Origin: Amphirosellinia nigrospora
Taxonomy: Eukaryota > Ascomycota > Sordariomycetes > Xylariales > Xylariaceae
Direction of reading: 5' to 3'
Assembly (NCBI GenBank): GCA_004123355.1
Contig: SCHM01000003.1
Location: forward strand, 7,397,058 to 7,461,057
Length of the DNA stretch: 64,000 nucleotides
Shown piece by piece: positions 1 to 64,000 of this stretch. Numbering within the stretch: the first letter of the stretch is position 1; every line of letters begins with the position of its first letter. Position numbers and translations under genes: made by a program. Below the pieces are notes generated by a model that was not told the DNA's origin, searched no databases, and saw only the letters and a list, made by a program, of their open reading frames with translations.

Positions 1-458
1 TCTGCGGCAAATTTCTGCAGCCTTGTGTCAAGTTTGCCATGGCTCGATCGGCGAATTGTGACGCCTAATCTACTAAGCCTAGTGAGTGTATCGTCTATTA
101 TCTGAGCTACTGCCTGCACTCCGTTTATCTCGTATTGCGCTTCGAGGTCCGCTGGCATGATGTTTTCCCTGTCTTGGATTTCAGCTTCAGCTATGCACCG
201 TTGTAGGTTGCGGCGGAGGATATCTAATAATCTAGCAACAAGGTCTTGAAGCTCTGGGATATTTCGGAGCCTCGTATCTAGGCATTGGCTCTTCCGAGCA
301 AAGACGCCTAGGTTTGCGGCCCATATAGCAAATCGTTGCTGAAACTCGGCACATATCTCTGCCTTAATAGTCCCCCGGTCGCCTTGCAACTTGTCGAAGA
401 AGTTTTCGCACTCGCAGGCTAACCTGTAGAGAGAATCTTCGTCATCAATGTTTGACAT
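1..458 (-). CDS. N-terminal part of a fungal NLR/C2H2-type helical-domain protein (runs off the window)
   Basis: An open frame begins at the ATG at 456-458 and reads without stops to the left edge (152 codons), so only the N-terminus is present. It starts MSNIDDEDSLYRLACECENF and contains a helical stretch with the pattern EFQQRFAIWAANLGVFA followed by LDTRLRN and repeated leucines. That pattern is known from the N-terminal helical region of large fungal proteins that continue into C2H2 fingers, ankyrin repeats or NACHT modules; which of these follows cannot be seen. It is transcribed away from the subtilase gene, with about 210 bp between the two starts. It does not appear among ordinary complete ORFs because it is truncated by the window. 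The family assignment is from memory of the motif, not from an alignment. Confidence 0.6.
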   Translation of the reverse strand, partial: MSNIDDEDSLYRLACECENFFDKLQGDRGTIKAEICAEFQQRFAIWAANLGVFARKSQCLDTRLRNIPELQDLVARLLDILRRNLQRCIAEAEIQDRENIMPADLEAQYEINGVQAVAQIIDDTLTRLSRLGVTIRRSSHGKLDTRLQKFAA

Positions 459-670
459 CGTGCTTCGGGTTATTTCATAGATGGCATAAGAACCAAAACT
501 CAGGTCGCGCGTAGGGGTGATTTATAAGGTCTTATGAAGAGGAATGTCAGGCGACGCGCGGGGTAAGGCAGAGTTGCTTATGATTGGAGCTTATAACTCC
601 AGCTTGGATTGGCTGGTTTAACGAGGGGGCACTATGACATTGCCAACTAGAACTTCGTAAGCTGAATGGG

Positions 671-3619
671 TTGTGGGCCTGCGCTTTAGGGACTATTTCT
701 CTTATTTCTGCGTCAGTTAACTTGTCATCGCATAATTTTAGGCCTCATTTCTATCTTCATGTGCTGCAGAGGAGCAGGATGCCCTACCTGATTCAGTCTA
801 TCGAATGGCGGTTGCTCCAGGAGCTCGGGCGCCTGGTACGGCCAAAATTGGCTCGGTACCATATCCAATGGGACCTAACCCATGATAATATAGGGGCATC
901 ATCTCAAGCTGAGCATTTTGAAGTCGAGCTTCGGCAAGCCTTGTTCACCGAGGAACTTTCTACGGATCTGGATCAAAAAAACTACGATCAATGCCAAACC
1001 AAGTTAATGGCGCTATGTTCGTTGATGGATGGCCTCGTCAGGGCCCAGAGTGTCTACCTCGGCCCACCGGCCGCGCCCTATCCCCGTTTGAGCGCGTTTA
1101 TAAATTCTTAGGATCAGTATCCGAACCTCTTGACCTTATACATGGCCCCAACGAGACGCTTTTCAAGCTTCCTGGAAGCCCTCATGAGCTGAAAGAATGC
1201 TTACGAATTGTTTCCGAGTGTAACTTTGCCCTCGGTCAACTACTCAAACCCACTATACCGGTGGTGACAACGAGGCCGCCCGGAAGCGCAAAGGGGAAAG
1301 AGGCGTGGAAAAAAGCGAGACTTCGAAAACATACCACATTTATACTCAGTGCCTTATTTAAACACTTCAGGTGCGGCAAATCACATGAAGTATTGTTGAA
1401 ACTCACTAAGGATCTCGATGAGGATGCTGCATTGCCAAGTCTCCAGTTTTTTCTTTCATTATGTACAGAAATTGAATCGTGGCAAGAGGCATGGTGTGAA
1501 TCTGTTGCGCTGTAAGTTATTCATTTTTCGTCTCTGTTGCACGGATCTTTCCCTAATCTAATTTAAGGAATATGACTTCTGTTTCATTCATTCCCGACAT
1601 ATGTGAAGGTCTCAGACAGCAGGCCGGTCAGGGAAAGGCCTTGATACTCCTTCCTAAAGAGTATGCACTGTTTGGTGCCTGGGAATATTCCGCCTCCTCT
1701 GAAATTGATTTCTCCACCAAGGAATCTCTCCATCAACTAATTGTCGATGGGCTCTTCAAGCCTCATGACCTCAAAACTTTACTTAATGGGGCGTCTCCGC
1801 GCAAATTTAGCACTAAGGACAAGCGGAAACTTGCTGTCAAACTCGGGTTTTGCCTGATGGACTTCTTTGATGCCAACATTGCCACGAAACGTATTTATCT
1901 TTCAGGCTGCTCGGAATATAGTTCCCGGAGAGAATTTACATATCTGGGCTTCAACTCAAAGATTCCAGCAATACCCGATTCATATAACTTCGGGATGGGA
2001 CATCCTGCGCTCCTGTCCTTTGCGAAACTACTAATAGAAATCGACATTGGTGAAAGTATGGACCTATCTATCAGCCTCCATAATAGCCAAAATGCCAACG
2101 CCTACTTCCAGCTGATGTGTGTTGTGGACCGGCTGGAGCGAGAGAGAGATGACTCTTATGTCGAGGCGATTAGAGGATGCCTTATGGTTCATTCGGAGAT
2201 AGCGAAAGAGTTAAGGTCTCTTGGCCTCGAGGGTGAAGCGGCAGATCGTAGGATACGAAAAAAGATCTACAAAAAGGTTGTTAAGAAGCTCGAGCAAGGA
2301 CTTGACGAGTCAACTCCCAGGGCGGTCAACAAGCGTCAACGATCGATATCGCCTACTCGTGCTAGTTACTGGGAAGGAACTAAATGGTCCGAGTCTAAAA
2401 GATTAGCTTCGTATGCCGTCGAGTATGAACACGCGGTACCCAGAAATAAGAGACAACGAGCGTTTAGGTCAAAGTTAACCTCAGATGTGCGAAAGAGTGG
2501 CGAAAACGCGCACGTGGAAGAGGGGGCACCTCTAAAAGTGCTTCAGCCTAAGTCAACCCATTCACAGACCCAGCTTCAGCCACACGAAGAACTGGCAGCC
2601 CGCCGCGCCTCGATCACTGCGCATTGTTCGGATAACTGGTTTGCAGAGCTTGCAAACATGAACGCAGTAGTGAGGATCAAACCAAGGAACGAGATTTTCT
2701 ATCTCCCCAGATTAAGGTCGCCATTCTTGACACCGGGATCGAGAGCCAGCACTTGAATACTATTGCAGATTATCATGACTTCGTCAATGAGTCCAATTTG
2801 TCGTGTATAGATAGTACTGGGCATGGAACTAATGTGTTCCTCTTACTTCGAAAGGTTTGCGAAGACGCCCAGTACTTCATTGGGCGTGTTTGGGAGGGGA
2901 GCCAAGACACGGCCAAAACCCCAATACTCATGGAAAATGTAAGACAAACCCCCAACAGTGCAGCATGAAATCAGCTTAATATAACGAGAACTAACCTAAG
3001 CTTGATCAAAGGCAATCGACTACTCGAGAGAAGTCTGGAAAGTCGATATTATTGTCCTGTCTAGTGGATTTCGGACGGCACATAACAATATCGGAGACGC
3101 CATAGAACGGGCAAATATGGCAAGAATTCTCACTTTTGCCGCTCCTTCCAACTATGGAAATCTGAGCGATGTATACTATCCAGGACGGCTGTATGGCCTT
3201 GGCAAAGTCATATGCCTATTCTCAACGAATTCGATGGTGAGGAGCTCGACGACAAAGACGTTTAACCCTAGCCCACTCGACACAGCAGCACATAGAACGT
3301 TCGCAATACTTGGAGAAGACATAATTATAGAGAACCAAGAAGACGCACTGAACGGAACTTCTTATTCGACAGCTATTGGGCTGGTATCGCCGCTCGAATA
3401 CTCGATTTCTCGCGTCACACGCAGTTTAGAGAAAAAATAAAGAATATCGACGATCTGAAGAAAGTAGAGGGAATGCTGGCCGTATTCGGTAGGATGGCAA
3501 AGCGATCGGATAATGGATATCGATGTATTGCGCCGTGGGAAATATGCCCCCTCCAGAGGAAGGGATGGAGCGGCGTGAAGCCCGTCAGCATCAGCAATCT
3601 GCGGTTTTCGATGAATTGA
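671..3619 (+). CDS. DUF7580-like domain plus subtilisin-like serine peptidase (S8), frame broken at three homopolymers
   Basis: The first two thirds resemble the fungal DUF7580 region, a kinase-like helical domain found in NLR-related proteins (LGFCLMDFFD... then FGMGHPALLSFAKLLIEIDI). The last third is a peptidase S8 domain with the whole catalytic triad: Asp in VAILDTGIE (about 2715), His in STGHGT (about 2820) and Ser in NGTSYSTAI (about 3355). Two introns join in phase: 1512-1567 (gtaagt...ttaag) and 2939-3011 (gtaaga...aaag). The frame slips by one base at CCCC 1082-1085, CCCC 2705-2708 and GGG 3378-3380; one more base at each site restores sensible protein. The start is uncertain: an AG at 768-769 could end a further upstream intron, so the true first exon may be missed. 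The function would be a cytosolic regulatory protease; a gasdermin-like gene lies 2.4 kb away. Confidence 0.75.
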
Positions 3620-3753
3620 AAGAGGCCCTTAAGAATATCCATAGATCTTAACGAAGTCGAATGCGACAAACATCGCCATCATTCTCATTGTCAGCTATCC
3701 TAGTGTTGATTTATAATAACTGCACACTAAATTCCCATTCCATTTACAAGGGG

Positions 3754-4127
3754 TTGAGTTACGGATCTGCAGGCTCTGGTGGCTGTGCCCCACCACTAGC
3801 CACAGCACCCGTAATCTCCACTTGCAGTAACTGCCACTTGTAGTGAATGCAGTTGCAGTGAATGAAGGCAGGCACTGGCAGTGAATGCAGCTGCCCCACG
3901 CGGGTATTTAAGCAGCTGCCTATAATGTAGATTTAGACCTTCCTTCTTTCCTACTTTATCTGTAGATTTTATATGCAATATACCACATATGCTGGAGCCT
4001 TGTCTCTTCGAGTGTGTGAAGCGTACAGGTTGAATTGCTCGTGCTGAGTTGTCCTGTGCAAGCTTCAGGGGCCTGGCTAAGGAGTTGTCAAACCGAGTAA
4101 GATAGATATAAGTGTGAGACATAACAC
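3754..4127. mobile_element. Possible solo LTR remnant (Copia/Gypsy-type, uncertain)
   Basis: A stretch of about 374 bp begins TGAGTTACGGATCTGCAGG and ends GACATAACA, giving imperfect inverted TG..CA-type ends. It has a small stem-loop near the left end (GTGGCTGTG/CACAGC), several degenerate copies of GCAGTGAATG, and a TATA-like TATTTAA near 3905 followed by a pyrimidine-rich run, the usual order within an LTR. No clear 5-bp target duplication flanks it and no internal coding region adjoins it, so it is at best an old solo LTR. It could also be another short repeat family. Confidence 0.35.
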
Positions 4128-4165
4128 ATATCAGGAACGCATAATTTACCCTAAATGGTGATTAA

Positions 4166-5649
4166 CTACTCTTCTTTATTAGAACCCCCTTCAGCTGGGA
4201 TTGCTGATCTCTCGCCCTTCTTTTTCGGCTTCCCATGAGATACGATACGACTCCATGACCTAAAGCTGACTCTTCGCGCAGTCAAGGTTTCGAGAAGATA
4301 TTTTGTTTCCTCATCAACAACACATCTATTTAACTCGGCTACTGAGTCAATAGCAGTCGCTAACTTTCGACGGGCATCTGTAACCAGTTGAAACCCTGCG
4401 ACGTCCACATATCTTGCGGCTTCATTCTCCCTTTCTAATCCGATAATTCCCCTCGATCTGTAATATGGAACGATCTTTTTGTGTCGATGGATTAACAATG
4501 CCGTATGCAAAGCTAATAGCTTAATTCGGCCGAGAAGAAGTTCATCTTCGTTGATACCCGCAGTAGTTATAGGCGATTCTGCCAGTTGAAGAACATATGC
4601 AACAGTCTTACAATATTCCCATGCATCGTCATGAATCGGTTCTGGATAGGAATATAAATATTCCTCGGTGGTGAGCTGTATGAGAAATCTCGCAAGTCTC
4701 GTGGAGTAGTTAGAGACATGGCGTATCACCCAAGTAGGCGTTCCGAAAGTAAATGGATATGCCTCAAGTACACTGACAGCAGCGTCTGGTTCTAGATCGG
4801 CTCGTCGTTCTTTAGGCTGACTAGGAAAGTATTCGACTATAGCCTAGAGGATAACGCCAACAGCATTAGCGGTCATAGTCGATCAACTAAAACTATCACG
4901 TTCTGCAGTGTAAGGGACGAAAATACCTCTAAAACAGCGAATTGGTCCTCAGTAGACTTGATCGTCTTCTGTTTAAGATTTTCCCAAGGGACATCCTCAT
5001 CTTGAGGATCTACGTCTAAGTCAAAATTGTCGATCAATGGCTTATAGAAGAGGCCTTTTGGGCTTTGACTCGAAACCATGGCGATCGTCATAGTTCCTAT
5101 CTCAACTTTAAACGGTATGTGGGCGTCGTATAACAATGCTATATCGTGTGTAAGGAAACGGCACAAGTCTTGCACCTGCTGGGTGGTTAATTTGGGTAGG
5201 TGGCGCTTCTTCGAACAATGAAGTCGAGTCGTGAGCGACCAATAGCCGGCCTCAGGATATTGTAGCTTAATGTACTCCATGATGCCGCGCTCGATTTCGC
5301 GCTCGATTTCGCGCTCATCTTTTGCTATGATAGAAGGAACCACACCAACTAGTCCAAGGGTCATGATTTTTCTAAACCAGGATAGAGCGCGATCGTAGTC
5401 CTCTGGGCGATAACGAGGTGATTTCATCCCTGGTCTCGGTCTCGTCTGATTCGGCATCGGTGGCTGCGGCGACTCTGCCGAACGTTTCTTGAGAACTCTG
5501 CCGTGAGCGATCATCTTAAGGAGGGAGGTATTATCTATTTGGAACTTCCTGCGGAGCTTGCGGAGCAAGCTGGGCGAGTGACGCATTGCCTGCCGCTTGA
5601 TCTGTGTGTAGTCTTGACGTAGGTCAGAATCGCTACCAGAGTCAGACAT
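4166..5649 (-). CDS. Conserved-looking protein of unknown function, intact, one intron
   Basis: Two exons (5649-4900 and 4843-4166) flank a clean 56-nt intron (gtgata...cctctag, with gctaat before the acceptor). The phase-0 join gives 475 residues with no frame break. I chose the ATG at 5649 (MSDSGSDSD...) because an acidic-serine start is more typical than the extra 38 residues from the in-frame ATG at 5763. The N-terminal 100 residues are basic, serine- and proline-rich. Two near-identical EREIE units sit near residue 115. The middle and C-terminal parts look alpha-helical, and the tail is lysine-rich (GKPKKKGERS). No catalytic motif, membrane span or signal peptide is visible and I do not recognise the family. 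It lies between the subtilase gene and the gasdermin-like gene, transcribed in the same direction as the latter. Confidence 0.8.
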
Positions 5650-6007
5650 AGTTAAGAAGTTGGTGTCGATGATGAACAACGATGAGTGTAAGCTGGGGAA
5701 GAAAGACTTCCATGCTAAGTCTATGATTTTATATTTACCTAGTGTTGTTTGTGTGCAAGGCATCCTAAATGCGTGTATCTGTGTAGCGCCTCAGGTCGGG
5801 ATATTTAAAAATGTTTAAGTGACAAAGTTAATTAGTTCACGCGTGTCGGGCGCGTACAAGTTGAACTAGAAAACCGGGCTAAAAGCTTTTTGGTGCGCTT
5901 GAAAGTGAGACAGGGGCAATGGAGGCCCCATAATTCTGACAACGCCACCTACCAGCCATGGGCTGGGCATCACGTCCAGGACATACTAATATCGGTATAT
6001 AGAAGTA

Positions 6008-7036
6008 TTAGATACAATAAAAATGTGATTTTAAACCGGGGTGTTTAGTACCATTCATAAAAACTTCATTTATTATATATCTCAAGTGTGATTGATTCGT
6101 GGCGAAGCTGCCAGTAATTTCGACGACGGAGATCAACTCAAAATCACCAAGCAACGGCAATAAACTCGGAGGAGAATGATCAAAGGATGAAAACTTCCTC
6201 CGCGTAGGTTTCCGGGGGCTAATGATATCCTCATAGATATGCCCACCCGCTTTCAATCGAGTTTTAATGAGCTCTAATGCTTCTTCATAATTATCATCTG
6301 CACTGAATGTAGCGCCTTCCGATAATGTTGCCCAGGACCATGTCTTATCAAGGAGCCCTTTCGTAACCTTTGCGACCCTAACCGCAAAGACGAAGTCATC
6401 CACTTGTCCAGAGGACCAAGACTCCTTGCCAGTTAAGACATCAAACCCGCCACCTGCGCCCGCAATATTGGACGCGCCGGCTGTTGCTTCCGCATTGAGA
6501 CCGTGCTCTTTTTTCTCGCTCTCTAGAAGCCTCGCCTTGCGTCCCACCATGATCCCTGTGATGAGATATAAGGATGGGCTCTTGATGAGCCAAGTCTTGT
6601 GCTTGTGTATATAACTCTCGACCTCGTCCGTTTCCATGGTATCATCGACATAGCTCTGTGTGATGTTTACAGTAAATGTCTCGAGTCTTTCAAACTCCCA
6701 ACAGCGACTGACTGCCTTTTTGAAGGCGATACCCGCACCAAGACCAATATTTACGCCGAAAGCAGCTGCGACGGGGGCATCAGCCTTCGTAGTGACGTCT
6801 ATATGACCCTCATCAGTCGATTTCCACTCAAAGTTGTAAGCCCTCCCAGTCACAACTGGCATACTGGGTGGGTATTCCAGTGGCCCAGTTTCCGGGTTGA
6901 TGATGTCGATTAACTTGGTGTTTGTCACTAGATGACCAATTGACAGGGATCCTTTGGATTTGCCTATGCCGCAGTTTGGTATAGTTGGGGGGTTATGGTA
7001 GCTGTGCCGTAGCACAAACCAGCATCTGTCTGTCAT
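6008..7036 (-). CDS. Widespread fungal protein family with gasdermin-like layout
   Basis: An intact single-exon ORF of 342 residues starts MTDRCWFVLRHSY. It matches my memory of a common, multi-copy Pezizomycotina family with the landmarks GHLV...DIINPETGPL, YNFEW, a hydrophobic glycine/alanine hairpin (PVAAAFGVNIGLGAGIAFK), CWEFERLETF, SLYLITGIMVGR and DDFVFAVRVAKV. The order of amphipathic strand, LETFTV-type strand, 'LY-hydrophobic-T' strand, glycine-rich loop and 'FVFAVRV' strand is colinear with the metazoan gasdermin N-domain landmarks (LYVV.EV, then AFRV..L). From this I infer a possible pore-forming gasdermin-like fold, with the last ~90 residues as a candidate inhibitory tail. There is no signal peptide, so it is probably cytosolic. 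The subtilase gene at 671-3619 is a plausible activating partner. The family assignment is fairly secure; the gasdermin link is not. Confidence 0.6.
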   Translation of the reverse strand: MTDRCWFVLRHSYHNPPTIPNCGIGKSKGSLSIGHLVTNTKLIDIINPETGPLEYPPSMPVVTGRAYNFEWKSTDEGHIDVTTKADAPVAAAFGVNIGLGAGIAFKKAVSRCWEFERLETFTVNITQSYVDDTMETDEVESYIHKHKTWLIKSPSLYLITGIMVGRKARLLESEKKEHGLNAEATAGASNIAGAGGGFDVLTGKESWSSGQVDDFVFAVRVAKVTKGLLDKTWSWATLSEGATFSADDNYEEALELIKTRLKAGGHIYEDIISPRKPTRRKFSSFDHSPPSLLPLLGDFELISVVEITGSFATNQSHLRYIINEVFMNGTKHPGLKSHFYCI

Positions 7037-9404
7037 TGGAAGAATAACTTCTGGGAGTACTGAATGTGCACTACTTCAAAGAGACACGTTCAAATCAAGA
7101 CGCAGAAAATATGTTTGCTACAATAGAAGCTATCATCAAAGCAAGAGACTAATTGAGACGGAACCCATAGGTGCTTAAATATGCGGGCTAGGGCGGGGTA
7201 ATGGCTTTTGCGTTCCACCTTTATTGGCAGCCTGATTAATGCAGAAGGGGCGCAGTATTTAGGCAACAATGGATACACAGCCATTTTAATAGTCAAATAC
7301 CTCATATACTATAAGCTCGTTGAAATGTGAGGTATATATGAGCGAAGTATTCAACTGGCTAACTATATGACAGAGTAGGCGAGATGACCTGCTTATATAC
7401 ATGCCGGGTGCCTCGTGCTCTTGTATAGTATCCGAAATGAGTCCTTGACCTAATCCACCTTTAATGAAGCTTTCAGAGATCATGACGTCGCATATGTAAG
7501 CAGGTCTCTCCACTTCACTTACATATACCCCTGTAAAGTGTACAGGATGTTCAAGCAGAAGTTAATGCAAGTTAGCAGGGCCTAACGAATCGCGGTTCAC
7601 TCTGTTATATTCAACATACATACAATCGGGGACTAATTTGCAGTCCAATGGAAAGGGGAAGTCTATTACCTATCTCCTTCTTTTCCCCTCCTCGACCATT
7701 CGGATTCGAGCTTCACAAGTTTGGAGATTGCGCTTATATTAATACTGATTTATATTTCCTCTTTAACGTAGAACACTATAAAACGCTACCAAAGCCGCAT
7801 TGCCATTTTATCCACCTCGCCATGAGAACTTGCGAATCAACCGTTGAACGATGTCTGGTATGCGGATTGGCGGATTGGCTATTTACTGCGGCATTAAGAC
7901 CTGGCCCCGAACTTGCTTAGACACTCATCATAGCTACATAGACGATGCTGAGTCTGGCTGGCTTCCACTCATTTGCTTCATCCATGTCCATCAGATGGCT
8001 TTGGAAGGGTCAGTAGACCTTCCCCTCGCAGAGGACCGCCGACACATTGCTTTTTAAGTCACCATTGGGGAGTCGCGCCCTTCTTGAAGTTAAGTAGGCG
8101 AGACTTTGCCAGGCTTAGCGAGAATGTGCCGTAAAAGAGATTTCGACAAACTTTCAGGAATGCAATAATCGCTGCACACAAGCTCGGCGTTAGGTATCTT
8201 TGGATCGAGGGCTCATAAAGGAGATCAGAATCGCACTAAGAAGCGGGGAACATAGCAATAGTCTATAGTAACGCTCTTCTCATGTTGGCAAACATGAGGA
8301 TTTCGTTGGTCTATGGTATAAAAAAGTTGAATGGTACTGCAGGTGTAGCTTTCCGAGCTTACTGACAAGCTTGGCGCCATAGGTCGTCTAAGAAGAACAT
8401 TCTCGCCAACCATAGAAACAGACCATATAGCTAGACTCTAGAGCGAGCACACAATTAGCGGCCTTTCATGGGAAAAAGCCACCAATGATGGCCAAAGAGT
8501 TGGCGATTACAGACGTAAAGTGAACTAGTTCGCCCTCATTTATAATAGCCAACCCTCTCACCCTTTTCTCTCGATAGCTCCTTCCTCGTCTTGGGGTTTA
8601 GGGGAAGGTGTTGTGAAATGCAACATTCCTGTCCTATTTTTTTAGAAAATCTATACATCACTCTGGTGTCTTCTAGTGAGTTTTGAGAGCTTTGGGCAGT
8701 GTTATTGAAGTTAGGGGTTGACTTATCGACATTGGTGCATCCGATGGCCGAACCTCGAGAGACCTGTGATACATAGACAAATATTTCAGGATCTCCCTTA
8801 ACGACTTGCTCTACCAACACTGGCCAAATATACTACACATAATCAATAAAAACAGATACCGAGAAAGTACTAGTCATTCCTCATTTCTCAAAAGTCAAGC
8901 AACGAACCTTGGTAGACCCCTTTTATGAGCGGCTTGGGCTCGTATGAACGGTTTCGAATAGTAGGCAGGAATTTCTTCGTGGGGGATACACCCCTTGAAC
9001 ATCTATACGTTTATGGTCTTTATTATTTCCCAGGACTAGCGGTAGAAATGTGGCTCATGCATTCACCTTCGAAGATTTTGAGCGGTGAGATTTTCGAACC
9101 TCGAGACTAGTGTAGGCTTTTGTTGCAGTTGACATCTACAGGACTTGGCAACGCGAATGCTAAACCCTGAATACGAGCATAGTAAACTAAAGTCCTCGTA
9201 GTTTCTATGCGTTGACGTTCAGGCTTTGAGATCTCCGAACGAAAATCGTAACAAATAGGGTTTCTCATTTCCTCAAATCATGGATGGGTATACTGCTCCT
9301 ACGGCACCGAGTGGTTCTTTTGCTTTTCATACTCATAGTTCATTTATCCTTCCCATAGACATGTATAGCGCTCATTTTTCTCTTCTGCGACTCGCAATAG
9401 CTCA
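7037..9404. other. 2.4 kb with no gene I can support
   Basis: Base composition is ordinary. There are several short ORFs on both strands, none with a recognisable motif or a convincing intron partner. The best of a poor set is a 94-codon minus-strand ORF at 8536-8820, with a possible acceptor just upstream; I could not extend it. The stretch separates the gasdermin-like gene from the OTU-like gene, whose 3' end is at 9405. Confidence 0.5.
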
Positions 9405-11748
9405 TCACATTGACTTATCCATGGGGTCCACATCAATACCAAAATCCTTTGCGTGTTGTTGGAAGTTGTGACTCTCATAGGCTTTGATATTATTCCATTC
9501 TGGCCACCTTTCATTGCCACCTGCGTCTATGTATATGCCGGTTACAATTTTATTGTTGCCGAAAGGATAAGGATATGGGTTAGGAAAGGGTGGCACCGTC
9601 CACTCCTGTGTCCAACCTGCTTGATCTGGATCTAGAGATTTTATATAAGATTAGTATTGGCGGACTAAAATGATCTGACATGGATTGAGTTGCTTTGTAT
9701 ACAACTCGGAATGGTGTGCGGTGCTCAGGAGAATCAAGGGTTATCGTCCAGTCTTTCGAGCCCCAAGCAAACAGTGATGATAATGGAGAAAACATTTTAC
9801 CTGGAAATATTGTCTCATTGGCCTCTTCGTTCTTGTCCTCGCGGGCAACATTCCCCAAGCCAAAAAGAGATCAGACCATTGGATATCGTCTTTGAATGCA
9901 TTATCGTCTATTGGGGCAAGAGGAAGATGAATCGGTTCGTAGTCAGACGCCAGCGGCCTAATCACTATTAGAGAGCGGAGTCAGTATCCCAGCTGGCTTG
10001 AAAAGGGGTAGGAGCTGCACACTCCACGGCGCATCTATCCAACCGTATCTATCTTCGGCATCTGAGGACGAGGTGTCAAAATATTGCTCAGGGTGGCCGT
10101 CGAAATATATCGCAATCTGGTACTGCTCTGGTGTTTCATCCGTTACTAGCAAAATTTGTCCTCGATCCAGCCCGTCGTTTATCCTCCCATGTGCTAGACG
10201 TTTCTGAATTAACTAACGATATGCTTATCGGTAATTTCGATGAAATAGGCTAGATTAACTTTTTCATTGCTTGGTGGGGGTCTTTTTCTTTACTCAAATC
10301 AAAGAGGCTCGACGAAGGAATCTACCTACCTCTCCATTCATAATGCCGAGGCGGGTCGGCCCGTAAATCGGCCCATACTGGCATCCTTGTCCGTCTGGTG
10401 AACACGACAACTTCTTTACCGAAGAAGTCCGCGATAACTTGATAAATCCCTGTGAAATTACAGTACACTTTGGACAAACCGAAGTTAGTAAGTGAGTAAG
10501 TGTAACAAGTGGTCGTGGAGGCAGCAGTCATCAGTAAAATGTATACATACTTGGAGGGCCTGAATGAGGTTTATTTGTATATAGCGCCCTTTGAATAGAC
10601 ATCCGACCCCATAGGCGCTCAGAGCCTGGGGTTCGAGCCTCAATTTCGTGACTTGACTCCTGTTGAAGAACAACGTACATCCGATGGCGTGGATGACTAT
10701 GATGCGAAATAGTCGTTAGGATGACATAAAAATATAGATCCGCGATGATTTGGGGTTTTAACTCACGCAGGGTGAGCGAGGACGTGGTTGAAATACTTCC
10801 AGATCCGAAACTTGATCGTAGTCCACGCCTCACGACTTCCACCACCCATCGGAGGACCGTAACTATCAGAGATTAATTATAATTTTAGCAGTTAGTCGAA
10901 ACGCAACTCACGCGAGACAATACCACAGCGAGTTCCCATCTTCGGGAAAATTTATAACACCTAGTTCAGCATGGCCGCTCGAATGTGTAGCAGTGAACCC
11001 GGATGCACGGCAAGAGTCAAGATATCTTCTTAGTTCGTGATATTTGTTCCTGAGTTTTCTTCGTATTCTCGAGCACTGGGCCATAGTTCACCGCCGGCTG
11101 ATATCGAAAAGCTAACTCGTCGCGATTAGGTTGAAAAACTGTGTCTATATAGTCGGATAGAGCAGCCCAGTCGGGGAGGGGGTCAGGTAGATCGTCCAAG
11201 CTGAATCCGGGACATTTGATTGCCCTGTGTCGTCCGTGAGGTCGATGCGGCCAGACTTGTCTAAATTTTCGGTTCTGTAATGGTGTAACGTGCGAATAGA
11301 CACTTCCAACAAAATCAGTCAAATTGAAAACCTTCAGGCAGTACCGATACTCATAGAGATAATTTGAAAGCATACTTAAGCAACGGTTTATTTTTTCTCT
11401 GCGAGAGCTTTGAGCCAGCATTCCACGTAGATCTAGCCGGCGCTGTCACGTGCCAAACTAAGACATATTGATCATGAGTATGTTCGGCGTGTCTAAGTCT
11501 TCAAGGTCCTTACTCACCTAACCTTCGGAAGTAATCCTCTGCTTGTTCTCGACTTGGTTTTGGAGGAGCCGGTTGATTCCGTTTGGCGCCAAGTCCAACA
11601 TTGTAATATGCGACCTGAATATCCCATAGTCAAACATCGTTCTCTTAGTTGATAGATTGTCAATGGTGTCTTTCATAAGGGGGATATAAGGCCCCGGCAG
11701 GTTTGGATCTGGCACAGGGCCACTAGTTATCTCAACAGCGTGAGCCAT
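9405..11748 (-). CDS. Multi-exon protein, possibly OTU-protease-like with Ser at the Cys position
   Basis: A gene of about eight exons starts MAHAVEITSGPVPDPNLPG and ends GIDVDPMDKSM. Several splice sites are excellent: gtgagt after AEDYFRRLG, ctctgatag before YGPPMGGG, gcatcatag before HPRHRMYVV and ctctag before the last exon. In the middle, PEDGNSLWYCLA followed about 90 residues later by GSERLWG, IADFFGKEVVVFTR and IAIYFDGHPEQYF mirrors the OTU order (DGNC-LW box, WG/ADFF segment, C-terminal His). The expected nucleophile Cys is Ser here. Frame slips of one base fall at CCC 11623-11625, T6 11391-11396, AAAA 11107-11110, TTTT 11055-11058 and CCCC 9853-9856. Two junctions (near 10205 and 9970) are not settled: the intron phase near 10205 does not fit, and near 9970 a 58-nt intron is only one option. 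I do not recognise the N- or C-terminal parts. Confidence 0.55.
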
Positions 11749-12894
11749 CTTGCCGATGATATTTGATAACTGTGGAAGCTAACTCTAATTGATCGAAGTC
11801 AAATTTGCCACAAATAGAACGTTAGCGCGAGGTATGTATAGGGGTGAGGATTTAAGCTACGCTATGACGATTCCTGAGTAGGGATTTCTTTGTTCTTACG
11901 CCGAATTCGAAGTATTCCTTCTCGAAGGAGCTAATACATTTTCGACTGGAGGTATCCGCCAACCCCTCGGAATCATCACCAATCTATCCCCGAGAACATT
12001 CTCTCGCCTGACAATTAGGAGTATGTACTCGAGAGTCCCACGACAACGCTAATCGACTGGTTTGGAAATAGCATGAAAGCTGTGCAAAAGCAAAATAGGA
12101 AGAAAAAAGGAACATAGTCCTTTCATACACAAAAACCCCTAAAATTAGGGGCAACTTTCGCTTTAAGGTCTATGGTATACACATAGAGCCACACACACCA
12201 TGCAGATGCACATAAGGGCAAAATCCAGAAAACCTAGCAAGTACAGTTGGAAGAAGAAACGGAGTGTTGTGTTCCCGAGGAGACCTACAGACACTTCCTC
12301 GTGAGATCCTGTCGTGAGTCGCGATAGATTTATGGTGATACTGAAAAGTTCGAGATAGGGGGCGCGATAGTCCCCATAATTTTTGCCTTTGAGTTCCCTC
12401 TCGAAAATACAAAGCCGGACGTGAAAAGATTGACTACCTACCTACTTATAAGCCTTAGATAATAAATTCGTCTTTGCTAGTTGTGGCATCAAACAGACAC
12501 ACCCTAAGATCTAGTTGGCACCGAACTTTGACCTAAACCCTGACTTGTCCAAGCAAACAGTCCCTCATAAAAGTCCCATCCACCTCGCTTTTATTACGTG
12601 ACATTATTAGATCTTCGACAAAATTTAAATCAACGCTGGCATCGTGCGCTGACAGTTACTTAATTCTAGTATACATTTACGGCAATATTGACACATCCCC
12701 TTATCTTAAGTAGGTAGGTGATCTACATAAGCTCTAATTCGTGACTTGAGGCACTCATGGACGAGCTAAATCGGGAATTTTAGGGTAATTAGGTTCGCAG
12801 CGGAAGCTATGATATTGATGTGAGTGAATAAGGTGTAAAGGCTTACCTAGAATGTTGAAGTAAATATAATTGCTAATGTATTATTTTGCCCTTT
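11749..12894. other. Intergenic, nothing recognised
   Basis: About 1.1 kb lies between the start of the OTU-like gene and the end of the Clr5-ankyrin gene. There are two CTACCTAC-type short repeats near 12435 and 12710 and only short, featureless ORFs. It probably holds the promoter of the OTU-like gene at its left end and the 3' region of the Clr5 gene at its right end. Confidence 0.5.
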
Positions 12895-15800
12895 TCAACA
12901 GACTACATACTTCTCGAACCAATCGTCTTTGTCTTCGTTCTCGCCTTGCCGCACGCCTGATTCATTATTACCAGTTGCTTCGCCACCGGCTCTATCATCA
13001 CCTGTTGCTTTGTTTTCACCTTCGTTATCGCCAATATCTGCACTTCCAACTCCGTCATCGCCAGGTAAATAGGAAATATCCCCCTCAATCAAGTTATCTT
13101 CGTCTTCATGTACAATTTCCCCGTTGCTAGCTTCCTTAATTTCACCACATTCGCTGTTCTCCACCTCATCGGCATATAGAAATTCAAAATCTGAAATTTC
13201 ACAGACATCAAATTCTTTCTGGTCGTCGGCTGACCAATTCCCAGACCGTCTCAAAAGCTCCGCTGCCGTGTGAAAACGTCTATTTGTGGCCAACCGCACT
13301 GCTCTGATATAATACCGGCGCCCAGTCCCTGTTATCTCAACTCCACTCCTTATCAGGAGCTCCAGCATATCAATTCTGCCATTTTCTGCGGCCCCTCGAG
13401 GGCAGTCCTCCCCAAGATTCGGGCCGGCAAAGCATTGACTTCAGCCCCAAGTTCAATCAAACGCTTCGCTAATCCTAGGTGCCCCTTTATTGCAGCAAAC
13501 TGGAGAGCTGTAGCGCCACAATGGTTGGCAGGTGGCGCGTTGATGTTGGCTCCCGCTGCTATCAAATGCTCGACGATGACTATATCACCTATGTCGGCCG
13601 CTGCTTGAAGGGGCGACCGATAGTTTTCCCAAGTTATACTAGGTTCATTTACATCGACACCGGCATCCAATAGCAAAGAGATAAACTCTTTATGTCCATA
13701 CCTTGTTACTGGTATGAGAGGATTGGTGAGGGGAACATGCGCTTCATCTTGATATCTGTGATTATGATCACGTAGCGCTTGTGCAAGTGCTATGTGTTCT
13801 CGCTCAGCAATCTTTATCCATGTGAGTTTATCGGGTTGAAAGCCGCTTTGGAGAAGGGTGACACAGGCTTCGATTGTTTGAGGACTCATCTTTTTTCCTG
13901 CTTCAATGACAGACATTGATCCCGTTGCTGCTACAGTCAGAGGTTTTGATGTCGTGGACGATATAATCCAGCCATTTTGATAATACTCCGAACCTACATA
14001 CTTCCAGTCTTCCCGTTGCCGCGCTGGTGACCCTGGTGGCTCTATTGGCCACTCAATCCGGCACATAATCGGTTCCGTTGGCGCCGGTAGGTACGCAAGC
14101 AGGTTGCGTAGGGTATCGCACTTTCCTTGCGCTGCAGCCAGGCCAAGAGCAATCGCTTCAACATCATCCAGGAACGGCCCGGCAGGGCGATTGAGTAACA
14201 ATTTCTTGACCATGAGATCATTATTGGCCTCTATAGCCGCACAGAGCACGCCTGTATCGTAAATACCTGGTTGGGCGCTGACCACTCGCTCTAGCTCAAG
14301 GGTTCGACGGACGAAACAAGGGCTTCAAGAATGGGCATACCATTGTTACCAGTTTCTTGCAAGCTCCCGCCATGACGAAGCATTAGATCTAGCACATCCC
14401 AGGTCTTGAGTCGAATTGCGGAGAGTACCTCATCATCGAGCAGGTGGCGCCGTACTGCAGAAGTAAGCGCACTGTCTCGTACAGTCGTAGTGGGTAGCCC
14501 TCTTTATCCCTCAGATGAGGGCGTAGCGCACATTGTATCGCACTCTTGCCCTCCTCATCACGTTGATTTGGGTCTGCTCCTTTAAGCAATACCAGCGAGA
14601 GGAAATCGACATGTAAGTGGGATGCCGCGATAACTGCTTCATACCCGTTTAAAGTTGCACCAGCATTGATTAACATGATAGCACATGGTATTCCATCCCC
14701 GTAATCGGAAACGACACTACCCCACGTAAGGCCATATCCAGAGGGGTAAACGTTTTGATATCAGCAAGATGCCTGGGAGAGGGAGATATATAGGAGAAGT
14801 ATCTCTTCACAATTTCGGCCCCGACAACGAACAACGACGTTGGGGTGCTGCGATGACATTTTCGCCATTCGCGATAAGAAACTGCACGACTAAATCCCAC
14901 CCGTAATAACTAGCAAGCTGAAGAGGAGAAAATGTCATCGGCACATTTGGGATGTATGCTTTGTATGAAGGCAAGAGTAGCTGACAAGTGCTGAGGTGGC
15001 CATAGTGCGCCGCGATATGGAATGGCGTAGCGCCGTAGCAGTTATCAAAGGCTCCATCTGAGAAGGGCTGCAAAAAACGAAGAACATCGTCGTTTCCGCG
15101 AGCCGCAGCTGCTATCAACACATCGGCTGTAACAAACTTGTTGGTCATAGTCTTAGACGGATGCTTAGACTTGAGTAGGTCTAGTATGAACTTTGTTACT
15201 AAAAGACCTGTTCCAGCTGCAACGCTTAGAGCAGTTTCCTCGGAGAGAAAATATTGATATTCCCGTGCCTCCGTTGTAGAACAGAGATCCGCACCTTCTT
15301 CTACCATTCTATTGATGAGGTTCCTATGATCCACTTCAATGGCTAGGTAGAGAATCTGAGCTTTATCCGTGCAAGCACCATATTCAAGTAACAGGTCCAC
15401 TATTCGTATTATTGTAGCGTTGTTGTACCTTCGATTTAAAGCAAGTTCCAGGCATGAATAAGGCTCGCCGTCTGGTCCTATCAACTTCTTGTCCTTGTCG
15501 AAGCAGGCCGGAGTGAAATTGACATCAGCGTTTGCGTCTAGAAGACATTTCGCTATTCTCGAACTGCCAGCCAAGATAGCAGCTTGGAGAGCCGTGTTCG
15601 CATGACAGGAATTCAACACTGCATTGGGATCTTGCCCCAATGCTAAAAGCCATTCAATGACCATCAAAATCTCGTCTTCGTCGACTTGGTTGAGAGGTAG
15701 GAGCCAGATCTGGCCAGCGGTAAAATCAAACATGTTACTGAGGAATGCATTGACCGTGTCGCTTCTAAGCCCCTCTAGGCTCTCTTTCTTCAAGTCCAGC

Positions 15801-16775
15801 AGTTTGCAATTCTTGAGCATGGGAATAATCGCCCCCCGTTCCATTCCACCATCGTGACCAAATTTGCCGTTTGAGATGTTGAATATGGTTAGTAGCAAGC
15901 CTCATAAAGCAATTCCTCTTGTAATCCATTCAAAATATAGTAGGTGCGTCGGAAGTTCTCGTCTGGATATGATTCGGGCATCGACGTTCTCAGAAGACAA
16001 GCTAGTTTAGACTCCCTACTTTGGGGATTGTTCATGCATGGCCCATACATTTGCGAGAGGAATGTAGAGATTGAAGATCTGCACCTGGTCATTTGTTTCT
16101 GTGAAACTCCCGCTACCAAAGTACTAATTGCTGTATTATGGACGATCAGAATCTGTCTGACCTTCGGTTTCTCAAGTCTCTTGACTTACTTCGTGATTGT
16201 TTTGCATGAAATTGTAACCATGGCAAACTATTTGGCCAAAGGATTTTTCTTAAAGGTAATAGTTGTGGTGATGGAGTACGAATCACAAGTTGCCTGTCGG
16301 CCGGGGCTAAGGGTAGGCTTCCTTCGTCTTGGTAAAGTTAGCGCCAGCCCTGAACCAATGTAAAAGTACAACTAACGGAGGCCAAGTTCGGTGAAGATAG
16401 TTTTGTCGCAAAACCTGCTGATTTCTTTCTCGATCGTTGTGGGTTTGACCTGCTTGCCGCAATAGATTACTCGGCTGTCTTTTCCTTCCCCCTTTCGCTT
16501 TGTAATTTGCTGGTGGATATATCTCCAGGTTGTTTGATCGATGTTCTTGTAAATGTTCCACTTCTTTAATTGGTATTCTACTTGATGAGGTCTATGCTGA
16601 TTAGTATTTTAAGCTGCAAATAAAAGGAAAGCACTTACGTTGCATGGAACCCGTGTTGCTTCAATTCATTTACCAGTTGTTTGAGCGACACTTCGTTCGA
16701 GAGGTACAAGCTCGTGATTAGGTCTCTGTGCTCCAGCCATTGGGCCTTACTGGGTTTTGCGGTGGATGAACTCAT
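12895..16775 (-). CDS. Clr5-domain ankyrin-repeat protein
   Basis: The protein starts MSSSTAKPSKAQWLEHRDL, a Clr5 domain (W..H...I..LYL..., then QVEYQLKKWNIYKN). A short proline linker follows with the family signature RTPSP...WP..LPWLQF, then about ten ankyrin-like repeats, and a Gly/Asp/Glu/Asn-rich acidic tail ending DWFEKYVVC. Three introns join in phase: 16592-16638, 16328-16376 and 16131-16189. Frame slips lie near 15905, at CCCC 14819-14822, at CCCC 14698-14701, near 14450, at GGG 14300-14302 and at CCCC 13392-13395. Each needs one extra base and none is accompanied by other damage. Clr5 proteins are thought to act in the nucleus or in NLR-like signalling; the ankyrin array suggests protein binding. 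The partner and true role are unknown. Confidence 0.8.
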
Positions 16776-17361
16776 CTTGCAAGACGTAGAGTATAGGATG
16801 CTTAACGGTCGGAACAAGCAAGAGCAAGAACGAAGCGCAACACGTGGAAATGAGTTTTGCTCCCAAGAGAATTGAGTACTGTCAAAGGTAGTGGAGGCAC
16901 ATACGTGTAAGGTAGCAGTAGATGTTGTATATTGATTCAAGATGATTAAGGAAGACCATCCGAGTCCTTTGCGCTCGGGGATGCCCACGATATATGTTAC
17001 AGGCTATGCTTCTGGTTCTTGGGACCACCGGCTGCAGAGCCGCCAGAATCTGAAAGCTGCCAAGCCGACTGGACTACCATGTTCTGCGCAGATAACCTTG
17101 CTTATACACTATACGCTAATTGGATCGTTGTCAGAATCTGAATCTGAATCTGCAGGCTGCGTGGCAGTGTTCATTCACGCTATGCTTGATTGGGTATAGC
17201 GTTTCATCGAACTCCCTGTGCAGCAGGCAACTGATTGCAACGAAAAGATACTATTTGTGCGTAGTCAGAATCTGAAGAATATATGTGGTAGTTTGATTGA
17301 GCCTCCTGGACCCTGTGGGCGTTTTAGCCCGTCCACATAGAGTAATTCTCTAAACAACAAG
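16776..17361. other. Divergent intergenic region between Clr5-ankyrin gene and small membrane-protein gene
   Basis: About 590 bp should hold both promoters, since the genes point away from each other. A short AATCTG tandem run is visible near 17130-17153. No ORF here has support. Confidence 0.5.
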
Positions 17362-17964
17362 ATGACGAAACCTCTGCATAAATGTGATTATAAGGTCTCT
17401 GACTTGCCAGTTCATATTGGTAAGTAGGGGCTACTCTACCTAGGTTCCATCTTATCCCATTTTCTATATCCAAGGTATTCACCAACATAATTCTTGTACT
17501 CGCAAGACCGGCTCCGATAATCCTAAATCGGAGAATTATGGCCATCGCAGACAGCCTTCTCGGACCGATCCTAGCGGCGTGCTTGGCTTCTTGGGAGCTA
17601 TCCTCGCTGCGATCATTGCCTTTTTGCTTACCCGGCGGAACAGGGCAAGACGAGCAGACGAGGAGAGCAATGGTCAGTTCCTATATCCCAAGATTTGGTC
17701 ACCCCTGGCATTAGATATCGAAAACCGTTCCTTAACTTACTAATCACCAAGTAGATCACTACGCACTTGAGTTAGGTCATATGCCTCACCACGTTGGCTT
17801 TCACCGTCGAGCGGCCATTCACGGTGTTGAACCTATACGCCATGGACGACAGCACCTCATCGAATATTGGAGAGCTTTAGAAGGTCAGTGAGGCCTAGAA
17901 TGTTGTATGTGCTATAGTGACTAACTGTATGCTGTTTGAAGTTGAGGTTGCTGGATTCCATTGA
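17362..17964 (+). CDS. Small single-span membrane protein, four exons
   Basis: The gene was assembled by eye from exons 17362-17419, 17475-17672, 17755-17883 and 17942-17964 (135 residues). All three introns have good sites (gtaagt...ccaag; gtcagt...caagtag with actaatcac; gtcagt...tttgaag with gactaac), and the first three exons all end in phase 1, which is unlikely by chance. The ATG follows an A at -3 (acaagATG). The N-terminal 45 residues are hydrophilic. One strong transmembrane segment follows (GVLGFLGAILAAIIAFLL) with a positively charged flank (TRRNRARRADEE), so the C-terminal half should face the cytosol. The tail is His/Arg-rich. I recognise no family. Upstream exons encoding a larger ectodomain are possible; fungal mid2/WSC-like proteins have this exon-TM-tail layout. 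Confidence 0.5.
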
Positions 17965-18311
17965 CTATGACCCTTGCGTACTATACCACTACGCCAATCA
18001 CCAGTCTAGTAGGCATATAGTCAATTACAGATAGCAAACTGCTCGACTTGAATCTACCTTTTTACAGTATTACGATATAGTGCTGCAGTTCCCTTTCGTG
18101 AGACGTCAACTTATAAATTTGTCTGTTAGTCATAACATCGTGTGTCATTATATTATATAGCACCAAGAAACCAATTATCACAATATCCTTGTATTTTACT
18201 CACTCATCCGGAGATAGTCTACTTCCCTGAGCTTTTATTTCCAATATCAACAATTAACTATAGAACGGAGACGGCGCTTAAAGTTCGACTATAGTGAACC
18301 AGACAGATTGT
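17965..18311. other. Convergent intergenic stretch
   Basis: About 350 bp lies between the ends of two convergent genes. It is moderately AT-rich, and no ORF or structured repeat is visible. Confidence 0.5.
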
Positions 18312-19820
18312 CTATCTATCCTCCTTTGTTGGCCTTTTATACATCCACTTCCAAAACCTTGCCTCTTTCTTATCTCTGTACCGCTCTGTATCTACCTTCC
18401 ATAATGCGGGGAAAAACTCTGGCATGATCGCCATCCCAGCTTTGGGTATTGTCTTCTCCAGCTCCCGTATCGCGCCTCGTACACCCACCGTTTCCCATGG
18501 CTCCAGGTACGGCTTCTCTCTCACCAGGGGGTCATCGGGCATCACTTCCTCATCGTCCGACAGCTCTACTGAACCGGGTTTAGACCAGACCTTTTTTTCG
18601 TCTACACCTAAGCCAATAATAGTCGGCCGTTCCACGAAAGGTTTTATCTTAAATCCGAGGCTTTCTGGCTTGGGGGGCAGAGGCTGCGTAAATGTTTTGC
18701 AGCATACCTATTCCGCCAATGAGGAGCAAAAACCATGTCTGGGACTCGAGTCCGGCAACCGTGATGAGAAGGATGACCCACAGAACTGCCAGGCCAGTGA
18801 GGCACCACGGCGTTTCTGGAAGGGAGTCCGTGGTGGCTGTCGCGAGAGCCTCGAGATCCCACGCCGACCCAGAACCGATGAGTATCTGGACATGACGATG
18901 GCCGTTGCCGCGCGTGAGGCAGACGACTTTAGTCTTATGCCGTTTCTCCGGAGGAGAAGGGGAGGTTCGAGATGTGGTAGTTGAGGTGGCGATGTGACGG
19001 GACGAGCTCCGGAAGTGGTTGACGGATCGACCCCGCCCTTTTCCAGATCAGAAATGCTCCCGGCACTAGTTAAGACCGAATATTTTTCGGCTGATGATAG
19101 AGGAGCCTTCGGCTCATCGGCTCTGCTCTTGGGAGGACTTTCTGGGATATTTAATCTCCGGCCCGGCCACTTCTCAAGGTTCCATTGACGCAAGCTGGCA
19201 GTCAAGAGAGCTAACAGCGTGCCAGCCGCAGTGATGACAAAGATAGCCCAATTGTCATATAGCACCCACGGAATGACCGAGATGCCCAGCTGAGCTACAA
19301 TCGTCACCCAACCAAGGACCCATACGTGGTCTATGACTAGTTTGGGTTGTCCTTCCAGCTCGAAGATGTCAATGCGTAGTGAAACGCGTAGTGGTTGGTC
19401 ATTTATGACGAGGCCGGCGGCCTTTAGCTTCTCAACATCCTTCAGTTTTGCGGCTTCGGGGCCCGGATTGGCCTCTACGGCTAGCTCATGGTCGCGGACG
19501 ATGCGTCCGAGAAGCCAGCTGCGGTTATTTCGGGTATATCCGGTGTCGCAGTTGATGGCAATAGAGTGGTTGTCAATAGAAGGCATGAGCTGCTTGTCGC
19601 CGGTAATAGAGGCTAGAGAGGTAACGGCATAACCAACCCAACCAAAAGAGAATGCAACTGGAGTGATATACACTCGAGGCCAACCGTTGGCCGGCTCCAC
19701 GTAGACTCCAAATAGCTGGGCAATTGCCTTCTGAACAATATCACCGCCAATCAAGAGGAGGAGGGACAGGATATCGCGTGGGCTCCGCCACTGGCCTGAC
19801 AATTCATCGGATACAGCCAT
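18312..19820 (-). CDS. Fungal multi-span membrane protein of unknown function
   Basis: The protein starts MAVSDELSGQWRSPRDILSL. Its sequence order matches a common Pezizomycotina family known to me only as hypothetical: LLLLIGGDIVQKAIAQL, PVAFSFGWVGYA, GDKQLMP, NRSWLLGR..RDHE, VSLRIDIF, then VWVLGWVTIVAQLGI.VIPWVLY, LTRGNGHRHVQI, GSAWDLEALATA, WFLLLIGGIGMLQN and a C-terminal half ending in an acidic segment and PTKEDR. I count six or more membrane segments. Frame slips occur at GGGG 18959-18962 (one base short) and at a G6 run 18672-18677, where two further bases are needed. The graded shortfall at the longer run fits homopolymer under-calling. The role is unknown. Confidence 0.75.
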
Positions 19821-20861
19821 AAGTGAGTTGCTGTATAAAAAGGCTTCGTGAACTGGTCACGAAATGCTTGCTTTTGAGCTGCATCAACTAGCTTTCAGGG
19901 AGACATTACTGCTTTATGTATTATTGGGATGCCTCCCTTAGTAAGATCGTAGGTTGAACTTATTACACATGAATGTATCAATGTCTCTCTCGAATAGGTT
20001 CTAGGTTATGCATAAGGCAGACATTATACATGAAGGCGTTGTCCCCTGTCACGGATAAGTGGGTCTATGGCGAGGACTGGGGCTCGCCCTAACTATAGTC
20101 CGAGTGATCACTCACTATACCTTATATAGGATCATAACACACTTATCCCAAGTATATAGAACTTCTACTTTAGATCATCTGAATACACTTTACTTGAGCC
20201 CCTCTGGAGAGTGCACTGATTCACTTCCTATGCTAGACAAATACGTGACATCCACAAACATACAACCGAAGGTGGGGGCTAAAAGGGGACCTTTATGTAG
20301 GTTATAACCGGAATAAGGTCAGCTTATAGTAAGCCCGACAAGGGTTTTCGCACTAGGGCCTAGATAAGTATACTTGGTAAGATGCTTCATGGAAAGAGGC
20401 AAATTTCTAGTAGTAGAGGCATAGCGAGACCAGAAACGATCAACCCATTAACAAGAAGCAAGCCAGCAAGATTTCTGAGATCATAATGGATAACCCTATG
20501 CGAACAATGCCTTGCCGCCCCGCTGACCGCATGTTGGGCAGTGCTGGTCCCCCTCGAATCACGATGCCTGCTGCTCCGCCTCCACACACACCTACACTTA
20601 TACTATGCACAATAGCCTACTTCCAGCCCCTCGAATGGCATCAATCCATAAATCCCCGCGTTCGCATGCAGACATTCACCGAGACTATTAATTCCAATCT
20701 TATCCCCAGGCTTTGCCAAGACTACCAGCCGAGTTTTAACCAACTCCCCAGCAAACTCCAAGTAACGCCGCCCTTGGGTTACAAATGCGCCCGCGTAATA
20801 GAAATATTAACACAAACGCCGCCCAGCCCGTTAAATGAGTAGAATACGAATCCCGTGATGT
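19821..20861. other. Intergenic, nothing recognised
   Basis: About 1 kb lies upstream of the multi-span membrane protein and downstream of the DUF3405 gene. The short ORFs in it lack motifs. The right third is C-rich but not repetitive. Confidence 0.5.
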
Positions 20862-22626
20862 TTATTTTTCTTTGACGGGATGAAGCAGCATAGGCGGCAC
20901 CCCCTCACCACCAACGTACGCATCCCACAAGTTCTGCGCCCCGCCACCAGCAAACCAATAACTTGACCCGCCCCAAGGGCCGTCAACCCAGCCCTCATTG
21001 GTATACAATATCGAAGGCCGCTCGCCTCCCGCTTTGTTACTCGGCGGGCCTTTATGTAGACTAGCATCGAGCTCCTCCGCTGTCATCGGATCTCCGAACA
21101 CAATGGGATGCGGGACCGTCACGGCCTTGAGCCCGTGCAGCAGTGCAAAGGTCTCCATCGTAGCCTCGCTCACAAGCCACTGCCCATGTTGCCATTGCGC
21201 GTCGTTTACTAACTGTAGTAAGCGTCGCGATGTCCGGGATATGCTCACGACCGAGAGACGGCGCGGCGTAGCATCCTTGTCCGCGAAGCCGTGGATATCG
21301 TGTTCGTATACCCAGTTCGTCCCTCTCGGGTCGATCATGGGCATGAAATTGATCAAGTCGGCTTCCTCGCCAATTCCCCAGTCTGTCTGGAACCTAGGAG
21401 GTGGTTGGGGTCCTTGTGGTTTGAAGTCGGTAGTGGTCACCGGCCCCCAAATTCCGGTGTCGCCGATCTCGGCGTCGACGGTTTCAGTGAAGTTTTCGTA
21501 GGAGCTGTTATGGAGGGCGGGATATAAAAGCGCCCGTTGCGCTCCCAGAGATCATGTCGGCTTTGTTCCCTCGCGAAGACGGTGGCCGATAGAAGGTGTC
21601 GTAGACGTGACCCGTCATTCGCAAGTCCATCTCCAGTTGCCAGATGTAATCGTACTCTGGGAACTGGTGCGAGAATATTTGGAGGGCTTGATACATCTGA
21701 TCTTGCGCTCTAGAGGAAAGCTTGTTAGCCATATTATCTACCTCAACTTGACAATGTGTTTACTGACCCATGTTCTGGTATTTTGGGATACCATGCTTTC
21801 AATGTCTGCTCATTGAATAAGAAGGCCATATCTCGAAACTCTGCCGGAACATATCTACGCATCATCTGATTATATGCGACGGAGTCTTTTTCGAGGTGAA
21901 TATCATGATCTTTAACGTTAACTAGAAAGAATACCCTGTAAGCATTGTGGCGTTGAAGTGCGGCCTCGGCGATCAGAGCACGGAGCCATGCCCGCCTGTT
22001 CTCGGTGTAATCGTAATCATCCCATGTTCTGAGTACGATGGCCACTTTCCCTTCCGCTTTTCGAGATATGTCTCCTCCATTTTCCGAATCGGGATGTAAA
22101 TGCGAACGTCGGTGCACCGGTTCATGCGAGGCGCTCACAGACGCCATCGAAGCGCACTTGCTTTGTACGTCGCCTAGTATATATCATGTTAGCAAGGCAG
22201 ATAATCGTGAGTCCAAATACTATAGTGCAAATTTACCCCATTTTATTTCAGCCCAATCACGTCCCAGCGAAGAGTGGTAGTGATCGAATCGGCTGGCAGC
22301 TCGGATGCATTCTTGCGGGTTTCCAAAAATGCTCCTATCTCCCACTTGTGGTATATTTGTACTGCTGTGGCACGCCTCAAACGATACGGGTCCTGCCATA
22401 GGGTTGAGTTTTCCCATATATTACACCACCACGTAGATTCGGGATGTGCGAGTGCGTTAACTCGGTTGAGTTTTGAATCATATACGGCTCTATAGGTAAG
22501 TGGGAACACAATGAAGAAGATAATGAGTATGGCCCCCGCCGTACTCCGTGATAACCATGGGTAATGCATAGCACGACTGAGTGCGAGTCCGATTACGGGA
22601 TCGCAGGGACCCAGTCTGACTTTCAA
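20862..22626 (-). CDS. DUF3405 family protein (type II membrane, Golgi/secretory, glycosyltransferase-like)
   Basis: The first exon carries a hydrophobic anchor (STAGAILIIFFIVFPLTYRA) after a short cytosolic tail. The DUF3405 core follows: VAIVLRTWDDYDYTENRRAW, LRALIAEAAL, YRVFFLVNVKD, VPAEFRDMAFLFNE, WYP.IPEHG, then FPEYDYIWQLEMDLRMTGH, SRHDLWERNGRFYIP and TDWGIGEEADLINFMPM. The intron at about 21717-21773 (gtcagt...ctctag) joins in phase. The first intron (between about 22160 and 22245) has a clear acceptor, but its phase does not fit as read. One-base slips lie at CC 21586-21587 and at GGG 21529-21531. DUF3405 proteins are fungal and uncharacterised; the EMD motif and topology suggest a nucleotide-sugar-using enzyme, which is an inference. 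Confidence 0.85.
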
Positions 22627-24474
22627 TATTTAGAACGGGTTTAGTTGTGTGAAAAGAAAATAGGAAAGAAGTTTCCGCTCAGCAAAACGATTGTCAACCA
22701 TTGTCGACATGGATAAACGATAAAGTTATGATGTGGTTGTGAAACCTTGTAAACCTAGTGCCAAACTCTTATCCCTCTCGTAGAACGACGAAGAAATGCG
22801 GAAAGTACATCTTGAGCTACCAATGTCCACCATCTACGCAATCGAGCAGTTACGCGCGTCCTCCACTTAGACAAGGATGAGATGTTGAACATAGCTTTGA
22901 GGGTGGCATGTTAGTTTTCAAACTACCTTAGTTCCCGAGATGTATTATAGCCCAATGAGAGGAAAGCAACCCCCAGACACCTAGTGGCCGCCCACCTCGG
23001 CCCGATCCGGTGATAGCCCCGGGTCCTTGACCTAGCAGATCGTCCGAGGTACGTACCTAGATTACGTGGCGCTATGAAGCTACTTATTATCAGATGTAAC
23101 AAGAAACAAATATGAGTTATACAATCACAAAGCCTGAGGTGATTTTACAACTAACATACTCCCAACAAATTTATGGTATGGAACCTTAATTTCTGCATAC
23201 ATGTGTGCTCACATGGTGGTAATATTGGGGCGATATATGATTAAGGTTTTCAAAGCAGCAACCCACATATCCCAATCTATGATGCGTTGAACAGCGTGGA
23301 GTTTGTTTGAGCTGCAACTATCATTTTTGCCTAGCGGTACATACAAATCTATAACTTGATCGACCATATTTTACTTACCTATTATCGGACTTAAAAGTAC
23401 TCAGCATGTCCTACGGGGGTCCTCATTCCTTCACATAAGCTGACCTCGTTACTGAGCAGGGTTATGTCAATCGCCAGGATAATTGGTCAAACCATCCACT
23501 CTGCTCATAATCGCTAACGGCCTCGGAAGCATGACGGTCGCTCTACCTGCCTTTCCATTCTTTCCGATTCTTTCCGAAGTTCGGCTCGAGGAGCCTTTGA
23601 ATAACACTTACACCAGAACAAAACAACTTTGACAGCTGTATGAGACTAGAAAGGGTACATCACTCGATACAAGTGAATCAATGGTGAAGATGGAGATAAC
23701 GACTATCTAATTAGCTAATAAGAAGACGGGAGGGAAAAAAAAGAACGTACAACACCGAGGATTCGCTGGTCGTCACCGACCCAACTACTAATTCGGCCCT
23801 CGCTGGCTTATCTATGGGAGAGCGGACGGGATCCCGAGTTCTCCAGTGGGTATGGTCGTACGTGATATTCTACACCTTCAGATGGGCTTATATTGGAGGG
23901 AGCGTTGTGAGTCATTGAAGGGATGCTAGAACGAGGCGAGATCGGCGTATAGAATAGAGATGTGTGAACCCAAGGAACTGAGTAGCACAGATAATGGCTT
24001 TTTTATGCCTATGGATCATGCGAGCGTAAAATTTCAATTATTTACTGATTGGTACGGAATACGTCGCAAGTTGAGGAATATTATGTTTTTCTACTGATAC
24101 ATCATTAGAGGAAATGGAGAGTATGATGGAGGTATGATCCGAAGTGGGGTGTAGCGGCTGTCGTTCGGGAACAGCCACGTGGGGTAGCGTCCAGCTGTAA
24201 GGGTCGCTTAGTGGGGTGCACTGTGCCGCCATTTGCGATGTGGACGCCACCCGGCGACCAGTCTAACCCCGCTAAACAGTTTTGACACTCATTAACGCGC
24301 CTGCAACTTCAGAGCGCGTCCGTCATGATTCACACACCTCACCACAAGCACTAACATCGCAACATAATACCCAACTCCTAAAAAGCCAAAACATCTTCGG
24401 TTCCACCTCACATCGTTTGAAGAATCTTCAGGTGTCCTTCAGAACAACAAATAAACCGGGCCGCCCAATCTATC
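22627..24474. other. 1.85 kb gene-free stretch
   Basis: Composition is ordinary, with few ORFs. The 70-codon ORF at 24038-24250 (minus) has no support. The left end should carry the DUF3405 promoter and the right ~200 bp the nse1 5' region. It is the boundary between accessory genes and the housekeeping island. Confidence 0.5.
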
Positions 24475-25475
24475 ATGGATGAAGACCAAGATGAGCTTAT
24501 CGGGCAATATAACGATGGGAACCGGGCCTTTCTGCAAGCCTTCTTATCCCGGGGGACCATGACATTCAAAGAGGCACAACCGGTACTAGCCGCCATATTC
24601 ACAGCGCAGGAGAGGCAGGCCGTAGAAGCCGAGCAAATCACACAAGAGGACTTCGACTCCTACGTATCAGCTGCCTCGGCCGCCATCTCACCCTTCGACC
24701 TCGAGATCCGCAGCACCGTGCACCAGCAGCGGAAGGAGCGGGTATACGCCGTCGTGAACACGACGTCGGACCCGATGACGCAACTAGCGACGCTGCACAC
24801 AGCCGACGAGATCGCCTTCGTCAAGCGCGTCATCGACGCCATGTTCGAGCGCTACAACACGCCGCGCATGGAGGCGCTGTGTCTCGACGAGATGCAAGCC
24901 AACAAACTACGCGCCCCACCGCGGCCAGAGGAGCACGAGGACGAGACGATGATGGACAACGGCGAAGCACAGAGCCAGGCGGCGCCCAAGGGCCTCAAGT
25001 CGAGCGAGGTGGAGAGCGTGATGCGGAGCATGGTGGACGAGGGCTGGTTCGAGCGCAGTCGCGAGGGGTTCTACTACCTAAGCCCGCGGGCGCTGCTCGA
25101 GCTGCGGTCGTGGCTGCTCGACTCGTACAATGACCCGACGCCGAGGAGGGCGAGTGGCAGCGCGTCAAGTTCTGTGAGGCCTGTAAGGACGTCGTCACGA
25201 TCGGACAGCGATGCGCGGAGCGGGACTGCCTCGTGCGGTTACACGACAATTGCGGCGAGGCCTTCTTTAGGACGCGGAGGCAGCGCGCGTGTCCGAGGTG
25301 TAGCAAGGAATGGACGGGCCGACACTTTGTGGGGGAGAGGGCCGTTACGGAAACGGAGGCCTATCAGCGTGGGAGGAGACGGAGTGGGAAAGGGAGTAGA
25401 CATAGTAATGTGGTGGAGGACATTATGCATGAGGATGATGAGCAGGAAGAGGATGGTGACGAAGAGGAGGAATGA
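24475..25475 (+). CDS. nse1: Nse1, RING-like E3 subunit of the SMC5/6 complex
   Basis: The N-terminal 220 residues show the Nse1 winged-helix pair: AFLQAFLSRGTMTFKEAQPVL at the start, FDLEIRS, YAVVNTTSDPMTQLAT, EIAFVKRVIDAMFE and GWFERSREGFYYLSPRALLEL. The C-terminus is the variant RING: FCEACKD, GQRCAERDC, RLHDNC, FFRTRRQRACPRCSKEW, then an acidic tail. The frame slips by one base at GGG 25148-25150, exactly between the two domains; reading PRRGEWQRVKFCEAC restores it. Nse1 binds Nse3 and Nse4, and the subcomplex regulates the Smc5/6 ATPase in DNA repair. GC content and codon use are higher than in the accessory genes to the left. Confidence 0.9.
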
Positions 25476-26030
25476 TTAAAATGCGGATTGAGGGGAAAAG
25501 GGATTCGATGCTACGCATGGGATTTGAAGATGTCCATATTGACAAACTCGGCTATATCGCGAGTTTATGATTCTAGCTTTTCAGCGGGATGAAGATTCGA
25601 TCCCACTCCGAACGATGTACATATAACTCTGTTATAGTACAGTTTTGATACCCGAAATAAAAGTATATACACGGAATATTTCCTTGCTATCTACACTTTT
25701 ACCCTCTCACCAAGAGTCAAGCGAGCTCTCGCAGTGACTAGTCCAATGGTGTGGAGCTGAAGCTTTCGCCACATCTCAGAAGAAGCTTGATGTGGCGGTG
25801 CAAGTGTTGAACGTAGCTCTTGCTCACCCCCCGCCAAGGCCTTGGAAGGCCTCCCTCTATCCAACATCGCCCATGACAATCTCCCATAACATTCCATTAC
25901 CATCTCTAACACGGGGCTATAAAGGAAGCTCCATGCTTGCAAGCACCTACCTACTTTACCCTACTTTCTCCGTTTCCTATGATCCCTAGATTCAATTCTT
26001 CCTAGGTTCCTACATCCCTGACCCGCTACG
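25476..26030. other. Intergenic between nse1 and the membrane-anchored helical protein
   Basis: About 555 bp. It includes a pyrimidine-rich stretch (CCTACCTACTTTACCCTACTTT) just before 26031, the usual look of a fungal promoter or 5' leader. There is no supported ORF. Confidence 0.5.
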
Positions 26031-27309
26031 ATGTTAGAGTACTTCTCATACAAAAAGGTGAAGAAGCACAGGGAGGAGAAAGCCGCAGCCGAGAAGCAAA
26101 AATTAGAGAAAGAGAAGGAGGAGAAGAAAGATCAAGCGACATCAGAAACCCCCGCCTCAATATCTACTCCCAAGATCATCTCAACCCCCGCCGTCGACGA
26201 CAATGTCGCAGAAGAAGGAACACCGGTTCTCGACCACGAAGATGAGAAATTTCTCGAGCGACTGACATCGCCATCCGGAAGCTTGCCTGCCGACGAAGAT
26301 GAAGATCAGACCCCGCCCCACTACCACCGCGCGTCAAGACGCCCGTACTAGAAATTGACAGCGACGACGATGCGAGCACAACAAGCAAGAAGGAGGCGGG
26401 CAAAGGTAGCAAATCCAAAGGCAAGGAGAAAGAAACCAAGACCTCAGAAAACAAACCCAAGCGCTTCACATTCTCCCTCCGGCGCAAATCGGCACGGCCA
26501 AAATCGCCCACGGACGGCTTGCAACCCGACACCTCGACGCTCACGGTCCCCGAAGTCCACAGCGAAACCTCCGCCATGGCGCACTTACTAGACGACCTCG
26601 ACCTCGCGGCCAAGAACAACCGCGCCTTCTCGCTGTCGGCCGAGTCGGCCGAGATGGTGCGCCGCTTCACCCAGGTGCTGCGCGACCTCGTCAACGGCGT
26701 GCCGACGGCCTACGGCGACCTGGTCAACCTGATCGACGACCGCGACGGGATCCTGGCGCGGAACTACGAGCGGCTGCCCGGCGGGCTGAAGAAGCTCGTC
26801 GCCCAGCTCCCCGACAAGCTGACCTCGTCCCTCGCGCCGGAGCTGCTCGCCGTGGCCGCCGAGGCGCAGGGGTTGGAAGCCAGCAGCAAGGAAGGCGGGC
26901 TCAAGGACGCTGCCAAGAAGTTCCTGACGCCGGGGAACCTGCACGACCTCGTCACCAAGCCCGGCGCGCTCGTGGGGTTGCTCAAGGGCATCGTCAACGC
27001 CCTGAAGACGCGCTTCCCGGCCTTCATCGGCACCAACGTCCTCTGGAGTCTCGCCGTCTTCTTGTTGCTGAGCATGCTCTGGTACTGCCATAAGCGCGGC
27101 CGCGAGGTCCGCCTCGAGCGCGAGGCCGAGGACAAGGCCAAGGAGGATGGCCAGGCGGATGAGACTATCGATGGGCAGCCGAGGGTTGAGGAGTTGCCTG
27201 ATGATCCATGTTGGTTGATCCCGGCACGGCTCCGGCTCCGGCTCCGGCTGCCGCGCCTACGCCTGAGATAAGTAGCGCGGTTCGCGACGGGGCGGATGCG
27301 AGGGTTTAA
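26031..27309 (+). CDS. Tail-anchored helical protein, conserved in filamentous fungi
   Basis: The N-terminus is a charged coiled coil (KKVKKHREEKAAAEKQKLE) followed by Ser/Thr/Pro- and Lys-rich disorder. From about residue 175 a conserved helical domain runs HLLDDLDLAAKNNRAFSL, VNGVPTAYGDLVNLI, LPGGLKKLVAQLPDKLTSSLAPELLA, KPGALVGLLKGIVNALKTRFPAFIGTN. It ends in one transmembrane span (VLWSLAVFLLLSMLWYC) with a basic flank. Databases often call homologs 'ring-like domain' proteins although no zinc ligands are visible. One-base slips lie at CCCC 26316-26319 and near GG 27213-27214; the second changes the end to an Ala/Pro-rich tail with stop at 27307-27309, which I prefer to the Leu/Arg repeat of the alternative frame. 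The function is unknown. Confidence 0.75.
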
Positions 27310-28186
27310 TACACCAATTCGGTCACTCTGCTAGTTTAGTTAATTACGTAATGACGGGTCGCAAGTTAGGTGCAAGGATTGGGAACTGGTTTGTTTGCTA
27401 GGGCGATGCGATACGATCATGACGATGAAATGATACCCGGAATAATACGTTTTTTTTCTTTCTTATTAGCTTACCTGGCTTTTTTCCAAACGAGTTTTGT
27501 GTCGCGTAGCCTGCGGATTCTACCATTCCAAACAATGATTTCCGGTCGGCTTGTGTACAAGGATGGTGGATAGAGTATATAGATCATTTAGGGGTGAACG
27601 GCACGAGATACACATTGAGGATACGAATATCCGCAACTACCCGTAAGACGGAGAAGACGATGCGGATAAATGTAGCATGCATGGAAGATAACATTTGAGA
27701 TAGCTAATTATTAATACTTGCCTGTATTTATATACCACCATAGCGTAGAGACAGAAGCGAGTGAGTTTCTAATACTCCATGGAGCCGCTGATTAACCCAG
27801 CCGATTATAATTGGGTCCTTATATCCATGAACATCCAACTAGTTCATCAACTACTTTATGATACATGTTTGGTATCTTTTTTAGTTTATTAGTCTCTTAT
27901 GTGCCTCATACTTCTAGTCTATTACATCTGATTTTTTCCCCCGGCATCAACTTAAGGGGTGGACAATCCACCACTAGGGAGGCGGAAGCTGAGGCATCGT
28001 CTTCGGGTGACGGATACAATCCCTCAAAGGGGTTTTTACCAGACACTGGGATCTCGTGTCGCCGTGCGATGAAATCACTCGTAACACAACAAGATAGATA
28101 CGTCGCTAATGCTTATGATAGTTCCCTATAGCTCTCATAGTAGCCGGAGAACGAAACAACTAGAGTCAAGCTGTGCGGGAGGTATA
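27310..28186. other. Convergent intergenic stretch between helical protein and bre2
   Basis: About 880 bp between two 3' ends. It is AT-leaning in the middle, with no gene visible. Confidence 0.5.
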
Positions 28187-30037
28187 CTAATCATCCTGGA
28201 CCAACTCCTTGATCTCTTCACTGGCTGGCGCAATGCCGACCGGCTCGGCCTTCTCATCGCGGCCGCCGGTGCGATCGAGCACGCGCGCGCCGTCCTGCAT
28301 CCAAAAGTCGACTTCGTCGATAATATCGGCAACCACGTCCTCGACGATCTGCTCGTTATAGCGATCGGCCACGGCCCGCGTCTTCTCGAGCTCCTTCTGC
28401 TGCGGTGTGCCCACGCGCACCGTGTCCTCATCCACATCCATCATGTCCACATCGGCTTGGGGTGATGCGTAGCCGGGGGGTGGGTACCAGAAGTCGGGCC
28501 CGAAATTAGCCTCCACGGCACCGCCTCTGAATACGCTGATGGCGGGATAGTACCCGAGCATGCCGTCATCTTTGCCTTCGCGCGCGCCAACCTGTGCCTG
28601 GGGTTTCGATGCTGGCGGGAGGAACGCGAAAAGATCGGTGAATGCGGTGCCCATCGGTACTCCGTTCTTGTACACCTTGATATAGGAATTTGGTAACGTC
28701 CGTAGAGTGGGGACAGCATGGTTCGGGTTTGGTTTGTCACCCTGTCTAGTGCCCGCGTGGCCAGACGCTCCTACCGGTGAAGGGTTCATTAGGTCCTCTA
28801 GCTCTTTAGTTGTATGATAGTCAATCTTCTCGAAGTATATGTGTGCTTTAAACCGTATAGGTATCCGGTCCGAACGATGTTGGCTGCCTCCAAAACCTGC
28901 TCCTGCTCCTGCTCCTCATTAAGGTCGACGGCGGGGTTGTACTGTCCCTGCACGATCTTTCTGTGTAGATGTTCGGACGGCAGCCGTATCTCTAGCCCTA
29001 TTACGTCGCCCTCTTTCATATCTTCGCCCGGGGGAAGAAGTCCTTGGGTCGGGACATGTGCACCTTTTGGCCGGCGACATCTCTCAAGCCATAACTGTAG
29101 GCATCGAAGCCGACGGGGGCATCTAGCGACGCTTCTCGCCTCGCGAAGCCTATACGCACGTGGCCGTGCGCTTCGGGTTGGTACGCTGCGTCCTTTCCGC
29201 TGCTCGCGTTCTTGATCGCCCCGTCACGATTTAGAATCCCCCTCGTAATCTTGCATTCCCAGTACCATGTCCCCTCGCGCACGGCCACGTTGGCTCTAGC
29301 CATCCGAAATCCCTTGTCGGTCGTGATATGGCGTCCAGACTGGTCGAAGTACATGTGCGTAGAAGCATCTTCGAAGCTTATGTGGGGGCCGTGGGGTTCG
29401 GGCTCGGTCTGGCGGTAGTAGAAAGAGGAGGGGAAGACGGGATCGGCGATACAGTGGAGGTAGTGGTAGTTTTTCTTATTATATACGCTAGTGATAGAGG
29501 TCAGCGGGACGGGGAAAGCGTGTGCTTGACAGAACAGAGTAGACAGACAACGACTCACTGTTCCGAGGTTTCATAGAACTGGATGAGAGAGCCGTCGGGA
29601 GCTGGGACCTCGTGGCGATGGGTGAAGATGGGGCCGCGCGCAGGGTCGAAGTCGGCAGGTTTGGGAGGAGCCAACTTATATCGCAAAGGAGCAGATTCGC
29701 TAGGGGTAGGGTCCTTGATCTTGGGATCAGGCGTCGCTCTCGAGCTGTCGCCACCACCACCAGCATTGCCTCCGACCCCGGTTCCGACGCCAGCCTTCGA
29801 CTCGCGCTTCTTCAGCGTGTCCTTCTTGGTCCTCGCAGGCTTGTCGCGTGCCATGGTGGATGGGTCGTCGTGGGAATTTGAGTTCGGGTTCGGGTTCGGG
29901 TTTGGGTTCAGTGGCGATGGAATGGATGGTGTGTGGTCATCCTCGAGAACGCGTTTTTGAGGAAGGACAGATATTGGAAGTACCGGAGCCGGCACAGGCG
30001 TGATCTGCCTCCTCGGCGGGTCATCGCTGGTAGCCAT
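28187..30037 (-). CDS. bre2: Bre2/Ash2L-type COMPASS subunit (SPRY domain)
   Basis: The disordered N-terminus contains an Asn-Pro repeat (NPNPNPNPNSNS) and a basic patch. The first exon ends at 29559; the 71-nt intron 29488-29558 (gtgagt...cactag) joins in phase to VYNKKNYHYLHCIADPVFP. Then come FYYRQTEPEP, the SPRY core FDQSGRHITTDKGFRMARAN, GTWYWECKI, HVRIGFARREASLDAPVG, YSYGLRDVAGQKVH, a Q/E-rich insert, IPIRFKAHIYFEKIDY, a second SPRY part (SYIKVYKNG...GYYPAISVFRGGAVEANFGPDFWYPP) and a helical C-terminus ending LVQDD. One-base slips lie at G5 29030-29034 and CC 28870-28871. Bre2 pairs with Sdc1 to stimulate Set1-dependent histone H3 Lys4 methylation in the nucleus. Confidence 0.92.
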
Positions 30038-30512
30038 GGCGATGCGATGACAGCACCAATTGACTCTTGCTATAAATCCTCCCCGACAATCGACATGTTT
30101 CAGTTCAAAGCACCGCCATATACCAATGTCGGTGCCGTATGAAAGGAGAAAGCAAGCCCTGCAGCGAAACGTTTCAACAGAATATAAGCGGTGTGGAAGT
30201 GAAGGGGTCGAATGGATGAAATAGGTGGTGCAAGAATGTTTGTTCCTTGATAGCGAGCACCTTCACCTGCCTGCATTTATCTAATCCACCCAAAGGAGCT
30301 AAGTATGTCGGCTCCACCTTCTCAACCCCACCTACCCCGGACAGTCTTCTCTCTACCTGGTTAATTCAACTCTTACTATCAAGGTAAATCATGAGAGAGA
30401 AAAATCATACGGCACTTTCAACATAGAAGATGTTTGGCTACACAAAGTTCAGAGTTCTGTCTTAATATTAGGGTTAAGTAGCTGGCTAAAAAGAAAACTT
30501 AAAATTAAAAAG
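30038..30512. other. bre2 promoter side, no gene
   Basis: About 475 bp upstream of bre2 and downstream of the tRNA gene (both on the minus strand). Some pyrimidine-rich tracts are visible but no supported ORF. Confidence 0.5.
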
Positions 30513-30616
30513 CGATTCGCACGGGACTCGAACCCGCAACCCCAGACTAAACCTCTACCGCCATTTGTAATGGCAACAGGTAGGAGGTCTGTACGCTACC
30601 ATTGCGCCAACGAACC
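30513..30616 (-). tRNA. tRNA-Arg (anticodon CCU) with a 32-nt intron
   Basis: On the minus strand the sequence folds as a full cloverleaf. The acceptor stem GGTTCGT pairs with GCGAATC (two G-U pairs), with discriminator G. The D arm is GCGC-AATGGTA-GCGT, the anticodon stem CAGAC/GTCTG, the anticodon loop C-T-CCT-A-A once the intron is removed, the variable loop GGGTT, and the T arm GCGGG-TTCGAGT-CCCGT. The intron occupies 30549-30580, immediately 3' of position 37, the standard place for eukaryotic nuclear tRNA introns. CCU reads the AGG arginine codon. Confidence 0.93.
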
Positions 30617-31686
30617 CAAGCGACTGGTCACCTGGTCTAAACTCGTGAGTAAGCAAATTAAGTTTGGAGCGCTCCTGCCAATGTTAGTGTGTAGGACTCT
30701 GCATCCAATCACAGGTAACCAAACAAATCCAAGTCGTTTTTACTCAGATCTCAATGAGATACCTATCCATCAGTAGGGTTGGTTCATATTTATAAAGAAT
30801 CATCGCGCCAAACGAGAACTCTGCTGCAAGCACCCGCCTGGCGACCCGAAACAGCCCATGAACGGTGCCTAGGCCTCCGTCGAACCCTATCGGCTTCTTG
30901 GAGTGGTAGGCAGGTGCACCCAATGGATGAAGAAGGAACTGGGCATAGGTGCAGGCTATATAAGGAAATTCCGGGTAGCAACTTGTGGGACACTGAATGG
31001 GTTGACTGTATTGGATTGACTATGTAGAAGGGATGGAGGTCCTTACGCCTATACTATAGTATATGTAGTAGATGTGGGTCGCTACTCCTACACAACTCCT
31101 ATAGCAGACCTCCATCTCTTCTATATGCCTCCTGATTCTAGACCAAGTATACCTAGGGAATCATATGCACTCGCCATTTGAAATTCTACCCAATTGGCGG
31201 GGAAAGCGTCATCATAGCGCTTTTTAGGTTCGGGAGCAACTATACATAGCACACACAGGCTTTTCACCTACAGCTTTGTGAGGCTTTGTGTATACACATG
31301 ACGTGTATGTAGTGTATGTGCCATTAGACACCCTTGCGTGAGGCATTGATGAGAACTTAGATAACCGCGACCTGGGCAATCTGCTCCGGCGGATGCTGAC
31401 CTGAGACATGTTGCCGACTGTCTAAATAGTGTGGGAACTGAAGATATTTACAGTACTCCAAACCATCGTGACGTATGTCGCCAGAAAGAGTAGGCTAACT
31501 GCCCTGAACACGCAAACTTAGTGCGCGATCGCTAGAAACAAATGATTTCGCGTATCCGTCTAACCAAACAGTGCATAAAGCGGATGGAATCCGCTCCCGG
31601 ATCCTCTCATGAGCCGCCATCCATCGTCGTCCAAATAAGCTCGCGCCAAGCCCAAAACCACCACCCCATCCATGCCTACCCGCTCC
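30617..31686. other. Intergenic with a short inverted repeat
   Basis: About 1.07 kb with no supported ORF, apart from the inverted repeat at 31022-31126 listed separately. Confidence 0.5.
31022..31126. repeat. Short inverted repeat, possible miniature element
   Basis: ATGTAGAAGGGATGGAGGTC at the left is matched by the reverse complement of GACCTCCATCTCTTCTATAT at the right (about 20 bp with two or three mismatches), enclosing some 65 bp. It is a hairpin-like 105-bp unit. No clear target duplication is seen, so it may be a small MITE or a chance palindrome. Confidence 0.4.
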
Positions 31687-32025
31687 CTAGCGTACCAAGG
31701 ACGCCGTCGGCGCGGCACTAGGGCTAGGCGTGGCCGTGATGGTGACGTTATCGTAGCATTTCGCATCGATCTTGCAGTGGCAGCCCTCTTTGCACGAGGC
31801 GCAGTATGACGGGTCTGGGGGTTAGACGTCCATTGGATGGGCACGAAACCGCAGCTCGACGACTCTCGCCGGCAGTAGAGACATCGGTCGCATTCTGTTT
31901 GGTTGAGGATGGCTATGCAGCCCTCGTTGCAGTACCTAGAGACGCGGTCACCGCGTCTCAACACCAACACCTTCATACAACAACAGAGAACAAGACACAA
32001 TGAACACAATCAATTGAACAGCCAT
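31687..32025 (-). CDS. Small cysteine-rich, probably secreted protein
   Basis: The ATG at 32023-32025 opens a hydrophobic signal-like segment (MAVQLIVFIVSCSLLL). A cysteine-rich body follows: RYCNEGC, TECDRCLYC, SSCGF and, after a one-base slip at G5 31817-31821, YCASCKEGCHCKIDAKCYD, about a dozen cysteines in all. The end is a Thr/Pro/Ser stretch (TITATPSPSAAPTA) with stop at 31687-31689. The join between the signal segment and the first cysteines does not fit in frame as read and may hide a short intron or lost bases. Small secreted cysteine-rich proteins are typical fungal effectors or surface proteins; the family is unknown. Confidence 0.5.
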
Positions 32026-32040
32026 CGCTTATTTCTGACA

Positions 32041-35000
32041 CTAAGCTAAAAAGGCTGCGGTGTTGTCTAGGCCAAAAGCTGCTGCGATTTGATTATCGCG
32101 CATTTTTACAAGGGTCGCGATAGGGAAATCACCTCCTGGGCTTGAGAGGAAGCTAAGATGGATTGACTTAGTTAGTTAGGTCTCTCTATAATCTACATTA
32201 GTTACACTTACTTAGTTTGATTAAACCGCAGCACCGTGAACCAGGCAATTCTCCAGCTCTCATCGCGTAAGTATCGCGATATCGCCATTGGCTCTTCCTG
32301 AGCTCTAGCGTGGGTCGCCCAGTGAGTAGCAGAATATTCCAAGAGAGGGAATAGGGTCGCTTTGTCCGCGATTGACGTCCTCCCATCTGTTGCATACTTT
32401 AAACATGACATACAAACATTGGAGATTTTGGCATGACTAAGCGAGAGCGTCCATTGGCTGTCACTCCTTTCGGACTCAAGAAATTGCCTGACAGTAAGGT
32501 GAATAAAACTGACGATTCTTGTTTCGGGGTCCACCCGTACTAGATCTGCGCAGGATGAGACAATGTCCTCTTCGGAAATCAGGAGATCACTCTGGAAACC
32601 GTCTCTAGCCTCATCATACGTCAGTGCAAATGCCAATTCTCGAATTGTTAACGGGCGCTGAGCTCGGAGTAACCACGCTAAAGCAGTCAGAATAAGATTC
32701 CGCGTTCTTAGATTGCTTTTGCTTATAGCATTTTGCATCGCTTTTTCATAAGTAGCATCAAGGGAACTTGGTAAGGAACGTAGTTTGTCTAGTAGTTCCG
32801 TCTTCGTCACAGCGCTTCTTAGACTGTCCAGCAATAGATGGACCGCAAGGAACCTTAACCGTGCGTCAATAATGCAACAGCTAGCGATACAAATCACGAG
32901 ACTTACATTCCTCCAGATTGGTTGAATATGGTGCCGATAATCTCCTCTTCCAACTCTGAGTCGAGCATACGATTAAACCGTGAATCAGATGACAGCGAAT
33001 TCGTTACGAATTCACGTATGTCTCGTGCAATCTCGGTTGAGTGGCCAGGCATCTCGATCAAGAGGCCTAGCCTCGCCATTGTACCAGAGATCTCAGGTAG
33101 CGGTCTCGTTGTGATGAAAAATTTGAAGTGGCCTGGGCGTTGGACCAACTGTTCGATGGCACGGATTATTTGTCGCCGATCCTCTCCTCCTGTCTCGTCG
33201 AGTGCATCGATGATGATGAAAATAGTCGAGAATTCTTCAGCGAATGATTCAAGCACCAGGATCGCTTCATCTAGCTCCGGCCGTGAGTCACGATACGTAC
33301 TTTCTAATGGTGGGCTGATTTTTTCCTGCGAATCTGTTCCGTGAAATGCGATTTGACTTTTTTCGTACCATGCGACAATCCTGGCTGGCATCATCTTTAG
33401 CCGTGTTACTAGTTGCCTGATGATAGAGCCGATAAAATCTACGGTGGTGCCACCACCATACTTATAGCTGAAGTAAAAGAACGTTACCGCGGTCTTGTCG
33501 TCGCCGTCATAATCTCGCGATGGCAACTCGTCGATGACCCTCGATCTGAATATCTTGAGCATAAAACCTTAACCCATTATTGATTTAAGAATGGATCTAC
33601 TTACGCCATCAAGGATTTCCCCGATCCCGCTGTGATTGATTATTAGACCTCTGTCTTTCAAGGCAGTTATCAACTACGGAGCAAAACCTACGCGGACCTA
33701 GATAGGCTAGCACACTCTCGCCACTGTTGATCCAATGTCGATATGCGCGAGTCTCAAAAATCCAGTCGCATGTTCCCGACAGCCGCTGCTCAGAATGCAA
33801 CATATGAGTCTGTTCGGATAAGTTGCTGGAGAGCCAGTCGAGGATATTTGTATGAGCCTGTACTAAACGGTTATTCCGCCGTCGATGTACGCCAGTATTC
33901 AGATGTCCCATCGAATCTTCATTTGAAATGGGATTGCGTGCATCAGGCTCCAAAAACTCTCCAGCGAGAGCTTCTATTCTTGCAACAACTTCTGCATCTT
34001 GTACTAGCAGCGCTAGCTCGCCTCGGCTTCTGTGACATGCTGCTTCATGCTTGAGAATCTCCTCTTGTGTCTCCTGCGATATCCATCGAGAGGCTTTGCC
34101 TTCCCCCATGACCTTTAAGCATGCTTTGACCAGCCAAAAGGCGTGTGTAAGATACTCTAACTTCTTCTCCGAGGTTACGGTGGTGCGATACTTGATCCAT
34201 TCAGCGACAAGAGGATGTAGTGAGATGACCAGGGTCCCTCGTTTTGAGTTTGTTGTGGCAGATAGAAGGCAGAGTTCATGAAGATCGGTGACTAGTTCTT
34301 GTACGCGAGACGAGTCCCAATTTCCGCTTTTGTTTAAGAGAAAGTCGGGCCACGGGCCGTTTGCGTCGCCGGCAGCCCTACTCTCTGTGTCAGTGAGCCG
34401 TGGAATGAGAAAGATTTCGGACGAGACCCTCCGAAAATCGAGAAATGCTAGCATGGTCAAGATAGCACCTCGTTCCAAGCGCCGTCCAGCATCAGAGTCA
34501 ATCTGGTCAAATGAGAGCTCCCAAGTTGTGTAGACTGTTCCATTATAGCTCCAGATGGCTGGTCTCTCTCGCCATATGATTGCTTTTCGCGTCTCGTATT
34601 CTTCGATGAACTTGGCAAGAGGTAATTTACGTCTGCGGATGAAAGCACCTGCTTGATGTATAGCTAAGGGAAGATGACCCAGACTTTCAATAATCGAGAC
34701 CGCAAACTTCTCCCGACCGGATGAGGCGGTTCCCTCGTCCCGAAAGTTAGACACATCAAGCAGAAGTTTGGATGCTTCTTTCGAGTCCATGGGAGGAATG
34801 GGAATGACCGTCCCGAGTTCATGTAGATTTCGATGTCTGCTTGTTACCAAGACGGAACAATATGCGCTCGCAGGAATGTAATCGCTCTCCAAATTCGAAA
34901 ACTCCTTGGGTTTATCAAAGTTATCAAGCACTAAAAGCCAGTCTCTGTTCCAAGACCGGAATTTATCCAAGGTGTATCGGATCCGAGCAGCATCGTCGTT

Positions 35001-36486
35001 AAAAATATGGCCTCTTGACTTGACCGTACCTGAGATAGTGATAAGGCTCTTTTGAAGAGCAACTTCGCTAGACGCATCCACCCAAAAGATAGCCTTAAAG
35101 CGGCTCCTGGCAACATACGAGTGATGGCAATGCTCGATGGCTAGCTGTGTCTTGCCTTGGCCTAGATGCTTCGTCAGCCGCTATAGTTGGGCAGATCAGT
35201 CGTTCAGTTACCTCCTTGACCCTCCAAGACTACAATTGTTGGTCGCCCGTCTTCCTTCCGTGACAGTGCCTCCTCGACTCGACTACGTAGTTTAGGGCGC
35301 TTGACATGGAATTTGCCTACGCTGGGATATTTGAAATATTTCTCACTTCCTAGAAAAGGATCATTAGGTGCCTTGTCGATTTGGCTCACTGTGAATATAT
35401 GATATATCAGAACGAACGTTTCTATAAGATATCTAGGCTTTTACAATACCTTGTGCTTTTTCAATACTTGTGACCCAATCTCTTAGCAGTCCTAACACAC
35501 GATTGTATTGGCTGTCTCGCATTGCAAACTTCGTCATTCGCACATGATCTGCATGAATTGTCCCATAGGCATAGCCTTTGATCACAGCTGAATCGGGCTC
35601 AACAACTCTCTAAAAGTATGTCAGTGAGGTTGCTGGTAATTTTTGGGTTATACTGACCTTCCCAATTGCTGCCAATGGCTTTTCCTCGACAAATGCAAAG
35701 AGGTCGATTGGCTTTGCACCACTTTGGAGTCTCTTTCGAATATATGCAAAGAAATCGTTTTCAATATTGGAAAGCATCTCTGAGGTTCTTTTGAGGACGT
35801 CTAAGGGCGCCCTGTTTGGCTTTTTGATCTGACTTAACGATATGATGCTGCTTAGTGCCGTAGCAAATTTTGTGAGTTCGGCCCCGGCGTGAGGCGTTCC
35901 AAAAAAGACAACGCCGACAACAGAGGCCAGGAAATCTTCTTGGGAGTTGGTAAGGGTATTGGTGCAGAAGAAAATGGCGTCTTCGCAAACAAGACCTCCA
36001 AGGCTATGAGCAACAAGAATTATTGGTCTTGCTGTAGTCTCAGGGGGGCTCGTCGGATGTTGCCTAAGTCCTGGACTAAATTTCTTGAATGTTCTCGAAT
36101 AGTAGCCTGTCCCGCCGGACGCGTCCAATGCACAACGTCGGCGTCATATCCATATGTGATGAGTCGCGCGTTGGGGAGGTCTTCGGAAAGCAGGAGCAGT
36201 GGCCATGGATCTCCTGCCTCAGTTGCCGACCAAGTGCGATCACGACTACCGATCAAGCCGTGTAGGAAAATAATGCTGCGAGTATGCATCAGAGCATTCA
36301 TGTTGCGGATTACTGGCTTACTTACTCAACAATCGCATCTTTTCCCTCGTGAAGGATTCTCGGCCCAATGGTGTCCTTGTCTATGCTCGCTCGAACAACA
36401 GGAACTTCACTCGTCCCGCCTGAGGAGTCATCTTGCTTGTGGCCAGCACCTTTGAGAGCGCCTTTAATCTTTTTGATAGTACGCAT
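32041..36486 (-). CDS. NLR-like protein: alpha/beta hydrolase + NB-ARC + NACHT
   Basis: Domain order from the N-terminus: a basic leader (MRTIKKIKGALKG); a SesB-like alpha/beta hydrolase (DIIFLHGLIGSRDRTW, GxSxG box LVAHSLGGLV, FFGTPHAGAE); NB-ARC (IVVLEGQGG...LGQGKTQLAIEH Walker A, WLLVLDNFD Walker B, VLVTSRH, LPLAIHQAGAFI); the winged-helix motif HPLVAEW; then a second NTPase of NACHT type (ILDWLSSN, GPPGSGKSLM Walker A, IFIIIDALDETGG Walker B, FFITTRP); and the NACHT-associated helical region (LRSLPSSLDATYEKAM, LTIRELAFAL). The tail ends AAFGLDNTAAFLA. Clean in-phase introns include one before IIFLHG (gtaagt...cgcag), one of 62 nt inside the NACHT P-loop, 32854-32906, and 32167-32211. Slips occur at G6 36043-36048 and GGG 32123-32125. 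Joins near 35190 and 33575 are unresolved. No terminal repeat domain follows. Confidence 0.8.
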
Positions 36487-37130
36487 TCTGCGCGAATGCA
36501 ATGGTCCTAGCGCTATATGAATGCGGTTGCTAGATTCTAGCGGCAGCCGTGATATTTTCGCTCGCGTCTGATTTTCATCTCTCCCATGACTGACCCCGCA
36601 CGCAGCCAACATTTGCGACATTTGGCTGTGATTGGACGGAGTGACGGTACATTTCTATATTTAGATCCTCAGCTAAAAGTACATAGACCTTCTTCTTGTG
36701 CTGAAAGCGCTGGCCGATGGAGATCGCCTGCCATAATCATGCCGCAATATGCAAGATCTGTGTTATACAAGGGGACCTGCTTTCTTTAACACTTGTCTAA
36801 CTTGTTCACTAGAGACTTACCTTATTGAATCCTTTTTCATAATATTGTAACAATTAGTCTTTTATTGAAAACTCCTTCTTTGTCATGAAATGGAGAAGAT
36901 AAACGATCACTAACAAGGCTCTGCCGATCTCGTACCCGATCTCGATCCAGACTCAAATAAATGCAAACGGATTAAGCACCTCTTTACTTTTATTTATTAA
37001 GCAAACTTTAAATACTTGGAGGCATATATAATAAAGTTATAAAAGATCCATAAGACAAACCTATATTTTAATAGTAAGGATTAAATAAATTTAATACACT
37101 TTACGACTAGCTTTAAAATTAGGCGCCATC
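36487..37130. other. Intergenic with an AT-rich patch
   Basis: About 640 bp. The left part should hold the NLR promoter. From about 36955 to 37120 the sequence turns AT-rich, which may be a small RIP-affected remnant. No ORF is supported. Confidence 0.45.
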
Positions 37131-37488
37131 TATTCGGCGATGCAGCGTTCCCGAACGGGCGCTGCCTCCTCGAGTCCGTCTTCGAGGTATTCGACCGCTC
37201 GACCGCTCGACCGTCTTCAACCACGCCTTCGAGCTAGTCAATGGCGTCTGGCGGTTTCGCGAGCACGCATTCGGAGATCTTGTCGTTCACCTCAAGCGCA
37301 TTGGCGCCGCGGCAACAGATCCTGAGGTCTGGACCCATATCGTAGGCTCCTACTACATGTTTCAGACCATGATCAGGGAGCACGCACCCACGTTGGCCCA
37401 CCGTGGCGAATGTGTCATGCGCCGCAGGGATCCTTTCCGCATGGCAGCCGAGTTCATTAGCATGGTGACAAGACTATCGAGTTTATAG
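37131..37488 (+). pseudogene. Relic of a protein-coding gene
   Basis: Two adjoining frames read well as protein: FGDAAFPNGRCLLESVFEVFDRST, then FNHAFELVNGVWRF..HAFGDLVVHLKRIG, EVWTHIVGSYYMFQTMIRE, RDPFRMAAEFISMV, ending at 37488. The switch between frames lies in a tandem copy of the 8-mer CGACCGCT (37198-37217); removing one copy would keep the frame (FDRSTVFNHAFE), so a small tandem duplication explains the break. No start and no neighbouring exons are visible, and the flanks are AT-rich. I do not recognise the family. Confidence 0.45.
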
Positions 37489-38113
37489 ATGAAGCCAACG
37501 CACAAGTCACACGGAAGAACATTGAATTTGGCTCTGTTGGTTCCGCGCTAAGCCGGTGCAATCCCATCAAAGATTCCATCCGTCCGGGTTGAATCATCGT
37601 GACGTGGTCGCCGGAGGCGTCGAGTGTAGGCGGTAATGCGTTCGTGAATAGCCAATACATTATGCTTTGCAGTTTATGACACACTCGCCGTCATTGCTAC
37701 CATCCTCTTGACAAATCTGTCATAGCTGGAGCCTCACAACAAGACATGCGTAGCAATAGGCTGAATAATAAACACGCAGCATGTAATGTGAAGTAGCTCT
37801 GTCAGTCCTTCTCGTTCTAAAACAGTAAATAATCATCCGTTTAGGGGGTCGTAATGGGTTTGCAGTACTACAACCTAGAATAATAATAAATAAAAACAAA
37901 AAAGTTCTTAATTTAAGTAAAAAGTTTTTTTCTTATTTAAGACATAAAAAAAAAAAAATTTATTAACAAGAAAACCTTCCTGTTACTCAGTCGTACCTCC
38001 TCTATAAAACTCAAGCAAAGTCATATCCGTAAATCAGACCCGATCTATATGGGCATAAGTACTGCAATTTTAGCCCTCGCCACGGGTTGATGGAGCTCCA
38101 CTTCTAAGGCTAG
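37489..38113. other. Intergenic, AT-rich in the middle
   Basis: About 625 bp, including an A/T-rich stretch with poly-A runs at about 37860-37970. No supported gene. Confidence 0.5.
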
Positions 38114-38355
38114 TACAGGTCTCCAGGATGATAATCGTGTAGCGCGGCGCTAGGGCTTGTACTGGCAGGGAATTTTTGGTAAGAACTTTGCCATGTCTAC
38201 TTGCGGACCAGGGGTTACTAAGTGGCAAAAAGGCTTCGAGACTGATCAACAGCTATGTTTCTACTTGAATTCATATAACAACCTCGTGAGTAGCAATACT
38301 CTTGCTCTTCTAGTTTTAGCACGGCGCTACACGATTATCATCCTTGAGACCTGTA
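38114..38355. mobile_element. MITE with 36-bp terminal inverted repeats and TA target duplication
   Basis: CAGGTCTCCAGGATGATAAT... (38116-38151) is repeated in inverse orientation at 38318-38353 with three mismatches in 36 bp. Both ends are flanked by TA (38114-38115, 38354-38355), the target duplication of the Tc1/mariner-pogo superfamily. The 238-bp element has no coding capacity and would need a transposase supplied elsewhere. It is not RIP-affected. Confidence 0.8.
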
Positions 38356-38796
38356 TCTAGATCCCTGTTCCTGGCAGGGTGTGGTGTCTCAAAGATCAAC
38401 CCACGCCCCTTGAAGTGCTATTATTGGTTGACGCCGTAGCTGTATAATCTGGCATGTATGACAGATGAGCTAAAGCGAATAACCATATAGCGCTGTTAAG
38501 AATCGCACCCAACTCGACATTTAACACAACGGGGTATGACCAGCAAAATAATTCATTAGTGACTAGCTTCTTCGACGACATACTGGCATGTGGTCCGCCC
38601 CTAGCTCTATGTCGTGCCCCGATCACTGTTGCTACTGTCTCGAATAGCCTAGAAGAACGTAGCAGACTAAGTTAAAGGCAGACATTTTGGGGCGGCAATT
38701 CGTGTACTTAGCAAGTGCGAGCCGCTGTATTTATAAATAGTCAGTAGCCTTCACTATTTCCCATTAACTGTTTCATAAACTTCCTCTCTATCTACA
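38356..38796. other. Upstream region of the metallopeptidase gene
   Basis: About 440 bp without a supported ORF; the last 70 bp look like a promoter (TATA box listed separately, then a pyrimidine-rich leader). Confidence 0.5.
38729..38740 (+). promoter_or_regulatory. TATA box of the astacin-like gene
   Basis: TATTTATAAATAG lies about 60 bp upstream of the ATG at 38797 and is followed by a CT-rich run (ACTTCCTCTCTATCTACA), a common arrangement for strongly induced fungal genes. Confidence 0.55.
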
Positions 38797-39627
38797 ATGT
38801 TTTCTTCAAACAGAGGTATCTGGCCCCAGCTTGGCAACGTTGCCTCTTACGCTCTTTCCGATCGTAGTAGCAGCGCGTCCTCCTCCAACCACAACTTTGG
38901 TAGCTCCTTACGCAGTGTAAATGCTTCCCTGTATAGTAGTGATGAGGATACCGTCGCCACCTTTTCCAAAACAGAAACACGATCAAGCGAATTTGTAGCC
39001 ACCGACAAGCTATGGCCGTCTAACAAGACCGAACTATATGTGGATTTCATGAATGGAACTCCCCAGCAAAGGTCGCTAGTCGAACGTCTAGTTACAGAGC
39101 ATTACAACTCTCTCAACATGCGTATCAAATTTAAGTTTCCACCACCAGGCGAAGTATTTTATTCTGATATCCGCCTTGAATTCGGTAATGAATCCTGGTC
39201 TTATCTCGGTACCGATGCTCGGTCCCATCTGGGCCGGACAACGATGCGTGTGTACGTCCACTCGAAATGTTTAAAGGGAGAAACATGCTGTGCGCGATCC
39301 CAGGCCAACATCCTCCACGAGTTTGGGCACGCCCTAGGCATGGTCCATGCGCATAAGCACCCAAACTACAAAGCAAATTGGAACTATCAGAATTTAATGT
39401 CTAAGCACGGATGGACGTTGAAAAAAGTTCGGCGGAACTACGATAACGACACGAAGAGCGTCGACGGCAAAGAGTGGGATTTGCCGTACGACCCGCGATC
39501 TATCATGCACTATCCGGTCGGGAAAGGTGACACTCATAACTACATGAGCGAGGTAGGACTAAATAGTGTGCTCTCATATGGGGACCAGATGATGTTGCTC
39601 AGGCGTTATCCAAAAAGGGGAGAGTAG
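38797..39627 (+). CDS. Astacin/metzincin-like zinc metallopeptidase
   Basis: An intact 276-residue single-exon ORF. The N-terminal ~75 residues are Ser/Asn-rich. The catalytic domain carries a metzincin zinc motif, ILHEFGHALGMVHAHKHPN (HExxHxxGxxH, about residues 187-200), and a Met-turn SIMHYPVG about 55 residues later, with YGDQMMLL at the end. Order and length fit fungal astacin-like (M12A) enzymes; the residue after the third His is Ala where classic astacins have Glu. No signal peptide is evident, so secretion is uncertain. A cysteine pair (KCLKGETCCA) precedes the zinc helix. No frame break. Confidence 0.85.
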   Translation: MFSSNRGIWPQLGNVASYALSDRSSSASSSNHNFGSSLRSVNASLYSSDEDTVATFSKTETRSSEFVATDKLWPSNKTELYVDFMNGTPQQRSLVERLVTEHYNSLNMRIKFKFPPPGEVFYSDIRLEFGNESWSYLGTDARSHLGRTTMRVYVHSKCLKGETCCARSQANILHEFGHALGMVHAHKHPNYKANWNYQNLMSKHGWTLKKVRRNYDNDTKSVDGKEWDLPYDPRSIMHYPVGKGDTHNYMSEVGLNSVLSYGDQMMLLRRYPKRGE

Positions 39628-40423
39628 AAAGATTCGGAACGAGGACAACAACGACACATAAGGTGAGCAGGAATTTGATGCTGATTCCAGAGTAGACACC
39701 AAAGTAGTCAATTAGCAAGAAGCCAGTACCTCGCCTAAACAGAAACTTTAATAAGAACTGACTATGTGTAAGACGGTATATGTCAAGGTTAGAGCTCAAC
39801 GTACGATTAGGGGTGGACTCATAGTGGTAAGCGGTAATGCGAGTATGAAAGTGAACAGCCATGGATATGTGGACGCGTCGGGGAATTGTCACATCGCTAC
39901 TTTTAGAAGTACTGTTAGAGTTAATGGGAATGCTTGCGTGTATAAGCATGAGTATAGCGCCCCTCTGTGAAAAAGCAAGTATCATATCAGACCTATACCT
40001 GGAGGAATTGATAGGGTGTATAATTAATAAGCAGTTGGGATTCAGAGGAAGATCAACAAATAGTCCCGACGGTGAAAGTCACGTTAATAGACCAAAGTCC
40101 TATTGTCAGTCGGTATGGCTAAAAGGTAGATCACTTATCCCTGACCATTCAGAGCTACGTAATTTTGTGCCTAATTCGGAAGATTGTTACAGATGGAAAG
40201 GGGTAGACCTTAGGGGAAACAAGGACTCAAGTAGATTCTGTAAAGCCAGTTCTTTTCTTTTATTACTTCTCGGTTCTGCGTACTTTTAGTATGGTGAAGG
40301 TCGCATCGTAGGAGTATTGCCCTCGCTGATGAGTCAAGTACAAAGTACATTTAGGTTCGAAATAGTTTAAAAAGAACTAGGGCTGGTGCTTTCCGAGCTT
40401 GAAAAGGTGTACTTTCTACTACC
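39628..40423. other. Intergenic, nothing supported
   Basis: About 800 bp between the metallopeptidase gene and the C-terminal fragment of the HET gene. ORFs on both strands near 39600-40290 show no motif and conflict with each other. Confidence 0.45.
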
Positions 40424-41037
40424 TTACCCAGGGTACGCTGATTCGTGACCATTACTTAGAATATGATTTCCTCGAAAAGTTCCACCTCGCTTCATCAAAT
40501 TTGACGCCCTGTTCGACTTCAGTGTCTGATCGAAGAATCTAGCCTCGCCCTCCTCTTCCTTCCCGCGCGGCTCCAGTTTGTACTCTGCTTTATCGTTCAT
40601 TATTATAGCGATGGGCTTGATGGAAACCAAATGATCGAGCCCAACGTTCTGAAAAATCGACAAAGTGAGCATCGCAGCTCTCGGTAATGACTGGACATTT
40701 CCCATGGATGGGAGTGACTTTATTGCTACCAGCATTGCCGCGATGTCGTTAATGGCGACAGGGTAATCTGTTGTTGCGCTTAGAAACTTAAGTTGGCATC
40801 GGCTAACAACATATCCGGACGCACGCACGTCTCCTGCAATGTCCAAGGGGACCGAACCACCTATTAGCATAGACGTCATCCGGTGACCCCCCTACACCCT
40901 CCACGATCTCTGGGTCTCAACAAGGCTGTCAAGTATATTTTCCTTAGCTCTTCTAATTTTGTCAACATCGCCGGGTCTAAGAGTAATAGTGCACTCAAAA
41001 ATCTCCAACGCAAAAAACTGCATAACCTTTGGCATGA
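40424..41037 (-). pseudogene. C-terminal part of the HET-domain gene, cut off by the hAT element
   Basis: Read on the minus strand from the left edge of the hAT target site, this gives LMPKVMQFFALEIFECTIT, then RPGDVDKIRRAKENILDSLV, one in-frame TAG (40892-40894), then MTSMLIGGSVPLDIAGDVRA and on to a stop at 40424-40426. Counting one copy of the 8-bp target duplication, the two gene halves add up to 1482 bp, exactly 494 codons, in one frame, so this is the downstream half of the HET gene at 46009-46876. The TAG is what a single C-to-T change of CAG would give, consistent with RIP spreading from the adjoining element. Confidence 0.85.
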
Positions 41038-42089
41038 GGGACCACCAGGGTTGGAATTTAGTAATACTAATTTAGTAATACTAATACTAATACTAATTTA
41101 GTATTTAGATTTCAATACTAATACTAGCTTAGTATATACTAATTTAGTTTAATATTTATGCATACTAATATTAAAGGTACTAATACTAAATTAGTATATA
41201 CTAATTTAGTTTAGTATTAACGAATACTAATATTAAAGGTAAAATACTAGGTTAGTATTTAGTAATACTAAAATACTAATACTAAAGTGGGGCAAATTTT
41301 TTTAAAATGATTTTATATATTAAAATATTAATTATAATATTTATATATTAATATATAAATGTATTTAAATAATATTTAATTAATAATATAAATATTATTT
41401 TAATTTATAAAATATTAATATAAATTTAAATATTAAAATAATAATAACTTACGTTTAAATAAACGAATTAAATATTAAAATTGTTGTTAAATATAAAAAT
41501 ATTTTAACTAAAAAAATTAGCTTAATAATAATAAATATTAATAAAAATAACTTATTTATATATATATATATATATATAAATATAAATATATATTAAGCTT
41601 TAATGTATTTATAAATATAAATATTAGTTTAACTTATAAAACGTTAGCTAAAAAATTTAAAAAATTAAAAAAAACTAATTTATTTTTTAATAAATAATAT
41701 AATAATAAAGCTTAATTATAAATATAAAATCGCTTTATACTATAAAAAGTTAATATATAATAATAAATTAAATTTAAAAAAAATTTATTTTTAAATTAAA
41801 AATTAAACATTATAAGCTATTTAATATAATGAATTAAATATTTTATAAAAAGGTAGTATAATAAACCGTATAAATTGAATAATAAAGTATAAAATTTAAC
41901 GTTAAAATAAATAATAAAACGAATTTAACTTTAAAAAAAGTATTAAATATTAAACGAAACAAATATATAAAATATATAAAATATAATAAAATAAAATAAA
42001 AAGAAAGTAAAAAATGTAATAAGTGAATAGCTTGGTTTAAAATTGTAAAAACAAAGGAAATATTTCCCTTTATATAATATAAACGGTTA

Positions 42090-42370
42090 AAAGTTTATAA
42101 TATATTAATTTATAATATATTGATTTATAATATTTGATTTATAATAATTGATTTATAATATATTGATTTATAATATATTGATTTATAATATATTGATTTA
42201 TAATATATTGATTTATAATATGTTGATTATAATATATTAATTTATAATATATTGATTTATAATATAATGATTTATAATATATTGCTTTATAATATATTGA
42301 TTTGTAATATATGAATTTTTAATACGTTGATTTATAATAAATTGCTTTATAATATTAATTTATAATGTAT
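42090..42370. repeat. AT-rich minisatellite, 16-bp unit, inside the hAT element
   Basis: The unit TTATAATATATTGATT recurs about fifteen times with small variations. It may have been part of the original element or have grown after RIP. Confidence 0.85.
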
Positions 42371-42912
42371 ATATTATTAATACTATTAACGATTATTTTT
42401 ATATATATTAATTAGTTTAATGCCGTTTTATTTTTTTATTTTTATTATTATTCGTTATTAAACAATATATTACTATTTATTACTTATAACTAAAATTATT
42501 ATATATTATATTATAATATAAAAACTTTTTAAAAATAAATTCTTTTTTTGAATATACTTCTATTATTATAAACGAAAATACTATTAATATTAATAAATTA
42601 TTTGATAATTTTAATATTATAAATAATATAGAATCTAGTTTTAATTTAAAAAATTTTAACGATAAATCTTTTAAATTAAACGATAATACTTCGGATTTAT
42701 ATTATTAAAAAAAAATTATTTACTCGAACTTTATTACTAATTAATTATAATAAAGATCAGGAAATATTAGTTTAATATATAAGGTAAATTATATTTTATT
42801 TATTTTATTTTATTTATATTATTAATTTTATTTTTAGTTGCAATTATAATATAACTATGAAAGTTAAAGGATTTAATTTTTTAACTTAGTTAAATATTAT
42901 AAATTAAAATAC

Positions 42913-43262
42913 TGTGACGGAATAGCCCCACTTTAACCTGAGCACGCCAGCCTTGCTGGCCTGCTCAAGTAAAACCAGAGCACGCCAGCCTAGCTAGCCT
43001 GCTCAAGTAAAAACAGAGCATACGGAACATATTAGTAAGCTCGGTATACCCAAGCCCGTAAACGGGCTTAGTAGGCTCTGTTAGCCCTAAGCGGGTCAAC
43101 CATATTCCGTATACGCACATATATATAAACACAAAACTGCAAACTAGATTCTATAGTTAAACTTAATCTAAGAAATCCTCTAAAACTACTCTAGTACGCT
43201 CACTTATATACGCACTAGTTCAATCCCTCTATTAAGCTGCAAAAGTACGCTAGTATTTTACA
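42913..43262. mobile_element. Solo LTR, 350 bp, not RIP-mutated, inside the RIP-mutated hAT
   Basis: A sharp island of normal base composition in AT-rich surroundings begins TGTGACGG and ends TTTTACA. It is flanked by a perfect 5-bp target duplication AATAC (42908-42912 and 43263-43267). Inside are two tandem copies of a ~35-bp unit (GAGCACGCCAGCC...GCTCAAGTAAAA) and a TATATATAAA box near 43120. No internal region remains, so it is a solo LTR of a retrotransposon (Gypsy or Copia, not decidable here). It inserted after the host element was mutated and is therefore young. Confidence 0.9.
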
Positions 43263-46008
43263 AATACCCTATATTATTTATAATAGTAAATCTAAAAAAA
43301 TTTAACTAAAAGTAAGTTATTTATATTATTTATAAATTAAATTTATTAATTTATTAATTTATTAATTTATTAATTTATTATAAAAAACGATATACTAAGT
43401 TAATCTATTTTTTTAACTTATAAACTCGAAAACGCCCTCGAAATACTACTTTATAAAATATTAATATAAAAGATATTATTAATAATAAAATTAAATTTTA
43501 TTATTAGTAATAATTTATCTTTTAATATTTTAAACTCGGATTTTTTAAGAATTATTTAATTATTTAAAACCGTAAGTTATTATTTATTATTTATTTTTTA
43601 TATTATTAAATATTTATTAATAATTTTAATAATTTTACGATAAATCGATATAAATTAAAACTATTTTAAACTTTACTTTTACGAGTTTTTAATAGATTTT
43701 AATAACGATTTAAAGTTAAATATTAAAAATAATAGGAATTTTTCTATTATTTTTAATATTTGGACCTTTAATTCTTAAACAGCCTTTATAGGTGTTATTA
43801 TTTTATATATAAATTCTAATTTTAATTTAATTTATAAATTAATCGGATTTAAAGAAATAATCGATCGCCATACTAGTTTAAATATATTTAATTTTTTTTA
43901 AATATATTAATTCTATATCCAAGTATAAATTTTAAAATAATATTTAAGTATTTTTATTTTATTTAATTTTATTTATTTATATAAAGCTAATTTTATATAG
44001 TATTATGAGAGATAATACAGCGAATAATAATACGTTTTTAAAATCTTTTAAAAGAAATTATTTTAATTTTAATATAAAAAATTTTAATAACAATATTTGC
44101 TATATATTTTATATTATTAATATTATAGTATAAACTATATTATAAAAATATTTTAACTATAAACGAAGAAAAAAATTTATTAAATTATATTAATAATAAT
44201 TTATATAATTATTATTAACTAGAACAACTTAATAAGTTAAAACTTTATATTTATATTTATTTATTTACTAATTAATTAATTATTATATAAATTTAATAAA
44301 TTAAGTATACAGAATTATTATATTAATAAATATATAACTAAAATTAAAAATTTATTAATTAAAAGAATTAATAAATTTAAAAAAAATCTAATTTACTATT
44401 AAATTATAACGTTAAAAAATTCCACTTAGTAAATTATATTTTTATTATTTTAAAATTAATTATTATTTTATTATTATATTTATACTAATTTTTAAATATA
44501 GATAACGCTATTCGTTAGAATTTAACATATAATATGTTAAATATTTTTATTAATTTAAAAAACCCCTTTAAATATATTAATCGAAATATATTAAATAACG
44601 AATTTTAAGATATTTTTAACTTCTAAAGATTAGTTTACTATTAAAGAACTAAAAAAACTTTTTAGTATTTTTTTAAAACTATTTATTAAATTACAAGGCG
44701 AAGTTTATATAACTTTACTTAAAAGTTTATTATATATTTATAAATATATAATAAACTAAATACTTTTATTATAAAAGTAGAAAATCGAATTTAATAAAAT
44801 CTAAATTTAATAAGTTTTTATTTATATTTATTTATTATTTTATTAATTTTTTTTATTTATAGGAACTAATTTTAACTAGTTTAATTAATGCTATTAAAAA
44901 CGGTATTATAAAATTAGAAAAATACTACCCACGTTATTTAAATTAGCTAGATTTAAAAGACTATAAGCTTTTTATTTTTAGTATGATTTTAAATCCTCGA
45001 TTTAAAATAATATATTTTAAAAAGCGTAGTTTATTACATTTTACCCTAATATCGAAAGGGATATTATTCGATTATTTAAAGCAAAATATAAGCAGTAAGT
45101 TATTTTTAAATTTTATTTAATATTTTATAAATTATTTTTAAATTTTATTTAATATTTTATAAATTATTTTAAATTTTATTTAAATTTTATAATATATTAT
45201 TACTAATTTATTTAAACAAGCATTTAAATTTAACTAATTCGTTAAATTTAAATACTTCGTTAGATAAATTAAACGACCCTTTTTATAACGAAAATTTAAA
45301 TAATAGTAATTCGAGCGAATTTAACTCCGAAAACGATTTTTATTTAAATAATTCGTTAAATAATAACGAATTAGAAGCTACGATTTATTTAAGCGAAAAT
45401 ATTCTACAAAAAAAATAAATTAAAACCTTATTTTTATTTAATAATTATATTAATTTTTACTAATTATTATAGATAAATCCACTAGAATATTAGAAAAATA
45501 ACAGTTTACGGTTTTTAATATTATTAATTTTAGCTAAAAAACTTAGCTATTCTAGCTACATTAACTTTAGTTAAACGGGTTTTTTCTATTAGTAATAATA
45601 TAATTACTAAAAATAAAAATAGGCTAAGTCTAAAAACGGTTAGTTAGTTAGTTTTATTAAAAGCTAAAAAATTAAAGATTTAAATAAAATTTATAGCGAA
45701 AATATAAAAGAAAATCCCATAGAGCTAGAAATAATTAGTTATTTTTTATTATTTAATTTATATATTTTTATTTTTATTTTATTTATTTTTATTTAGTATT
45801 TAATATATACTAAAATATTAAATACTAATTTAATATATACTAAAAAATACTAATACTAAATTAATATTTCAAAATTAATACTAATACTAAATTAGTATTT
45901 CAAAATCAATACTAATACTAGCTTAGTATTTCGAAATCAATACTAAACTAATACTAATTTAGTAATACTAATTTAGTCCTTATACTAAATACTAAATTTC
46001 CAACCCTG

Positions 46009-46876
46009 GGGACCACACAGGGACGTCGCTAAACCAAGCTATGGCCCCCTTGGCTTGACGTAAGAAGCTTGGTTGATTGCGAATTTCAGTGCGTTGTATA
46101 TCAACGCCTTCGTCATCTTCAGGGCCCTGAGGAACAGTAAAGAGATCTATCCATACGTATTTCCATGGGGTTCCAGCTAGCTTATCAGGAAGCCCCTTAA
46201 TATCAAATTTCCTCAAATATGGTACTTTCCAAGGGACACCTTGGACATCGACCCAGTCGTGGAAAGTATCGATATCATCTCCCCAAGTATGGCTGATGAA
46301 AACAAATTCGGGACAGGGATCGAAGCAACCTGTTCCAATGGTCTTTTTCAGGACGGTATCCCAGAGGAAGCGTGGTTTATGGTCCTCTGTCCGGTTTTTA
46401 ATCCAAAACCCCGGTTTAACAGACGCGTTGTAAGGCGGCCTAACAGTATCAGTGAAGGGTGACTCCCGGTCAAGGATGGGAGCTCCGATCGCAAACGCTA
46501 GTCTTTGACAGGCAGCAAAGAGAGCGGCTCGTTGCCGAAGTTGATCGAGCGCGGTTCGCTGGCTTTGGTTCTGCGATTGCGCCGCTTCGGCCTCGGAGAG
46601 TTTGGCCAAGAGATGGCTATACGCGAAAACCTCTTGTGGAGGAGCATTGAGGCTGAGAGCTTGTTGTGCCCATTCATCTTTCTCCTTGATGTTTTGCCAT
46701 TCTGTAAGCAGGTTTTGCGACGAGACCTGAGCAGTAGCTAGGTGACTGGGGACTACTGGAGCTGCTACTGGGAGACCTCCTTGCGGCAAGACCTTCCCGC
46801 TTCTACTAATGGGGTTTGGAGTCCCTGGGCTTGGAACGGGAGACTCCGGTATCATCTCGGCCAACTTGCGGCCCAT
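46009..46876 (-). pseudogene. HET-domain (heterokaryon incompatibility-type) gene, N-terminal part, interrupted by hAT
   Basis: The ORF starts MGRKLAEMIPESPVPSPG. After a Gln/Ala-rich helical region it enters a HET domain: PEFVFISHTWGD (the Y/F-ISHTWG box), then PWKYVWIDLFTVPQ (the WIDLFCI-Q box), IRNQPSFLRQAKGAIAWFSD. The hAT element enters at the codon after VPVWS; with one copy of GGGACCAC the frame continues into the fragment at 40424-41037 (493 residues in all, apart from one TAG). HET proteins trigger incompatibility cell death when hyphae of different genotype fuse. This allele is probably inactive. The start is divergent from the CorA-like gene, 502 bp away. Confidence 0.88.
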
Positions 46877-47378
46877 ATTACTGTTGTTGTAAAAGTAATA
46901 GTAAAAACAATTCTGCCTGACGTCGAGTGTTGCAGGAAAGAGGTTGATTATTCCTAACCCAAGACTTTGATCTCGAATTACCAGCTAGGCCAAGATTGGT
47001 TCCTCAGCTGCCATGCAATGCTACAGTCGAACTAGCTTCGTAGCCTATCACTTCCCACCGCCCCCCTGTCCACTAGAGCTGGCGCCGCGCTACGTTAGAA
47101 ATAATTACTCTCACGGACTTTTTTTCCGGGTCAAAAGCCATATATTGTCTGTGTAGACCTGTGTAAGGGTCGCGCGACCTAACCTCCGAAGATCCCCCAT
47201 TTGGATCCCATATATCTGTTAGGAATAGCTTTACCTAGCAGTATCCGCTTTTCCATCTGCAATACCTCTAGATTCCTGACGTCTTCCTTCCTTCCATTGT
47301 AATTAATTTTCGCGAATAATAAAAATAGTTGGCCAGTTTCAGCTCTCTATATGTGTACGTTTTTTTTCTATCTACGCC
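46877..47378. promoter_or_regulatory. Shared divergent promoter region, HET gene / CorA-like gene
   Basis: 502 bp between two start codons pointing outward. A TATATGTG box and a T-run (about 47346-47368) precede the CorA-like ATG. Such head-to-head pairs are often co-expressed; nothing here proves it. Confidence 0.45.
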
Positions 47379-48672
47379 ATGGACGGGTTACAAGTTCAAA
47401 TGAGCTCCATCTTCTGGCAGGCCCAAAAGTTCGCTCCGTCGGCTGAGGATTACAGTGTGGTCGAAATCTTTCAGCACATGGACGGCCCGGTTGAGGCGAG
47501 GGCGGAACCGGTTCCATCTCAAGTTCTCGTTTATAAGTTACGAACGCGATATCTCGCTATCGCCTAGGAGGCGCGTTGGCCTCGTTCTTGCAGCTATTGA
47601 AAATTGATCGCAATCAAGAGGGCGAGTTGCTCATTGATGCAGGCGAGTTTCGTAAAATCTTCGACTTTTACGGCATAGATCCATTTATCCTATATCTTGT
47701 GGCCAACCAAAGCCACGGCTCCTATCATTCAAGGCGGGCCGATGGAGGCGACGAAGGGGGCACCGATACTTTTTATGTTAATTCGGTATCGATGATGTTA
47801 CTTTGGTCGTACAAACGTAAATCCAAGGAAACATTCGCTCTTATCATTCCCCGACACTCAAATAGCGTCGACACTAGCGCTGATATTTATTACAAATTTG
47901 TAAACACGCTTCGCGAACAGAAAGAGCTTTTCCAGCATCCATGGTATCTACAACTCACCAGTGTCATCGGACAATCTCTCTGGCTCGATGTAGTTTTAGG
48001 TGCTGAGCTGCAAGGAATCCGACACATTGAAGAGAGGACTCATCACGGCAATTGGGTTTCAGCTCAAAGCCCTCCAAACTTCCCTGAGCTGATCCAAATT
48101 TCGGAGAAGATAGGCTTTGCCAATGCTGCGTTGGCGAATGCATGGCGGCAGGCAGATCTGATGCTAAACTTGTTGGCTGTTGAAGGCTTGGCATCGCCGA
48201 ATGGAGAAACAGATTCCATGAGAATCGATGTGACGTCTACCCAGTCGAATGAGGAAAAAGCCAAGCAAGTAGCTATGCTGCTGCGTACACAGATCACACA
48301 TCGCAAAAGAGATATCAGTTATCTCCAGAAGCGCGCCGAGAATCAATCTTCAGTGATCTTTGGTCTTATTAGCCTCAACATCGCTGAGTCAGCAAAAATA
48401 GACAGTTCGGCCATGAAGATCATTTCCGTTATGACTATGTTGTTTCTTCCGGGAACCTTCTTCGCTACTCTGTTTGCAGTACCTTCGCTGAAATGGGCTC
48501 AGGATCTGGTGATAACAGACCGTTTCTGGGTATACTTCGCTTTTACTATACCTCAACTCTGCTGATTCTTTCGCTGTATAAAGGCTGGAAAAATCTACTG
48601 GTACAGCCGGCGCGGTTTGGGGAACTGTACAAGATGGTAAAGAAGCGTTATAAAGATATCACTAATAATTAA
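47379..48672 (+). CDS. CorA-like membrane protein (fungal Mg2+-transporter-like family)
   Basis: The soluble N-terminal region is followed by a long helical stalk (LNLLAVEGLASPN.., AMLLRTQITHRKRDISYLQKRAENQSS) and two C-terminal membrane spans: MKIISVMTMLFLPGTFFATLFA and, after a one-base slip near 48553, FWVYFAFTIPSTLLILSLYKGW, then a basic tail ending KDITNN with stop at 48670-48672. This is the usual C-terminal layout of fungal CorA-like proteins that often accompany NLR or ankyrin genes. The classic GMN signature of true CorA channels is not seen. Another slip lies near 47537 (YKVTNAISRYRLGG if one base is added). The role in ion transport is inferred from the fold only. Confidence 0.8.
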
Positions 48673-49949
48673 CCCGACGACTGCTCTGATAAAGCTGTTA
48701 TCTGAATTTATATTGAGTAAGAGAGATTATGACAAGTGGGTGTGAATGAGAGAGTGATGAGGTCCAATAGCGTTTATCTTAGACTCGACAGACTGTCGTG
48801 GGTTGACCCGGGCTTGGCTAGCATAACTCCTAATGCAATACATAAACTTAGTAAATATGAAAGAAGCTGACGTTTCGCGAACTCCTGCAGGCCGCGGATG
48901 CTCGGTAATTTGCTGACGTTTTGAATTTTGACGTTCTAAGATATTGTAAGCTCCGAAGTAAGATCAATTATGCAGGCTCCGACGGCTTATACATGCGCTA
49001 GTGTCGGCTTACGTCTTAGTGGGCGGTTTGTTTGTTGAAGTTGCGTTTGTTCATTGCGGCTCTGCGGCACATTTGTTTCGATTAATCGACTCTTGACTCT
49101 ATTAAATGCGCATAACTACCTAGCCTATTTGTATATGAATCCGAATGGCCGGTCTATTTAATTCTTTAATTGAAGATAGCTAGTATCTCACTGCTTGTCG
49201 CCCTTCAGAGGTTTGTCTAGAGTTCACGCCTCTGAAAAATAATCACCAATAATGCGCTATAAACGATGTGGCCGCACTCCCTTTTGAGTGACAAGAACCA
49301 GTTCGCTTACGCCTGTTCCCAAAACGGATTTGACACTCGTTCATGTAGAATTGCAGGCGGTCAATCTTTCCTGACTAAAAGATATGTGTCGTCAGCACTG
49401 CACTCGTTGCACAAAGATCCCGACTGTTTCGACAGAAACTCCTTCATTGCGGCACGTAACAGTTGCTTGGCGCCCTTTTAAGGCGACATGTCGGCCACAA
49501 CGGCACTGTTTCTGGCAATCTCTTACTTGCAGTGCGACCAGTATCTGAGGTCATACGGCTTATACTCGTCCTAGCTGTTTTGAGTTGACGAAGTCAATAT
49601 GGTATGCTCGTAAGGCCTCAGCCAATCATCAGGACATAGAATCAAATCCCTCGTCACATCAAACACAAGGCTCGGCGTTGCGTGTGGCATACGATGGAGG
49701 CTTTGTGGCCTCATCATGACACTCGGCAGTTCCGTTCAATATGGTACGGTCCATTATGATAACTTGGTCTTACCAATACTAAGCACGGATGGCTTTAAGA
49801 GGCATGCTTCGAGGTTTGACCAAGTATAAAAGGTCTGGCTATGTCCACAACTTCGTCAACGAACATTAACACATCATCCCATTCACATCAGACAACACAA
49901 TCAATCATCTACACCCGCAATCAAACCATCACCGAACACTCCTAACACC
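48673..49949. other. Intergenic with the promoter of the DPBB gene
   Basis: About 1.28 kb without a supported gene; the ORF at 49266-49481 has no motif. TATAAAAGG at 49825-49833, 125 bp upstream of the ATG at 49950, is a good TATA box, followed by a CA-rich leader typical of highly expressed secreted-protein genes. Confidence 0.55.
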
Positions 49950-50191
49950 ATGTATGCCAAAGCAACTATCCTCGCTGCCATTGCGGCTTTCACCACCAGC
50001 GTTGTCGCTTTCACAGGTGACATGACATTCTTCCACCCTGTAAGTAGCACCCAGGATGAGTCCAGTAAAAAATTAAGTTTTGGTTACTCTTAGCTTCAAA
50101 GTTTTATTGTTTCCTAACTTTCTTCGCAATACAGGGCCTCGGTGCCTGTGGTGGAACTGACAACGACAACTCTGCCGTCGTGGCGCTAAAC
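49950..50191 (+). pseudogene. 5' part of a secreted DPBB-fold (RlpA/barwin-like) gene, cut off by an element
   Basis: Exon 1 (49950-50039) encodes a signal peptide (MYAKATILAAIAAFTTSVVA) and FTGDMTFFHP; the intron 50040-50134 (gtaagt...cctaact...atacag) joins in phase 0 to GLGACGGTDNDNSAVVALN. GD.T.Y.PGLGACG..N....VAL is the start of the double-psi beta-barrel family of small secreted fungal proteins (about 120 residues when whole). At 50191/50192 normal sequence stops and TGTTACG, a typical LTR start, begins, so the gene was interrupted; its 3' part is not in the window. Confidence 0.8.
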
Positions 50192-53100
50192 TGTTACGTA
50201 TTTGTGGATACGATCTAGCATAAGAAATAAACCAGTGCACTTTTTAAAAAAGCTTAAATAAATATATTTAGATAATCTAAAATAGAAGTTCTATATATTT
50301 AGAATAAATGTATTAAAATTTATATATAGTAAATAATTACTCGGACTATAATTAAAGCGAGCTTTAGTCCTTAAAGCTTATTATAAACCTATTTATTTAT
50401 AATATATTTTTTAGTTTTAAAGCTATTTAAAGCTTTAAAGCTATAAATTAACTATATATAAAAAATATTAATAATATTTTTATTAATTTATTATAGCGTA
50501 AGCTTTAATTATAAGTACTAGCGTAAATGCTTTAAATATTTTAAAAGTATATATTTTATAATATTTTGTTTTTTTAATTAGTTTTACTAGCTATTAAAGC
50601 GCTAGTAAAAATTATAATATTATATTTATTTGTTTATTTAGTAAATAATAAAGCTATAAGCTAGTGCTTATATAAAAAGCGCGCAAATTTATATTATTTA
50701 TTATTTTTAAACTTTTTTTTTTTTTATTTTTTATTTTTTTTAGCTTACGATTATTTTATTTTTATAAATAAAATAAAACTAACTTGCCGCTTTTAATAAT
50801 ATATACTAATATATATTTATATATTAATATAAAAATAATTATAAATTTTTTTTTTATAAATAAATTTTTTTTTTAAAATATAATATTATTTTAACGTTTA
50901 AATTAATAGTTAAAAATTACTAATCGTTATTTTTATAAGCTAATTTTAAATAAAACTAATATTATTATTATTATTATTATATTTGCCGCTATTAATACTA
51001 ATGTTAGCTTAAGCTTATTTTTAAATAATTTATATAATTTTTACTATTTTATTTAGCTATTAAAAAACTACTAATTTACGTTTAATATTGCTGCTATTAT
51101 AAACGCTATTATTATTATTATTTAGCGCGCTATTAATACTAATAATAATAATTTATTATTATTTTTTTTTTTGTTAATAATAATTTTAATAAGCTAGCAA
51201 TATTATGCTGCGTATATATTATTTATTATTATTTAATCGTACTAGCTATTACGCTATTTTATATATAGTATACCTTGTTTCGGCTTTTATAAGCAGTTTT
51301 TCGAGCGCTTATTATAATATAATATATAATATAAAATACTATAAATATATTTCCGGGTATATTTATTATATTTTATAAGTTTTTATATAAGCTATTAAAA
51401 GCTTATTAAATATATTAATATAATTATAATATAATAAGCTATATATTATATTATTAATAGTACGTTTAATAATTATTTTAAAAATAAATAATAATAATAT
51501 TATTATAAGTTTAAACTTTATTAAACGTTAATTTAATATTTTTATATTAATATAAATTATTAATAAAAAATATCCGTAGTTTTTGCGCTATTATTTAAGT
51601 TATTTAAGTAATTTTTACTGCTAAGTTTATTAGCGCGTTTATTTTTATTGCCGTTATTACTATTATTTTTGCTTTTGTTTCGTAAGCTTTTTTTATTTTT
51701 AGCTTATAAGCTTCTTTAGTTTTAATATTAACTAAAAATAAATCCGAACTATTATTTAAAGTTTAATAAATTTATTATAATTTAGTTTAAACAAACATAA
51801 ATTTAATTAAAACATAACTTTATAATTTTTAAAATTATATAATTATTTTTTTAAAGCTTTAATTAAATAATAGAACAATTTTTATATATTAATTAGTTTA
51901 TTTAATTATTATAAACTAAATATATATTTTATAATTAATAAACGTATAAAAATATTTAAACTATATTTATAATAAATTTTTAATAAGTTTATTAGTTAAT
52001 ATTTAATTTATAATTAAATATATAATTTTAAAAAAGCTTTTATATATTATTTAATTTATATATTTTATATATTTATATAGTATAGCTAAATATTAATTCG
52101 TTCGTTTTTTTTTATAACTAAATAAATCGTTTAAATATTATTTAAATAAATCGTTTATTTTAATAAAGCTTTAGTTATATATTTTTAAAAAGTTTTTTTA
52201 TTTATAGTTTTTATTTTTATTAGGCTTATAATATTAATTTTAATTTTAATAATTAAAATAAATATTATATTTTATTAAATAGCTTTTTAAACAATTATTT
52301 TGCTAAATAAAAAATAATATATTTATAAAATAATTTTTATATTTTTTTATTATTACTAAATAAAACGTTTTTTATTATAAAAAATATTTAAGCGCTTTAT
52401 TTATACTATTTATAAATAATACTTAAATATTTTATTATAATATAAATATTTAATTATTTAATTAGTTATAGCTAAATAATTTAAGTTTAAATTAATAAAA
52501 TATTTAAATAATTAAATAGCTATAAAAGCTATTTAGCTAGATTATAATAATAATATATAAAATAAACTTTATATACTTTTAAAATATTTTAATTTAAGCT
52601 TTAATAGTTTATTTTAAATATTTTTTAGCTTTTTAAATATAAAAAAATTATTAAAATCTAATTATTATTATTTAACTTATAATATTATACGATTTTTTAA
52701 TATATTAATTATAAAATAGTATAAATATTTTAGCTTTATAGTTTTAATTATTTTTATTTTTAAAAACTAATATATATTTTTTATTTTTTAAGTTTATATA
52801 TTTTTTTAATTTTATCGATTATTTTTAGCTTTTTTTTCGTGCTTTTTATAATATAGCACTAAAAAGTTATTTATATAAAATATTATATATATTTTACGAT
52901 TTTTTAAATAAAATAAATAAAACTTTTTAATAATAAAATTAAACTAAAGTTTTTAAAATATTTAAAAATTTATTATATTATAATAGTAGTAAGTTTTTTA
53001 AGCTATATAACGCTTTTATAAGTAGTATTACTAATTTTTTATTTAAAACTATTAAATAATTTATACGCTATAACGTTTTTTTTTTTTTAAAAACGTTTAA

Positions 53101-53204
53101 AAACACGCTAATAATATCAAACTATTTTATTTTTAAATTAAACTATATAACTATAGCTATTATAATTTTAAACGTTTTAGCTATAAATATAATAATATAT
53201 TAAC

Positions 53205-53495
53205 TGTTATAATTATAGTATTATTTATGTATAAAATTAATATATTAATATTAATTATATATAATAGTTAATTATTAATTATAGTATTAGTTGTTTATAT
53301 AATAAAATTAAGCTAGTATATCCGCCCGATTTAATTATATAGTATACTATAGTAGAATTTTTTTCGTATAAAAAGAATTTTTATACGAAAGCCTAGCTTT
53401 TATAAAATAATTAAAAAAATAAATCGAATATATAATATTTATTTTATTTATTATTATATACGATATTATATTTTTTAGTTATTTAATATTAATTA
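53205..53495. repeat. Left LTR of the nested element
   Basis: Starts TGTTATAATTATAGTATT; ends are approximate because both copies are mutated. It matches 60223-60510 in order and spacing. Confidence 0.65.
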
Positions 53496-56400
53496 GTATT
53501 TTTAGCTAAAAATATAAATTAGTAAAAATAAAAATAAAATTTAAACTTAGTTATATAAGCTATGTTTTTATATTATATTTTAGTTTTTTAATATTATATT
53601 AATAAAAAAAAAAATTAATTATTTTAACGTATTTTAATATTATATTTTTATATAAAAGTTTAATTAATAGCGTATAATTATATTATTTTTAATTATTATT
53701 ATATAAATTATATAAAAGTTTATAATATAATTTAATAATTTTTTATTTATAATATTTTCGAATATAATAAAAAATAATAATTAATTGTACAATAGTTAAT
53801 ATAAATAAATATAAAAACGCTATATTTTTAAAAAAGCAGCTAAAATAATTTTTATTTTTTTAGCTAATATTTTATATAATAATATAGCTAAAAAAATCGC
53901 TTAAAAAACTAATATATTTTAAGTTTTATATAAAAACTATTAATTTTATATATATAAAAATATTTTATAAAACTTTAAAATAATTATTATAAAATAAATT
54001 AATATAAATAATATATTTATATACGAAATATAATTATATTTTATATAATTTAAAAACTTTTAAAAAATACTAACAAAAAACTTCGAAGCAATAAAATTTA
54101 AAATATTTAATAAATTAATATTTAAATTATTAAAAAAATTTATAACGTTTTATATATAAAAAATTAAATTAAAAACTTATAAAACGGCAAAAAAAAACTA
54201 TATTATATAAATTATAAAAAATAAATATATTTTAACGTATAAATTTTAAATTTTTATATAATTATTTTAAATAATATTTACGTTTTTTATATTAAATTAA
54301 TAATTTTAAAATTAGTAAAGTTTTTTATATAATAAAGCAATTTTAAATTTTTTTTTTTTAAATAAAAAAATAAATAAAAAAAAATAAAAAATAAATAAAA
54401 AAATAGCCGCAAAATAATTTATATATATAACTAAAAATTACCTTTTAATTTTAAATAATAATATTATATAAAAATAAAATATTAAAAGCAAAGTTTTAAA
54501 AACTTTTTATAACTATTAAATTATTTATTATTTATTTAATTAATAATTTATTTTTATATAAATAAAAAATATATTATATTTTTAACGTATAATAAAATAT
54601 TTAATTTTTTAAAATTTTTTTAAACTTTAAAACAATTTATTTATTATATAATATTAAATATAAAAATATTTTTATTTAAAATTTAAATTTTTTTATATAA
54701 TATTTAAAATAAAGCTATTTTATTTACGAAATATTAAATTTTTTAAAAACTTAGCAAAAAAAAAAAATTATTCTAAAAAGCTATATAATTTATTTTATAA
54801 TAAAATATAATAGTTCGTTAATTATTATTAAAAGCTTAAAATTATAAAAAATTAATTTTATATTATATTTTTTATAATTTAACTAATTATATAAAAATTA
54901 TTATATATATTATATTAGCTTTAATTATACGTAAAAAAAAACATATAATATTATAAAATATATTTAATATTATTATAAACTATAATTAATATTAAACGAT
55001 TAAATTAATATTATTTTGTATAAATATATAAATAAAAAAAAAACTTATTTTTATATAAAATATTAAAAGTTATAATTAATAAACTATTTAAAGCTTAAAA
55101 AATATTTAAAATAAAATATTTAAAAAAATTTATTTAAATATAATTATTATATACGCGTATAAAAATATTTTAGAATTTAAAATAATATTTATTTTTTAAA
55201 AACTTATATATAAAAGATTTTTTTAAACTTTTATTTATATTTTAAGTTAAAAAAAACTAATAATTTAATATTTTATATAAAAATAAAAAATTTTTATTAT
55301 ATAAATTAATAATATAATTAAATTAATTATTATTTTATATATATAAAAATATTATATAATATTTTAAAAATTTTAAAAATAATATATAATTAAAATTATA
55401 TAAATAATTATTTTTTAAAAAATTTATATATAAATAAAAAATATTTATTTATTAAAAAAAAAATATTAATTAATTAATTATATTTTTTAAAAAAAGCTTT
55501 ATATAAAAAACTAATATTTAATATATATAAAATAATATTTAAAAATAAACTAACTTTTAAAGAATTTTTAATTTATTTAACTAAATAAAAACTATTTAAA
55601 TATATATAATAAAAAAAAAAAAAAATTTAGATATATAAAATAAAACATTATATAATATATTATAAATAATATATTTATATATTATATAATAAAAAATATT
55701 TAATTAATAATTAAAACTAATTATTTAATTTATTTATATTTAATAATTAATATTATATAAAATATTAAAATATTATTTAAAATATAAAAGCTTTAAAATT
55801 TTTATTATAAAAAAACTATAAATAAAAATTACGTATAAAAAAACTTAAAAGCTAAAATTATTTAAACTTTTAAAATAACTAAACTTTAATAAAAACTATA
55901 TAATAATTTAATTAATATAATAAAAATTAATAATTAAATTAGCTATATAATATTTTATATTTTAATATTTTTATTTTTTTTTATTTTTTTTAAAAAATAT
56001 AAACTATTTAAAAATATTTTAATAATATAAAAAATATTATATAAAAAAAATAAAAATAATATTTTATTATATATAAATAAAGCTATTTATTTTTTAATAT
56101 TAGTTTATACGAAATAACTAGCTATTTTATAAAAACTAAATTATACTGTTTATATAAACGGTTTAAATATTTTTATATAAAAAAATTATATAAAATATAT
56201 TTTATATAAATATAAAATCGAACAATTTATTTTAAAAAAAATTTAAAAATTTTATTATTATTATTAAACGTATAATAAAGCTTTATAACGATTTAAATTT
56301 ATAATTAAAAATAATTATAAATTTAACTATAAAATAGTTATAAATATTATATAAATAAATAATTAAAATATATTATATATTATTAATATTATTATATTAT

Positions 56401-59400
56401 TTTAAGCGGTAATTTTTTAAAATTAATATTTATATAAAATATATAAAAATATTATATAAATATTAGATTAATATTTATTAAAAACTTTTTAATAATATTA
56501 TATATAATTTAAAATAAATTTTTTATTAAATAAATTTAAAAAATATATAAAAATAACTAACGTATAATATTATAAAATATTTATTAAAATATATTAAATA
56601 ATAAATAAAATAAAATAAATATATAAGCTATTTAAACGTATATATAATATTTTTAGGAAAAAATTAATATATATATAAATAATAAATTAATTTTATAAAT
56701 AATAATAAAAATATTAAATAATATTGCTAAATTTAATAGTTTTATATTAATTTTTTTATTTTCGGAGCTTATTTTTATATTAATAAAAAGTTTTTTTATT
56801 TTTTTTTATTATATAAAAAGTAGCAGCTATTTAAAAATAATAAAAATATTATATAAAAACTATATAAAAATTAAAATTAATCGCGCGATTAATAAATAAA
56901 ATAAATTATTTTCGTACGATATATTTATTTTTTTTTCGAAGTAAAGTTTTAATATAAAAAAAAAAATAAAATAAAAAAACTATATAAAATTAAAACAATC
57001 GAAAAATTAAATATAATTATAGCTTTAATTAATAAACTAATATTTTAATATATATAAATTAAGCTATATTATTATATAAAAAATATTTAAGTAAATAATT
57101 TAAATTAAAATAATATATAATTTATATAGCTAATAATTATTAAAAAAAAATAAACTAGTTAAAAAAAAAAAACTTAGCTTTATTATTATATAATGTTTAA
57201 ATATATTTATTATATAATATTTAAATATTATAAATTTTTTAATAAAAAAAAAAAATAAGCTTTTAAATTAATAATTAAACTATATATAAATAAAATTATT
57301 ATAATTTTAATAAACTGTTTAAAAAATCGGATATAATAAAAATTAATAAATTATTATATAAAACGTTTTTAAATTATTATATATAATTTAAATATTTATA
57401 AAAAAAAATATATTTTTAAGTTTTATTTTATATAAAAATTAAAAAAAAAACTATAAAGTTATATAAAAAGTTTAAACTTATTATAAAAAATATAATAATA
57501 TCGAAAAAAATATTTTAATTTAATTATTAATAATTTAACGGATAAATTAATAATTAATTTTAATATTTAGTTTTATTTTTATATAAAATTTTAAAATTTT
57601 ATATAAGCTTAAAAATATTATTTAAACTTACGTTTAATTAAAAAATAAATTATTATATAATATTTATATTTGTTTATTTTTAAACTAAAAAAAAATATTT
57701 TTTAAAACTATTTTATATATTATATAATTTTTATATAATTAGTTAAATTTAAGCTATATTAGTTTAAAATATATTATTAATATTACTAAAAAAAATTAAA
57801 ATATAAATATTTATATATAATTTATATTTATTAATTATATATAATAGTTTAAATATTTTTAAAATAATTAAAATATAAACGGATAATATATTAAGTTTAT
57901 TATATTAAATTTTTTATATAAAAAAAAAAACTTAAATAAATAAAACTTTATATAAAGCTTAAAAAATTTTATTTTTTAAATATTTTTTAAATTTAATAAT
58001 AAAAAATTTTTTATATAAATAAAATATTATAATAATTTAAAAAAGCTAAACTAAAAATTTAATTAAAATTAATTTTTATATAAAAAAATTCGTTTAAGTT
58101 TATATTTTTTAATAAGCTAAAAAATATATATTAATAGTATATATTAACTTAAAGCTATATATAATTTTATTATTATAGTTTAAATTATTAAGCTATAATT
58201 ATATAATATTAAAATATTAAATAAACAGATTAAAAATAAAAAAATAATTTATCGAAAAAACTTACGTTTATTTTTTTCGATTTTTATTATATAAAGTTTT
58301 TTATTTTTATAAATAAATTATTTATAAATAATATAAATATAATTTTATAGCTTAAATTTATTATTATATTTATAGTTAAAGCTTATATAAAAATATAATA
58401 ATTTAAACTTTAAAATCGAAAATAATATTATATATTAAAATTCGAATAAATAAAAAAATTACGCGAAATATTTTAACTAGCAAATTATATAATATAATTA
58501 ATAGTTTTAATATATTATTATTTTTATATAATATTTTAAAAATTATAAAAATATTTAATTTATTTTTAATATTATTATTTTATATTTAAATTTTAAATTA
58601 TTATATAATTATTTAATTAAGTTAAAAATAATTTAAAAAAAAAATTAATAATAAATATTATATTTTTTAAAAATTATATAAAAAAAAAAATTTTTAAAAT
58701 ATAATAAATTAAAATAAAAATAACCTAATTAATATATTAAACGTACGTTAAACTAAGCACTAAAAACTTTAATTTTTATAAATAAGCTATTTATATAAAT
58801 CGAAATATTTATTAAAAAATTATAAAAAATACTTATACAATAAATAGTAGCTAAATATATATAAAAGCGATATATTATATATAAATATTTAAAAAATAAA
58901 TATTATATATAATAATAAAAAAGTTAAAAAATTATAGCAAAAATAATAACTAAAATTTATACCCCGAAAAATAATACGTACGATTAATTTTCTATTTTTT
59001 TTTTTTTTTTAAACTTAAACTATATATAGTAAAAATAATAAATATTATATAATTATTATATATAAACGCTATAAATGCTATTTTAAAAACTTAGTACTAT
59101 ATAATATTAATTAAACGAAATATTTTAATAATTAATATAACGCTATATAAACTATTTTAATATAAAATAATAATTTAGCTATAATTTTAAATAAAAATTA
59201 TATAAAATTTTTTCTAATATATAAACTTTTATATATCGGTAAAAATAATAATTAATAATATTAAAAAATAATATTATATAAAAAATAAAAATAATTATAT
59301 TTTTTTATTTTATTATATAATAAAATAAATTAGCTAAAATATATATTAAAAATTATTCGTATAAAATAAATAAATAAAAATATATATACGTTTATATATA

Positions 59401-59797
59401 ACGTTAATATAAAAACTTTATAAGCTTAATTTTAATAAAAAACTATAAACTTTTAATATTATTATTTTTTAAACGTATAAAATTTTAAAACTATATAATA
59501 TTATTAAAAAAAAAAGTATAAACGCGGCAAAAAACTCTAATAAAATTAATAAGTTTTATAGTAGCTATTACTAATACTAATAATAATTCTATTTTAATTA
59601 TTTATTAATATAATATTTAAAAAACTTAAAAACTTTATATATAATAATAATAATAAATAATAATAATAATATTATTGCTAATATTATTAGTACTATTAGT
59701 ATTATTATTAATATTATTATTAATATTACGTTTATTATATAATAATTATTAAATTTAATATTATATAAGTTTATAAAATTAGTTAAAATATACGTAC

Positions 59798-59800
<3 letters not shown>

Positions 59801-59842
<42 letters not shown>
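59801..59842. repeat. (TA)n microsatellite
   Basis: About 21 uninterrupted TA units, followed 16 bp later by a run of about 26 A. Both lie inside the nested element. Confidence 0.95.
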
Positions 59843-59846
<4 letters not shown>

Positions 59847-60222
59847 TAAGTATATGCGTAAAAAAAAAAAAAAAAAAAAAAAAACAAAAAAACAGTATAA
59901 AAATAATTTAACTTATATATAATAGCAGCAAATATAAAAATAATATATTATTTAATTTTTAAAATATTTAAATAAATTAAATAAAAAATTATATATAATA
60001 GTTATATATAAGTTAGCTTTTTTATCCGTACTTATTAACTTTTTTTTTACGTATAGTTATATAAATATTAAATATTTTAAAAAAAATAATTTAATATATT
60101 ATTAGGCGCTTTTTTATTACGTATTTATTATACGATATTTAATATTTTTTTTACGTTTAAATTTTTTATATTAAAAAAAATAATCATATAAAAGCACGCT
60201 ATAGTTAAAAAAAAAAAACTAA

Positions 60223-60510
60223 TATTATAATTATAATATTATTTATATAAAATTAATATATAATATTAACTACGTATAATAATTATTAATTATAATATTA
60301 GCTATTTATACGATAAAATTAAACTAATATATCCGCCCGATTTAGTTATATAATATATTATAGCAAAATTTTTTTCGTATAAAAAAATTCTTTATATAAA
60401 AGCCTAGCTTTTATACGAATAGTTAAAAAAAATAAATCGATATATACTAGTATTTATTTTACTTATTATTACGTACGATATTGTACCTTTTAGCTATTTA
60501 ATATTAACTA
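60223..60510. repeat. Right LTR of the nested element
   Basis: The same word order as the left copy (CCGCCCGATTTAG, TTTTTTTCGTATAAAA, GCCTAGCTTTTATACG); ends are approximate. Confidence 0.65.
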
Positions 60511-63500
60511 AAATATTTTTATATTAGAAATTTTTTAAACTATTAAATATATTTTATATACGTTTAAATACTTTTTTCGTTAAATTTATATATAAATATT
60601 TATTTTAAAAATAATAAATTATATTTAGCTTTATAGCATAATATAAGTTTTATTGCTTTAAACTATTAAAAGTTAGCGATTTTTTTAAAAATATTATTTT
60701 TAAATCGATTTTTTAATAAATATTTAGCTAAATTTTTTATATTTTAAAAATAGCTTAAAAAAATCGTTTTTATAAATTTTAAGCTATTAAAATATAGTTT
60801 TAAAGCGTTTTATTTTATTTAATATATTATTACTACGATATTATATATAATATTTATACTTTTAGTTTTTTTATATATTATTTTTAGCTAATTAAATATA
60901 AAAATTAATAAAAATTAAATTAATATAATTATTAAAATAATAATTTTTTAATCTTTATAAATTTATTTAATAAAAGTAATAAAAATTATATTATTTTTTT
61001 TATTTCCGACTTTATAATTAAAAAGTTTTTTTTTAATCTTTCGATTAAATTTTATTTTTATATAAAATCTTATTAATTTTTAAATTTTAAGCCAAATTTT
61101 TGCTTATTATTATATAGTTTTCGGCTAGGTTTTTTTATATATTTTAGTTATTTTTAGATTTACTAAATATATTTTATAAAGAAATTAAAATCGTTATTTA
61201 TTATTTTAGCTATACTTAAAGTTATTTTTATATTTATAAGATTATTTTTTAGCGTATTAGCTAATTTAAGCTGTTTTTTTGCCTTAACAGGTTATTATTT
61301 TAAATTAAATATTTATCGAAAAGTTAAAAGTTTTAACATTTAATTTTATAAATTTCCGAATATTTTTTAATTTATTTTTTAAACTATTTAAACGATTTTA
61401 TTTCTAACTTATATTTTTTAATTAGCTTTTTAGTAATAAATTTATAATTATAAAATTATTTTTAGTTTTGCTAAAAATATTAACGCTTTTTTTAAATATA
61501 TTAATTACGTTATTTTTATATATTAACTATATTTAGTAAATTTTTAATATAATTTTTTTATAATAATTTATTATAATAGTTTTTAATTAATTTTAAAAGC
61601 TAGTTTTTTTTGCTTTTTATTATAGAAAATCTTTTTATTAAATATAACGTTATATATAATAATTATTTTATTTAATTAAAAAATTTATATTTAATATAAA
61701 TTAAAAACTATTTAATTTATTAAATATTTAATATAATATATAAATTAACTTTATATACTTATTTATATTTATTTATAAGTTTATTTTTTTTATTAAATAT
61801 ATTTTATAGCTATATATTTAAATTATATTTTAATTTAGCTATAAGTTTATTATTTAGCTAATTATTATTTTTAGTATATATTACTAAAAATAATATTAAA
61901 ACTAATAAAAAAATACTTTTATAAAAAATAAAACTCGTAAACTTTAAAAAAGCTTTTATTATATAGCTATAAAGCTTTATAAACTATTTTTAATTAAAGC
62001 TTTTTAAATAGTTTTACTTTTTAAAGTATTTTTAAAACTTTTAATATAATTTTTAGTTTATTTTTTTTTTTATTTACGGGCTTTTTTATATAGCTTAAAA
62101 ATACTTTAATATTAATTTTATAATTATTTTTTAATACTAAAAATTAATAAAGCTTTTATTAATAATTATTATAATTTTTTATTATTATATATTTATATAT
62201 AAAAAGCTTATATTAACGTATTATTTAGCGTTTAAACTAGCATAATATTATAAATATATTATTTTAGTTTTTTAATATAATAAAATATAAGTAGAATTTA
62301 TATATTAAAAAAAATAAAAACGAAGTCTTTAGATTTATATAAATTCTATAGGTTTAAATAATATTTATATATATATATATAATAAAGCTATATACATAAA
62401 TTAAGCGCTAGCTATATAGTAGCTAGTATACGCCCGCTAAGGCGAGTATATGCGTATATACGTACACCTTTTACCTATATATATTAAGTACTGGCTATAT
62501 AAAAAAGCTTGTTATTTTTAATAAGTTTATTATTTATATAAGCGCTTTTTACGTTAAAGTTTAAAAAAAATAATAATATTAAATATATTATTAAAAATAA
62601 TATATAAACGCTTTTTATATTAAAGTTTAAAAAAATAATAATATTAAATATATTATATAAAGTTTTATATAAGCGATTTTTTTAAGTTATATTTTTAATC
62701 GAAATTTATTACGATTTTAATATTTTTTAATTAGTTTATATTATAATATAATTACTATTTAAATTTTTATTTATTATATTTATAACTTTTTTTTTTATTT
62801 AATTAAATAATTAAAGCTATTATATTTATAATTAAATAATAATTAAATATAATATCGATTTTATAAACGTTTTTTTTTTTACGTTAAAATTGTTTTATTT
62901 TATTTTTATAAGTTTTAAAAAAACTACGTAACGTTTAAATAAGTTTTTATTTTTACATATAAGTTATAAATACTTAATAAATATTATTAAATAAATTTTA
63001 AAATTATATAAAAAGTTTAATTTATAAACTAAGTTTTTTATTTTATGTTTAATTATTTATAGTTTTAAACGTTATTATAAATATTTATATACCGGTTTAT
63101 TAAATAAATAATATTTTTATATAGTTTAAAATAAATTTAGTTTTTAAGTTTAAATTATAAATATTTATATTTATTATTATATTAACGTTTAATAGTTATT
63201 CGCGCGAAATTTATAGCAAAATAAGCATTTTTTTAATATATTTTTAAAAAATCTAATTTTATTAAATTTTTATAAATTTTTAACGTTTATTAAAATATTA
63301 AATATATTAATAGTTTAAATCCGAATAATTATTTATATAAAGTTAAATATATAGTTTTAAAATATATAGCGTTTAAATTTATTATAAAAATAGTATAATA
63401 TTTATTTAGTTTATTTTAAAATTTTCGAAATTATAATATTTAATATTATTTTAATTATTTAATTTTTTCGTTTAAATAAACTATTTATTTATAAATAATA

Positions 63501-64000
63501 AGCTATTATTATAAATAGTCTAGTTTTATAGCTTTTTATATATTTACTAGAATTTAAAAATAAATTTTTATTTTAGTTAAAAATAATTTTTTTTAGTATT
63601 TTTAATTATATAATAATAGCTGTTTTATAAGTGCGGTGTTTTATTTTTATTATATATTTTTTATTGCTAAATATAAATAAAATATGTTTATTGTTTAAAA
63701 TATAAATTATTATTATATTATATATTATATAATAAGTTTTATTACTACTAAATTATTATAAAGTATTATTGTTTAATATTTTAAATAAAGTTAAAATAAA
63801 ATTTATAGCGATAATTATATTAATAGTAAATTTTTAAACGGATAAATAAAAACTTTTAATTAATAGTTTTTATTTATTTCGTTAAGCTTATATACGCTAT
63901 AATATTCGAAGTATTTTTTTACTTATTAAATTTTATTTGCGATTATATAAAGTTTAAATGCTTATATTATTTTTTATTGTTTTTAATAATGTTTTATTAT

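Follow-up and report, generated by a model that had tools for sequence, protein, structure and literature searches.

In Podospora anserina, the fungal gasdermin HET-Q1 is reported to be cut at F238, which removes 40 residues. HET-Q2 is described as a protease of 388 aa, and the HET-Q1 and HET-Q2 genes as alternative idiomorphs at one locus. RCD-1 of Neurospora crassa (244-257 aa) is reported to be activated by the pairing of two allelic variants and not by a protease. According to published survey figures, approximately 80% of fungal gasdermins are clustered with proteases and approximately 63% with S8 proteases, the latter in 18 architectures, some of them with 'predicted kinase-like domains'. 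Which stimuli activate fungal death sensors is singled out by a 2025 review as one of the major open questions.

Here, a gasdermin gene and a subtilase gene were analysed in a stretch of 64,000 nucleotides from Amphirosellinia nigrospora (the window). As stated in a preliminary description of this DNA, the two genes lie about 2.4 kb apart with one gene between them. We assign a probability of roughly 0.8 to the reading that they form a cis-encoded module of fungal regulated cell death, consisting of a gasdermin executioner and a neighbouring sensor-protease.

The gasdermin gene

The features of the gasdermin gene are as follows.

6008-7036, minus strand: fungal gasdermin open reading frame, 342 aa (phmmer, fold and relatives)
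6323-7030, minus strand: RCD-1-like pore-forming domain, residues 3-238 (phmmer)
6305-6307, minus strand: Phe244, candidate cleavage point (alignment of 13 of the 14 relatives)

The gasdermin-like character first noticed at 6008-7036 was borne out by a phmmer search against PDB chains, in which the translated frame matched RCD-1-1 (8jyz_A) over residues 3-238 with an E-value of 4.2e-34. A match in Pfam-A was not obtained. When the structural model was compared with solved structures by Foldseek, all 14 matches with E <= 0.001 were RCD-1 chains (best 6e-9). The model itself was weak (pLDDT 40.7, pTM 0.44), and the fold assignment therefore leans mainly on the sequence match to RCD-1. Judged by sequence, the frame 7036-6008 encodes a fungal gasdermin which groups with the RCD-1 gasdermins.

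Fourteen relatives were found, ranging from 196 to 358 aa, with six of them at 283-285 aa; limited candidate sets were scored in this search and in that for protease relatives. At its end the gasdermin frame departs from these relatives: a sequence resembling their last residues is present in another frame of the same DNA, and the open frame continues to 342 residues. Thirteen relatives could be aligned around Phe244, one of them without the corresponding column; the remaining 12 carry Phe (11 of 12) or Tyr (1 of 12) at this position. The stretch behind this residue is exactly 40 residues long in seven of the 12 and varies between 37 and 49 residues across all of them. The alignment marks Phe244 as a candidate cleavage point, with both cleavage and inhibition by the tail as predictions.

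The protease gene and its DUF7580 part

The protease gene comprises the following features.

779-3651 (end approximate), plus strand: protease gene with N-terminal helical region, DUF7580, linker and S8 subtilase
1306-2309, plus strand: DUF7580 domain (PF24476), E 1.2e-82, split by the intron 1512-1567
2711-3545 (ends approximate), plus strand: S8 subtilase domain with Asp/His/Ser, containing the intron 2939-3011
1512-1567 and 2939-3011, plus strand: introns, both with GT-AG ends
2729, 2822 and 3360, plus strand: catalytic codons of the S8 domain for Asp, His and Ser, respectively (sequence)

Sequence analysis assigns to this gene a DUF7580 domain and an S8 subtilase domain with the Asp/His/Ser triad. 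A subtilase with a complete triad had been placed at 671-3619; the triad was recovered by the S8 profile and the codons, and the coordinates were corrected to a start ATG at 779 and an end near 3651. The closest relative, P0015 of Xylaria acuta (916 aa), is 68% identical. The frame changes four times without an intron, near 1080, 2685, 3373 and 3550, and the pieces between these points are free of stop codons. On the protein joined from these pieces, Peptidase_S8 scored above the Pfam cut-off (E 9.5e-7); the S8 pieces scored separately remained below it. After splicing, all triad codons fall within a single uninterrupted reading frame (about 2686-2938 joined to 3012-3372), flanked on both sides by frame changes. 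With the structural model of the protease, all fold matches listed (the best 50 in each of two PDB lists and 60 in a third list) were S8 proteases. The Pfam scan of the piecewise protein (E up to 0.1) yielded only DUF7580 and S8 and neither NB-ARC nor NACHT, in agreement with the initial observation that the protease carries a DUF7580 module in place of an NLR.

The preliminary description had further spoken of a DUF7580 kinase-like module. DUF7580 was found again by profile; the label kinase-like was not confirmed. The domain matched no protein kinase in a profile search of PDB sequences, nor in Pfam, and hhalign against six of ten candidate kinase stretches, four minus-strand loci with stops being left out, returned probabilities under 1, a result of little weight since the HSP70 control was likewise malformed. 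A protein kinase was also absent among the best 50 of 129 fold matches; S8 alone filled the other fold lists, and DUF7580 was barely probed. The order of strands and helices in the DUF7580 part of the model may resemble that of a kinase.

DUF7580 was found joined either to S8 or to nucleoside-phosphorylase domains. Among the 66 protease relatives listed, 19 combine DUF7580 with S8, 36 combine it with PF01048 and nine carry DUF7580 only; the others have S8 only (one) or S8 with NB-ARC and TPR (one). We consider it an even chance that DUF7580 serves as a fungal receptor scaffold parallel to NLRs, in which an N-terminal helical and DUF7580 sensor is combined with exchangeable executioners, either S8 partnered with gasdermin or nucleoside phosphorylase, both of which also occur on NLRs. 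DUF7580 is the least explored part of the module: it was not found by name in the literature searched, and the primary survey of protease-gasdermin clusters may list the architecture under another name.

Frame changes and the state of the assembly

In comparison to their relatives, four frame changes interrupt the protease and one the gasdermin. They could represent real frameshifts in a decayed copy whose protease has been inactivated and whose gasdermin has a changed tail. Such decay would fit the pseudogenisation model of how incompatibility loci originate; pseudogenisation is reported as a proposed route to incompatibility systems. This reading was considered improbable. The protease pieces are stop-free and both introns retain their GT-AG ends, and comparable breaks run through several of the assembly's essential genes. 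HSP70 matches are split at C8:855379-857197 (three pieces), C7:1398639-1400377 (four) and C5:5320645-5322154 (two), RPB2-type matches at C8:649268-650336 (three) and C6:2233230-2234286 (six), with adjoining pieces read in different frames. Since several essential genes are similarly affected, assembly error is the likelier cause of the frame changes in the pair. Not all essential genes are broken. Three RPB1-type matches, each short and covering one Pfam domain, are unsplit and stop-free; an HSP70 match is intact over 1.28 kb, and an RPB2-type match is likewise unsplit but contains one in-frame TAG. The pseudogene interpretation was put aside.

Neighbourhood of the pair

One gene is situated between the protease and the gasdermin.

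4166-5649, minus strand: gene between, 466 aa, with intron 4844-4926

A single relative of this gene was found among 7,998 candidates scored, in Xylaria palmicola (39%). Five of the 14 gasdermin relatives, four from Xylaria species and one from a Lasiodiplodia record, lie on a contig identical in length to that of a protease relative and hence apparently on the same one; in three of these five records the locus tags of the two are consecutive. Thus, no annotated gene lies between them in these three records, and the gene between is not a constant part of the arrangement; its candidacy as a third component was rejected. For the other nine gasdermin relatives, no such partner was among the protease relatives listed. 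Conversely, several protease relatives, e.g. those of X. acuta and X. castorea, had no gasdermin counterpart among the matches listed.

The genome contains a second, diverged gasdermin, located on C7 tail-to-tail beside another S8 gene and recognized by weak matches of single proteins (E 7e-4 and 1e-4). Taking at least about 20 S8 loci in the genome, a gasdermin would be expected within 10 kb of an S8 locus by chance in approximately 0.8% of cases. This C7 locus gave one sub-threshold Pfam match to DUF7580 (18.5 bits, cut-off 27), which was not recovered by a profile of close relatives. Around another DUF7580-S8 locus, C1:3351719-3353276, the profile detected no gasdermin in the two flanking stretches of 10 kb. 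The upstream minus-strand gene matched no Pfam family above its cut-off. In weighing the module, we counted in its favour the sequence and fold matches to RCD-1, the S8 profile, fold and triad, the apparently shared contigs of the relatives, the second gasdermin-S8 pair, the Phe followed by 40 residues in seven of 12 relatives as at the reported HET-Q1 cut site, and the published clustering of fungal gasdermins with proteases. Against it we counted the frame interruptions of both genes in the assembly, the nine gasdermin relatives and several protease relatives with no partner listed, and the weak gasdermin model, as well as the weakly matched second gasdermin and the C1 locus with no gasdermin nearby.

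Proposed mechanism

The gasdermin would act as the executioner, with a tail of some 40 residues at its C-terminus keeping it inactive. Given the approximately 600 residues ahead of the S8 domain and the presence of both genes in cis, we infer that the protease is silent at rest; the N-terminal helical and DUF7580 part may silence the S8 domain as long as no signal of non-self or danger is received. The activated subtilase would then cut the gasdermin near the conserved Phe244 and remove the tail, and the freed N-terminal domain would oligomerise in the plasma membrane, resulting in cell death.

Alternatively, the gasdermin could be activated as RCD-1 is, by a second allele and with no proteolytic step, the protease being just a historical neighbour; this is very unlikely. 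RCD-1 provides the nearest solved structures and is reported not to be controlled by cleavage, but no other gasdermin was among the solved chains that the sequence search matched, so that the match says little about the mode of control. Five gasdermin relatives apparently have a protease relative on their contig, and the relatives retain 37-49 residues behind the conserved Phe.

The cis-encoded module of sensor-protease and gasdermin would be a compact system of two genes whose sensor is not an NLR; its sensor part, its protease and the candidate cleavage Phe are separately testable. Because DUF7580 is followed by S8 in some proteins and by nucleoside phosphorylase in others, the exchange offers a way to ask which part reads the signal. 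The protease-gasdermin pair noted at the outset is confirmed, and its interpretation in the preliminary description is supported.

Comparison with known systems

Among publications naming both Xylaria and gasdermin, none concerned this pair, as judged by title. The pair resembles HET-Q1 / HET-Q2 in combining a fungal gasdermin of similar length with an S8 subtilase, and in seven of the 12 relatives the candidate Phe, like the cut site of HET-Q1 by its published position, is followed by 40 residues. It differs in that both genes are present in cis in one genome and in that the protease carries about 600 residues in front. With RCD-1 of N. crassa, the gasdermin shares a homologous pore-forming domain over residues 3-238. 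S8-bearing fungal NLR-type proteins use the same S8 family: in P0079 of Truncatella angustata, which carries S8, NB-ARC and TPR domains, residues 1204-1484 of 1514 align to the S8 residues 597-881 of P0015 with 41% identity. In the protease described here, however, DUF7580 precedes S8 and neither NB-ARC nor NACHT is matched. The placement of an S8 protease gene less than 10 kb from a gasdermin gene is shared with Q2L-type clusters; the DUF7580 sensor part is a probable difference from those clusters as described in reviews. The pairing of a protease with a gasdermin is thus already known in fungi, and at this locus it occurs with a less familiar sensor part, DUF7580.

Gasdermin gene and its protease neighbour

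The pair and its surroundings comprise the following features:

7036-6008, minus strand: gasdermin ORF, 342 residues
779 to ~3651, plus strand: protease gene with DUF7580 (PF24476) and S8 subtilase domains
5649-4166, minus strand: gene between the two, 466 aa
460 to the left edge of the window and on into the adjoining stretch L018, minus strand: left neighbour gene

The gasdermin ORF had no Pfam-A match. In phmmer searches of PDB chains, its residues 3-238 matched RCD-1-1 of Neurospora crassa (E 4.2e-34), and RCD-1-2 was also matched (E 9.5e-27). The AlphaFold model, computed from an alignment of 14 rows, was weak (pLDDT 40.7, pTM 0.44); all 14 Foldseek matches obtained with it at E <= 0.001 were RCD-1 chains. 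A protein search returned 14 gasdermin relatives, the nearest from Xylaria cubensis (73% identity). Six are 283-285 residues long and the rest 196 to 358, some being partial. The nearest relatives of both genes of the pair are records of Xylaria, which is placed in Xylariales; a host from that group is therefore probable.

For five of the 14 gasdermin rows, a protease relative was located on the same contig, as judged from contig size, identical in both rows (sizes and locus tags follow):

X. cubensis: contig 443,964; F4860DRAFT_478939 and _478936
X. hypoxylon: contig 240,512; E0Z10_g2277 (partial entry) and g2278
X. grammica: contig 41,325
Lasiodiplodia mahajangana (Botryosphaeriales): contig 57,162; O1611_g69 and g68
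X. arbuscula: contig 8,430; NPX13_g8433 and g8432

Precomputed Pfam annotation gave both domains in two of these partner proteases and DUF7580 only in three, and the alignment covered the S8 Ser region in all five. The other nine gasdermin rows had no such partner protease row. Consecutive locus tags in three records indicate that no annotated gene separates the pair there; for the gene between the pair in the window, one relative was found (X. palmicola, 39%). Beyond the left edge of the window, at a distance of some 550-1,150 bases, Cys/His spacing resembling C2H2 zinc fingers was noticed by eye, in a stretch with no Pfam match at E <= 0.1.

When its own genome was queried, the window gasdermin matched itself only. 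Two distant relatives used as queries weakly matched a second gasdermin at C7:328782-329231 (E 7e-4 and 1e-4), which the family profile confirmed (E 2.8e-12). Two genes lie there tail-to-tail, ~170 bases apart:

L034:8710-9576 (contig C7 near 328,000), minus strand: second, diverged gasdermin gene
L034:7505-8538 (contig C7 near 328,000), plus strand: S8 protease ORF, E 2.3e-17

An ORF upstream at this locus gave a sub-threshold DUF7580 match (18.5 bits vs a cut-off of 27) that a profile of close relatives failed to recover. Both gasdermins detected in the genome thus adjoin an S8 gene; the chance of this for one gasdermin is ~0.8%, given ~20 S8 loci, a lower bound consisting of 19 counted loci and that of the window. 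Around a further DUF7580-S8 locus (C1:3351719-3353276), no gasdermin was detected in two 10 kb stretches.

Gasdermin tail and frame changes

The end of the window gasdermin ORF is unlike that of 12 aligned relatives and extends 58 residues beyond the 284-residue form. The same DNA in another frame resembles the C-terminal ends of close relatives. Small frame changes affect several essential genes of the assembly (48.1 Mb, 11 contigs) as well as the window genes. HSP70 matches were split into adjoining pieces with contiguous profile positions, and adjoining pieces differed in frame at all five split loci:

C8:855379-857197: HSP70, three pieces
C7:1398639-1400377: HSP70, four pieces, the fourth 10 bases away
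C5:5320645-5322154: HSP70, two pieces
C8:649268-650336: RPB2-type, three pieces
C6:2233230-2234286: RPB2-type, six pieces

Unsplit matches comprised three RPB1-type, one RPB2-type with one in-frame TAG and one HSP70. Essential-gene matches broken across frames point to indel errors in the assembly, and breaks in the pair genes are therefore weak evidence of decay. Findings on broken genes in this genome call for care.

Phe244 (codon 6305..6307, minus strand) is a candidate cleavage point. Thirteen of the 14 relatives were aligned; 12 of them have its column, with F in 11 and Y in one. Exactly 40 residues follow it in seven of these; 37, 39, 42, 49 and 49 follow in the other five.

Domain partners of DUF7580

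The search for protease relatives scored the 7,996 candidates with the most shared words and listed 66 relatives. By annotation, DUF7580 was combined with S8 in 19 and with nucleoside phosphorylase (PF01048) in 36; nine carried DUF7580 only, one S8 only and one S8, in C-terminal position, with NB-ARC and TPR. Many of the DUF7580-nucleoside phosphorylase relatives come from Trichoderma. Peptidase_S8 and PNP_UDP_1 are both reported among the Pfam N-terminal domains of fungal NLRs (PMC9815663). Since its relatives carry either of these domains, DUF7580 looks like a sensor scaffold with an exchanged effector.

Comparison with known systems

In the probable mechanism, the tail would hold the gasdermin silent, and the N-terminal and DUF7580 part would do the same for the protease until a signal arrives. 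The protease would then cut the gasdermin near Phe244, and the cut gasdermin would form a pore and cause cell death. The Podospora anserina gasdermin HET-Q1, a protein of 278 residues, is described as being cut at F238 with the loss of 40 residues (PMC10989679); F238 and Phe244 correspond by position only. Whereas het-Q1 and het-Q2 are reported as idiomorphs (PMC12881547), both genes of the pair lie in cis in one genome, and the protease should therefore be silent at rest. According to PMC10197012, among ~1,900 gasdermin genes from fungi, ~80% are close to protease genes and ~63% to S8 proteases, in 18 architectures; 'predicted kinase-like domains' fused to protease domains are also on record (PMC12881547). 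Because of this published clustering and these fusions, the gasdermin-protease pairing described here belongs to an already known kind of fungal cluster.
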